Source: Bolinopsis microptera
Lineage: Eukaryota > Ctenophora > Tentaculata > Lobata > Bolinopsidae
NCBI RefSeq assembly: GCF_026151205.1
Contig: NC_087075.1
Coordinates: 7,332,858 to 7,396,857, forward strand
Direction of reading: 5' to 3'
Length of the DNA: 64,000 nucleotides
This document shows positions 1 to 64,000 of this stretch, piece after piece. Position 1 is the first letter of the stretch. Every line of letters starts with the position of its first letter. The notes under the pieces are model-generated. The model had not been told where the DNA came from, did no database searches, and saw nothing but the letters and a program-made list of their open reading frames with translations. Both the position numbers and the translations under genes were made by a program.

Positions 1-1
1 T

Positions 2-1639
2 TTTAGTGAAGAAGGGACAACACAAGGTGATCCACCTGCTATGGGATTTTATGCATGTGGTACAATACCATTGATTGAGGCAGGAAACATTGAGAGAAAA
101 GTGACTCAGATCTGGTATGCTGATGACTCTGCTGCTGGGGGAAAACTGGAAGAAATGAGGAAATGGTGGGATAACCTCTGCATTAAAGGACCACTTTTTG
201 GTTACAACCCTAAATCTTCCAAGACATGGGTGATAGTCAAGCCTGAGCACGAAGAGAAGGCAAGAAACTTGTTCCCAGATGTCAATGTGACAAGTATTGG
301 TCGACGATATCTGGGCAGCTTTATCGGAACTGATGAAGGAAAAGGGGCTTTCATCGAGGAAAAAGTTCAAGAATGGTGTCGTGATCTTAAACAATTAAGT
401 GATATAGCATCAAGAGAACCTCAAATAGCATACAGTGCATACATGTATGGGCTTAGTAAAAGATGGAACTATGTGTGCAGAACTACCCCAGGAGTTGCAG
501 ATAGGCTCACTCCTCTGGAACAAGTAACACGCGATGAGTTTATCCCAGCTATCATCAACAGGCTGTTTAGCTGCACTGATGAACTAAGGAACATAATGGC
601 TCTACCACCAAGATATGGAGGATTGGGTATACCAGTTATGATGGACATGGCAGACCGAGAGTACAAATTCTCATGTAGAGCCACAAAACCCCTTAAAGAA
701 GCTATTCTCAAGCAGGTAGACAACTACACAGAGGACTGGAGAGTAAGCAAAGGAGTGAAAACTGAGATAACAACTGAACGAAATCTCTTCTATCAACAAA
801 AACAAGCGGAAATACGCCAGGAGCTCGAGTCAACACCACTGGCAAAGTTGATGTTCCAACTAGCTGCTGAGAAAGGGGCAAGTGCTTGGTTAACAGCACT
901 ACCTTTAAAAGAGTATGGATATCTGATGAACAAACAACAGTTCTCAGACGCAATAGCACTCAGATATAACCTAAACTTAAAGGACAGCCCTAAGACATGT
1001 ACGTGTGGCCAAAAGTACTCAGCAAACCATGCGCTCATCTGCAAACTCGGTGGATATGTGTCACTGCGGCACAACTCGCTGAGAGACACCTTTGCTGAAC
1101 TAATGAGAACTGTGAAATGCAAGGATGTGCAGACTGAGCCAGTTCTTCTTCCAGTTGATGGTCTGAAGTTGCCTAAGGGAACAGTACTTGGAGACCAAGC
1201 TAGGCTGGACATTTCTGCAAGATCGATTTGGAATGCTTCAGAGAGGGCATATTTTGATGTAAGGGTATTTCATGCCCCAGCCCCCTCCAATGCAAGCAAA
1301 TCGATCCCAGCAATGTACCAGTCCCATGAAAATGAGAAAAAGCGATGTTACAACGCAAGGGTTCTTGAAGTGGAGAAAGGAAGCTTCACACCTTTAGTGT
1401 TCTCGACTTCTGGTGGAATGGGTAGTGAGGCTGAAAGACTGGTAAAAAAGCTGGCCAGTAAGATGGAGTACCACACTGGCCAGAGGTACTCGGATGCTAT
1501 AGGTTACATCAGAAAGCGCCTTCGCTTTGAAATCCTAAGAACAACAGTGATTTCTCTCCGTGGAGACAGAGGTGCAAGAAAAAACATTGTTAATATAAAC
1601 AGTCTAGATCTTAACTTGGAGCCACAAGGCCAAGGGTAA
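2..1639 (+). CDS. Retroelement ORF, 3' part: reverse transcriptase with C-terminal zinc-finger/nuclease-like domain (5' end cut by window edge)
   Basis: The frame is open from the left edge to a TAA at 1637-1639, so this is the C-terminal ~545 residues of a longer protein. Seen, numbering from the ATG at 41: just upstream a GTTQGDP-type RT motif, then YADD (26-29) as the polymerase catalytic motif, a thumb-like region with LPPRYGGLGIP near 188-198, a Cys/His cluster (CTCG...HALIC, about 319-334) and a conserved tail with RLDI (about 388-391), FDVRV (405-409) and EKGSFTPLVFS (about 445-455). Known: such a Cys/His cluster followed by a PD-(D/E)XK-like fold occurs in retroelements with restriction-like endonucleases, and similar ORFs are common in aquatic invertebrate genomes. 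Inference: a retrotransposon polyprotein whose catalytic motifs look intact; clade not assigned. The frame has no internal stop or shift, so the copy may be young. Confidence 0.85.
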   Translation, partial: FSEEGTTQGDPPAMGFYACGTIPLIEAGNIERKVTQIWYADDSAAGGKLEEMRKWWDNLCIKGPLFGYNPKSSKTWVIVKPEHEEKARNLFPDVNVTSIGRRYLGSFIGTDEGKGAFIEEKVQEWCRDLKQLSDIASREPQIAYSAYMYGLSKRWNYVCRTTPGVADRLTPLEQVTRDEFIPAIINRLFSCTDELRNIMALPPRYGGLGIPVMMDMADREYKFSCRATKPLKEAILKQVDNYTEDWRVSKGVKTEITTERNLFYQQKQAEIRQELESTPLAKLMFQLAAEKGASAWLTALPLKEYGYLMNKQQFSDAIALRYNLNLKDSPKTCTCGQKYSANHALICKLGGYVSLRHNSLRDTFAELMRTVKCKDVQTEPVLLPVDGLKLPKGTVLGDQARLDISARSIWNASERAYFDVRVFHAPAPSNASKSIPAMYQSHENEKKRCYNARVLEVEKGSFTPLVFSTSGGMGSEAERLVKKLASKMEYHTGQRYSDAIGYIRKRLRFEILRTTVISLRGDRGARKNIVNINSLDLNLEPQGQG

Positions 1640-1678
1640 TTTTTGAGTGTTTAGGGAATTTTTTATATTCTTAAAGGT

Positions 1679-1933
1679 TTGTTTTTATATAGGGTCATTG
1701 CTATATTATGTGTATATTGTTTGAATAATTTTATATTTCAAAAAAAAATTGACCACGGTTTAGGAGTATGTACAGATTTTAATGAAACTTTTAGAACTTT
1801 TATTATAGAGAATTGCAGTCCCAGTACACTTGAAGTAAAAGAAAATAACTACATACATTTGCTTAATTCTCTTAGACCTTTTGGCCTTAATACTGTCAAT
1901 CCCTTTGGATTACCTATATTCCATAAACCTTAA
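1679..1933 (+). pseudogene. Degenerate retroelement C-terminal fragment (GIY-YIG-like tail suspected)
   Basis: An 84-codon open frame starts 40 bp after the retroelement ORF stop. Its first third is low-complexity, but the end reads ENNYIHLLNSLRPFGLNTVN, a pattern like the last helix of GIY-YIG-bearing retroelement proteins (..WI..L.T..P.GLN). No upstream polymerase part joins it in frame. It may be a relic of a second, older element or a 3' untranslated region that happens to be open. Recognition rests on this one motif. Confidence 0.3.
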
Positions 1934-2640
1934 TTTGATCTTTTTACCCTTTTCGGATTCTTAATTTTGTAACGGCTTGAGTTTCACTAACCTTTTAACA
2001 TTTTTTAGGTTCAATGTCACTGGAGATGACTACAATCGAAATATATTTGGCAAGAATCTGAATGTTTTCAGTGTTGAAAGTTTAGTTTCTTAAATCCTAG
2101 AGTAGTCATTCGTGTCCCTGATACTTGGGTTAATTCTAACTCTCCTGATTTTTAATTATGTTGCTGCTACTTGCAACTTAAGCGCGGCACCGCGCCGAAA
2201 AGCTTGCGGTGCTGCGCCTAAACTCTAAATATTGTTAAGGAAAACGAAGATTCGCAAAATAATTTACTAGCTGACCTAGTGAGATATTACAATTAATAAT
2301 TATAGCCGTTCCGGATCCATACGTAGGTTAGTACATAAACCAAAAGCAGTTTGCAAAAGGAGCCAGTTGCCTGTAAGAGCTTTACTAGCACCCTATTTAC
2401 CACATTTGGTGCACACACGTAATATGCCTTATCACTTATATTAAACCAGCCTAACACAAAAATCACCACGAGTGGGTGGATTGATTCCCAGGACATTTAT
2501 CAGCATCCAGCACTAATATAATATGAAGTTTATTATATAAATGTTGTTTATTATATAAATGTTGTATTTATTATTTTATTATTATTATCGAATTTAAAAT
2601 TTGGCATATGGAACGTCATACATATATATAACATATTTAT
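1934..2640. other. Non-coding AT-rich stretch
   Basis: No coding potential recognised. It contains the GC-rich hairpin at 2183-2218 listed separately and is otherwise A+T-rich. Whether it belongs to the left-edge retroelement or to the upstream part of the LRP gene cannot be told. Confidence 0.5.
2183..2218. repeat. GC-rich imperfect hairpin
   Basis: The arms GCGGCACCGC and GCGGTGCTGC are inverted copies with one mismatch, separated by a ~16-bp spacer with an AAGCTT core. The GC content contrasts sharply with the AT-rich flanks. No gene is linked to it. Confidence 0.6.
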
Positions 2641-3049
2641 ATTTATTCTCTGGTTAACAGATTTCAAATGTTTAATTAATTTGTAGTATGACAGTAAGGT
2701 ATATAAGAAGTTATTTAATTTTGCTTGGGCTCTTATATTGACTATTGAGGTTTAATGATGATATGGAATTTGAATTCTATATAAATTTACACTATGTGGT
2801 TGGGGCATTTTGCATAGTAAATATGGTTACTACTCCTATATATCATATTATTTGATTGGTATTCGATTTCTGATTATTTCTCTAGGAATATGATTATTAT
2901 ATCTCAATTTGGCTTTAGGTAGGGTGCCCCGCTAAAAGAACTGGATTCTTCCAGGAAGCATCCCGTGCACAGACCTTGGTCTACATATATATTAAATTAT
3001 TAACCATTCATTCTGTATGTGCACGAAAATTTATTTCAATCAATCAATA
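2641..3049. repeat. 409-bp direct repeat, copy 1
   Basis: Copy 1 of a 409-bp sequence repeated at 3263-3671. Reading side by side I see one substitution (GGGCTCTTA here, GGGCTATTA in copy 2) and no indels. Both copies end in TTTCAATCAATCAAT, resembling the short tandem tail of some non-LTR retroelements. Two insertions of one truncated element, or a segmental duplication, would both fit. Confidence 0.92.
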
Positions 3050-3262
3050 TAAGTTGGTCGATATCATATATATCAGTTAATTATTTAAAATAATCCATTC
3101 AGGTATTTGGTATCGGTACTATTTTATTTAAGTTGAACTCAATATGACATTAGTTGATTTAAATTCAAATATAAAATTGCTAGAAGTACAGACCAGGTTT
3201 TACATAACGTAGCGACAGGAATACATTGCATCTAAATTATTTCACTTGCATTAGGTTTAAAA

Positions 3263-3671
3263 ATTTATTCTCTGGTTAACAGATTTCAAATGTTTAATTA
3301 ATTTGTAGTATGACAGTAAGGTATATAAGAAGTTATTTAATTTTGCTTGGGCTATTATATTGACTATTGAGGTTTAATGATGATATGGAATTTGAATTCT
3401 ATATAAATTTACACTATGTGGTTGGGGCATTTTGCATAGTAAATATGGTTACTACTCCTATATATCATATTATTTGATTGGTATTCGATTTCTGATTATT
3501 TCTCTAGGAATATGATTATTATATCTCAATTTGGCTTTAGGTAGGGTGCCCCGCTAAAAGAACTGGATTCTTCCAGGAAGCATCCCGTGCACAGACCTTG
3601 GTCTACATATATATTAAATTATTAACCATTCATTCTGTATGTGCACGAAAATTTATTTCAATCAATCAATA
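3263..3671. repeat. 409-bp direct repeat, copy 2
   Basis: Second copy of the 2641-3049 unit in the same orientation, 213 bp downstream. Identity is close to complete, implying very recent duplication. The flanks after the CAATCAAT tail differ between the copies, so the repeat boundary is sharp. Confidence 0.92.
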
Positions 3672-5063
3672 CGGGGACACGGGAGGTCAATGCACCATAA
3701 GGACAGCAGTCGAGTGGACAGTTGACGAGAACTTGATTGAAAATGAGTCTCTTGTTCATTGGAAAGAAATGATTCATATTGAATCATGTGACTGAATAAA
3801 TATTTTGCACTAGCTCCAACCCTTTACTTGACCTCCCCGAAATTTTCTCCACTAACTTTACCCATACCAAACCAGGCCCTTGACACTACCACTGAAGGAC
3901 CTCTGTTCTGAAAAATTAAGACATCACATTATCGGTGGCGTAACGAAGGGCCCCACTGCGCAGGTGGGCGTCATCTTAGGGGGGGCGCCAAATCGTTGTT
4001 TGAATGTGGGACAATTTAAAAAAACTTAACTACAGTACTAGCAAAACTGCGCGTCTTGCTCTAGAAACACACTTTTTAAAAGAATTTTGTGCATGATCTT
4101 CTAAAATCATCTAATTTGTCCAATTTTAGGGAGGGGCACCAAAGAGGGAGGGGGCGCCAACAGGGGCCGGCGCTTTTTCAGCAGGAGGGGGGGGGGGGCC
4201 GGGGGGGGGGGGGGGGGGTACTCTCAACCACCACTTTGGCATATAGTTGTTGCACCTTTCACAAACAAGAGCCACTTTGTTAAACTTGCTGTGAGGTGTA
4301 TCAGCTTCATGGCTCGGGGGTCTTCCTTTTAACAGAATCTGGGTCAGAAAAGTTAATTGCAACTAAATTTCTCCACAATGAAAATGACATTACTTGAATA
4401 AATTCGTTGTTGGAATCGGCAAACTTGCAATCAGTCTTGATAAGAATTGAGTTTTTAATGCTTTTCTGTACCTGTGCTATTGTTTGTTTCATTGCTCTAA
4501 GGGACCTGGTCTTCGTTCTTATTTTATTCCTTAGGGGTCGTTCATGTATAACTTAATGAATATTTTAGCACTCCTTACCTCCCCCATCCGTAATCAACTG
4601 TAATCAAGACCCAATCATCCTCCTGACAGCAATTTTACATAAACAAGGCCTGAATTTTTCCTGAAAATTCCTAGAATTTCTGGTTGATATCCACCCAAGC
4701 ACCTTCTAAACTACTTACTTTAGCCAGATATCTGATCAATTCCTAAATTTATTAGTATCAAACACCCCCACCCCAGCCTGGCCTCGTTATCAATCGAAAT
4801 CATGTCACTATTTTCGTTTCACAGTTTTAACAGTATTATCTCAGTAAAGGTATACATTAGGCCTTGAAAGGGTGTGTTTACAAAGGATCTTGAATATTAT
4901 CTGAGCATTCTTTGTTACACATTGAAATCTATAAGTAACATTGGAGTACACTGAATAATTTAGGGAATTTAATGAAATGATGAAATATTATTACAAACAA
5001 CAATTGGATTAGTGTTTTATTATGATTTTTACATAACATCTCTTCAATATTGATTCATTTTAG
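3672..5063. other. Non-coding stretch with a degenerate G-rich repeat
   Basis: No exon recognised. At about 3938-4180 there is a G-rich patch with two AGGG..GGCGCCAA-like segments, which looks like the remains of a transposon with GC-rich termini, ending at the poly-G run. From 4220 to 5063 I see nothing beyond AT-rich DNA. The 5' exons of the LRP gene are expected upstream, but none could be found here. Confidence 0.5.
4187..4218. repeat. Poly-G tract
   Basis: Twelve G, then CC, then eighteen G, giving a strand-asymmetric G run able to form a G-quadruplex. It is also a place where assembly length is unreliable. Confidence 0.95.
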
Positions 5064-5090
5064 GTTTTTAAATGTGAAATGAATGATTGT
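5064..5090 (+). CDS. Tentative 27-bp LRP exon: middle of an LDLa repeat
   Basis: After a TTTTAG acceptor the reading VFKCEMNDC supplies the F-x-C and third cysteine that an LDLa repeat needs before the exon starting at 5330. Joined in phase 0 to VTHDQWCDG it gives the usual six residues between the third and fourth cysteines. An in-frame TAG lies immediately upstream and another downstream, so if this is an exon it must be this short. The donor (GTTTAT) is weak. The first cysteine would have to come from an exon not found. Confidence 0.35.
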
Positions 5091-5329
5091 GTTTATATTG
5101 CTACTGGTTAGAGCTGGGTATCCCTACAATCTCTACTGTGATAATTCGGTAAGACACTTTGGATTCAAGATTCAATTTGTTCACTCTGTGAACATTATAA
5201 CTGTTGGTAATTTTTTGGAAGTAATTTGTGCATTAGATGTTATTATTATTTTGAGGGTATTTCTAATATTAACATGTAGATTGTTTACTAAATTTGCCTC
5301 TTAATCATTTCATGTCTTTTCAGGATCAG

Positions 5330-6104
5330 GTGACCCACGATCAATGGTGTGACGGTTCATACGATTGTGCTGATCGCAGTGACGAGAAGTCTCTGTGCTG
5401 TGTTGCAGGCAAGCACAGGGTCGATGGAGAATGTGAGGATATAGATGAATGCTCAAGAGCTGGTTCTCTTGTGTGCTCCCAACATTGCCACAACACTGAT
5501 GGCTCCTTTGGGTGTTCCTGTGACCCGGGATTCAGTCTGAATCAAAAGCCCCATATCCCCGATGAGAGGGAAACGTATTGTAAAGCATTGGGAGATGATC
5601 CAGTATTCTTAACTTCAATAGACAATAAAATTATGAGAACTTCTGATCTTCAAAGCTTTGATTTGGTATCAATGGTAGGGGTTGAAGATTCCCATCATAT
5701 ATATGATTTTGATTATGATTATCAGAGCAACCTATTATTTTGGTGTTCTGGTGATACTCAAGACTTGCAGAGTGCTATGCACAAAAACCTATGGAAGGCG
5801 AGTTATGACAATTCACAGCTGATAGAAGCAGCTAAGATTGCAGATGGTATAGACTGTGTATCAATTGCAGTTGATTGGATCAACAAGAAAGTTTATTGGG
5901 TAACTGCAAACAGTGGCCAACTTGTTGCTTCAAATTATGATGGAACAAATCAAGCCACTTTGTTGTGGAGGAATGTCGGCTGGAATTTGAGGGCCGTGGC
6001 CGTTTCTCCTAAATCAGGCTACATTTTCTGGTCTAACTGTGGTGCTGACCCTCACATAGGACGTGCTAATATGGATGGATCACATCCAACGTTCTTAATA
6101 AAAG
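5330..6104 (+). CDS. LRP exon: LDLa end, half EGF, EGF-CA, propeller blades 1-3
   Basis: The largest exon (775 bp). WCDGSYDCADRSDEKSLC completes an LDLa repeat with the calcium-cage acidic residues. CVAGKHRVDGEC follows, which looks like only the last two cysteines of an EGF. Next comes a calcium-binding EGF (DIDECS...NTDGSFGCSC). Then propeller blades begin: NLLFW, the IAVDW/VYW pair and the GYIFWSNCG/NMDGS pair. The start was set at the second AG of CAGGATCAG because it restores normal LDLa spacing; using the first AG (start 5324) adds two residues, Asp-Gln. The donor is AAAAG|GTCAGG, leaving phase 1. Part of the span was open in a single frame, which supports the reading. Confidence 0.95.
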
Positions 6105-6686
6105 GTCAGGCTTCATGTTATTGATGAATGAAAAAAGTTTATTTCAGGAATTTATCCTTGAGACCCATTAATCGGTAATACGTTTCCATCATTAGCCGAA
6201 ATATTGGACTGATCTTTTCTTGGCATTAATCTGACCCAACTCATTCATAAATAGATAAATTATGACTGTGAAGTGGGATTCGTGATTTGGATTAGTTTGT
6301 GAAGCTCCTTTTAGAAGCTTCAAATTATCTGCAAATGAAATCAACAACAAAATTTTGAATCTTATGCGGCTGCAATAATTTAATTTTGATCAATGACTTA
6401 ATCTGACTTATTCTATAACTGTCCCGATAGTCCTGCCCTCCATTCAACAATCGTTTAACGTGACATATTACTTGCTAAAATGGAATTTAATGGAGAAGTC
6501 CTGTTCAGATCTGTTAAATTCCTGCAACTTTTGCCCTCATGAGATGTCGTCCAAGAAGAGATGTTGCTTAGCTTACTTTAATAAGACTCGCCCTCACACA
6601 CCCATCTTTTCAACGATATTAAACTAAAACACTAATAACAAGATATTAAACTAAAACACTAATAATAACATACGATTATCCTCCAG

Positions 6687-6873
6687 AATCGGAAGGGGAC
6701 CAGATAATGGAGCCAACAGCCATGACGGTTGACCAAAACACAAACCATCTGTACTGGATAGACGCTCACTACAGAACTCTCCACATCATGGATTTTAATG
6801 GGAACGATTTTTCCTTGCAGAGATCTAACATTCACATGATATCAGCCTGGCGCATGAGTTTGTTTGAAGACAG
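6687..6873 (+). CDS. LRP exon: propeller blades 4-5
   Basis: The acceptor CCTCCAG and phase-1 entry give ESEGDQIMEPTAMTVD, then NHLYWIDAHYRTLHIMDFNG, a textbook LDL-receptor class B (YWTD) repeat with YW-I-D and the F-N-G turn, then a stretch ending MSLFED. The donor is ACAG|GTAAAT, phase 2. The 187-bp exon is fully open in this frame. It is too short and spliced to appear as a long ORF and was found by reading across the splice sites. Confidence 0.93.
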
Positions 6874-7238
6874 GTAAATCATACCCTTATATGGGCATCA
6901 CGTGTTTAGCATAACTCAGTCTGACTAGGTGCGTGATTTGGTTTAACATTGTATTTTGACCACACAAAGAATATGACATCACCTTCCCCCGGGGAGTTGG
7001 AGTCGTTGTAATGAAATGTAGAATTTAAAAACGTTCGAGAACATGATGCAAAGTTGTAGATTGTAATGTAATGTTCGAGAATATAACGGCCACAGACCAT
7101 GCTCTATAAATCAGACGTGGAGACAAATCACCATTGTCTACTACTGAGTAAATATGATTAAACTCGAATTTACACAATATATATAATAGATTTACTTTTG
7201 ATTTACTTCTTAATTAATTAATTAATATAATTCCACAG

Positions 7239-7332
7239 CGTGTACTGGGTTGATTCCGTCATGTCAGAGGGAGCTTACAGAATGCACCATGCCAGCAAGC
7301 TGACTGGAGATGACTACTACGATACGTCACTT
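7239..7332 (+). CDS. LRP exon: propeller blade 5
   Basis: The acceptor TTCCACAG and phase-2 entry read SVYWVDSVMSEGAYRMHHAS, the YWxD strand of the fifth blade joined directly to FED from the previous exon. It continues KLTGDDYYDTSL to the donor CTT|GTAAGT at a codon boundary. The 94-bp length fits 32 codons with the two carried bases. Confidence 0.92.
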
Positions 7333-7649
7333 GTAAGTTAAATCTCACTTCAATTACTCACGGTTACAACTGAGATCATCAACGGATTTAAGTTGGGTTC
7401 CGTCATTTGGTAGCAAATAGTTAAAGAGCCAGGTAGTTCATGTCTGATTATCCCAAGATTCAGATTCTGGAGTCCACCAGGTACCTGGCTGCTGCTGTAA
7501 TTGTCAGCTCAACCTCAGCCCGGCCCGGCAGCAATGCTCTGAATCAAAAAATCTTTAGCCCCAGCCGATTGAGGGTCCCCCCCCAGAACCAACCTCAATT
7601 TCTCACCGATTAATAACTGTAATAAACTCTAATTGACTGATAATTTCAG

Positions 7650-7765
7650 GAAATTGAAGCACAGATCTCAGGATTCAGGATGTACCACCAGTTACTCCAG
7701 CCAGCCCACTCTAACGCCTGTACTGGCAACAAATGTCAACATCTTTGTCTACTGACCCCCACAGG
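7650..7765 (+). CDS. LRP exon: propeller closing strand and first half of EGF
   Basis: The acceptor ATTTCAG and phase-0 entry give EIEAQISGFRMYHQLLQPAH, the strand that closes the six-bladed propeller, followed by the first three cysteines of an EGF (ACTGNKCQHLCLLTPTG). The donor is CAGG|GTATGT, phase 2. The other half of the EGF lies 6.9 kb downstream, so a very long intron interrupts one small domain. Confidence 0.93.
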
Positions 7766-8283
7766 GTATGTTATAATTATAAAATTTAAATTCTAAACAA
7801 AAGATGATCTATCAAGTTTAATCAAGGTCACTTAAAATTACAAAACCAAGATTCCTGCCAACATCTACACTTTCAACACATCTATAAGAATAAGTTATCT
7901 ACTTCTCTTATCTCGACCATCAAATAATAACAATACTGTCTGGTTACTCGGTTCCTTTCACTGATTTTTTTTACTCCACAATTATTTCCACTTTTCTCAG
8001 CCTGTTTTTAACCTATCTGGCTAGTCGTTCTTGTTTCCTTTCTTTCTACAGAACCCAAACCTCTCGCGCATCATGGTGGTTGCTTTTACTTCTCATTTCC
8101 ATCTTTTCACGATCGTTTTTTTGCCCTGCACCGCTAAGTAAATCCATTATAATTCCGTCCCCTGATTAGTAGGGCTACCCTAATTCAATTGCCGTCGAAC
8201 ACGACTATAAGGGGTCCGCAGTGAAAAATCAACGTGACTAAAATACGTGACGATTACTCCACCATATTAAAAAGTTAAAACGC

Positions 8284-8295
8284 ACTCTCTCTCTC

Positions 8296-8373
<78 letters not shown>

Positions 8374-8376
8374 TCT
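8284..8376. repeat. (CT)n microsatellite
   Basis: Nearly pure CT dinucleotides interrupted by CACC at both ends, 519 bp downstream of the propeller-closing exon. On the + strand it forms a long polypyrimidine tract. Confidence 0.97.
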
Positions 8377-9484
8377 ATCCCAGGGGTGGTGTTCCTTCTG
8401 AACTGTCACAAAACGTCTTCCTCGCCCCCAGCCGCATACTCTAAACATACCATACCTCGGGCTTGAACTAATCCCATGTCCAGCCGACAAGTCTTGCTTA
8501 ACTGCCCCTCATTAATTTTTACTATTGTTGAACGGACTTCTAAATCAAATCCTGTCAATCGGACCAGATTCCAGGCTCCTGAATATGTCAAATTTGTTGT
8601 TCAGAGGGAGGGGGTCTCTAGGGAAATGAGGGGGGACGGTATCATGACAATTTGTAAGCCGATGCTGATGCTGGTGCCGGGCTGTCGTAATACCATTAGC
8701 TGTTTGGGATTCAGGGGGTGTTCATTCTCATCGGCTCCAAAAACTTGGAGCCGTCTAAATATTGGAGCAGTTAATGCGATCAATGTGATATATCAGAGGG
8801 AGTGGGGTGTGTGTGTATCGGGATTTTAATATTGTGTCCGTTCTTTACAAATTATTGGATAATGGTGCTGCATTCTGTACTCTCATGTTACCCGGGTGAC
8901 AAATTTAGATTATATGTAACAAAATGAGAAATTGGTTTCATCATTGTGAGCCTTGAAAGACTGGAAATGTTAAGCGATGATCTGTGGCTAAGGCACTGAA
9001 CGAATTGTCTTGTATCTGTAGTGAGGTACCACCTGTTACCAAGTTAAAACATTTCTTAATCCTCTCAAATAAAAGCCTGTATTACCTGACAACCTCAACA
9101 TTTGTGGGCAGTTCATCAAGAAATAAGAATCTATTTAAATTTGCGAGTTTCCAGAAATTTAGCCACCTGGTTACAATTAGTTTTGTCGAAACATTTCTTT
9201 TGGAAACATATTAAATCAGTATATTGTGTGCTCTTAAGCTGCTAAGAATTCTATCTTTCCTCGTCTTTAAGCTTCCAAAATCTTGGAATGTAACATCCAG
9301 GAATCTGGAATATTCACCCCGGCCCGTACAGCAAGTATATAATTATGAAACTATTCCTTTTACATAGTCTTACATTTTAACCCAACATTTATCCTATAAT
9401 ATGTGACTATTTATTACATTAAACATTAACAAAATATCACAAAAGAACAAAGACAACTTATATTTCATTCATAACTTTTGGAAG

Positions 9485-9572
9485 TACAGTAAAACCCTGA
9501 TTTACCGCAAACCCCGATTTACTGCGGCTGTTTCCTTTCCCCAAACTCCGCGGTAAATCGGGGTTTTACTTA
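9485..9572. mobile_element. Small MITE with pogo/Tigger-like terminal inverted repeats
   Basis: Arms at 9488-9508 and 9550-9570 are inverted copies with one mismatch (AGTAAAACCC.GATTTACCGC). The outer bases CAGTAAAAC and TA on both sides fit the CAGT... terminus and TA target duplication of pogo/Tigger transposons. It is 88 bp with no coding capacity. Confidence 0.8.
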
Positions 9573-10207
9573 CATTTACACCCCATCATATATTATGAAT
9601 ATGAACAACTATAAACATTAATGTTTACTACACTATCTATATCATTATATCGTTTCAATGTAACTAAATAATATTCATGTTCTTAAATTATTCGTTTTAC
9701 CTGAAAATATCAGTTTCCCTTGGTCTTGGTCGCATATGATACGGAATCATGGAACTCTAAACATCACAACAATGTGACTCATATAAATAATGTTCGGAAT
9801 ATTACCACAACCCAGTAATGATATTGCACAGCTGCGCTGTGGGATGGAGAGAGGGAGCAGACGGTCACAGTAACTGCAAGTAACACTATCTTAGATCTCA
9901 CTTTGTGACTATCACGCCGAATCGAGTTTAATATATCACGCCGGGGGCCGGGCGAGTAATTTGAGAATCTTCTTATAGTGATATAGTATGATAGTATTAT
10001 CTATATTGTCATGAGTGTCACGGTGTAGTGATTTTTGGGAGCAGGGGGGTTTCCTTTTGGGTTTTTTAGGAATGTTTGCGGAGGAATGTTCGCTGGTTTT
10101 GGGGAGGGGATTCCTGATGTTCCCTGGATTTATGAAGGAGCAACGTTCCCCGGATATGTTGGAATGTTGAAAATAGTGGAGCTAAAATAGGACATACCTA
10201 CTAAAAA

Positions 10208-10311
10208 AGGTATGTAGGAGCCATTTTTAGGAATGACTGCCGAGGTATGTAGGAGCCATTTTAGGAATGACTGCGGAGGTATGTAGTAGCCATTTTAGGA
10301 ATAACTGAAGC
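10208..10311. repeat. Short minisatellite, ~35-bp unit, 3 copies
   Basis: AGGTATGTAGGAGCC recurs at 10208, 10243 and 10277, each followed by ATTTTAGGAATGACTGC with minor changes. Confidence 0.9.
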
Positions 10312-10723
10312 TGAGGGGGTTCACCAGATGTCTGGTAACTAAATTATAATATCAGGTGTAATCTGAACTCATGATTATTAGATGTATATATTGTGGCTAC
10401 ACACATTGAAACATTCTAGAAGTTATTATTACTAGCAGGAACCCGTATAACCCAAAAATGGTGTCAAGACTCAAGAGACTAAAATAATTATTACCTATTT
10501 AATTCGCGTTTTTGACACCACTTGGGGTACCAAATTTTGGGCTCTAAAACTACTATTTCTTGGCCAAATTTTTATTTTTTCATACCGATTTGAAGGCAAT
10601 TAAAGCATTTGACCCAGTCAAAAAAGTTTCAGTTGTATATCTTTTACGGTTTTTGCGGAAATTCGCGTTAAAGTTGATGCCGTGGTGTCAGTAAAATGGC
10701 ACGGATAAATAAATATATATATA

Positions 10724-11230
10724 TGGATGGCGGTTAGATGAGTACACTACTCTCACAAGCATCTCGAGTCTCTCGGTGATCCTGCCTCCACACCACACTC
10801 AGTCTGGACTCCCTTCCGGCCGACCGAACTATTTTCCTAATATCTCCTAATATAACTTTGATCGAACAAGCCTAAATTCATGATGCACTATAAACTTGAT
10901 TTGAGACAGAAATTTTAGACAATTTATCTGCTTACGTGTAATTTCAAACTCTTATCAGTTACCATGTCTTTTATCTAATTTTTATCAGCAGATTTATAAA
11001 TCTGCTGTTCATTTGTAGTTATTACCTTGCTAGTTATGAGTAAATTTTTGCCTTCCATCAATTGAGTGCAGCTTTCAGTTTTAAAATTTTCAGTTTATTC
11101 AGATTTTTCGTTTTCGATATTGCAAATTTTTAATAAATCATGTTCAGATTATGGTGATAATGGATGTAAAGGTACTTCAACCGAATTCAACCGTGTGTAT
11201 GACGTGTCCCAGTAGCCAATCATAATATAT
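10724..11230. repeat. 507-bp tandem duplication, copy 1
   Basis: It begins TGGATGGCGGTTAGATGAG and ends CATAATATAT. The same sequence follows at 11254-11765 in the same orientation with only small indels. It is preceded by a short TA run. No ORF or recognisable promoter element was seen; a solo LTR pair or a SINE-like unit cannot be excluded. Confidence 0.93.
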
Positions 11231-11253
11231 GTATTTCTACCGGTGGCACATAC

Positions 11254-11756
11254 TGGATGGCGGTTAGATGAGTACACTACTCTCACAAGCATCTCGAGTC
11301 TCTCGGTGATCCTGCCTCCACACCACACTCAGTCTGGACTCCCTTCCGGCCGACCGAACTATTTTCCTAATATCTCCTAATATAACTTTGATCGAACAAG
11401 CCTAAATTCATGATGCACTATAAACTTGATTTGAGACAGAAATTTTAGACAATTTATCTGCTTACGTGTAATTTCAAACTCTTATCAGTTACCATGTCTT
11501 TTATCTAATTTTTATCAGCAGATTTATAAATCTGCTGTTCATTTGTAGTTATTACCTTGCTAGTTATGAGTAAATTTTTGCCTTCCCAATTGAGTGCAGC
11601 TTTCAGTTTTAAAATTTTCAGTTTATTCAGATTTTTCGTTTTCGATATTGCAAATTTTTAATAAATCATGTTCAGATTATGGTGATAATGGATGTAAAGG
11701 TACTTCAACCGAATTAACAATCCAACCGTGTGTATGACGTGTCCCAGTAGCCAATC

Positions 11757-11765
<9 letters not shown>
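11254..11765. repeat. 507-bp tandem duplication, copy 2
   Basis: Near-identical to 10724-11230. Differences seen: a 3-bp shortening in CCATCAATTG and a small insertion (TAACAATC) near the 3' end. The spacer is 23 bp. It ends in an expanded TA run. Confidence 0.93.

Positions 11766-11787
<22 letters not shown>
11760..11787. repeat. (TA)n microsatellite
   Basis: About 14 uninterrupted TA units at the 3' border of duplication copy 2. Copy 1 has only a few units at the same place. Confidence 0.95.
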
Positions 11788-12004
11788 CGTCTCGCTTTAT
11801 ATATAGTAAGATAATTATTAAAATGTACTTTTATAACACCGAGCATGTCCCTCGTTGTCCGTCTATGAGAAATCATCTCAGAATCATTAAGTTAGGCAAA
11901 GGAGATGCCCTGAACAGTCTAAAGTAGAAGTGAAGCAGACTGCAGCTGGTTGTAAAATAGATGTGATTAACATCACTAAATTTCATTAACTTTCCAGTCT
12001 GATA

Positions 12005-12230
12005 CAGTATGTTCTCAGCCTACAAAGATGATGCTAAATAAATTGATAGGCTCACATAAAGTTTTATAAGTTCTATTACTTCTTTCTATTACTTATTTGT
12101 GTTCCTTATTTCTATAACTTATTTTTATTACTTTCTATTACTTATTTCAATATGTTCCGAGCCCATAAAGATAATGCTAGTACTAATAAATTGATAGGCT
12201 CACATATAGTTTTATAAGTTCTATTACTTA
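12005..12230. repeat. Imperfect direct repeat, ~78 bp, two copies
   Basis: Segments at about 12005-12082 and 12152-12230 share AATTGATAGGCTCACATA and TTTTATAAGTTCTATTACTT. They are separated by TTTCTATTACTTATT-like short repeats. Confidence 0.8.
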
Positions 12231-13830
12231 TTCCATATCAGAGTAAGAGTTGTAATTACTTTGATCTGCCAGTCCACATGAAGAACGTGTATAAGTTTTG
12301 GCGGGATATTGTTTACATAGTTTCTATGATATATACAATGTTGGACTAGTCTAAAGTCAACATGTTTCATTTGTATATAATAATATGTGGTTGAGGAATA
12401 AAGGTTCAAGATACTCCTCTCTCCGCTAAATGTACCACCAATTAGTGACCAATTAGTGACCAATTAGTGATCTTCTGAACAATACTCGCGGTTTCTGGCT
12501 GTACGACGCGGGCTATCATCTTTAATTGTATGTCTAATTTAGATGTCTAAAATGTCCAGCTTGCCATTGTATTCCTCATTCCCGGCAAGTTGTCTAAACC
12601 GTCCAGGATTTGCTTTTGTTTTCCCTGAAATCCTGGTAACAATTCCCTAAAATAAGCGTCCATAGCTCGCTAAAATACCACAGAAGGAAGAATTACATCC
12701 AACTTATCCTCTACTTTCTGTCCAACTTTCTCCTCGGATATACAACATGTAAAAGCTAAATATCTAACATTCAAGCCCCAGAGCTCGGTATTTTATTACA
12801 TGTCTAACATGGGCTTTATGTCATACTGTCATAATTGTTGGCGACAATTTTGCGTGAAATTTTAGCTTACCCAAGCTTATAAATATGATCAATACTTGAC
12901 TTCTGAGGGTCAATTTCCTATGCAGTCTTCATCATTCGAGAGGTAATCCTTTATTAAAACAAAGTTTGAAAGAAGGTAAATTTCGTCACAAATCAATAGT
13001 AATAATTTCATACTACATGAAATTACACGGTCAGACTCTGTGTGGACCTCTTAGATTGACGTAGTTTGAAGAGCATGAAATTAGCCTCCACTGGTAACAA
13101 TATATGGGATAGCTCATAACAATTTGACTGTTCTACAGAAGGTACCGGAACTCTGGAGCCGAATTTGATAGTAAATATTTTGCAAATATCTCAGATTTGC
13201 AATCTTCAAATGTTGAGGTCAGTAACGTTCCCGGAGTAATAAACTTAAGTTCTAGAGGGGACATCAGGACATGTTTCCTGTGGTCAGTTGAAAGTTTATT
13301 ACGTCCAATTATAAATTAGTGTTGAAACGAACAATAAGTGCTTTTTTTAATGGCCCCCTATTCAGAAGAAACCTTTCAAATATAATTATTTGTTGTCTGA
13401 CTTAACCTGCCCAATTCAAATAACCTTCAACACCTTAGAACCAGTTTAGAAGTTATTTCAAAGTATGGACCAATTTTGGGAACTCTTAGAACAACGTGGC
13501 AAAACTATTCTAAACTTGTCCTGAAAGTAAAGTAAGTAAGTGCGACAGGCTAATGCGACACCTGTTTACTTCTACCCGTATTAGTAACTGAAAATTCCTG
13601 GAGAGACTTAACAATTGAAGTGTTGATTTCTGGTTAAAAAATGCCAAAGAACCAGCCCACGCAAATTGTCAGTATAATAAATATATATAAATTTGTTAAT
13701 CCAGTTAATAGCACTTTTGATGATTGCGAGACTTAGCGTCTCAAGATGTACTTGTAACAAGTCGTCATAATCATAATACGTAGCTTCCGGTAGTAGTAGT
13801 AGTACCAGTTTAGCCATAAACACAATTTGC

Positions 13831-14140
13831 GGATTAAATTTTGGTAAATGAATCAGATCATGTCGGTAAGCCTAGCCTGCATGGTGAGATTTGTAAGATT
13901 ACGTATGGACTGCGTTTTTTCTCGGATTTTCCAAATTTTTGACGCCATTTGATGATTACGAGACTTAGTGTCTCGAACTGAACTTGTAACAACTCGTCAT
14001 AATGTTGGTTGGTAGCTCCCCGCCTCAGTTTAGCCATAAACTCGGTTAAACCGTGGGAAAGCAGTGCTCTAGAATTTTAAAGATATTTCTACCGAATTTT
14101 ATATCACTGTGGGAAGCTAATTAATATAACACCCGGCCAC
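13831..14140. repeat. Dispersed 310-bp repeat, copy 1
   Basis: Matches 16161-16471 over its length with scattered substitutions. It contains a perfect small hairpin, CGAGAC-TTAGT-GTCTCG, and ends in ACACCCGGCCAC. A more diverged third copy of its second half lies immediately upstream at about 13708-13830. No coding frame was found; an unclassified interspersed repeat. Confidence 0.9.
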
Positions 14141-14526
14141 AAAACTTCACTCGGGTCTCCATAAACTCACAAATTGAATTTTGTATTAATTACCGTTTCT
14201 TAAGTGAATTAATATTTCCTGTATAACAGTTTATATAATAAATACTGCTTTGAATAGAGACATAGTGGTTTCATAGCTCCTGTAATCACATTTCTCACAT
14301 TTATGAGAATACTTGCTCACCTCATTATAAAAACATATGAAACAGATCTGGAAAGTCTAAATATAAATCCCTAAATTGTCCAGTATTGTCTAGAAAGTAT
14401 AAATATATAGCTCTAAATGGTCTAAATGAATATGATCTCTTCATTTCATTTGTGTCGCAGCTCCTTTTATTGAATTGAGAACTTAACCGAATACTCACCT
14501 ATTTCTTCCCCGCAGATCTAAGTATA

Positions 14527-14592
14527 GATAGCTGATTGCTCCTTTATAAATAGATCTAAATAAAGCTATATTCCTAGGTACGCGTGTCAGTG
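14527..14592. repeat. Duplicated intron end with decoy 3' splice site
   Basis: TAGCTGATTGCTCC followed by TATTCCTAGGTACGCGTGTC appears here and again at 14619-14670, where it is the real intron end and exon start. The upstream AG at 14576-14577 is followed by 15 bases identical to the true exon. Splicing there would read into TGA within about 16 codons. Confidence 0.9.
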
Positions 14593-14655
14593 TTTAGTTA
14601 TATCGATATATTATATAGGTAGCTGATTGCTCCAAGTAATAAATATTATTCCTAG

Positions 14656-14750
14656 GTACGCGTGTCAGTGCAACAACGGCTACCTGCTCATAGACGACGA
14701 AAGATCCTGCAGAAAACTAGACAGTCCCTGTACAGCCAACTCATGCGATC
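14656..14750 (+). CDS. LRP exon: second half of EGF and start of LDLa cluster
   Basis: The acceptor ATTCCTAG and phase-2 entry read GYACQCNNGYLLIDDERSC, the last three EGF cysteines with the usual G-Y-x-L...D pattern. RKLDSPCTANSCD follows, and the donor C|GTACGT leaves phase 1. The acceptor and the first 15 exon bases are duplicated 78 bp upstream (14570-14592); that copy would enter a stop codon soon after, so this downstream site is taken as the real one. Confidence 0.92.
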
Positions 14751-15120
14751 GTACGTGATAATCATTATTAATTCACAGTATTATTTATTATATTATTGAT
14801 TAGTATGTCTGGTGAATCATAGATTAACTAATAAATCACGGGAATATTATTGATATTTCCGGTAAAAATTTAAGGAATAAAATAAAATATTATTATTATC
14901 CAGTAAATCACGAACGTGAATATTAAAATAATATGTTTAGTAAATCAAACAATTGATTTGATGATAAAACGTGATAACAGCATAATGAATATTATTGATA
15001 TGTTAATAATATAACAAATACAATATGTATAACAATATAATCTCTACTATAATTCAGAGAATTATTTATGTATGTATGTCTGTACGACCGCCCACGTGCA
15101 AAATAGGTAAAAAGAAAAAG

Positions 15121-15344
15121 GTGCGTAGTAACCATGGTAACGAAGGTTGTTAAATGCACGTGCACGTGCAAAGATTGTTAAAACGGCATTTTTATCGGTT
15201 TTGTTGATATTACGTTAAGTGTTTAGTGCGAGCAACATTTTAATCGGCTGTATCTTCGGTTGTGTAGGATATTTTTTGACGCGATTGAAAATTATTAACA
15301 AAAAATGCTATTAGCTTCCTCCCTGTGACCACGGGTTTTCTAGT
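15121..15344. repeat. Diverged tandem repeat, copy 1 (with X-box-like palindrome)
   Basis: Shares AACCATGGTAACG, ATTTTAATCGGCTGTATCTT, and CTTCCTCCCTGTGACCACGG with the copy at 15388-15614, in the same order and spacing. It starts with GTAACCATGGTAAC at 15128-15141, which matches two RFX half-sites (GTNRCC) back to back. Confidence 0.88.
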
Positions 15345-15387
15345 CTTAATTATAATTCGGAAGATTATCTTAGATAGGAAATAGGAA

Positions 15388-15614
15388 GTTGCATAATAAC
15401 CATGGTAACGGTGGTGAACGCACTTGCCGCACGCGCACGTGCAAAGGTTTGTGAGCGACATTTTGATCTGTTTTGTGATAATTACGTTGTGTTCAGTTCG
15501 AGCTACATTTTAATCGGCTGTATCTTCGGTTGTGATGGATATTTTCTAATGCGATAAAAACTGACTACCAAAGAATACTATTACCTTCCTCCCTGTGACC
15601 ACGGGCTTTCTAGT
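15388..15614. repeat. Diverged tandem repeat, copy 2
   Basis: Second copy of the 15121-15344 unit, clearly older than the other duplications in this window. The palindrome reads ATAACCATGGTAAC (15396-15409). Both copies also carry a CACGTGCAAA segment. Confidence 0.88.
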
Positions 15615-16160
15615 GTTATATATTATTGAGTTCAATCTAGTGCCCGCACAGTTATAATCGAAACCCGGCGATGGAGAACCTTAAATTGAAGAAATACTCA
15701 AATATGAGTGAAAAGTATTTAGTTTTGAATTTTGATTATTAATAATAATTCCGGTTGAAAATTTCGTCGGATAGTGCGCATATTGCAAACTGTCGCCATG
15801 TCGCTTTACGGATTCAAAATAAATCCTTGATTTCACGACCCTTTCAGTGCTTTTTTTCTGATAAGTTAAGATTTTATAACTCATAAAATTTATGAGTTAT
15901 AAAATAATATTAAACATAACTTAATTACTGCATATAAATAATCGTAAGTTTTTTGTTAACGTGAGAACCTCTAAACCCGCTATCATTGGACAATGTTTGT
16001 GCTTTAAATCCATAACGAATCTAAAACACCTCAACGGTATTCGTATTTCATCCCCAGTGACTAATCCCCCAGTGATCGGTTTGTTTGTATGTGATTCTGT
16101 GGTTTAGGTACATTATCTTCGCAATCTTGTCTAAGAGCACGTACAGGTTAACAATTTTGG

Positions 16161-16471
16161 GGATCAAATTTTGGTTAATAAATCAGATCAGGACGGTAAG
16201 CCTGTATGGTGAGATTTGTGAGATTATGTATGGACAAATGACTGCGTTATTCCTCAGATTTTCCAAATTTTTGACGCCATTTGATGATTACGAGACTTAG
16301 TGTCTCGAACTGAACTTATAACAACTCGTCATAATGTTGGTTGGTAGCTCCCCGCCTCAGTTTAGCCATAAACTCGGTTAATCCGTGGGAAAGCAGTGCT
16401 CTAGAATTTAAAAGATATTTCTACCGAATTTATATCACTGTGGGAAGCTAATTAATATAACACCCGGCCAC
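16161..16471. repeat. Dispersed 310-bp repeat, copy 2
   Basis: Second copy of 13831-14140, across the LRP exon at 14656. The hairpin CGAGAC-TTAGT-GTCTCG is unchanged here and in copy 1. Confidence 0.9.
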
Positions 16472-16765
16472 GGAACATTACTCCATTTAAACGAACAAAT
16501 TAAATTTTTATTAATTACCTTAGTGAATTAAAACTGGGCCTACTAGAACATGTTATTGGAAACTACAGTGCTTTTAAACATTTTCACATCGGACTGTAAC
16601 TGAGATATCACTTTTCCAAATATCGTTAATATGTCAAAAATGAGAAATGGTAATTTTAAGAATTTAATTTTCTGGAGATACATAATAATATGATAAAACT
16701 TGGTTTGCGATCTTTTATACCTATTAGTATAACCCAATGAACACTAAACTTAAACCTAAACCCAG

Positions 16766-17201
16766 GTCTAGTAACACCTAGTAACACCTAGTAACATGAC
16801 ACCTAGTAACATCTAGAAGTAACACCTAGTCATAACACCCAGTAACACGTAGTAACACCTAGTAGTAACACCTAGTAACACCTAGTAACTCCTAGTAACA
16901 CCTAGTAGTAACGCTTAGTAACACCTAGTAGTAACACCCAGTAACACCTAGTAACTCCTAGTAACATCTAGTAGTAACGCTTAGTAACACATAGTAACAC
17001 CTAGTAACACCTAGTAGTAACTCCTAGTAACACCTAGTAGTAACACCTAGTAACACCTAGTAACACCTAGTAACATCTAGTAGTAACGCTTAGTAACACA
17101 TAGTAACACCTAGTAACACCTAGTAGTAACTCCTAGTAACACCTAGTAGTAACACCTAGTAACACCTAGTAACACCTAGTAACATCTAATAGTAACACCT
17201 A
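16766..17201. repeat. 10/13-bp minisatellite (CACCTAGTAA)n
   Basis: About 40 units of CACCTAGTAA mixed with the 13-bp variant CACCTAGTAGTAA. A higher-order block of about 120 bp, containing AACGCTTAGTAACACATAG, is repeated. A short offshoot of the same array lies at 17525-17570. Confidence 0.95.
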
Positions 17202-17481
17202 CTGATTATCTTCCACATCGACCATATTGTCATTGAAATGAAAACCTTTTTAACCCCGTCACCCGTGCGAAGATCAGTAGACCATCAAGTGGGCCATTAT
17301 AAACACATCAATTGTTACCCTTTCTCCCGTCCTGCCAGCATGTAATAACTGTGTATGTATTGTTAAATGTGAACACTGAACATCAGAACTGAGAACATGC
17401 TATAAAGTTATCGGGTTCAGATAATACTGACCCGGGTTAAAGTGGAGGGGTTTATCCTGGGGTCAATAAATCTGGTAATTT

Positions 17482-17612
17482 AACAAACTTGTTGAGGGGT
17501 GAGCTGCTGTGTGATGGAGATGTGAGTAACACCTAGTGACACCTAGTAACACCTAGTAACACCTAGTAACAGACTTGTTCAGGGGTGAGCTGCTGTGTGA
17601 TGGAGATCTGAG
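17482..17612. repeat. 45-bp direct repeat around a minisatellite offshoot
   Basis: ACTTGTTGAGGGGTGAGCTG... at 17482-17525 and ACTTGTTCAGGGGTGAGCTG... at 17569-17612 flank four units of the CACCTAGTAA array. Confidence 0.88.
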
Positions 17613-18206
17613 CCTATGCTCGGGTATTAGGTTCTGAAAACTGGTTGTAAATTGCCTGATTGTTATCAGATCTAAATAGGGTTAAATGAACCATTGTTTG
17701 TTTTCATTGTTCATCTTCAAATCATATGGCGGACGGCTTTGATCCTTAGCCGGGTCCGACATGAAGTATCACGTGGTTTGAGTACCAACATGATGTGGGG
17801 TGTACTGAATCAACTCAAATATCTGTTAGATGGTAGTGTAGAAATTATCTGATTCTATTGACATCACTGATCCTGATTAGAGAAGTGGCACATTCACATC
17901 TTTTCCGGGTCTCCCACGGAATTACCCCGAATAATCCTGATTCCTGAATTATCCCGAATAGCCTGGTAAACACCACCAGCAAGTCCCACACGTATATTAA
18001 ATTCCAAACATGATTAGTTTCATTTAGACAGATCTCGATTCTCGGACTGTCACCCCATCAATATCCCAGTTATAATTCAAGGATCATTCAGAGAATATTT
18101 CCAGATTTCCCAGCAACTATTTCCTGAACCTTCACCAATGTTTCTCGGTCGTTCAGCGGTTGTTCAGGTGGTGGTTACTGGCAACTTCAATAATTTCTGA
18201 GAACAG

Positions 18207-18337
18207 CTAGTGTCGGGGGGAAGCCAAGGGGAATGTTGTGGTATTCTGGGGAATGCCTTAATGGATTTTGGGAAACCCCCATAATAGAGTCACACATAAT
18301 TCAACAAAATTCCCCTTGGCTTCACCCCTAGTGTCGG
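18207..18337. mobile_element. MITE with long terminal inverted repeats and 9-10-bp target duplication
   Basis: CTAGTGTCGG at 18207-18216 and 18328-18337 is a perfect direct repeat flanking a 111-bp core. The core's ends are inverted: GGGGAAGCCAAGGGGAA on the left, TTCCCCTTGGCTTCACCC on the right. The target-duplication size suggests a Mutator-like (9 bp) or hAT-like (8 bp) parent. Non-autonomous. Confidence 0.9.
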
Positions 18338-19009
18338 TATGCCGACCTGACTGTAACACGAACCTGTGAAATTCAGGACCACCACCAACTCCTGCCATTG
18401 AAACTAATCTTTTAGCTATTATAGTGGGATATGTTATTTTGAAAAGTGTAATTCGTCGTCTTAATGTTAATTGGAATAATATTAATATGTCGGTGCCGTT
18501 TCAAGGATAACAATGTTATATGCTTGAGGTATAGTCTTCATTCTTCATTATAAATACCTTCATTCCAAATACCTCTGAAAACAACCTCACTTTCGGTGCG
18601 CCGTGCGGTCCTCATTTTTCACCCGGTTACACTAAACTAAATTCTTCTGTAACCCTCTTGTAAACTGAAAATGCTGCATAAAAACTATAGAGTGTGCACC
18701 AGTTTAAACCATCTAAATTATGATCTGCTTGTGCTTCAAGACATTAAACTGCTGATACCTCTAATTCTACAGTTTTATTTAATTTTACCAACCCTTGTCA
18801 GTTGATAAGGCTCCTGTTTTATTTCTGAGCTTATTCCTAATTAGGCCCTGTCCCTTGCCGGCCTAGCCCTTTTATAAATAATGGGGTTTCCGGAAGTTAT
18901 AGCCACTACGACGTTTCTGCTCAAAGAGACCGTTTTTCGAAGAGACCGTTTTTGGAGACGCGGAGCGACTTATTTTTTCATTTCGGGCAAAAACTTAAAA
19001 TTATTATTA

Positions 19010-19503
19010 AGTCTCCCACTTGAAGCTAGATAGTCTCCCACTTGAAGCTAGATAGTATCCCACTTGAAGCTAGACAGTCTCCCACTTGAAGCTAGATAGT
19101 CTCCCACTTGAAGCTAGACAGTCTCTCACTTGAAGCTAGATAGTCTCCCACTTGAAGCTAGATAGTCTCCCACTTGAAGCTAGACAGTCTCCCACTTGAA
19201 GCTAGATAGTCTCCCACTTGAAGCTAGATAGTCTCCCACTTGAAGCTAGATAGTCTCCCACTTGAAGCTAGATAGTCTCCCACTTGAAGCTAGATAGTCT
19301 CCCACTTGAAGCTAGATAGTCTCCCACTTGAAGCTAGATAGTCTCCCACTTGAAGCTAGACAGTCTCCCACTTGAAGTTAGACAGTCTCCCACTTGAAGC
19401 TAGATAGTCTCCCACTTGAAGCTAGATAGTCTCCCACTTGAAGCTAGATAGTCTCCCACTTGAAGCTAGATAGTCTCCCACTTGAAGCTAGATAGTCTCC
19501 CAC
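19010..19503. repeat. 22-bp minisatellite, ~22 copies
   Basis: The unit AGTCTCCCACTTGAAGCTAG plus AT is repeated head to tail without spacers. Variants are limited to T/C in TAGATAG/TAGACAG and two other single substitutions, so the array is homogeneous and likely recent. Confidence 0.98.
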
Positions 19504-19652
19504 ACAGTCTACCGCCACACTAGCAGTTTAATAACTGGCTAGATCAAAGAGTCGTGTCCATGTGTCATGCACATGTACACTCACATAATAATATATCATT
19601 ATCACACTGTAGACAAATTTACAACATCTCCTGCATGCAATCTGTCTCAGAT

Positions 19653-19655
<3 letters not shown>

Positions 19656-19706
<51 letters not shown>
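19656..19706. repeat. (GT)n microsatellite
   Basis: About 25 pure GT dinucleotides, able to adopt Z-DNA. Confidence 0.98.
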
Positions 19707-19707
<1 letters not shown>

Positions 19708-20097
19708 TGACATTGTAATTTAAGGGCAGCCACATCTTGTTATTTAGGGTCCTTATCTTACTGAATGCTTTCAACACCAGCTTGTGGAAAGTAAGCACTT
19801 TCTTATTTTTCGGGGGATCGTTATGATGTCATGTATTATTACGGTGTAGTTGTCTGTCATATAGTCCGGGGTCTGTCACGTAATTTGGTTCGTTCGTCTA
19901 GGGGCTTGTATTGTGACAGCTGATAAAACGTTCGCGTATGAGAGCTGAGTTGTAGTAGGTTAAAGTTCTGATTATAATTATATATTGTGATATTATAATT
20001 TGGTATTCAAAATCTCTCTGGACTATAATTATTGTCGTATTAGATTCTTGCCGCTGAATGACTTACGACACTGATTGAATGATAAATATTTGGTTCC

Positions 20098-20502
20098 CGT
20101 ACTGTAGTGCGACACGTACCCTTGTGCGAAACATACCCTAGTGCGAAACCTTCAAGGCCGACACTGTCGCACTACAGTACGTTACCTGGACTGTAGTGCG
20201 ACACGAACTAAAGTGCGACAAAAAACTTTACACATAAATATTAAATCAAAAATATTTCATTTATGATTACACTCACAATATTCAATTCAAATTCATTGTT
20301 CCAACACACTTCAAATAGTCCATTCTGTCATAATCATCGTAGCAATCAATCGTAGTGCGAAAGAGGGTGTTTTTGTCGGACTTCGCACTAGAGTACTTGT
20401 CGCACTAGAGTACTTGTCGCACTAGAGTACCAGTCGCACTAAAGTACGTGTCGCACTAGAGTACGTGTCGCACTAGAGTACGTGTCGCACTACTGCAGTA
20501 CG
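20098..20502. mobile_element. Foldback/MITE-like element with subterminal 15-17-bp repeats
   Basis: The left end reads CGTACTGTAGTGCGACACGT and the right end is its inverse with one insertion (GTGTCGCACTACTGCAGTACG, 20482-20502). Inside, TAGTGCGAC-type motifs occur in both orientations, and a run of GTCGCACTAGAGTACGT units forms a tandem array at 20389-20480. A repetitive subterminal structure like this is typical of DNA transposons whose transposase binds repeated sites. No ORF. Confidence 0.8.
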
Positions 20503-20957
20503 ATTACCTAAATAGGCCTTAAACTTTGCTTTTAAGAACTTCAAAGGGCCCTGATTTTATTCTATAAAAAACATACATTTACGTCTAGTGTAATAAAGGC
20601 TATCAAGATTTAGGATTTAAACATTTAACACGTCCGTGTAAATCAATTTGTTCAATAGTCCCGATGGACTATAATATCGTATCAAACATTAGTCGAAAAC
20701 ATGTGAAAAATCATGTTTATGTTTTGTGTTTAGATTGGGTCCCGTAAAGACTTAAGATGTGATATATTAATGTAACTTAATATGTGAAAAATAAATCTAA
20801 CTACGTATTTCTGAAAAACAAAACAAATTGAGAAATATAATTAAGCTAACTCCCGAGTCCCGATCCCACTTTATATTTAAGCTCAGACGTGAAATATAAA
20901 TGTAACTTATCTGCTAATTACTAATTAACTAATTTACTAATTACTCCCTCATTTCAG

Positions 20958-21059
20958 CTCGCTATTGTATAATGTGCGGCACAGGAGACTGTATCCTCAG
21001 CAAACTCAAGTGTGACGGAGATATTGACTGTTATGACGGAACAGACGAACAAAACTGTC
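20958..21059 (+). CDS. LRP exon: LDLa repeat A
   Basis: The acceptor ATTTCAG and phase-1 entry give [12 protein letters not shown] followed by the canonical second half [17 protein letters not shown] (acidic calcium-cage residues present, Thr replacing Ser of SDE). The donor is C|GTAAGT, phase 1. The first half is unusual: with the preceding exon there are extra cysteines (PC, NSC, YC), and the usual F-x-C is replaced by IMC. Confidence 0.93.
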
Positions 21060-21209
21060 GTAAGTAGGCTGAAATTGCGCTAGAAAATAGCTGACGAAAA
21101 GTGTTAGGAATTTTGGTAACCAAAAATTTAACCTTTTTGCAATTTTCAATTAATTGAATGATTTCGTTCTGATGATCGATCCTAATCCTGTGTAATCCTG
21201 TGTAATCCA

Positions 21210-21497
21210 GTACTCACAAGTCACACCAAATGACACAAACCAACCAATCAGAACGCAGTACTCACAACACATGACACAAACCAATCAATCAGAGCACAGC
21301 ACTCACACCACGTGACACAAACTAACCAATCAGAACACAGTACTCACACCACGTGACACAAACTAACAAATCAGAGCACCGTACTCACAGTTCACACCAC
21401 GTGACACAAACCAACCAAACAGAGCACATCACTCACACCACGTGACACAAACTAACCAATCAGAGCACAGCACTCACACCACGTGACACAAACTAAC
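21210..21497. repeat. Imperfect ~42-bp tandem repeat
   Basis: Six to seven units of the form CACACCACGTGACACAAACT + AACCAATCAGAGCACAGTACT. Each carries a CACGTG E-box and a CCAAT-like segment. Confidence 0.9.
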
Positions 21498-22654
21498 CCA
21501 AAAGTTCACACACTTGCTCCTCCTCACACACTCTTCACATAACTCCAATATATAATAATATGTTAAAAGTGGGAGCTCTGCATTTTAATTCGATTACAAT
21601 CTCCTACAATACACACTCCGATCCCACATGTACTACTACTAAGTAGCAAGTCGCTAATAAATAGCCAACTCAACAGCAATCCGATTACTTGCCCCTAAAT
21701 TAAATCTAGACCAACATTTGCGGTTTGGAACCTATCTCTGAACCGTAAGAATAGAACGGGGGGATTCAGTTAGGGTACTTAGTTAAGTTTAACACTAACT
21801 TAGTTAAGTTAAACACTAACTTAGTTAGCAGATACTATTTCCCTGCTGTTGCTGCAGATAAAGTTAGCGTATTTAACCCCCGTCAGAGAGACCTGTGTAA
21901 TAATCCCGGAATAATGGCGCCGAAATAAGGGCTCCACCCGGAGCAGCAATTCAAGAGTTGCTTCTCGGACACAAGTGTATGTGTTGAGCTCCGGTTTTTA
22001 TACCGGGGTGGAATTTAATTGGCGGAATATGTGATTACTAATTGATTTTCAGAAGATATGTGCGTCAATTAGACATGTCAATCGTCACTAATATGTATCA
22101 GGAGAAATTTAATAAGTCAAAGTGTTAACGAAATTTTGCCGATCAGGAGTGAATTGAGCGATTTCCGTTGAATTCCTTTGACGCTTTCTATGTTCGTTGG
22201 GCAATAGTGAAAGACGAAAGTCTGAGATAAAATCTACTATATTTGTGGAAGACGGGATGATTTAAGAACATAGGCTAATACTGGTTGAACGAGAGAATGA
22301 TCTGAGAGAAATACAATTTACGTATAATTATGAGATCACAGGAATCACGAAAATTGTTTGCAGCTTTTGCATCTGCACATTCTGCACTGGGGCGTGTAGA
22401 ATATTAGAAACAAAATCCTCGGTTACACTCATCCTAGACGACCATGGTGGGGTATCGGTTAATCAGAACCGGATTTTATAACGATAACATAGTCAAAAGG
22501 TCCAGGTTCAACCTTTATCCCACGACCTCGAAAGCTGGCCTCTACATAATATTTTCTACATATTTTCGAGCTTTTAATTTAATTTGATCGTAATTTCGAG
22601 CTTTTATAGGCCAGCGAAATATTGAGTTACTTTCAAGTAATAAAAAAAAGTAAA

Positions 22655-23058
22655 ATCTCTACTTCTCCTCAGTGTTTAAGTGTCACTAATTCCATGTCAC
22701 ATTTCGTTAACTACCCAGGGCCACATTAAAATGAGTTAACTAGTTCTCACTAACCCTCAAGATACCAAGAAGGAAGGTGGTCAGATCTAGACCTAAGGCC
22801 ACACACTATGATTTGTACTTCCAATGCAAGAATCAAGGTGGTCAGGCCTAGGCCCAGGGCCACACACTATGGTTTGTACTTCCAAGAAGGAAGGTGGCCA
22901 GATCTAGACCTAAGGCCACACACTATGATTTGTACTTCCAATGCAAGAATCAAGGTGGTCAGGTCTAGACCCAGGGCCACACACTATGATTTGTACTTCC
23001 AAGAAGGAAGGTGGTCAGATCTAGACCTAAGGCCACACACTATGATTTGTACTTCCAA
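22655..23058. repeat. ~57-bp minisatellite block 1 with unique leader
   Basis: A ~118-bp leader (from CTCTACTTCTCCTCAGTG) precedes five to six units containing GGTGGTCAG, CTAGACC and GGCCACACACTATGATTTGT. The leader and array recur at 23359. The open frame here is a by-product of the repeat. Confidence 0.92.
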
Positions 23059-23176
23059 TTAGAAGATAAGCCAGTTGCTAGTCCCCTGAACTCTCAATTC
23101 ATATATTTTGGCTCATAAATTGGTCTAGTATATGGTAAGTAATATGGATTCAACATTTTAATGGAGAAAATGTAGG

Positions 23177-23292
23177 TATATTAAAGTATATTAAAGTACA
23201 TTAAAGTATATTAAAGTATATTAAAGTATATTAAAGTATATTAAAGTATATTAAAGTATATTAAAGTATATTAAAGTATATTAAAGTATATC
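23177..23292. repeat. 10-bp AT-rich minisatellite
   Basis: About 11-12 copies of TATATTAAAG. A short inverted segment (TTTAATATACTTTAATATGG, 23322-23341) follows and could fold back on the array. Confidence 0.95.
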
Positions 23293-23358
23293 CCCGGGTC
23301 AAAATTGGAAAAAATCCTACATTTTAATATACTTTAATATGGTTGGCCCCCCCCCCAA

Positions 23359-23745
23359 ATCTCTACTTCTCCTCAGTGTTTAAGTGTCACTAATTCCATG
23401 TTACATTTCGTTAACTACCCAGGGCCACATTAAAATGAGTTAACTAGTTCTCACTAACCCTCAAGATACCAAGAATCAAGGTGGTCAGGTCTAGACCCAG
23501 GGCCACACACTATGATTTGTACTTCCAAGAAGGAAGGTGGTCAGATCTAGACCCAGGGTCACACACTATGATTTGTACTTCCAATGCAAGAAGGAAGGTG
23601 GTCAGATCTAGACCCAGGGCCACACACTATGATTTGTACTTCCAAGAAGGAAGGTGGTCAGATCTAGGCCCAGGGCCACACACTATGACTTGTACTTCCC
23701 AAGAAGCAAGGTGGTCAGGCCTAGGCCTAGGGCCACACTATGATT
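23359..23745. repeat. ~57-bp minisatellite block 2
   Basis: Second copy of the leader plus array seen at 22655-23058, offset 704 bp, in the same orientation. The leader is almost identical (CATGTCACA against CATGTTACA), so leader and array were duplicated as one block. Confidence 0.92.
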
Positions 23746-23856
23746 TGTACTTCTTCTCCCCAGCTCGTCTCCCATCTGTATTGTCGCATACACTGTACAC
23801 CTAATTAAACGGAAACGGAGGCGTCCCCCATTGGCCGGGACTCTCTCACGTGACGT

Positions 23857-23897
23857 CTCACGTGACGTCACGTGAGCTGTCACGTGACGTCACGTGA
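23857..23897. promoter_or_regulatory. Paired CRE/E-box palindromes
   Basis: CTCACGTGACGTCACGTGAG (23857-23876) is a perfect 20-bp palindrome and is repeated as an 18-bp palindrome at 23880-23897. Each contains a CRE (TGACGTCA) overlapped on both sides by E-boxes (CACGTG). A further CACGTGACGT lies at about 23846. Known: these are bZIP (CREB/ATF) and bHLH binding cores. That they act as an intronic enhancer or alternative promoter is inference. Confidence 0.5.
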
Positions 23898-25389
23898 GAT
23901 GAATACTGCAGCTGGATTGGTTGGGAGGTCTTTCTGGAAATTGTATTATAAAGTTATATGTATTATAATATAATATGAGGTAGAGGAGTTACACTTGAAT
24001 GCGCTTGTGTATATCGGCCTGTGTGGGGAGGTGGTGGGTGGGATGTGATAATGTGGTGGTGGTCTCGTGTGGTAAAGGAATGTAACTATAATATTTGGGG
24101 GTATTTGTTGGAGGGATAATTCTTTGTAAGATAACTTACCTGTCTGAATGAAGGTTGGTTTTAATGAAAATATATGATTATTTTAAAGAATTAAGGTAAG
24201 TTTCCTGATTCTGAGGGGTAACACTAGAGTATCACTACTAGATGTATTGGTACTAGATGCTACTAGAGTACCAGCAAGACATGGCTCTCAGCATCAAGTA
24301 AACAAGTTTGTGGAACTTGGAAGTTTAAGGTTTGGTGACGCTTTTCTTGCACACGATTGCAAACAAAAGTTTTGTTTTGTTCAAGGAGCAAACTTGCCGC
24401 ATAGGTCCAGAATTAGACAAACAACTGCAATGTAGGTACAACTTGAAATACCTGAATATTTATGATATCTACACGGTCACCAGGTACCTGTCTTCTTTAC
24501 CGCTATATCAGGCTAGGTACCTATAGCAGGCTAGGTACCTGTCTCCTTTACAAGGGGTCTGTTGAAATTTAGATTGCAAATGAGTACTGCCTCCTTAGTC
24601 CTTGTAGCCTCTCAGCATACAGCTAAAGTACTACAAACTACTATAGACCCCTAATTACAGCTAGCTCCTTTTCCGTCCTACATCACCACAACTACTTGAA
24701 CCAGCTCACATAACTCCATTAACAATGAACATCTTACAAATTCCCCTCCAAGTCCGCAGCAAGCTTTACCGTGCAATCCACAACTTCCCCTTTATTTTCA
24801 GAGCTAAATGGAAGCTCTAAAGTAGCTGAAAATCCCCTGAAATGAGCCGTGCTATTAGTAGCATGTAAAGGATCTACTACAGTATGTACTTACTAGTTAC
24901 TATGTATGTAATCACTAATACTGAAACTGTGATTAAGATTGGTAATGGAATTTCACCAATTTCAGTGAAGCCCTCACTCAAAAACCTGGAACATTCAATT
25001 AGGAGCAATTAGAGTAATTTGGCGGCAGTAAACCTAAACGTTTAAGATAATGACAGGCACTCATTGTACTGAGCTAAAGTATTTATACCATATCTCCGTT
25101 CCTGGATGATTGCCATATTATCATGTAGTACACCCATTGTGGAGAGAGTGATGTTACGCAAGTCATTATTAGTGACGGTAGTATGAAAACAGGTGAACAA
25201 TCCCGCCCGGAAACTTATCCTTGCAGATTATATCTGGACTGATATCTGGATCTGCAGATTTGGAGATTAATCCAAGCCATGTACAATACATAGTAAATTT
25301 CTAAGGTATTTCGAGATTATATTATATACCAATGTACGGGAATCTGCTGATTTTTAATTGGTTTAACTGTGAATATTACCGGAGGTAGA

Positions 25390-25627
25390 GTTACCAGAGC
25401 AAGTAATCTGTGGTAGTCTGGTTACCAGAGCGAGTAATCTGTGGTAGTCTGGTTACCAGAGCGAGTAATCTGTGGTAGTCTGGTTACCAGAGCGAGTAAT
25501 CTGTGGTAGTCTGGTTACCAGAGCGAGTAATCTGTGGTAGTATGGTTACCAGAGCGAATAATCTGTGGTAGTCTGGTTACCAGAGCGAGTAATCTGTGGT
25601 AGTCTGGTTACCAGAGCGAGTAATCTG
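25390..25627. repeat. 31-bp minisatellite, ~7.7 copies
   Basis: GTTACCAGAGCGAGTAATCT + GTGGTAGTCTG repeated with very few substitutions. Confidence 0.97.
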
Positions 25628-26519
25628 GACTCCGAGTAATCTAGACTCCGTAAACAGTCTGGAATAACAAATAAGCATAATATGTGTAAATTTTATCCTG
25701 AGATATTCCACATATTTCCGCAAGGCGGGTTTTTCCGTCCAGAAATCAAGATTTTTACTGGGTAAAGTAGTCTGTATGACAATTGACAGTTTCTAGATCA
25801 AGTAACTACAGTTAGAAGACCGACTAAACAGCATAATAGTTTCAGATAATAGACAAAGTAACCAATTATACGATATCTCCAGTTGAGAAACCAAGTTATC
25901 AAAATGGCAGTTTCGACGTCTACTACATAACAAACAATTTGACGAGGTTCTCTAAAGATGATATTTTATTCGAAGAATTCAAGAGCCTAAACTGTGTATG
26001 ATTCGCCTCCTCAAACAAATCTAAAGTTATCATAATGGCAGTTTCAATAGTAGTAGTTTCAATCTCTAGTTGCCTAGCAACCAGTCTGGCAGTCATAATA
26101 TAATCTGACAAATAACCTGTTAAAAGTACGGTTACTTCCGGTGTTATATTGTTCCTGCTACCCCCTCGGACCGTCACGTATGTATAGTGTCGTACACTAT
26201 AACAATGTGTAGCAAACTCTGCTATTTATTGCAGTTAATATTTAATACCACACGGTGTTGAAATATGACTGCTATTTCTCTCACTGCAAAACTAGATACT
26301 TATTATTAATTCTGCATAGTGCATAATATTATTAATTCTGCATATTAAATTAAAATTGATACATTCCCACAAGCAGAATTTGGGATCGTGCCAACCGGAA
26401 ACTCAGATTTATTTTTAGGTCCGAGACCGAGCCCGAATATTTTTGACGCGTTACAAGGCGAAAGGGGTGTAGGAGAAGAATCTATCGATATTATATCGCA
26501 GTGAAATTGAAATTTTAGC

Positions 26520-26544
26520 CTGATGAAAGTGTAGCACACTGAAA
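26520..26544 (+). ncRNA. Hammerhead-ribozyme-like core (weak)
   Basis: CTGATGA is followed, after one extra A, by a 5-bp stem AGTGT/ACACT with loop AGC, then GAAA: the conserved core order of a hammerhead. A stem III with a following cleavage uridine could be drawn only with a wobble pair (A-G-C with G-U-U), and no stem I pairing was found. It may be a decayed ribozyme of a Penelope-like or similar retroelement, or chance. Confidence 0.2.
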
Positions 26545-27478
26545 GCTCGCGTTTCCTCCTAAACAGTAGTTTCACATGACTCATGAGACTGATAAATAGC
26601 GAACCCTCCGGGATCTCTTATATCGCAGTATTATACAGTATTAGACAGCAATTTATTAGACAGCAAGTCGCGTAACCCCGGATTTGCAATATCATAATCA
26701 GAAGAATTAAACTTGGGCACATTAATATTAACAGTGGACTGTATGATAAATTTTCGGTCGAAAAAGTGTATTGACTTATTGAAGATCATTTCATCATTTG
26801 TGTTGAAAGAGTCAAACAGTGGTATGATAACAAAACAGGACCCAATTTTATCGAACAGGATGATTATGGGGGCCGGGGCCGGGTGCACCTTGGTACCCTG
26901 GATTATTCTTTAAACTTGACTATAAGACCCTGACTTCTCATCATCCTGTCGAGCTCAACATTCCAAATAGTGTAACACACCGAGTTGTTTCCTATGCTCT
27001 TGATCGGAGAGAATAGGAAAGTTAAAAGAATTGTGGTAGGTAGAATTGCTGCTTGATAAATCGGAACGTTACCCACGCCTACTGAATACATGGGATTAAC
27101 TTTAGGACTGAATACACTTTAAAAACACTAATATAATCGGTATTAAATTTAATAGCTTGTGATTATTCTACTTACCAGCTTGGTTAAGATGCCCCAGCTC
27201 TGTGAGCTTTAACACGAAGTTTAAAAAGAGCTGAGTACCCACTGATTCTTCTTCTTCGTAGGGGGCTGCGGTCATTATGACTATAAAGCTATAAGATAGA
27301 GCATGACCACTGTAAGATATAGCATTGGAGCCCTGTGCTAACCACGGTAAAATATTTCACCCACTGATTAGAGAAGAAGAAGAAGATTAGACGAGGAGGA
27401 GATGAGGTGACTGGTAAATTTATGTGTAGTAAGCATAAACCGAGGACTGTTAAGCACTGAAACAATTAAGTGTGGCCT

Positions 27479-27680
27479 GGAGATGCGGTATAACGTTGGG
27501 AGATGCGGTATCTCGTTGGGAGATGCGGTATCTCGTTGGGAGATGCGGTATCTTGTTGGGAGATGCGGTATCTCGTTGGGAGATGCGGTATCACGTTGGG
27601 AGATGCGGTATCTCGTTGGGAGATGCGGTATCACGTTGGGAGATGCGGTATCACGTTGGGAGATGCGGTATCACGTTGGG
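27479..27680. repeat. 20-bp minisatellite, 10 copies
   Basis: GAGATGCGGTATCTCGTTGG repeated, with alternation of TCTCG and TCACG. The 20-bp period shifts frame each unit, so all three forward frames stay open with the same peptide in rotation. That is not evidence of coding. Confidence 0.97.
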
Positions 27681-27721
27681 GGATGAACTGTGTTTATTGT
27701 GACACGCGACAGTGGTTCTGG

Positions 27722-28105
27722 GAATTTATTGGTTGATTCTGGGTCGGTTAATAGTTTTTACGTGCCAGCAAAAATATGGTTAGCCAGTGTCCAGGTTCAT
27801 AATTAAAAAACACTTAACCGATATTGGTATTACCGAATCACGTACAACAGAATTTATTGGTTGATTCTGGGTCGGTTAATAGTTTTTACGTGCCAGCAAA
27901 AATATGGTTAGCCAGTGTCCAGGTTCATAATTAAAAAACACTTAACCGATATTGGTATTACCGAATCACGTACAACAGAATTTATTGGTTGATTCTGGGT
28001 CGGTTAATAGTTTTTACGTGCCAGCAAAAATATGGTTAGCCAGTGTCCAGGTTCATAATTAAAAAACACTTAACCGATATTGGTATTACCGAATCACGTA
28101 CAACA
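27722..28105. repeat. 128-bp tandem repeat, 3 copies
   Basis: Units start at 27722, 27850 and 27978, each from GAATTTATTGGTTGATTCTG to ATCACGTACAAC. I see no difference between the three copies, so the triplication is very recent or an assembly artefact. Confidence 0.96.
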
Positions 28106-29160
28106 CGTATGACGCCCGTAGTCACGAATTTAATTTAAGGAGAGCGTATCATAGACGAGGAAGACTACAAAAGTTTAATTTAACATGTGACAACGATGAA
28201 CCAATCACCGTGCAGCAGTGAGCAATTAAATTGGTAAATTTGGTCAGACGCTGGTCAGACCCTCCCACCATGACCAGTTTCCGAGTCTTCTACTCTTAAT
28301 AATACAAGCTTAAAATAACTTCTACTCTTAAGCTTAATCATTTAGCTCGGAAGCGTTTCTACCACTTCTGACTACACGAATCTGGAATAGATCTCCCCTG
28401 AGATTACTATATAATAGTCATTACATTAACTGAAGATATGAACGTTAAGTACTTTAAAAGTGTAACATGATATTATAGCACCTAACATTGGCTGTAAATT
28501 ATAGACTAATTAAGCAAATGAATTGATCACGCAAACATGTTCCGATGTGGTAAGGAAAGTTCAATCTTCCGAATCTGTTTGATAATCATGATAATTTATT
28601 ACCGTTATTACATCCCGTGCCAGCTTCGTTAAGCTCCAAATTCAATGTGGTAAAACCAGTTCAAACTTTCATATCTATGAATGAAAATTTACCATCACTA
28701 TTTTTCCTGTGCCATATTTCAAGTCCAGATAAAATTCAATGTGGCAATAAAAGTTTAATCTTTCGTATCTGCGTATAAATCATTACTGTTAGGTATTAGT
28801 TTATCCCGTACTATTATACGATATGTTTTGATGCTTCAAGTAAGATTCAAATATAGGCTGCGACCGTGAGTGTGTAAATAAAATGTTAGAATAACGAAGC
28901 ATTTTCATCTGGTCAAAGTATTCAAATCCCATTCAATAAAAAATGTTATCATAAATGTTAAGGGAATTAAAATTTGAAGGCAATTGAATTTTGAAGTTCA
29001 AGCAATTACTGAATAATTAAACCAAATGTTAAATATGCAGTATTATTAAAAGTTTTGAAAATCCAGAGTTCAGTAACGCTTACTTACATTAATTCTACTC
29101 ATTGCACACCATTCAAATCAAAATCATTAAAAATTGAAAAATGTTTAAATTCAACTCTAG

Positions 29161-29527
29161 GGCACATTCCATGGCACATTCCATGGCACATTCCATGGCA
29201 CATTCCATGGCACATTCCATGGCACATTTCATGGCACATTTCATGGCACATTTCATGGCACATTTCATGGCACATTTCATGGCACATTTCATGGCACATT
29301 TCATGGCACATTTCATGGCACATTTCATGGCACATTTCATGGCACATTTCATGGCACATTTCATGGCACATTTCATGGCACATTTCATGGCACATTTCAT
29401 GGCACATTTCATGGCACATTTCATGGCACATTTCATGGCACATTTCATGGCACATTTCATGGCACATTTCCTGGCACATTTCATGGCACATTTCATGGCA
29501 CATTTCATGACACATTTCATGACACAT
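29161..29527. repeat. 12-bp minisatellite, ~30 copies
   Basis: Five units of GGCACATTCCAT, then GGCACATTTCAT about 24 times, then two units with GACACATTTCAT. Because the period is a multiple of three and contains no stop in several frames, long open frames occur on both strands (repeats such as HISW, MAHF, MCHE). None has a splice or promoter context. Confidence 0.97.
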
Positions 29528-29834
29528 ATTTTCACTACTAAATACTCTTGTCTCTTATTATACTGACTGCATCCTGCACAATATTTTATAACACAAACTC
29601 ATAACATTGATGATACCTGATTAGTGATTTACCTACGATCAAACGTAAAGCTTACACAAAAGCATGTCTTATTGTTTTAAGTCAGCTGCATGAAACTAAT
29701 GTTCTAACCAGTTAAATACTTATGTAATTAGTTAATTAGACCCGATTAGTTAATTAGTAACATAATTATATGTATGAATACTAACGTGCTTGTAGCATAT
29801 GGATTCCAGGAAATATTCACTCCGATGTCCCTAG

Positions 29835-29975
29835 CAACCACGACCGACCACCATAGCAACTGCATGGCGCGGGAGTTCCAGTGCCTGAGCGGGAGGTGTA
29901 TCTCAGAGAAGATGAAGTGTGATGGTACAGTGGACTGTGACGACAGTAGTGATGAGGATCCTAGGTTTTGTGTAG
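29835..29975 (+). CDS. LRP exon: LDLa repeat B
   Basis: It encodes a Thr/His-rich linker (PTTTDHHSN), then CMAREFQCLSGRCISEKMKC and CDGTVDCDDSSDEDPRFC, a complete LDLa repeat. The donor is GTAG|GTAAGT, phase 1. The start is uncertain: TCCCTAG before 29835 and TTGTAG before 29796 are both in the right phase; the first is chosen for its pyrimidine run and more usual exon size. A 12-bp minisatellite ends about 310 bp upstream. Confidence 0.88.
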
Positions 29976-30182
29976 GTAAGTCAAGAGCAGGGATTGCTAA
30001 TTAATTACAGTAATTAACTAATTAATTGAATTGTTTACATACTTTAATGTATAGTTTAATGCTAGAACTGTTCAACTTCAACTGTACTAACTTGTTCTAC
30101 AGATCGTGTCTCATGTTTTGTCTGAATAAATTTTGTTTACGTAGGAGTATTGTTGCAAACCACAAGTTACGTGGATTAACGT

Positions 30183-30283
30183 TTGTGTGTTTTGTGTGTT
30201 TGTTTGTGTGTTTGTGTGTTTGTTTGTGTGTTTGTTTGTGTGTTAGTTTGTGTGTTTGTTTGTGTGTTTGTTTGTGTGTTTGT
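30183..30283. repeat. GT-rich simple repeat (TTTGTGTG)n
   Basis: TTTGTGTG units in a 12-bp higher-order pattern with two interruptions. Confidence 0.95.
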
Positions 30284-31375
30284 ACGACGGCTCTCCCACG
30301 GAAAATTAACAATTCATCCTAAATAACATTTAATTCGTAATTGTCTGACAATATTTTAATATTTATCCCTTGATAGTAGAACCGAGGAGCCTCAACCTGA
30401 TCACGTGATACTGATCACATGACACTCATAGGATTTAACCGTGCTATCCACCGGAACTTCTGGCTCCAACTTTCTTAAATTCGAATCATTGCACTGAAAT
30501 TAGCGTGTACACGAAGTATTAGTGCAAATCTCTCATAACATTAAAATTAAGTATAACTTTGACGACACCACCCGCTCCTCTATATCACGTGACAGGTCCC
30601 TTTGATGGCGGTGTGATCTGATCGAAAGGAGATACTATCAGTATCTTCCTCTAACTCTCTAGAAGTATCTTGCAAGAAGGAGATATTATCTCACCATTAG
30701 TAACGTTTAAAGATGTTGACGTGTTGGTTTAGAACCAGACACCCAGACACAGTCGGCTTGCAGTTTCTCAAAATACTGAGAGTATTCGGTCTGCTTTATC
30801 TGTGATCAAAGAGGCTGTAGACTTTGCCGCTATTTTCAGAGGTTACTTAGACGTTACATAGATGTTCGGGAGGTGCAAAATAGTATTTTTGGAACTTATA
30901 ATGTACGCCGGAACGTTCTGCTGAAATGAACTGTTCAAATATAATAAACCTTATAACATTTGTAAATATCGTAATACGTATATAATAATATTTAGTAGAA
31001 AATAGCCCGCTGTATTTTGACATTGTAATTTACAACTCGACCCCATCGTCTACTCAGAGAAACTACCGAATACGAAACAAATCTGCATGCAAACTAAAAT
31101 ATAAAATAAACTATCACTATTATCAAGTTACATTTTAAATTTCTCAGCTTATGTAAATAAACTATAATCACACGAAATTACTCTAGAAACTTCCTGGAGA
31201 TTGTTATAATTATGTAATTATGTAATAATTATGTAATGATTATGTAATTAAATAGTTAAATGTAATATCTGTAACGTCAATCATCAGAGAACTTGTTTTA
31301 ACATGCAATAGTGCTCCGTGTAGTGCAGAAATGTGCACAGCTCAATTGTCTGTAAGTCTAGTGGCAAGGTGCAGT

Positions 31376-31474
31376 AATTCTGCCGTTTTCTGACAAATGT
31401 GCCCAAAGACAATTTTTGAAATTCTGAATTCTTTAACCCAAATGTAAGCACTCTTGTCAGAAAACGGCAGAATT
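31376..31474. mobile_element. Foldback element with perfect 21-bp inverted repeats
   Basis: Arms at 31376-31396 (AATTCTGCCGTTTTCTGACA...) and 31454-31474 are perfect inverse copies around a 57-bp loop. A small MITE or an isolated hairpin; no clear target duplication. Confidence 0.75.
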
Positions 31475-33184
31475 GTCCTGCTATACAGATAATATAATCA
31501 ATCCAGGCAATTATAGATGCAGTAGATAATTATAAATTACGGCATCTTAATTAATCATTTAATGTTTCTTATGAGTATTGCTGAAAGCACAGTGTAAGGC
31601 CTACACTTATGCCATAATTGCCATTGGTCAATAACATTTAAATTTTGGATATTCGGCCGCTTAACAATTTGAAGTACAGAATATAATCTTAACCGATTTC
31701 ACAGTGCATGCACCTTTAATTTGGGAGTCGAGCATGCTCATTGATTAGTGGATTGAAAACATCGTGTGCTCATGGTATGTGTGTAAATGCTACGTTCACA
31801 GTACGTTCACAGTACAGTACTTTACAACGATAATCCGCTACACCACATATATTTTAAGTCGATATATTTTAATGTTGCCATGGGGTGGCAAGTCCCCATA
31901 CATCGGTGGTCCGGTAGTTTCACTGCATCTTAATAATATAACAGATAGTGTTAAGTAGCAGTGCACAGCTGTAGTCCCATTAATCAGAATCGTACATTTT
32001 GGACACAATATGGCCTTCTGTACATTGTACGCTTTTTTCCATGTTTCTACTTTGAGGCACCTGCAAACCAAAGACGCTACCTCATTGGGACCAGGACTTA
32101 AATGCGGCTTAAGTGCGGCTGTGGCCTCATGTGGCCTCATGTGGCCCAAGTACTGATAATCGGGCATATAAAACTATTGTTAATGTTATCGAAACTTTCA
32201 AAGGAAAATTTTGAATTGGTTCTTATTTAAGCCCTGTTTTCAAGAAATGTTGCATTTTAAAAAGACATGCCTCTTTCAAATTCAAATATGAGAGCACATT
32301 TACATTTATGGGAGTATTTGGTGAAATCGCACCTATAACTTGGTCCGCATAATCTGCAAGGATATAATATTAGCAGCTCGCAGTCCCTCTGACCAACCTA
32401 GCCCCCTTCTACTATTCTACTGAGTTCTCAGATACCTTAAAGAGGGTCACAAGGTCTCAGAACCATAGTTCATGGCACTTAGGAAATGACGATAACAATG
32501 TAAAGAACATAATCTGAAAATTTGAGCTCTCTACCTAGCTCCTGAGCGGAGTTACAGCCATAATTAGATCTCGCCCCTGTGACGTCAGCTAAATTCTTCC
32601 GCTCGGGTGGGCTATGCTTGTCAAAGCAAACTTAGTGTAATGTGTTCTGTTTTCTGCCTAGTTTCTTACATGATTAACCTATTTCTATTTCCAATTTCCA
32701 GTTATGTTGTCTGCTGCTAGAAAATTACACGTAGAATTACACGATTTATTGACATAATGTTGATATTGTAACAGAAATAAAACATTACATAACATTTAGC
32801 ATTGTAATATTCACTTTTGGTAAAAAGTTTTAAATGAAAAAGACCTAGTTGCCCATTCTAGAGAAACTCTTATTCTTGACACTAGCCAATGACGGCTTAT
32901 CTACCCCGTGGAAGGTCCTAGGTACCGGTTTGCGGATGTAACGATTTAAGTCAATCGGTAGGAGGGTGTTTGAATTAACATTCCCCCCAATCTCTGACAG
33001 GAGACTTTTCTTGAAGGGAATGATGTCCTTCACCACCTTTGTCTTAATCCTATATCGCTTGCTCGCCCTTGAATAATCCCGTACTTCATACCGCTTAGAT
33101 GGGGCCATGCTCTGCAGATTGTTGTGTATAAGCACCGCAAACATCGTCATAATGATGCTGGTGTCCATCTTGTAGGCTGTTGAC

Positions 33185-33556
33185 TTGGGCAGGTACTTTA
33201 TCTTTGTGCTATGTATGACACTAACAGACGATTTTATCAATCTCATAATGAGCAAGTCAGTGCTTCACCTTGTTTCATACTCAGTCAATAAAAAGGGATG
33301 CATCAACGAAAAAGATACAGAAAATTTCAACAAAATGCTGAGATTTACTGGGTACAAATCGTTCTTGAACATAATTGATTTGAAAGGGTTGGGGAAAAGA
33401 AGGAGATACGGACTTCCGGCATGTGTAGTGCACAACATACGTGAAAAATATCCGAGTGCAAACAAGGACTACACTGGATTTAAGGCAGCGTTAGACGATT
33501 CTGAGGGAAGTGGATCAGGCAACCAACTTGGAAGTGATAAACTCCGTGCATTTTAA
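33185..33556 (+). CDS. ORF resembling the P2X7-receptor C-terminal (ballast) domain
   Basis: Residues about 51-99 read MLRFTGYKSF, then LKGLGKRRRYGLPACVVHNI, REKYP and YTGF. This follows the end of the P2X7 cytoplasmic domain (Y-R-x-F..W..G.LG..R..LP.CVV..IR..FP....YTGF), a module that also occurs outside P2X channels in invertebrates. The open frame begins with TTG at 33185; the first ATG is 33215. No transmembrane channel part is present, and the upstream Cys cluster of the domain is not seen, so this is a 3' fragment: a lone exon, a retrocopy or a relic. It sits inside an LRP intron on the same strand. Confidence 0.5.
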   Translation: MGRYFIFVLCMTLTDDFINLIMSKSVLHLVSYSVNKKGCINEKDTENFNKMLRFTGYKSFLNIIDLKGLGKRRRYGLPACVVHNIREKYPSANKDYTGFKAALDDSEGSGSGNQLGSDKLRAF

Positions 33557-34059
33557 AGTGCATACTGCATTCCAAAAGTTCACTGCCTAAATTTCACTGC
33601 CTCTCACTTTTTCCCACAATAGTGTTACCAGAAGTCAGAACACTCATACAGCTATCAGGAAAGACTGCTATATTTGACTGCCAGGATTGTAAAATAACAA
33701 TTTTGCCGCAAAAATAGTTTTCGTCGAAGTTTAATAACACTTTTCACTACAGTCAAAACACTACAGTCAAAACTTAACGAGCCATTAAATAGAAAAGGAG
33801 GCAAATCGGGACAGTTTTGCATTTCACGGTAAGAATGTAACGTAGTCGTAAACAAACGGCAAGCTGAGCGGAATGGATTTTGTTTGTGTCATCAGTCTGG
33901 CCACTAACGACTCTACAAATCTATTTTTATTCACACTCTGGGCCTAGAATTTTGAGATCCCGGTCCGCAATTACCTCAACATTACACTGAGTAGAGTTGG
34001 AATTGGCTGTAATTTAGTCAATATCGACTCTTGTGACCCTCTTTAACGGAGCTTTTAAA

Positions 34060-34150
34060 CCACGTGACACGATCTAGTCGTAAAGTAATACCACGTGACC
34101 TTGGATCTAGTCGTAAAGCAATACCACGTGACCTTGGATCTAGTCGTAAA
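34060..34150. repeat. 33-bp tandem repeat, ~3 copies
   Basis: CCACGTGACCTTGGATCTAG + TCGTAAAGCAATA at 34060, 34091 and 34124, each with a CACGTG E-box. Confidence 0.9.
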
Positions 34151-34574
34151 ACAACGTGCTACATTGCCAGATGTGAGACTCTAATAACGCCTTGTAATTC
34201 TATTATTACATGTTATTCAATAATTGAATATTCCTGGAAGACTTGCGTTGCTATGTATTGTTTTCTGAGAAATTCAGCTGTTGCAGGATTATTATATTTA
34301 TAAGTGCATCCTGACTGTCGCAGTGTCGCCAGTATTATCGGAAAAAATAATAAATCGTCTCATTTGGCGTCTCAATTACGACCATCGTCTCATAGATCAT
34401 TCGCTACGTCCCCAAAAAACTTAAAAACAACTTGGTGCCGGATAATAATTTCCAAAAGTAACCAAATCTGATATTTTATACAACACATCTGCACATTTAT
34501 AATGGCAAATGTAGACACTTACCGGTTACATGGCTTGCTAACTATACACAGCCCTAGTAGCCCTGTAAATACCA

Positions 34575-34806
<232 letters not shown>

Positions 34807-35532
34807 GGCATTTCATCCTCTCTGTGTTGAAAGCTGGACGGTGCCAGGCTGTTATAATAACCAACTAAAGCATATAAAATAATAATGAATAAACACTATA
34901 TGGTTCATGTTTAGTATGAACTCCAACACTTCAATAGCCTAAAATGAAATCAAACCAAAATTATTGCGAAAACTATGAAGTTTTGTGTGCTCATATGAAT
35001 TGTGGAATTTGTAGGACTACTTTTCACCCCTCCAACCCTTCCACTAGCCCTCTGACTGTCCCGTCCTGCGTCCTGCAATGGGACAGAGGGCGAATTTATG
35101 TGTCACAATCTCACCCAGTTTCTAACGAGGTTTTACAGCTCAGGTATTACTGCTGAGACCGCATTACAGCCGGTATTTAAAGGTAACATCACACTGCTAT
35201 CTTTACCGTGCAGACTCTGCAGAGACTGACATCCTGAATTCTGTAGAATTTGTGCACGTATCACGCACTGTAACCCCACAAGTACTCAAGTATCGAGTAG
35301 CTCAATATAACGCTATATTCCACCCTCTTGTACCGTCCTGATTCCCCCGTATTTCACCATTCTGCTCCAACTTTACGTCCTCTGCAGAATTGTGCCCAGG
35401 CCACGGAAGCACGAATTAGATTATTAACAGAGCAACGTGCTTTCCACAGCGCCGACCTCTGATAATTCTACATAACAGATGATTACAAAGAAGTGATAAC
35501 CATTGAGTAACGGTTATAAAGTTATATAATAC

Positions 35533-35691
35533 AATAATACCTTCGCTTTTGAGGGCTACGCGTGATAATTCCCGACAGCTTGCTGGAGGGAATTTGCGGC
35601 CCGAAGAAGCGAAGGTATTATGTATTATAATACAAGCGGAACCCGAAGAAGCGAAGGTATTATTTGTTATAAGAAGAAGCGAAGGTATTAT
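35533..35691. mobile_element. Inverted-repeat element with multiplied right end
   Basis: AATAATACCTTCGCTT at 35533-35548 is the inverse of AAGCGAAGGTATTATT, which occurs three times on the right (ending near 35621, 35663 and 35691). The termini suggest a short MITE whose right end has been tandemly duplicated. Confidence 0.7.
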
Positions 35692-36111
35692 TATATATTA
35701 TATTATTTGTTATAACTATTGACGGTGGCTCTTGTAAGATGTGTAATGTGATACGTGCGCATGATACAATATACATATAGTGTGTAATATATAGTGCGCC
35801 ACTGTTTTTTGTTTCGAAACTTCCCGCCAGCCAGTCTGAGGTGACTCTCAGTATCTGCTGATAAAACATTCGGTTCCTTGCAGGAAAAATCTGCAAATTA
35901 TCAGCTCTCAGTGTCGACGAGTTTTAGTGCATATAATTCCCGGAAATAGTTATAACCATTGAGTAACGTTTAGTGTGACCGCCGTTACTCGGTTACTTGG
36001 TTACTACTTGGTACCTTTTAAAAGAGTGCGGTGTTAGTAATAAGTTGAACTACTCACATTGGAGCTGAATGGATGAGCTGATCGTATTTATAGCTGTGGA
36101 CACGTGACAGT

Positions 36112-36465
36112 GGTTTTATTGGTCATGATAGTAGAAGCTGGAAAAATATACTCCACCATCTGACCAAAATTCACATCTATAATTGAATTGAATTGAATTG
36201 AAGATAATGTTCATCTCTTATGACATGGAGAGGTACCACAATATTACTCGTGCCAGATTGATATACTAGGCGTTTTATTGGTCAATAGTTGAAGCTGGAA
36301 AAATATGCCTCACTATCTGACCAAAATTCTCATCTATAATTGAATTGAATTGAAGATAGTGTTCATCTCTTATGACATGGAGACATGGAGAGGTACCAAA
36401 ATATTAAGATATTACTCGAGTGCTATATCAATATACTACCAGGCGTTTTATTGGTCAATAGTATA
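36112..36465. repeat. ~160-bp imperfect tandem duplication
   Basis: TTTTATTGGTCA...GAAGCTGGAAAAATAT...CTGACCAAAATTC...GACATGGAG...GGTACCA occurs at 36112-36268 and 36269-36440, and a third start (GGCGTTTTATTGGTCAATAG) follows. An internal GAATT microsatellite differs in length. Confidence 0.88.
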
Positions 36466-36846
36466 TTATACTTAAGTTGTAAGCAAGGGATAGCTGACCA
36501 TTGTTTAAAAACGCTGCAATTTACGCTGCTGCCTAATCTTTCTCGTAAACTGTAAGTAGATCTTCATTAAAGTCTTCTCCAAATCCAGATAATATGGGCT
36601 ATAATAAGTGAATTATAGTTTTGATAGTACCAAACTAGGTCTCACTTGTATGGTTTTAAATATGTGTTTATCGTTTCTGGGTATGTTTCTCAAAACGTAT
36701 ATTAAATTATAATGCTAGATTTTATTATTATTAATTATCTGTGTAATCAGGTTGACACATAGCTCCACATTGTTATATCAGTTTCGTGACAATCTTAGTA
36801 CTTGCATATTGTTATAAAGAGAGTAAGGAGAGCTTTCGTTATCAAT

Positions 36847-36998
36847 CAGGAACAAAAGGATTTCGCGATTATTTTGGCCAAAAATCGCGATACCGCGATT
36901 TTTAACACACTATACATGATAAGACTATACATAAAATTTGTCGCAAATAATGGGAAAAATCGCGATTTCGTACATACCGCGATTTCCTTTTGTCCCTG
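36847..36998. mobile_element. hAT-like MITE, copy 1
   Basis: Termini CAGGAACAAAAGGA and TCCTTTTGTCCCTG are inverted. The interior ATCGCGATACCGCGATTTTT and CATAAAATTTGTCGCAAATA match copy 2 at 41031-41179. Target duplication not clear, so this looks the older copy. Confidence 0.88.
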
Positions 36999-37354
36999 AT
37001 CGTATCTGTTCTCCATTGTATCATGACTGTATTAAAATACTGTTAACCGTATCGATGATATCTATTGAATACTATATAATAACCACTGCTCTGCTATTAT
37101 AATAGCCTAGATATTATAAATAGATACCAAGTAGCATTGTAGTAATGATCGACATAATAAGGCTTCGCACCTCCTACTGTAGATGTGCTAGCATAATATC
37201 AACTGTAAGTCGAGGTTTAATTCTTTGTTCTCTTTCGTGGATGCTTTATTTTAATTCTGTTAACTGTATCAATAGTATCTAGTATCTAGATAGGCCACCC
37301 CCACGCTGCACTTTATTGGAGTGGGAGTATAACCTCCTCCCCCATTTTATCTTA

Positions 37355-37505
37355 ACTCTTACATTAATTCTTATCTCTTAATACTTATCTCTTAATTCTT
37401 ATCTCTTATCTCAGCTCTTAACTCTTGACTCTTATATCTTAACTCGTATCTCTTATCTCTTAACTCTTATCTTGATTCTTATCTTAACTCTCGTCTGTTT
37501 ATAAT
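37355..37505. repeat. Degenerate CTTATCTCTTAACT repeat
   Basis: About ten loose copies of CTTATCTCTTAACT and variants, pyrimidine-rich on the + strand. Confidence 0.85.
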
Positions 37506-37728
37506 CTCGTACGCACCTTGTACACGAGAGTTATAACTTGCAACTGTAGTGCGAGCTTTTCTACATGTCAAACCGGATGCTAAAGCACTACCACAATTTT
37601 GGATATCAAGTCAGACAGTGAGATTCGTCGGATAGTTAAATTCGTCATGTTTTGTTGACAATAAGAGTAGACGGGATTTTAATAATAAGAATTAAAGTGT
37701 CGGCAGCGCTGAACAGCTGAACGGAGTC

Positions 37729-37783
37729 ATGGCGGTGAGATTATTATTTGTAGTGTATTTATTAAAAGTAACAATCTCACCGC
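37729..37783. repeat. Hairpin with perfect 13-bp arms
   Basis: TGGCGGTGAGATT (37729-37741) and AATCTCACCGCCA (37771-37783) are exact inverses with a 29-bp AT-rich loop. Confidence 0.85.
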
Positions 37784-39890
37784 CAAATAATTGACTGGTA
37801 TAATCGTTCAAGTGATCGTTAAAGAATGCCGACTGCTTGATTGTCGGAGAGGCTGGTTTCTTGACTTTCTCCACTGCAAATATTTTAATTTCATTCAAGT
37901 CCAATTTAAAAATGTTGTAACATTTCCGCGACTACAATATGGAGGGTGCTTTTAAACTAAAATTCCCGGACTTGAAATTACCGGACAAACCCAGACACAA
38001 ATTTTGCAAAATATTTGCCTTGCACGGAGCCTGCCTTCACAAAAATAGGAGCTTAACATAATGTTGTAAGAAATCTTGAATCATGCTTGCTACATGTTTT
38101 ACGATTGTATATTTAATAGTATATATATATATTCAAGCTAAGCCTGTGCCCTGTATGTCTTAGTTAAGGACACTAGGTGGGGCCCCTAACTAAACACTAG
38201 ACAGGTGCCACATTTAAAGACGCTAAACGATTATTTGATTTATTTGAGTGGCTTAAATACGTAGAACTGTCATGTTTGTAGATATTTTTAGGGCTGTCAA
38301 ATTATTGCTAAGGTGTACTATGTTTTAAAAGGAATGTTGTTTTCGAAGAGCGTATTATTATTATGCCTTCTCAATACGAAATTAAAGTCCATAGTACTCG
38401 TTAATCGTCTGTGCATTCCTTTCGAAATTCTGCACATTTTTACCACTCCTTTCAAATGGTAAGATGAATAAGATATAACATATATAATCTTATGTATAAG
38501 CTTACTATATTTATATATAAATAACTAATATATAATATATTATACATACCTTCAAACATGTCCCTACATCTGACCTGAACTTTTAACTATGTGGAATGAT
38601 TATGACGAAAGTAATCGCTTCTGACGACCAGCTGGCATAATAATTGTGGCCTAATTGTTCTTTCAGTGTCACCTAGTCTAGGGAGTAGCTAAGGATTCAT
38701 TGGATTTGTATGCGATCTCCTCGGTCGACTCAGCCGAATGATAGGAAACTTGATTGAGGGTTAAATGAGGAGCGAGGGGTACCTGTTAAAAAGTTAAAAG
38801 TTCAAGAAACTTCCTAGGATACCCCTTCAGTACATACTGTAAACATAGTACTATTAACTATTAACTATATTCTATTAGAATGTTACATTCTATATAGATT
38901 GTTCCACTTTGAAACTTACAATTTACGAAATTTACCAATCTAGACCAGTCTTGTGGCCTGTGGCTAGGAATGATTAATATTATTTTAATAATACATTATT
39001 AAAATAATCTGTAAATCATTGTTTATTAACCGATTTTGGGGCGTTTATGCATGTGATTTAGTGACAAAACCGTTCTAAGCTAGTTGATGCATGTAAAACA
39101 GCAAAATTAATCTGTGACATTGACAAAAACTCTCTCAATATAACATGAACCATGGTCCATGTTGCTGATGGGATTATAATGAGGTGATGAATTCGTCAGA
39201 AATTTTCATACACCGCTCTTTGCTTCTGTATAATTTAAATCAAGCTATCTCCTTAATTAATCACAATCAAGGTTTCCCCTACTCAAACGTTCAGTTTCCA
39301 ATTCCATCTCTCTCACTCAGTGACATAAACCAGCCATACCGTGGCTCCATAATACAAACGATTTGTTTTATTTAATAAAATAGATGAAAGGTCGAATAAA
39401 TAATTTAATTTTTATGTGAATGAAAGCGTAACTTATCCACCATCATCAAAGACATCCGAACAATCCCCCTATCCTTTGTGTCCAACACCAAAGTAACAAT
39501 CACAAAACCACATCTTAACTAAATTATCAGCCACAAAGCTCGCACTAATCCCCATTAAAACCCCCGCACCACCTCATTAACCACAGTTCAGACAACAGAA
39601 GACACGGTGTCTGGTGTGTCTCCCCGCAGGATACTGTCCAGGTGACCACACCAAACTAGCTAATATCCAGTTCAGGACCCTCTTCTCCTCCCTTCCCTCC
39701 TCCCTTCCCTCCTCTCTCTTCTCCTCGCCTCTCCCACTACAAAGAGAAGTACAGTAAACAGGATTACTGAGACGTGCAGGAACAGCACTGCAGGTCACCT
39801 TTGAAGAGATGACTCAAGCCTAGTGACCAACACGACTAACCCTTGTTGACTGTTGAGAACGTGTGTTCTACGTGATGGTCCTCCACCACA

Positions 39891-39942
39891 CCGGAATGGT
39901 GCCGGAATGGTGCCGAAATGGTGCCGGAATGGTGCCGAAAGT
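39891..39942. repeat. 13-bp tandem repeat
   Basis: CCGGAATGGTG units, about four copies, with one CCGAAATGGTG variant. Confidence 0.85.
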
Positions 39943-40124
39943 AAACAACCAGCACACGAGCAAAGCTTTGAAAATTAAAATATTTTACTCGTCGAGAGAC
40001 ATCTAAATCCTTTTATCTTTGAACCACTTTGATTAAACAGACCAAAAAGGCTTGTAGAGTTGTAGAAAGAATGTTCCTCATGATCTCACGTGGCAGGAGG
40101 TGTAAACAATGGTGGGGGAGGTGG

Positions 40125-40182
40125 TAAGGTGTTACGAAGGTGTTACGAAGGTGTTACGAAGGTGTTATGAAGGTGTTATGAA
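40125..40182. repeat. 12-bp tandem repeat
   Basis: AAGGTGTTACGA repeated about five times, changing to AAGGTGTTATGA in the last two units. Confidence 0.9.
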
Positions 40183-40978
40183 CCGGTCCTGTTCAAACAC
40201 AACTCAGCTGTAGAGCGGGTGCCAGCAGCAGATCTGTGGTTTATTGATATGCAGACCTCTGAAAGCTACTTCTGTAGAACTTTAGATCATCAATACGATG
40301 TTGTCACGTTGAAACGTAGAACATTTACTGATAAGAGCATCCTGATAACAGGGTCCTGATAATACGATAAGAGCATTTTCCTTGTCGCAATAAAACACTG
40401 TCACTACAAATGTTGCCCCAAAAATCAATACTTCTGTAGATTGATATGTAGAGTGTAGACCTCAAGCTACTTCTGTAGAGACTACCCATTGTGTGTGTTG
40501 TGTGGTATACAGTGGGAGTGGGAGTAGAAATGAATCCTTCGTCGAGAGCTACTGAATGGGTTGTTTACTGTGCCTCAGGCTAACAACTCATTTGTACCAC
40601 ATCAGTGTTTATCGCTATATAATGTACACATATTGTGTGCTATATAATGTGGGCTATAATGTGCACATGTTAGATCTCTAACGATCTAACAAAAATTCCC
40701 ATAGAAATTGGAATGTTTAGAAGATATAATTGTTTTGGCAGTTGATCTCCAAACTACTCATCTCATCTGCATTTTAGCCAAACATCCACCTAATTACACA
40801 CACACACCAATATCTCTCCCGTACATTTGGGCAAGCAGTTCTAGTTTATTGGTCCCCCCACAGTCCACACTGGTATCACTTGTAATGATGTGCAGCGTAC
40901 AAACATTACATTTTCTTTTTAAATCATTACACACTGGTCCTCAGGGAGAGTTCTAGAGTGAGGCCCATGGTTGGTGGC

Positions 40979-41030
40979 ATACCCTGCCATGCCCTGTCAT
41001 GCCCTGCCATGCCCTGCCATGCCCTGCCAT
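40979..41030. repeat. CCATGCCCTG minisatellite, interrupted by a MITE
   Basis: Five 10-bp units (CCATGCCCTG/T). The array resumes at 41180-41216 on the far side of the MITE copy at 41031-41179. Confidence 0.93.
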
Positions 41031-41179
41031 CAGGGACAAAAGAAAATCGCTATTATTTTGCCCAAAAATCGCGATACCGCGATTTTTAACAGACTATACA
41101 TAAGACTATACATAAAATTTGTCGCAAATAATGGGAAAAATCGCGATTCCGCACATGCCGCGATTTCCTTTTGTCCCTA
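41031..41179. mobile_element. hAT-like MITE, copy 2, inserted in a minisatellite
   Basis: CAGGGACAAAAG at the left and CTTTTGTCCCTA at the right form inverted termini. It is flanked by CCTGCCAT on both sides (41023-41030, 41180-41187), an 8-bp target duplication. The 10-bp period of the host array would not by itself put that octamer at both junctions in this register. CAGGG termini plus 8-bp duplication indicate the hAT superfamily. Confidence 0.88.
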
Positions 41180-41209
41180 CCTGCCATGCCCTGCCATGCT
41201 CTGTCCGTG

Positions 41210-41287
41210 CTGAGATTAGAACTTGAAACCAACGGGCCTTTAGCTGGTTTAAAGCTAGCACCGTAAGCAACTTAGCCATATAGGTAC
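41210..41287 (-). ncRNA. tRNA-like / tRNA-derived SINE head (degenerate)
   Basis: On the minus strand an A-box-like TGGCTAAGTTG is followed by an anticodon-arm-like stem TAGCT-TTAAACC-AGCTA with a 7-nt loop and a B-box-like GGTTTCAAGTTC. The T-stem and acceptor pairing are poor, so a functional tRNA is unlikely. A decayed tRNA-derived SINE fits better. Confidence 0.3.
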
Positions 41288-42063
41288 ATTTGTATCTTAC
41301 ATGTTTCCAAACAATGCATCATTATATTATGAATTATTATTATGTATTATTATCATTATATACAGAATGGAATGATTCTAAATAAACCCAGATATACGAG
41401 GAGGAAACCAAGTATTCAGTAGCTCAGTATGTTACCGAACTACTACAGCCCAAAAGCCAAAACGCACTGTATCTTAACACATACTAATACTATATAATAT
41501 TATATACTGCAAATCCAGTCCTACAATGTTACCCATCAGCTACACTAAGTTCCAACACACTCGACTTGTGTAATGAACACTAATAAGTTCTAGGCAACAG
41601 TATTAATGATGGTATATATTTTGGAGCTGTGTTCTGTAAAATTCGGTTGGCGGAGTGCAGTTTGCACGTAAGTTAGGGTTTATTCTGCGGATTTTGCTTT
41701 TACCTCCACAAATGCTTTCAAAAGAACGACGAATGAGTGAATTATAATTTAGGTAGAAATTACCTGCTATGAATAATAAATGTGAATTCCATTTACAGTT
41801 TACCAGGTAACCTGATATTTCATCACAATGTCAAAAGGAACATGTATCTATAATATCCTTGTCAGTAGTAATAATGATTATGTGTCACTAAGTCTTAAAG
41901 TCTTAAATTAAATTTCGTTCGATCAATGACCATAGTTCTCAAAGTTAATATATGGAATCTTTTTAATGTTGACAAATTACTATTTTTAGTTTAATTCGAT
42001 TTAAAATCTTGGAGCTGGCTATAAGTCACGTTTTTATCCACTGTTGTCAGCTAAATGTCCCAC

Positions 42064-42190
42064 AAGTCACGTGTTATTTACCATATCACGTGTTATTTAC
42101 CAATGTCACGTGTTATTTTTTTACCAATGTCACGTGTTATTTTTTACCAATGTCACGTGTTATTTACCAATGTCACGTGTTAAATACCAC
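42064..42190. repeat. ~22-bp repeat with CACGTG cores
   Basis: GTCACGTGTTATTTACCAAT repeated five to six times with length changes in the T run. Each unit has an E-box CACGTG. Confidence 0.9.
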
Positions 42191-42737
42191 GTCGTGTCAT
42201 GTTTTACGGAATATCTCCACGTTTAGTACTCCTTCAAATCATGTAACTATTTTATGTCAAGTACTCTTATTAAATGTTATACTATTGTAATATACAGTTG
42301 ACTGTTTTATTTAGCAAGGCGTGAATAGCCGGCCATCATTGACAATATTTCAATATTTTATATTTCAATCTCTATAAAAAGCATTTTACAGAGTTTTTAA
42401 AAGATATGTTTTTGTAAATGTGATTTTGTTTGTTTTCCGTTATGTAACGTCAGGACTCGTTATAATTTACAAACCAACGTGTTTATTTACTGTAAGCTAA
42501 CGTCATTATAGCTAAATTCGTCCAGTCCCAATACAATGAATATTTATTAAATGGCATGGTTAAATTGTATTATGTAAATTTTGCTGATTTAAAATGACAC
42601 GAAAATTTAATTTGAACCGATTTATTAACGGAAAACAAGGAAGATTCGTCTTGTCCTGTAAGATAACTGTAAATAATGTGACGTCACCATTTGACGTCGT
42701 GTGACGTCATCAATCATCATTAATTAAAAACCTTCAG

Positions 42738-42857
42738 TGAACAACCAATGCAACAGAGAGGATTTCCTGTGTGACGGAACAAAGTGTTTGTCTCTTGAGA
42801 AACGCTGTGATGGAACCCGCGATTGCTTGGATGGAACTGATGAGCTTAATTGCGATG
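42738..42857 (+). CDS. LRP exon: LDLa repeat C
   Basis: The acceptor CCTTCAG and phase-1 entry give [20 protein letters not shown], then [19 protein letters not shown]: six cysteines in LDLa spacing with the acidic cluster. The donor is GATG|GTAATT, phase 1. It is exactly 120 bp, so including or skipping it keeps the frame. The intron before it is 12.8 kb, the one after it 0.67 kb. Confidence 0.95.
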
Positions 42858-43523
42858 GTAATTAACTAATTAATGGAGGAACCGATCATTTAATTGATCG
42901 TTAATTGATCGTTACTGGGCGTTTTCTATCTCCAACACCAGGAAAACAGCTGTCTCTGATGATTTATTTCTGACGATTATATATTTCTGGCCAAATATAA
43001 AATATTGCGCGACAAACAAACCTAGTGTAATTATGATGACGGCATTTTATTGCCGGTAAGATCAAAATTAGCTTCTTCATTGTGGTAAAAACGATCGGAT
43101 ACTAGTATTAAGTAATTGCTTTCCAGTTTCATAATTCCTAAGATTAGAACATTGCCCACCTTATAAGGAGCGTTACCCCCCTTATAAGGTGGCGGCAGGT
43201 ATCTGCTACATTTTGATCTATCACCCAGTCATCAGTCCGAAACCGCAGCATTCGGATTGCTGACGTCATTATTCAGTGATATTCAGATCAGGCGCCTCTT
43301 CCTCAGAGTACTCGCGCCTCTTCCTCAGGGTACTATTATTAGAGTATACCCCATCTACCGTGACGTCATAGCTGCAAAAATGTAAAAATTCAAAAATAGC
43401 TTGCAGATGAGTTGTGTTTTGACGTCACGAAGGAGGTATGATGGCTGCAAGACAACAATTTTTGTGCAAGTATGCATTCCTATGACGTCACGAAGGTGAT
43501 CTGAAATATAATTATCTTTACAG

Positions 43524-43646
43524 GTCCGCAATGCAGTGATTCCCAGTTCACTTGTTCACAGTCCCGGCAGTGTATTGATGGCTCCAGAAGATGCGACCGC
43601 AACAATGATTGTCCTGATGGTAGCGATGAGTTCAGTTGCCCATTAG
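43524..43646 (+). CDS. LRP exon: LDLa repeat D
   Basis: The acceptor TTTACAG and phase-1 entry give [17 protein letters not shown], then [20 protein letters not shown] and SC. All six LDLa cysteines and DGSDE are present, and the usual CDG reads CDR. The donor is TTAG|GTAAGT, phase 1. 123 bp, symmetric. Confidence 0.95.
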
Positions 43647-44001
43647 GTAAGTTATATATGGGGGCACAACATAGTTGTTGTAAGCAAAACATTTTGTGCG
43701 GAATTCGTACGTGAAGGTTATGCAAATATGTTGATAATATAATAAATCTTGAGAAGCAGAATCGACTGACCAGTCGGATTGCAGCTGTAACATGATATCA
43801 AGTCTTGTAACTATTTATATTGTCACGTACCAAAAAAAGTCATATACCAAAGTAAAATACAAGCTTACGCCTTACATTGTGTAAAGAGTGGATCTCAGCT
43901 TTCAGTTTCACTTTCTCAATTTTATTTAAATTTGACCTTCAAAATTCTCATTTCACTTTCGCAATTTTTGTACGATCACTAATTCATAACTTTCCATTCA
44001 G

Positions 44002-44115
44002 TTTGTCGTGAGACGGAGTTTTCCTGTGATAACGAACAACACTGTGTGTTACTATCCAGTAAATGTGACGGTGCTGCGGACTGTAGGGATGGTTCCGACG
44101 AACGAGACTGTGCCA
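44002..44115 (+). CDS. LRP exon: LDLa repeat E
   Basis: The acceptor CATTCAG and phase-1 entry give VCRETEFSCDNEQHCVLLSS, then KCDGAADCRDGSDERDC, a canonical LDLa repeat. The donor is GCCA|GTAAGT, phase 1. 114 bp, symmetric. It is the last exon recognised; the gene must continue beyond 64000 because no stop codon, transmembrane segment or further module is visible after it. Confidence 0.95.
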
Positions 44116-46674
44116 GTAAGTTTTATGTCACGTGACTTGAATATAATAGTATAATGTTTATTATTGTTACTTGTGTATAATTAAAAACTTAGAGAATAAA
44201 TGACATGACGTCATGTTACGTCACGTACTCGTTATCTATCATGTTGTTTATCATGTTACGTTCTATTATTTATCACGTTACGTCACGTTAAGTTTACTGG
44301 TGTGTCACGACGATACGCCGTCCCATTAAATTCTCGTGATTCTCCGACTCCCATTCCCACAATTACTTCAGAAAAAGAAAAAATTCTTTGGAAAACAAAT
44401 CCGACTAATCGTGGTTACTATATATTCCATTCTGACTCAAAATACCAACATATTATTGCATTTCAATAAAAACTAGCTGAACTAGGATCTTTAACAATGT
44501 ATCATAATATGTTTGGCACCCTAAAATTGTTTGTAAATTTGATTTCTGATCAAATTTAGTAAACAAACGAATTAAAATTTCGCAAGCATTAAAAGCCTAA
44601 ATTTCATGATAATAATATGTAACGCATGTCACATAATTACATTATTCAACATAAATGTAGGTTGTAGAGTAGAATAATTGAACAGTAATTTCTTGTTTTA
44701 AATTGGTACGGATTGGTCATACGTGTCACACAGCGACTGATCCTAAATATTTTACCGTAACCTTCTGCTTGTTTATGTTACTTGGACAATCAATTGGGTA
44801 TAGGTTTATATTTAATTATGATTTTGCTACATGTTATAATAACACAGTTTGATAAGTCTCCGTTTGCCCTATTTCCCACGATTGTTATCAACTCACCGGC
44901 CTCTCTTTTATCAAATCTATTGCTCGATATAACACTGGTAACTAACGTATGCGATATTCTCATTATATTTTAACATAATTAGAGAAGTTTTATTAGGTTC
45001 TAGTTACTTAAGACATGAAGTTGAACGTATGAAATTATGAACCTGTGGGAAATATTCCCCCGCCGTCTAGGCATTCTTAGGCTTATCTGGCGATACTGAT
45101 GGTCATCTTGATTTATGTTGCAAAAACAAATTATATGTGAATTCGGAAGAAAAGTCCGGTTGATGGAAGCGCCACGGTTGTTACCCTGATTCATTAATTA
45201 CCATACTGGCGTGCACGTTGCGACTTGTTGGTAACATCTTACTGTCATTTCAACCAATAGCATAACAGTGTTAAATTACGACTATTACAGTTTTCCGGGA
45301 CATTTAAGGTACAAGCCCAGAAGAGGCTTATCACAATATTGCAAGTTTCTGAGGAAAACCTTTCGTTTTAATATTTTCCAGAACTCGTCTTCACTTTACA
45401 TCCACCCGTCTCTCACCACCCCCAATATTCTGATGTTTACAAACACTAAGACGGAAATCCTGGCAATATATTATATAACCCTCATTAAAAATTTAGGGCA
45501 CACAGCATGTTTACCTGTTAAAAGTACTGTAGGGCTCATGTTTATAATAATAAGGTATCAAATAAGGTAATTAATTAGAAGACGTGTATCACGTATGGTG
45601 TAGCACGTGGGCGTGAAACTCTCTGTGATTGGTTCACAAAATATCACGTGATGTATGATTGGTTGGCATGGGAGATCAAGATCAACCGGTGACGATCTCT
45701 GGCAGATAAAGTACTCATCACCTAAAGTTGGTTTCTAAAGGTCACCTCACTGTTCCACACGTGTTGTAAAGGTTATGAAATCGTGGACACGTGATATAAA
45801 TGTTATCGCACGTGGGCGAGCACGTAGGCGGTGGGGGAGCACGTGATATGATGATATCATAATAGTACCATTGTTATTATAAAATAAGCTGCTGAGTCTC
45901 TCCCAGACATCTTGTCTGCTGCTGTTAAATTCAGTGCTGTTAAATTTTCACCTGAGATAGTGAGATCGCTCAAATTACATTTTCTTCTCGTTTTTTTATA
46001 CGGTACATTGTTTTTACGGTACATTGTTTTTTGTGAAATGTGAACCATATTTTATTTGTCTTGCCACGTGACAGTGATTCAGGGTTTGCATTGGTCAATT
46101 CTGGAAGCTTATTGGTTAATCATCACAAGTTACCCATATCTACAGAACTTTATAGCGTTGGGGAGTGGGGAGACAAAATATATATTATATATTTATTATT
46201 ATATAACCGTAAAATAGTTCAACGATATAAAACTCGTCGTCAAATTATTAAATGTTTTATGTAAAGTGTAAGTATTGATAGTTTCTAATGTGAATTTTGA
46301 TAGTTTTAATTTAATTAACACAATTCCAAAATATAAGTATCTGTTTAATATGAGGAACGGTAGAAATGTCGATAAGTGATTTATCTATTAGTATTTACCT
46401 ATAATGGAGGACCTATCACGTATTAATTATACAACCATATATTTTGTAGAAAAGGTACATGTCACGTACACCTTGTCTCCACAAAGAAACTAATTGCATG
46501 ATCCCCTGCTCACCACGTACACACGTACATTGCATTGTACAGTCCTCTAATCTGTTTCAGTTGACAACACCTTGTCAATTTTCATGTGTTTTATATCCCG
46601 TTCAGTTTCATCGTTAAAACTTGTTCAACAAGTTAACTTGTTGTTGCGATGTTACTCGGTAAGTTTAACTGGGG
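44116..46674. other. LRP intron, proximal part
   Basis: AT-rich DNA without a recognised exon. CACGTG/CACGTGAT motifs are dense at 45600-45850. Open frames of 60-100 codons (for example 45268-45570) show no motif. Confidence 0.5.
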
Positions 46675-48141
46675 AACATGACTAGGGGTGGGCACGGATA
46701 GCAATATTTTTGGGTGATGTCATGAATTTTTAAACGGCCCTGTTTTTTGGGTAAAGGGACATCCAAAATGAAAAAATAACTTGGTTTGGGGTCAAAAAAG
46801 CCCAAAATAAATATTTCCCGCCCCGTTTTCGGTTAGCGGGAGGGTCATTTTTGACGTTTTTGACTAAAATTGGCTTTATTTAATTCATTTTCACCTTTTA
46901 CACCTCATTGTTACCCATGATTGTGAATCATTATTGACAAACCAGGTAGGGTGAATGATTTCAGCCATCTAAAAATTTTCTGAAGATCCCCAGGGTGACC
47001 GTATCCATGGAAACGGGTCGTTTTGAAAAAAAATTAAGCGAAATCAGCCAAAATGTTTGTTTTTACCCCTTTTTGCCACTCTAAGACTTTTAACATGGCC
47101 AAAAGTATCCAGAAAGACCATTATTGTACATTGTAACTTGTATATCAACTATGATAGGTATAAAAACATGATGTTAGGTGTTTTAGTGGTATTTTTGGGC
47201 CTTAGCAACGCCTAGCAACGGGGCGTTTTAGGCATTTTAAAGGTTAATACATGTCATTTTAATATCTTACACTCTATTGTTACTAATGAATGTTGATTAT
47301 TATTAACATACCAGGTAGGGTTGATGATTTCAAGCTTCCAGAGCTCATCTGGAGGCATATTGGGTGCCCGTAACTATGGAAACTCGTCTTTTTACGAAAA
47401 ATTGAGATTTCAGTGAAAATTAGGGTTTTTTATAACTTTATGAATTATGATCCATAAATATTATACTAGTTATCCTTTATAAACCCTATGACAGTTGTGT
47501 ATTGGGAGATAAAATGGTAACTAATGTCTAACACTTCAGGGAGATAAATTTTCCCACTATTTAGGCCCCTAGCAACCCATAGCAACGACGATTTACATGC
47601 AAAAAAAAGCATAAAATACCACTATTTGACCCAAAACTGCTGAAAATTGACCTGGGTCATGGTAACAACGGTTTAAAACAGTAAAGTGACTACAATTAAA
47701 CTATTGATGTTAGGGTTCCTCACTATGTAGGCCCCTAGCAACCCATAGCAACACCTAGTTACGTGAGTCTTGGTCGTACCTTCAATACCGATTGTCTGTA
47801 AGGTATGAGTGCCTTTCCTAACTTGCCAAATCCTGGCAAATCCAGTAACGTGTAGATCCTTTAACAGAACTCATGAAAGTTATGGTTGCAATTGAACTAT
47901 TGATGTTAGGGTTCCTCACTATGTAGGGCATAGGCCCATAGCAACCAATAGCAGCACCTAGTTACGTGACACGAGTAAAAACTAGAACGTCAAATTTTCA
48001 ACAATTGTTCAATTTTATGTTACAATATCAAATAAACTATTTTAGAACTTGACTTTAACAATTTTAATTGCTTTCAATCGAAATTTAAAATTAAAAGTCT
48101 TAACTTTTGACCATTTTTGAACATCGTCATGGTTAACAAAA

Positions 48142-48357
48142 TCAAATATGACAAAATGGACCGTATTCATTTGTGAGACCTCCAGTCTTGGTCGTACCTT
48201 CAATACTGATTGTCTCTGTAAGGTCTGGGTGCCTTTCCAAGCTGGCCAAATCCTGGCAAATCCAGTAACGTGTAGATCCTTTAACATAACTCATGAAAGT
48301 TATGGTTGCAGAATCCCCATTCACACTGAGGACCTCCCTTGGGTAATGTATCCTCAA
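48142..48357 (-). pseudogene. Relic ORF tail in left arm of palindromic element
   Basis: Minus-strand frame YPREVLSVNGDSATITFM, followed by KGSTRYWICQDLASLERHPD and LTETISI, is the inverted counterpart of the + strand relic at 48732-49172. Relative to that copy two bases are missing just before the TACCCAAGG segment, shifting the frame, but this arm retains residues beyond the point where the other copy stops. The pattern YPxEV..V.GD...I.FM.....W resembles a tail found in many transposon-linked uncharacterised proteins. Confidence 0.55.
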
Positions 48358-48731
48358 ACAGCCCTATTACACAGTTGTTCTTCTTAGGAGGCGAACTCTC
48401 ATCAGTATTACCAAACTGAACTTGATCTGGATTACCATGACCAATAGAATGGGGCTGTAAGGGTTCTAATTGCTCTTCAACAACTCTGGGGCTTTTCTGA
48501 TACCGGTTTAGCTAGCCAATTGTTTAAACAAGATCTTGTAGAACGTGTGAAGCTTTACATTTTGTAATAACTTCCACCACCTTGGTTTCTTCACACAGCA
48601 AGTCAGCTTCCTGCTGGAACACACTCTTGAGTGACTGCTTCTGTTCCCCTTCAAATTTGAATGTCTTAAAATGTAACTTACAAACATCGACCTCGTAAGG
48701 ATGGTCTTCTGATCGAATTGATACAGCCAGT

Positions 48732-49172
48732 ATGACTGGAGGAAAGGAGGGCACGAACGAAAATCAAGCGATGTCAAATCCTTTGGGTAAGTTAATAGGT
48801 CATGATATAGGCCAGGAAGGATATGAAGTAGACGATCTGGGGGCTGCTATCATTGGCTATCAGGGTAAAAGTATTGCCCCAGTAAGTGTAGAGGATCTCC
48901 CAGTTACCAAGTCAAGCCCCAGAGTTGTTGAAGAGCAGTTAGAACCCTTACAGCCCCATTCTATTGGTCATAGTTATCCAGATCAAGTTTAGTGTGGTGA
49001 AACTGATGAGAGTTCGCCTCCTAAGAAAAACAACTGTGTAATAGGGCTGTTTGAGGATACATTTTACCCAAGGGAGGTCCTCAGTGTGAATGGGGATTCT
49101 GCAACCATAACTTTCATGAGTTCTGTTAAAGGATCTACACGTTACTGGATTTGCCAGGATTTGGCAAGTTAG
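48732..49172 (+). pseudogene. Broken ORF across centre and right arm of palindromic element
   Basis: From the ATG at 48732 the frame is open for 86 codons (start MTGGKEGTNENQAMSNP) to a TAG at 48990-48992, then continues in the same frame through CGETDESSPPKKNNCVIGLF, EDTFYPREVLSVNGDSATI, TFM and RYWICQDLAS to a second TAG at 49170-49172. The second part has the layout V..LFED.FYP.EV..V.GD...I.FM, seen at the C-terminus of many uncharacterised transposon-associated proteins. So the element probably once carried a longer gene of which this is the 3' remnant, disabled by the in-frame stop. Function unknown. Confidence 0.55.
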
Positions 49173-50883
49173 GAAAGGCACTCATACCTTACAGACAATC
49201 GGTATTGATATGAAGGTACGACCAAGACTCACGTAACTAGGTGTTGCTGTGGGTTGCTAGGGGCCTACATAGTGAGGAACCCTAACATCAATAGTTTAAT
49301 TGTAATCACTTTACTGTTTTAAACCGTTGTTACCATGACCCAGGTCAATTTTCAGCAGTTTTGGGTCAAATAGTGGTATTTTATGCCTTATTTTGCATGT
49401 AAATCGTCGTTGCTATGGGTTGCTAGGGGCCTAAATAGTGGGAAAACTTATCTCCCTGAAGTGTTAGACATTAGTTACCATTTTATCTCCCAATACACAA
49501 CTGTCATAGGGTTTATAAAGGATAACTAGTATAATATTTATGGATAAAGTTATAAAAAACCCTAATTTTCACTGAAATCTCAATTTTTCGTAAAAAAGAC
49601 GAGTTTCCATGGTTACGGGCACCCAATATGCTCTGGAAGCTTGAAATCATCAACCCTACCTGGTATGTTAATAATAATCAACATTCATTAGTAACAATAG
49701 AGTGTAAGATATTAAAATGACATGTATTAACCTCTAAAATGCCTAAAACGCCCCGTTGCTAGGCGTTGCTAAGGCCCAAAAATACCACTAAAACACCTAA
49801 CATCATGTTTTTATACCTATTATAGTTGGCATACAAGTTACAATATACAATAATGGTCTTTCTGGTACTTTTAGCCATGTTAAAAGTCTTTGAATGGCAA
49901 AAAGGGGTAAAAACAAACATTTTGGCTGATTTCGCTTTTAAATGTTTTTCAAAACGACCCGTTTCCATGGATACGGGCACCCTGGGGATCTTCAGAAAAT
50001 TTTTAGATGGCTGAAATCATTCACCCTACCTGGTTTGTCAATAATGATTCACAATCATGGGTAACAATGAGGTGTAAAAGGTGAAAATGAATTAAATAAA
50101 GCCAATTTTAGTCAAAAACGTCAAAAATGACCCTCCCGCTAACCGAAAACGGGGCGGGAAATATTTATTTTGGGCTTTTTTGACTCCAAACCAAGTTATT
50201 TTTTCATTTTGGAGGTCCCTTTACCCAAAAAACAGGGCCGTTTAAAAATTAGGAAAATTTGCATTTTCGTGCCCACCCCTAACATGACTGTTTTTATTAT
50301 GATTAGTTTTTTACGTTCACGCTTTAATTGCTTTGATTAATTAACATGTTTATTTGAATTACGCAGTTTCAATCGCAAGGTAACCACAAGCGAACTAATC
50401 TTGATGTTACACGGTTATTATGATATAATAGCGTGTATTAAAATATTAATCGCGATATAAATCTTATCAAAAAGGAAATTTGTACGAGTTTTCGGCTTAA
50501 GCAGAGTGAAACGAATCCAATTGAGCTGGTTAGTGAAACTCTGCGGCAAAATTGAATCTAATCTGAAGATTATTTTCTTAGATCATTATTCTATATTTTA
50601 GTTTTCACCCTGATTCAAAGTCTCACAAACTGGAACATTTAGTCGTAGAATGTCCAATAATAAAATGGGGCGACTTTCTTTTCGTTTGTGGGGCAGATTG
50701 TCACGTTTGTTTTAGAATATCAAATTCTAAGAATTTTTCTGGTTTATATCATGACAACTCAGTTTATACTTTATAGCCCTATTATCGTACGGGTCCATAC
50801 TTCTCATCTAAGGATTAGGAAGAAGTGATTATATAGATTAGATTCCCCTTAATCGGAATAGTTTCCAGACTCTTGATGTGCTG

Positions 50884-51308
50884 TTCCAAACGTACGTTTA
50901 CTGGGTTCAAAGTACGCTGTATTGTGTACTTCTCAAACGTACGTTTACTGGGTTCAAAGTACGCTGTATTGTGTACTTCTCAAACGTACTTTTACTGGGT
51001 TCAAAGTACGCTGTATTGTGTACTTCTCAAACGTACGTTTACTGGGTTCAAAGTACGCTGTATTCTATACTTCTCAAACGTACGTTTACTGGGTTCAAAG
51101 TACGCTGTATTGTGTACTTCTGAAACGTACGTTTACTGGGTTCAAAGTACGCTGTATTGTGTACTTCTGAAACGTACGTTTACTGGGTTCAAAGTACGCT
51201 GTATTGTGTACTTCTCGTACGTTTACTGGGTTCAAAGTACGCTGTATTGTGTACTTCTGAAACGTACGTTTACTGGGTTCAAAGTACGCTATATTGTATA
51301 CTTCTCGT
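50884..51308. repeat. 47-bp minisatellite, ~9 copies
   Basis: CGTACGTTTACTGGGTTCAA + AGTACGCTGTATTGTGTACTTCTCAAA, about nine times with few substitutions and one shortened unit. The 47-bp period rotates frame, giving three long overlapping forward frames that share one peptide set. Coding is not supported. Confidence 0.97.
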
Positions 51309-51878
51309 TCAGTTGCAGTCTTGATAACACTTAACAGTGACTCTTGCACTGTGTACCCATTACTCAGTCCCCGTTGTGTGTAAACTGAAAACTACAGATA
51401 GTTTTTATTTGTTCTGACTTCTGATGTGGGTTATTTGGTTTTAAATGTGCAATAATACAATTAATGGAGCCACTTTCTTTACGTCCGTGAGGCGTAATCC
51501 TGGACACATTCATATATTGTTATTGTGAAATGGAGATCCAGCTCTGATGTACGTGGGTTTCACTTTGTCACGTGATCATGAACATTGGAGGAAAATATGC
51601 AATGATGAATGGGCGAAGGTGTACGCAGGTGGTGGAAGCTGTGCGCACGTCTATAATTACCTGGACAACTCTTTCTTTGTTCAAGGTTGACTCCTTTTAG
51701 ATCGTAAGCAATAATTATACAAGAGCGAATGAGCATCAGTATACCCTAATTCCAATAGCATGCATGGCAATTTAAATACATTACTTTACCAGGCTTTCGA
51801 CTAATTAGCATATTATATTATGTCGAACTCTCCTTACCTGATCTCCTCATGTCTAGCCATCTGACGAATGATTATTTG

Positions 51879-51880
<2 letters not shown>

Positions 51881-51935
<55 letters not shown>
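51881..51935. repeat. (GA)n microsatellite
   Basis: About 27 pure GA dinucleotides. Confidence 0.98.
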
Positions 51936-51937
<2 letters not shown>

Positions 51938-53620
51938 TATATTACATATAATTTTGTTTATATGCGTTTATGTATTATGGCATATTTTGCCGTGTGCATA
52001 ATTTTGCGTTTGCCGCCAATTCTGGCCGTGCTGAGCGTCATCGGCGTTGGTGTAAAGTGGTCGCTGAGTAGTTTTAGTGTGTCCATGCTTTGTGCGATGT
52101 TTAGTGTTTGAGAGGGCGTGTTTTTAGTTTCATTGTGAGTTAGTTTAGTTAGCTTGCAGTTGTTCAGGTTATGTAGTTGAGGTAGAATAACCCTTCCTAA
52201 GGCTAGGGGCCTAGAACTATCCACAAGATTATTAACATCTTATAAAACAGGATTTTTGACAGGAACTCGACAAAAAACATCCGCTTCAAATTCTTTTTTT
52301 AGCCAGGAGGACATTTTTTATCTCTCTATTTCCTCAGAAGCATTTACATCAACTGACGTCATTCGTAATCTGACGCCTATTTGATAACTAAAATAAAACG
52401 TTTAATTATTTGTTGTTCTGTGAACGCTTACGATTTAATACCATAAAATATTTCAATATTTCATGGTATATTTCAATATTTCATGGTATTAAATCAAGTA
52501 TTTTGTTCAATTAAATGAGTGTTCGACGTTCGTTCAATAAGGTTTAATAATTAATTGAATCCGTAAGATTAACTTGAATCCGTTTAGTTATAAGATTCAG
52601 ATTAATATTATGAATAGCGACCTTTAAAACCCGTTTAAAACCCATGCCCATGGTGTCGTGGGCCTGCCATGATTGGTTGTTCGAAAAGATTGGGTTGCGT
52701 TAATACGACAAATGAAATGAATAAATAAGAAATGTTCATAAACCGCGGTTTAATTGTCCGGTTCAGGACGTTTTACAATATAGAATAGAAACTGCTGTGT
52801 CGAGAACAAAGAGGAACAATTCTTATATTGAAAGTTAAATAACTCTTTTATTCTTGTATCAAAGCTCTTATCCTTTTAAAGTTTTAAAATTGTTTGCTTT
52901 TTTTCTAATTTTACCGAACCAAGCTAGTTTTATTGAATAGTAATTTTTTATAGTAATTTTTTATAGTAATTTTTTATAGAAATTATTTATCGAATAGTAA
53001 TTCGTTTTTATTTATAACTTATAGAGTACATATAAAATTACAGGACCAATGTAATAAACATAATATAATATGTTGTTTAAATCATATTAATATCGGGACT
53101 TTAGAATTCTCATCTTAGGTTTAGACCTAGCCTTCCTTCACTTCAAGCAAACCATTATGAGACAAATCCGCCTCTTGCACAATTCCGCCTCTTCCACGCG
53201 TACAAGTCCCTTTAATACCCGATCAACAAACTACTAAGATAAGTGGACAAATACTAAGATAATCTGGTCGTTCCTGAACACCATACGCTACTAATAAAAA
53301 AGCGGTTACTATTTAATGGTTTGCTCGGTCTACTTGCTAATTGAAATTGACTCGTCCACAAAGATTTTATTCTTCTTGGAGTCTTGGGTTCCTGTTGTAA
53401 TGCCTATAAATATCGTTGAGATCTGAGGCAGAATATCTCTATTGATATATTCAATTCTTATTTGCATCTTTGCTGTTATGAGCTACCAGCGATACGAGAT
53501 TTTTGTGATTTACACTTTGTTCAAAAATTATGAAAATATGGCCTTTGTTCAAGTCAATATTGCGTAATTTAATCACGCTAAAATAATGAGATAATGTTTG
53601 TTTTACAGCAAGTTTGTGCA

Positions 53621-53733
53621 AACTCGAGCAGGTTCTAACTCGAGCAGGTTCTAACTCGAGCAGGTTCTAACTCGAGCAGGTTCTAACTCGAGCAGGTTCT
53701 AACTCGAGCAGGTTCTAACTCGAGCAGGTTCTA
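53621..53733. repeat. 16-bp minisatellite, 7 copies
   Basis: AACTCGAGCAGGTTCT repeated perfectly, each with a CTCGAG (XhoI) site. The last unit runs into AAAAAGCC. Confidence 0.97.
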
Positions 53734-54799
53734 AAAAGCCTTTTACTTCTAATTAAAGCTCGCATTATGGCCAAGCACAGTCGAATAACTTTTCATTTTT
53801 CCTTTTAAATGGTCGCCTTTATGCAGGCCTCGTGCACCTGCTGCAGTTAATCTTTGTGTTTTGTTTCTCAGAAACACTAACAGCCTTTTATAATCCCGCT
53901 AGGCTCTCTTTAAAACGTAGACATTTTTTTCGAGTGCTACTCTTTTATTTGTTTTAGTAGGTACTCAGTAGATTAGATAAGTTGTTTATACATTCCTTAA
54001 CGTTGTTTATATGTCTTTATACACAGATACACGTCGTTTATACATTCCTTAACATTGTTTCTTTGTTTATATTTTATACACGTTGTTTATACATTCCTTA
54101 ACGTTGTGAGTTTATATACATTTTTTGTTGCGAGTTTGTTGACTTACTTCAGCAGTTCTGGTAGGAGGAAATTCTCGGTGTGTTTCATTATTGTTATATT
54201 ATGTAACTATGTAACTTCTCTTCAGTTAGTTGGATGACTCGTATTTTTACATTTTACATGGTCTTCAGTTGCCGTTGTTGTTAAATTCCGCTCGATCGTG
54301 ATATTTATTTGTGAATTTTTACCCTCGAGGTATACTTCAGTTTCGGGTTCCTAAGTCTGGCCGTGATTCTCGTTTTTAGATATTTTCAGAACGGTGCTAG
54401 ATAATTCATTTCTGTTAAAGGTATTTTATTGACGTTGTCAGTAATTGTAGAATATGAGTTTTTCATGTTGCCATGACCATCATAGCAACAATTACAGCTG
54501 GTAATCTACAAGTCTAGATCAAGAACAGTGTTAATAAAACAGTTGTAAGATCCACTCCATAGCAGATTAACAGTCACGACCTAACAATAATTACCTACTA
54601 TTAAGAAGCTCGCCCTAGAATTTAAGATATAAATATCTATATTCTGATAAATAATACAATACGCCATTAATACATACTCCCTCAAAGTTCTGAAAATAGT
54701 AATGTGATTTGTTGATTAATGCCATTCTTATACCACGAGTAATTTACTACAAGTTAGATCATTGAGGAACCATTACATCATCAGTTTCATCACTCAGTA

Positions 54800-54906
54800 T
54801 CATTAGTGGTCAGCGTCCCTGAATGAAGGGTCACTTCTCCCCCCCCCCCCCCCCCCCCCCCCATATTGTCATTAGTGGTCAGCGTCCCTGAATAAAGGGT
54901 CACTTC
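54800..54906. repeat. Poly-C tract between two 38-bp direct repeats
   Basis: ATTAGTGGTCAGCGTCCCTG + AATGAAGGGTCACTTC at 54800-54837 and again at 54869-54906 (one difference, GAATGAA/GAATAAA) flank a run of about 24 C at 54839-54862. Confidence 0.93.
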
Positions 54907-55748
54907 GGCCTTGGCTTTATTGTTTTGAACGCAACTTAATGAAAAACAACAATCTCATTGGTAGGGCCAGTGTTCGGGAAGACGCTCTATTGAACTTATG
55001 CTAATAATATAATATTATCAGTTTGTTTTTTAAAAACAGCAAACGCTAGTGCTGCACACCGCCGATCAAAAGTCCCACGGTTCGGATCTCTGTAATTTTC
55101 AAACCGAATTTTACCGACTACCGAATTTTACCGACTACAATACGAATCATGTTCTGTGGAATAAACAGTGTACATTACAAAGATCTGTTGATCAAAGAAA
55201 TATTGAAATGTCTACAGTCCCTACCTCCCCCGCAAAACTGACTGCAGCTTGCTTACTCAGGCATTCCAATATTGAATGTAGGGCAGAATTAAGAGACTAT
55301 CTTAATATTTTCGTGAGAAAAAGGCGTAAACTCGGCTTATCTTTGCTGGGACAGACAATTATCTGAAATTTACTACTAAATAAAGTAAACTTGGTAATCA
55401 TGAAATGGAGCGGTTTTACCGAGTATTAAAACATGCCTAATCTTGCTCCGGGAAACAAAAATCTTTCCTTGGAAACGCCAAAAATGTGTTAGAGACAACA
55501 CTTAAATATTGTAGAGGGTTGCCCGAAAGTCATTGTGCGAACTTTTGATTGTATAACACTTTCACAGGTTCTAATTGCATAATACATTCCCAGGACCTAC
55601 CGATTTGGGAGTGGCATGCTGTCACCACTCATTAAGGATTCAATCAATATTTAAATTGAACATACCCTCATTTGAAACCACACCCTTTTACCCACACTAA
55701 TCAATCGAAATCTCCTGACTCTACCTTTGTTAAAATTTGAGGTGAGGT

Positions 55749-55980
55749 CCATATAAGGCAGTGTTGCTATGGTTACACTACCATATAAGGAGGTGAGAGT
55801 TAACAGAACCGGTGGAACGTACCCCTCTTCACACCTTAACATTCACCAGTTATCGTCATCCACCCTGCATCTAATCAATACCAATTTCTAGTGCAATTTC
55901 CAGTGCAATTTAAAATATCCAGTGAGACCCACCCACTACCATATAAGGCAGTGTTGCTATGGTTACACTGCCATATAAAG
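55749..55980. promoter_or_regulatory. Repeated CArG-box module
   Basis: CCATATAAGG, a perfect SRF/MADS CArG box, occurs at 55749-55758, 55781-55790 and 55939-55948; CCATATAAAG follows at 55971-55980. In each pair the boxes are 32 bp apart, about three helical turns, with GTTGCTATGGTTAC between, an RFX X-box-like sequence. The whole module is thus present twice, 190 bp apart. A muscle- or growth-factor-type enhancer is inference. No gene start was recognised next to it. Confidence 0.45.
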
Positions 55981-57753
55981 CTCTAGCCCAGGCTAGGTTC
56001 TCACACATACCAACCAGTCAGTCTACTATAACTACTAATTTCCCCCTCTCTAGCAACAATTATTACTCCTGTTGTGGTAGACCTGAATTACAGCTAGATA
56101 TTTAAATATGAAATCGTACTAATTATTAGAGCGTTGTTAATTTTCAATTTGTCGTGTTTCTAGGGTTGTTGTTAGGGAAGTCGAGAGGTTTCTCCATTTA
56201 CTGTTAGACTTGTTGAGATTGAGCTGTGTTCTTATTTATCCCAGTTTCAAGGCTTATGACTTGTTTAAGTAGATACTCGATATAATTTGTATTTATTATT
56301 ATTTTACGTAAACTTAACTCTTAGTCCTACTAATAAGCTGTCCAATTTCCCTGACGAGCGATTGAACTTATAATTATATGCTCTTAGAATGCATATTTAA
56401 TTAATTACTCTGCTTACAATGACCGTCATAGCTGACTATCCGAACTTACCCGGCAGTACAATCTCCGTCTATTGCTTCCAGAGCATGTCTGGAATTCCTC
56501 TTCTCCTCCTCCTTCTCCTCCTGTAACGTCTGCTCTGGTAATTAGTAAATAGAACCTCTGTCTATTTCGCGAGCCAATCTAGCGAGTAAGTGTCGAAAGT
56601 GAACAATAGAAATAATTGGACAATATTACTTTTGTTTGGGGAGACGTGCGACTTTCGTTTCGAGATGTGGAATTCCTCTCTTGGCCGTTGTTAGGACTAA
56701 GGTTAGTTTCTTTTCATCTCTTTTTGTTCATTCGTTCTGTGGTTTCCACTGCGAATTTCGCTCTTAGACATGAAATTTCCCTCCTGGCCATGGTCTTAGG
56801 ACTGAGCTTTAGCTTGAAGCCTTTGAAATTTTCGTCTCCTTTCATCTATTCATCTTTCTTTTTTCCATTCCTTTTCTTCAATCTACGGTTTCCATAGCCG
56901 ACCTCTCTGTGCAATAATAATTAGTCATGTGAAGTTTGAAACATTACGTTGTCACAATCACCCATCATCATCAGTAACTCTCCTAATAACCTTGGGTTTT
57001 GGAGCACGCACGTGACTAGGTCCACTGAGCACGTGACTTATTTTACTGATGTTTCCAGAAGTCACGTGGGCTGTTTCTAGAAGTCACGGGGGTTAAACCG
57101 CCCACGTGCAGGTACATGTCGTGTCCATGTGGCTACTTTATACTTCGTGAGAATTAGTTAAAGAACTCAGTCGAGTACTTTTGTTGCCCTTCAACCGTTA
57201 TCATCATCAATCTACATAATCATTTGAATAACCCGTATATTTTGTTGATAATTCTAAAGATAACTTCCCGCACATGTAATTAATGGTAAAATCCCCCCTA
57301 AAACAAACCTCCGCAGTGTGTGACAAACTTATCTATATACGGTATAATGGGGTATATCCGGCTAGCAACTACTTCTACTGAGATCTATGTAGTTGCATAC
57401 CAGACATGTTTTAGTTCGTACACTTGAAATGTGTAGGGGTGTTCGGTTCATTTGTACTATTGTTCAGACTGCAGATGTTTCAGTTGTTTTGGTTGATATG
57501 AGCGAAGGTTTGGGAGTTTGTTTTTGCAGTTTGAAGTTATTTGAGGTAGTTGCAATTTGCATAGCTAAAGCTTTTGAGCACACACACAAAGCTTGAACAT
57601 TCTTGGCATCTATGACTATAGCAAATTCTTCATATTTTGTTACATTTATCTGTCTTATTGCTACTTGGTTTTGTTACGCTCCAAGCTCCTCCATTCCATA
57701 CTGATAATGTTCCTTCAATCGTAATTCCACATTTTATAAATAGTTGCCAACTG

Positions 57754-57788
57754 TTACACACACACACATTACACATTACACATTACAC
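57754..57788. repeat. (AC)n / ACATT simple repeat
   Basis: Short ACACAC run followed by three ATTACAC units. Confidence 0.9.
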
Positions 57789-58760
57789 AATCTCTAATCT
57801 ATCTGCTTGATTGCTCCGCCAGTTACTAGGAAATGGCTATGATGTCCCTGCTTCAATACATTATTTGAGCTCATTGTGATTAGGTCGCATTATGTACAAC
57901 ACATATCCAACCTGAATATATTCAGTGCATAATGATGTACACGATATAAATATATACAGTGTATGATATAATATAATACATATGTTACTCAATACTCAAC
58001 CCTCTCGCTTCTCTCCCTCCATCGTATAAAGCATGATTTATGATTTATATTAACGTTGGCGTCAGTTACGTAGTTCCTTAGTGGGTTGCATTTCGCTTGT
58101 TATATGCTTCTGCCTCATTTGTGGTTCTATTATTCTAGTAACCGTATTTTGCTGTCCAGATCTAGTTCTGGTTGTTGTTGCGAGATGTTTGGGATCTCTG
58201 TTGTGTTGTTGAGTTTTCATGTTAGGTACTTTTAACTGAGGCTACAAGTTGTAGTGCTTTAAAGTTTAGTGAGTTGAAATTAACTAATGCTTCTATACGA
58301 ATATCCGTGTAGGGATTCCAGACAGAAAGTCTAGATAGAAACAGATAAAACAATTATATATTTAAACTTTATAACGATTACTAGTCCGTTGAAACACATG
58401 ACTGGTTAAAATGGGACACTAATTAGCTTAAATCCAGTCATTGATCGAAAATGCAGAAATTTGGCGCTAACGAATCCATATTTCGACTGAAAACGGATTT
58501 AGTAATTATTTCGGGTTCAAGATAATAGTATATTATTATAATATTATGTCCAGTTCGTTTCCCTTCCAGTGAGTTTTTATATAAAAGCGACTGTTGCACA
58601 GTGCCTTAATGACTGGTGTGAAGAGTCTTGGCGAATAAATTATCCGCCTGTCATGAATGTAATGTCTGCTCTTTTCATTCATTTAGAAACTAAAAAAGGT
58701 AACGTTTAATTAAATAACCACTTACCCGTTTCCCGACAGGATAAAGATAAGAATAATATA

Positions 58761-59090
58761 AGGGGCTATCTACTAAGGACGTCCGGTAGATAGGGAGGGG
58801 GTGGTTTTGGAATTTCGGACAAATCCGGACAGGGGGGGGGGGGTGGTTTCTGAAAATCTGGGCGTCCGGAAATTTCGGCAGAATTAACGAAAAAGTCCCA
58901 TTTATTTCAACTCTCTGAATTTTATTAACAATGAATTTGAGTTGGTTTTATTTGTACTCATAAAAGTAGCTCGAAATCCGGACGTCCGGAGGAGGGGGGT
59001 GGTTTTGAAAATTCGGATACTCCCGGACAGGGGAGGGGGGTTGTCTGAAAATCTGCGATTTTGGCGGACATCCTAAATAGATGGCCCCTA
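58761..59090. mobile_element. MITE with AGGGGC(C/T)ATCT termini and G-rich internal repeats
   Basis: The left end AGGGGCTATCTACTAAGGAC and the inverse of the right end (TAGGGGCCATCTATTTAGGA) match apart from small indels, continuing into GTCCG. Inside, GTCCGGA...GGGGGGTGGTTT...AAAATC is repeated four times. Similar G-rich elements with this terminus are familiar to me from invertebrate genomes, but I cannot name the family. No target duplication is certain. Confidence 0.75.
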
Positions 59091-59944
59091 AGGCGCATTT
59101 CCTTGATTTATTGGTATTTGGTCAACTTCATTGAAAGTTATAAGTTTGTTTGTTTGTTTGGGGATTGGTTTATTAGCCAGTCAATGTTAACGAATATAAT
59201 AACTTTATTGTCGTGAGAAATTGTCTGTCTTTGTGCAAGGTGTTGAATTTGAGATCATGTAATAGATTGATTCGGACTGGTACTAGTAAGGAACAAGTTG
59301 CGATTTGACTGTGAAGTCTCGGCCAGTGTTCAGAATTCATCCATCGGAAATATTAATTATCCCGTTAGGTATGCAAGTTAGTTCCAAGTTGGTACCAAAT
59401 GCCAACACCCAGCGCAATTTATAGTCTATAAGAGATAAAAGTGAGATAAAGTGTGTTTTATTATGAAATGTTTCGTTGCAGCCCAGCACTGAAGGGATAT
59501 TGCGACATGTCATTGGTTTACTTAGGTTGAGATAACACCTTATCTTAATTGAAATAACACCCAGTCGTGAAACTTATCGAGGACCAAGAATATGAAATAA
59601 GCAAATGAATGGATTTTTTAAATATAGCGAGTTATACGGGAATTTATTTCATCAAAAATTCAAATTATATCATGCCTTCTAAAATCGTATTCAAGTATTC
59701 AATTATGGAATTTCTTATCAGAAGACCTGATCCTGTCATGAATCTATAATATATAAGAGCCAGGATTCTATTACTAATAAAAGTTACAATTCCATGGGCT
59801 TCGATATCATTTTTAGGGAAATCCAAGTTATAGCAGCCGAATGACGCGACAATGTTCCCAGATCCCAGTTCATTAAATGAACAGCGGTTAACTGTAATTT
59901 TTCATTATATCGTAATTTTTCATTATATCGCATATAATCTTGAT

Positions 59945-60999
59945 CGCATATAATCTTGATGGTTATTGGTAATGAGATGTCATCTACCCTCTTAGTTAAT
60001 TCTGGTGTCCCCCAGGGCTCTATTCTTGGTCCCTTACTTTTTGTATTGTTTATCAATGATATTCCTCTTGGCCTTTCGGATAATACTGATATTGTTTTGT
60101 ATGCCGATGATACAAAAATCTGGCGTAAAATACATTCATCTTCTGATAATACTAATTTACAAATGGATATAGACTATCTCTCTGACTGGGCACTAAGAAA
60201 CAAAATGCGATTCCATCCAGCAAAATGTAAAGTGCTTATTGTTTCAGGAAAACCATCTTTATCTCCTCCATTCGCATATAATCTTGATGGCTCTCCTCTT
60301 GTGTATGTAGAGTTAGAAAAAGATCTTGGAGTCGATGTTACTCCTAAGCTAAGTTGGAATAGTCAGTGCGACAGAATTTATACTAAGGCCTGCCAACAAC
60401 TTGGTATGGTCAGAAGAGATGGCCATATTGTCATTGATCAGAAACGTCGCCGGGCGCTTTACCTCTCCCTGGTTCGTAGCCAATTCGAAAATTGTTCCAT
60501 AATCTGGCGCCCTTGTAATAAATCACTTAGTGATAAATTAGAAAGTCTCCAAAAGAGAGCTATTAAATGGATTCTGTCTGAAGAGGGCCGCAGTTATCCA
60601 CCTGAGCAATATGTCAAAAAGTGCAAGCTTGTCGACATTCTCCCTTTGTCTCAAAAGTTTGACTTGAATGATCTTATTTTTTTCCACAAAGTTCTTAACA
60701 ATTTAATTCCTGTATCGCTGCCTCACTATCTCTCTTTATATCAGGGCACTTCTCGACTAAGACGTTGCCACCTCGACAGTCTGTCTATTGTGTCATCAAT
60801 TTTACCTAAGTTAAGTCAGAATTCACACACCACATGTACCTCAAATAGCCCACTGGCAAAATCATTTTTCTACAGAACCCATATACTGTGGAATGGACTC
60901 CCTTTACAGGTAAGACAGATTGTGTCTACTAGTCTTTTCAAAGCTGAGGTCACTAAGCATCTATGGAAATGTTTATTGGATAGTGAAACAACAGTCTAG
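59945..60999 (+). CDS. 5'-truncated non-LTR retrotransposon (LINE) reverse transcriptase
   Basis: Open from about 59945 to TAG at 60997-60999. Numbering from the TTG codon at 59956: SGVPQGSILGPLLF (16-29) is the RT motif preceding the catalytic YADDTKIW (49-56). A thumb-like region with LGVDVTPKLSW follows, then the C-terminal region of jockey/CR1-type LINEs (RRALYLSLVRSQFENCSIIW; LQKRAIKWI; FFYRTHILWNGLP). The endonuclease and N-terminal RT are absent, the usual result of incomplete reverse transcription. No internal stop or shift, so recent. The exact clade (CR1 or Jockey-like) is uncertain. Confidence 0.93.
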
Positions 61000-61424
61000 C
61001 CTAGTCTCTTTGCTCCCCATATTATTATTATTTTTGTTTTATTAATTTTTTTATCTACCTTCCTATACTTTCAACATCATATCACACTTCACCCGCACAC
61101 CTTCTCACACATTAATGACCATTTCAGACCTGTATCTAATGTATCTGGAATTTGACGTATTGAAATACCAATTTTGACTCTATATCCACAGTTATTCACC
61201 ATGGATTTGTTTGTTATTAAATAGTTTTTCATAAATTTTTGGATTTAGATTAATTCGATGTAATGGGTCCAAGTTACTGCGGACATAGTTCACTATGTGT
61301 TTACCGTGTTTGGGTGCCCATCATATTTTACAGATGGGGGCGATATTTTGAACGATTCCATTTTATATTCATCTATTGCTGTACTCTGTAAAATTTGAAA
61401 AGTATTTAATAAAAAAAAAAAAAT
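61000..61424 (+). mobile_element. LINE 3' untranslated region with A tail
   Basis: Follows the RT stop and ends in TTTAATAAAAAAAAAAAAAT at about 61404-61424, combining an AATAAA signal with a short poly(A). No direct repeat matching the 5' junction was identified. Confidence 0.8.
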
Positions 61425-62296
61425 TTAATTTCGGACAAATTACTGTATACTGCTTTGAGCTAATTACATTTCTTTTTGATGAAAACTAAATTCAAACTTT
61501 CAAAGGTATATTTAACGCCTCTGAGTTAATGTTTTGCTCCTTTGGAAAACTCCTCACGTGACGCATACCTTTTAAAATTTAAACCGCGCTGTCAGTTGAC
61601 ACAAACCTTATGCTGCTTTGTGGAATACTTCCTTGATGTCATTATTTTATGTGTTATGTGTAATGTGTATGATAAAATGTCTTAGTTGTATACGCAATTT
61701 TTAATTTAATCGGAGATTTCTCCGTTGGGAAGATCTAGACTCAAGAGGTAAAAGCGTGACTCGCAAAACATTTTTCAATTTAGTATTAATAATAATCGAA
61801 CTAGTAGAAACGATGGATGTTGTTAAACGTATATAATATATTTAAACGTACGTTTAGTCAACACAACGTAATTACCGATGAGTAGCATAAGTGACAAGAC
61901 ATAATATAAAACACAATATCCACCAATTATGCGAGAGGCTTTGGCTGTTTCAGACATATTGAACAACAGTTGATTATATTGGTCTTGTTTACTGGGTGAT
62001 TCTTATCTTCTTATCAGCTGTAGTTCTACGGTTTTTTCGTGGACTCTCATTGGCCAGTCCTCTTATCTCTAACCTTTTAATGGTTTTTATTTCCCGTCAC
62101 AATGTGACCGTTCGTAATATGATTCATTGATTTGTGTATCCAGAGATTAAACGCTTTAAATTAAAATCTCATTTTCAAATTTACTTCTCTACCGTTCGTG
62201 CTGATTTTGAGTTATATTAAGTTAAATGTTTATTTTGCCTAGTAAATATGCCACTGCTAACCTTTGCCCCAGATAATTCTAATCTCACTTTTCTGA
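61425..62296. other. Non-coding stretch
   Basis: AT-rich, no ORF or repeat recognised. Confidence 0.5.
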
Positions 62297-62480
62297 ACCT
62301 CCCAAATATAAAGTAACCTAAAGTAAGTAGTCTGGGGGATTTGAACCTCCCAAATATAAAGTAACCTAAAGTAAGTAGTCTGGGGGATTTCAACCTCCCA
62401 AATATAAAGTAACCTAAAGTAAGTAGTCTGGGGGATTTCAACCTCCCAAATATAAAGTAACCTAAAGTAAGTAATCTGGA
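62297..62480. repeat. 48-bp tandem repeat, ~3.8 copies
   Basis: ACCTCCCAAATATAAAGTAA + CCTAAAGTAAGTAGTCTGGGGGATTTCA, starting at 62297, 62345, 62393 and 62441. The 48-bp period preserves frame, so antisense frames show a repeated peptide. Confidence 0.96.
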
Positions 62481-62873
62481 TTACGTGTCTTCGCCCTCCC
62501 GGACACACTTTATTTAGGTTTCTTTTGGACGTTTTCCAACTCCTGCAGGGGCCAGTGCAGCTAAGTATTCGCATAGGAAGCCTGCTATCAGGCATATTTT
62601 GTCACAAGGCCAAACTAGTGCAGGCTGTTTACCCCAACGTAAGTGTCGACTTTTAAACACGGTCTAGCACGTACCTAAACTTCAGGATGTCTATCTGTAC
62701 CGCGCCGGGCAAACACATTCAGAGTATCTCACCTGCAACACTGGTTCTAGCGGGGACATTCCAAAGTGCGCACCCGAAATACCAAACCATATGCACATTG
62801 CACAGACCTACCTCTAACAACTAACAGCTAACGAGGTTGTGTATTATGAATATTTTATCAAGCGACACATCAC
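62481..62873. other. Non-coding stretch
   Basis: No ORF, motif or repeat recognised between the 48-bp array and the repeat at 62874. Confidence 0.5.
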
Positions 62874-63271
62874 GCGAGCTCGCCATGAAAATTAGGCTTT
62901 CGCTGGAGCACACTCCTTAGGCTACAGTATAACAGTATATTATGCATAATGTATGTATCTTGGCATCTATCGTTGTTCCTGAGGAGCCATAGGGGCATAA
63001 TTGGAGCTTGCCCCGCTCACAATAGAACTTTCAGCGAAGGAGCAACACAGTGGTTTCCCCCTGTCGCTGAAACGCGCTGATTTGCTAATTACTCTGCTTC
63101 TGTTCTGCGCGGTAAACCAGCGTTTTTCTTGCGTATACATTGCTGTAATTCTTAGAAAATCGGTAGGATGTCTACATAGTAGTAGTAGTAGTAGTAGATT
63201 AAGCCTTGCTTTGTGATGCACAATTAAATGTTGTGTTGCTCGCAGCAGCGTGGCAGTTATCAGTAGTAAGT
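62874..63271. repeat. Long direct repeat, copy 1 (732-bp spacing)
   Basis: From GCGAGCTCGCCATGAAAAT to CAGTTATCAGTAGTAAGT, repeated at 63606-64000. Differences are few: ATTAGG/ATGAGG, AGCGAAGG/AGCGGTGG and the length of a TAG trinucleotide run. It contains small open frames on both strands that do not resemble a known protein. Confidence 0.95.
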
Positions 63272-63605
63272 GTTGCACATACTTTCGTATTTGTGTATTG
63301 TATAATTCTTACATACCAAAATGTGTTATAATAATGTATGTTCTTGAGTTTGTGAGAATGTGGTCAGTTCTTGCCTTTCTCCTTACTTACGTTTTAGTTC
63401 AGTAGCTTCAAAGAATTCCATTTGACTGCCATGTATTAATGTACATGCCATTATATTTGAGTCTTTCATTTTAAAGATCCGCTTTGACAAGGGCACCGTT
63501 TATCCTTGATTAGTTAATTTTAAACATTCTCTGTCTTGTATGAGTGGGACAGTAAATGCTGTATTTCGTTCCGTTGCGCATTAACCTCCCAGCGAATACT
63601 CTAAT
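63272..63605. other. Spacer between long direct repeats
   Basis: Unique AT-rich sequence. It shows no similarity to the DNA just left of copy 1, so a simple 732-bp satellite is not demonstrated. Confidence 0.5.
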
Positions 63606-64000
63606 GCGAGCTCGCCATGAAAATGAGGCTTTCGCTGGAGCACACTCCTTAGGCTACAGTATAACAGTATATTATGCATAATGTATGTATCTTGGCATCG
63701 TATCGTTGTTCCTGAGGAGCCATAGGGGCATAATTGGAGCTTGCCCCGCTCACAATATAGAACTTTCAGCGGTGGAGCAACACAGTGGTTTCCCCCTGTC
63801 GCTGAAACGCGCTGATTTGCTAATTACTCTGCTTCTGTTCTGCGCGGTAAACCAGCGTTTTTCTTGCGTATACATTGCTGTAATTCTTAGAAAATCGGTA
63901 GGATGTCTACATAGTAGTAGTAGTAGATTAAGCCTTGCTTTGTGATGCACAATTAAATTTTGTGTTGCTCGCAGCAGGGTGGCAGTTATCAGTAGTAAGT
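63606..64000. repeat. Long direct repeat, copy 2 (cut by window edge)
   Basis: Second copy of 62874-63271. Similarity starts sharply at GCGAGCTCGCC in both, a 10-bp palindrome core, and runs to the last base of the window, so the repeat may be longer than 395 bp. Confidence 0.95.

Follow-up and report, generated by a model that had tools for sequence, protein, structure and literature searches.

The palindrome in the 64,000-nucleotide stretch of Bolinopsis microptera DNA analysed here (the window) is very probably a non-autonomous foldback element of the cut-and-paste type, which makes 7-bp target duplications and has as its parent, or as a sister of its parent, the full element L045. The window copy spans positions 46683-50281 (3,599 bp; plus strand, with its B tip drawn left), its ends being set by comparison with siblings in the same genome. 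A likely parent, a founder junction and a dozen derivatives occur together in one genome, so that the origin of the palindrome can be read directly.

A family of two-ended copies with 7-bp target duplications

We searched the genome (264.65 Mb, 232 contigs) with the left arm of the window copy and obtained 59 matches; 40 of 75 candidates were scored, and the resulting copy number is a lower bound. Twenty regions were extracted, among which 13 loci, including the window, retain the terminal 13-mer on either side with no more than one mismatch. Together with a damaged copy, L038, at least 14 two-ended copies occupy separate sites in the genome, and each of 13 is flanked by an exact target duplication of its own. 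L038 was kept out of the 13-copy counts because its left terminus is altered at two positions and its flanks (CTCTAAT/CTCTAAA) agree only at a one-base shift. Six single-ended loci, L043, L044, L046, L047, L049 and L050 (L050 having one terminal mismatch), were also examined, as was the fragment L048; none of them yields a duplication. L037 (8,983 bp), a candidate for the autonomous element, was rejected as such, being a palindrome split by a LINE. Judged by their sequences, the copies form a real family of apparently non-autonomous foldback elements that have diverged little from one another and share the genome with their likely parent type, and the earlier note's proposal of a DNA transposon with long inverted repeats is borne out by these siblings.

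The terminal 13-mers described in the earlier note are exact, and the full terminus is one base longer. In 13/13 loci, the base preceding AGGGG is T and the base following CCCCT is A; this constancy identifies the 14-mer TAGGGGTGGGCACG as the true terminus. In the window copy, it occupies 46683-46696 on the plus strand and returns as CGTGCCCACCCCTA at 50268-50281 (minus strand). The 14-mer is exact at both ends in 12 of the 13 copies, L031 having one mismatch. Its exact form occurs 39 times in the 264.65 Mb and the reversed control not once, an abundance that is not due to chance. Thirteen of these 39 ends have no listed partner within 10 kb and were excluded from the copy counts.

In the 14-bp register, every fully paired copy (13/13) is flanked by an exact 7-bp duplication, and a match of 8-11 bp is seen in none (0/13). 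The window copy is flanked by ACATGAC, as defined by sibling comparison, at 46676-46682 and 50282-50288. The 9-mer AACATGACT, on which a 9-bp target duplication had been proposed, is indeed exact on both sides of the element. It comprises the 7 bp preceded by an A and followed by a T, and on each side one of the two extra bases is the terminal base of the element itself. Given the 7-bp register and siblings lacking a longer match, AACATGACT is ACATGAC with a chance extension, and the flanking A and T beyond the 7 bp are chance matches. Copies without a 9-bp duplication, which the earlier note had named as evidence against its own reading, are therefore what the genome contains. Direct evidence of the 7-bp duplication comes from two empty sites of L045: the paralogous loci L063 and L064 each align gap-free to all 320 bases of the joined flanks, with 315/320 identical, and TTATGAA is present once at both. 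For the window copy, the left flank (240 bp) matches itself only.

The 13 copies carry 13 different target duplications, which share the pattern nTnnnAn, with T at position 2 in 11/13 and A at position 6 in 13/13. Pooled as a symmetric pair, T2/A6 is found in 24/26 cases (p = 2e-10 against the flank composition, A+T 0.64 over 7,618 bases). A at position 3 and T at position 5 are seen in 7/13 and 5/13 duplications, respectively.

Architecture of the window copy

A repeat search of the window returned arm blocks that are 95-100% complementary from 46725 inward, the innermost pair (48345-48494/48914-49063) being separated by 419 nt (48495-48913). The near-complete palindrome of the earlier note therefore stands. 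When the element was aligned with itself by BLAST, the outer arms were 95.7% identical over 1,174 columns, gaps counted; substitutions between the arms amount to 1.9% over 908 columns. Most of the left arm (46725-48494, plus strand) corresponds, in inverted orientation, to the 3′ end of the L045 gene and the right end of L045; the right arm occupies 48914-50250 on the minus strand. A partial duplication of about 420 bp in the stretch 47766-48310, confined to the left arm, makes this arm exceed the right one by about 430 bp. Between arms and terminal repeats lie the tips, which are not inverted copies of each other: the 28 bp following the left 14-mer (B-type tip, 46697-46724, plus strand) are unique to the left end, and the 17 bp following the right 14-mer (A-type tip, 50251-50267, minus strand) are unique to the right end. 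In place of the string GATAGC, by which the ends can be typed as A or B, L037, L042 and L045 read GATGGC.

Both arms of the window copy contain diverged direct repeats about 370 bp apart, and a unit of about 196 bp is repeated two to four times in L034, L036, L039 and L041, in one arm only. As in foldback elements, very long inverted repeats make up most of the element, a target duplication is present, and tandem repeats lie inside the arms.

The centre and the inner arms retain pieces of the putative transposase gene. The 419-bp loop is a remnant of this gene: segments matching parent residues 774-819 and 948-1015 lie within 48488-48840 on the minus strand. Further remnants are found in pieces at 48102-48493 (minus strand; residues about 1105-1232) and at 48831-49190 (plus strand; residues about 1075-1199).

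The arms also carry the GCAAC motifs that the earlier note had pointed out at several places. Allowing up to two mismatches, TAGCAACNNNTAGCAAC matches the window 32 times against 0.37 expected: a tandem array at 16769-17570 accounts for 23 of the matches and the element for 8, and the remaining one is at 45217. The five exact matches all lie within the arms. Three of these TAGCAAC pairs are in the left arm (47203, 47570 and 47736, together spanning 47203-47752, plus strand), and two are in the right arm (49409 and 49755), where a further pair at 49243 has one mismatch (49243-49771, minus strand). Across the genome, the 19-mer CCTAGCAACCCATAGCAAC occurs 60 times, by position always in family members: 58 times in the 14 two-ended copies and twice in L043/L044. 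Tandem repeats in the arms of Galileo elements are described as binding sites in an excerpt of PMC3573991; by analogy, the TAGCAAC pairs may be candidate binding sites.

Origin of the palindrome from an L045-like element

Mapping the window copy onto L045 revealed its composition. Element positions 43-2149 correspond to an inverted copy of L045 positions 6084-3926, with internal deletions, and positions 2149-3599 to a direct copy of L045 positions 4826-6115, so that the order is B tip, inverted copy, direct copy. The two copies meet at window position 48831, where inverted L045 position 3926 joins direct L045 position 4826 with an overlap of 1 bp. This comparison shows that the arms are a head-to-head inverted duplication, derived from an L045-like element and covering the 3′ end of its gene together with its right terminus.

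A 121-bp query across this junction was found in 11/12 palindromic copies tested, a set that leaves L038 aside. In L037, the junction is split by the LINE, and in L042, it is trimmed; L040 has no centre and hence no junction. With a junction common to 11/12 copies, a single founder is the simplest reading for the palindromic copies.

The founder could have arisen when a copy that had been broken or excised was repaired. Synthesis would have started from the right end and then been linked to the left terminus by way of the inverted repeat common to both ends, and the product would be a palindrome retaining both end-specific tips. The full element could then have mobilised this founder by supplying its transposase in trans, an enzyme that would require one tip of each type, A and B. 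Template switching during gap repair has been invoked for defective Galileo copies (PMC4168063, in part) and for Pack-TIRs (PMC8277862, in part), and a similar event may lie at the origin of the window palindrome.

The likely autonomous parent and its protein

L045 (C10:15412236-15418350) is 6,115 bp long, with inverted repeats of about 610 bp that are 95.7% identical. Its gene is predicted to comprise five exons with GT..AG borders and no internal stop, encoding 1,232 aa. With exons 1, 3 and 5 as queries, full-length matches were found at L045 only (in one of these searches, 65 of 81 candidates were scored). Broken fragments occur elsewhere: L051 is 85% identical over 185 columns and has an internal stop, and L052 is a deletion derivative. 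L045 is likely the autonomous parent of the palindromes or its sister; the palindromes are only 73-92% identical to it in the mapped stretches, so that the true parent may have been a sister element of L045.

Searches with the 1,232-aa protein, whole or in pieces, gave no Pfam match with E values up to 10, nor did its sequence match a PDB chain at E up to 1. A search for transposase relatives in viral contigs returned three stretches fitting a pattern, of which none was confirmed. By eye, we picked the motifs D512 (DGTS), D581 (SDLC), C608xxH611 and E898 (ENFFG), with spacings of 69 (D-D), 317 (D-E) and 27 (second D to C). A C/DxxH motif after the second D marks the group of hAT, P, MuDR, Kolobok and Dada (PMC3706591, in part). 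From these eye-picked motifs, we infer a putative CxxH-type DDE transposase. An uninterrupted transposase-like gene outside Pfam may mark a gap in transposase classification.

Arms alike, tips unlike

Among 12 elements, the distance between A and B arms is 1.39% within an element versus 1.79% for random pairings, and none of 20,000 permutations was as low; with the three most alike elements removed, the result was again 0/20,000. Arms within one element being closer than random pairings indicates that they exchange sequence. The absence of the ~369-bp repeat unit from both arms of L045 also points to arm homogenisation (L043 retains two units).

The tips show the opposite pattern. One A tip and one B tip are present in 13/13 paired copies and, by eye, in L038. 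The palindromes inherited their tips from one founder, and the count is therefore not independent proof that unlike tips are needed. Common descent is a rival explanation for the unlike tips of the palindromes, if a less comfortable one given the homogenisation just inside them. A stem-loop sought at the A tip was no better than in shuffled sequences (z 0.13). The family separates two features that are normally coupled, having arms kept similar by conversion and tips that remain different, and through this pattern, a need of the transposase for unlike ends becomes directly testable.

Classification and alternative readings

We regard a divergent hAT lineage with 7-bp duplications as a plausible home for the family, while stopping short of expecting it. 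YARNG is a terminus motif of hAT elements, and the family's TAGGG agrees with it; against this, one paper assigns YARNG to the P superfamily. The target nTnnnAn equals the Hermes pattern nTnnnnAn minus one central base. Hermes reportedly has the catalytic residues D180/D248/E572, and the D-D and D-E distances of the L045 protein are near the corresponding spacings. A hAT frame from the same genome shows 29 residues from the second D to C, versus 27 in the L045 protein, and an E motif (ERSFSKL) similar to ENFFGNL. The ends are unlike, as in Hermes. Duplications in hAT elements are 8 bp (5, 6 or 7 bp in named subgroups), and the family shows 7 bp; families with 7-bp duplications (hAT7) are known in fungi (PMC12730594, in part).

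The protein itself speaks against hAT membership. No hAT or BED domain was detected in it at Pfam E up to 10, whereas PF05699 detects at least 150 loci across the genome, with 150 of 365 candidates scored, and the parent locus is not among them. Ten hAT loci were considered for an alignment, and the only one with a long enough frame, L053, was used: 115/300 shuffles scored as high as the true alignment, as did 202/1,000 and 143/1,000 shuffles for the motif windows. A sequence link to hAT was therefore rejected as not significant against shuffles. The D-E spacing also differs, being 356 in the tested hAT and 317 in the L045 protein.

It is possible, if doubtful, that the L045 protein belongs to an unnamed lineage. 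On this reading, it would found a new superfamily of CxxH-type DDE transposases that have TAGGGG ends, duplicate 7 bp of the form nTnnnAn and require a pair of unlike tips, and the palindromic derivatives would show arm conversion reaching but never crossing the last 31-42 bp, the putative left/right signal of the transposase.

A Galileo-like relative within the P superfamily is rather improbable. The E motif of the P element resembles ENFFG, and the consensus YARNG is given for P by the paper mentioned above. P-superfamily ends are CA.., whereas the family has TA..TA, and no THAP or P-element domain was found in the L045 protein with Pfam. The duplication length of P and Galileo elements, 7-8 bp, includes the 7 bp of the family. 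As far as an excerpt of PMC4168063 describes it, the Galileo duplication has the consensus GTANTAC, with T at 2 and A at 6 as in the family; its A3 and T5, however, are matched in only 7/13 and 5/13 duplications. The long TIRs of Galileo grow by tandem repeats of about 210 bp and by recruitment of internal sequence (PMC4168063, PMC3573991, both in part). Since nTnnnAn fits the Hermes and Galileo patterns alike, the target is equally compatible with hAT and with P. The probability beyond the hAT-like, unnamed and P-like readings falls to other known groups.

The earlier note had proposed a Mutator-like long-TIR foldback element with 9-bp duplications, a reading that now appears very improbable. 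Target duplications of Mutator/MULE elements are 9-11 bp, and the long inverted repeats and the 9-bp match of the window copy had pointed in this direction. The 7-bp duplications in 13/13 copies and at the empty sites refute it for duplication length, and the partner protein, for which Pfam returned no family up to an E value of 10, lacks a MULE transposase domain. The chance that the palindrome is an assembly inversion or a foldback artefact of long reads, which are known (PMC12870357, in part), is practically negligible, as at least 14 two-ended copies are scattered over different sites, the insertions of 13 being flanked by individual exact duplications, the tips are not mirrored, the arms differ by about 2% plus gaps, and one arm has an extra ~420 bp.

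Comparison with known systems

Literature searches on 7-bp duplications, foldback arms and hAT subgroups pointed to Galileo, Dada, the fungal hAT7 families and Kyakuja, with no similar element among the matches listed; among the 18 papers listed for the terminal sequence, none is by its title about transposons. Galileo, a P-superfamily element of Drosophila, shares the 7-bp duplications, the long inverted repeats and the many two-TIR copies without transposase (PMC4168063, PMC3573991, both in part). It differs by its THAP/P domain, which was not found here; in the window family, arms take up almost the entire element and come from the 3′ gene end. Hermes has a similar target (nTnnnnAn) and dissimilar left and right ends (PMC10368747, in part), while Hermes and other hAT elements have an 8-bp duplication and a BED finger, and hAT TIRs are short, at 10-25 bp (PMC3942097, in part). 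The hAT7 elements of the fungi Puccinia and Melampsora show 7-bp duplications in a hAT setting (PMC12730594, in part); they are recognised by transposase similarity, whereas the L045 protein is unrecognised. Kyakuja (KDZ), as excerpted in the same source, has a 7-bp duplication, CA..TG ends and no TIRs, unlike the family with its TA..TA ends and long TIRs.

Dada elements resemble the family in their 6-7 bp duplications, intron-bearing gene and C/DxxH motif, and their D-D spacing of 68 is close to the 69 of the L045 protein; the spacing from the second D to E, in contrast, is 176 versus 317 (PMC3706591, in part). The same source defines Dada by zinc fingers of the CCCC and CCHC types that flank its DDE core, and the 1,232 aa contain no C-x2-C and no CxxC..H..C pattern. 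Dada elements insert into small-RNA genes; the 13 duplications of the window family all differ, and the window contains neither a tRNA nor a match to Rfam. The Drosophila virilis foldback element Tetris likewise has internal tandem repeats in its arms (about 220 bp), yet differs in its 8-10 bp duplications and in that its autonomous partner was not found (PMC4079207, in part). The foldback architecture of the window family is of an already known kind, and the interesting part is the unrecognised transposase, which, together with the pattern of alike arms and unlike tips, merits follow-up.

Related copies and their surroundings

The 6,115-bp element L045, the likely autonomous parent of the palindromic copies or a sister of that parent, lies within a dispersed repeat that carries an open frame. 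This repeat also occurs without the insertion in at least two places, the paralogous empty sites L063 and L064. Shared surroundings are also seen among copies with one end only: L043 and L044 have the same 20-bp outer flank, as do L047 and L049 save for one base, and each pair has therefore been duplicated or is nested in another repeat. In the palindromic copy L037, the centre is occupied by a non-LTR retrotransposon (L037:2181-7248), whose first frame encodes a 2OG-Fe(II) oxygenase domain fused to a GDSL esterase domain and whose second encodes an endonuclease and a reverse transcriptase.

Coding frames and tandem repeats

In the window, the plus-strand frame at 5273-6121 encodes calcium-binding EGF and LDL-receptor class B domains and is probably a host gene exon. 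A reverse transcriptase domain is encoded at 59944-60996 (+), and a further frame at 2-1636 (+) resembles a reverse transcriptase by eye (YADD), with no Pfam match at E 0.01.

Minisatellites abound across the whole window (80 tandem-repeat rows per 64 kb, partly overlapping). A 10-bp periodic array, TAGTAACACC, at 16769-17201 and 17544-17570 resembles in form the paired TAGCAAC motifs found in the arms of the transposon. In four copies of the family (L034, L036, L039, and L041), a unit of ~196 bp is repeated two to four times in tandem in a single arm only, namely the inner arm on the B side. By analogy with the Drosophila virilis foldback element Tetris, which provides a precedent for foldback arm repeats seeding satellite DNA (PMC4079207), this unit may represent a satellite DNA seed.
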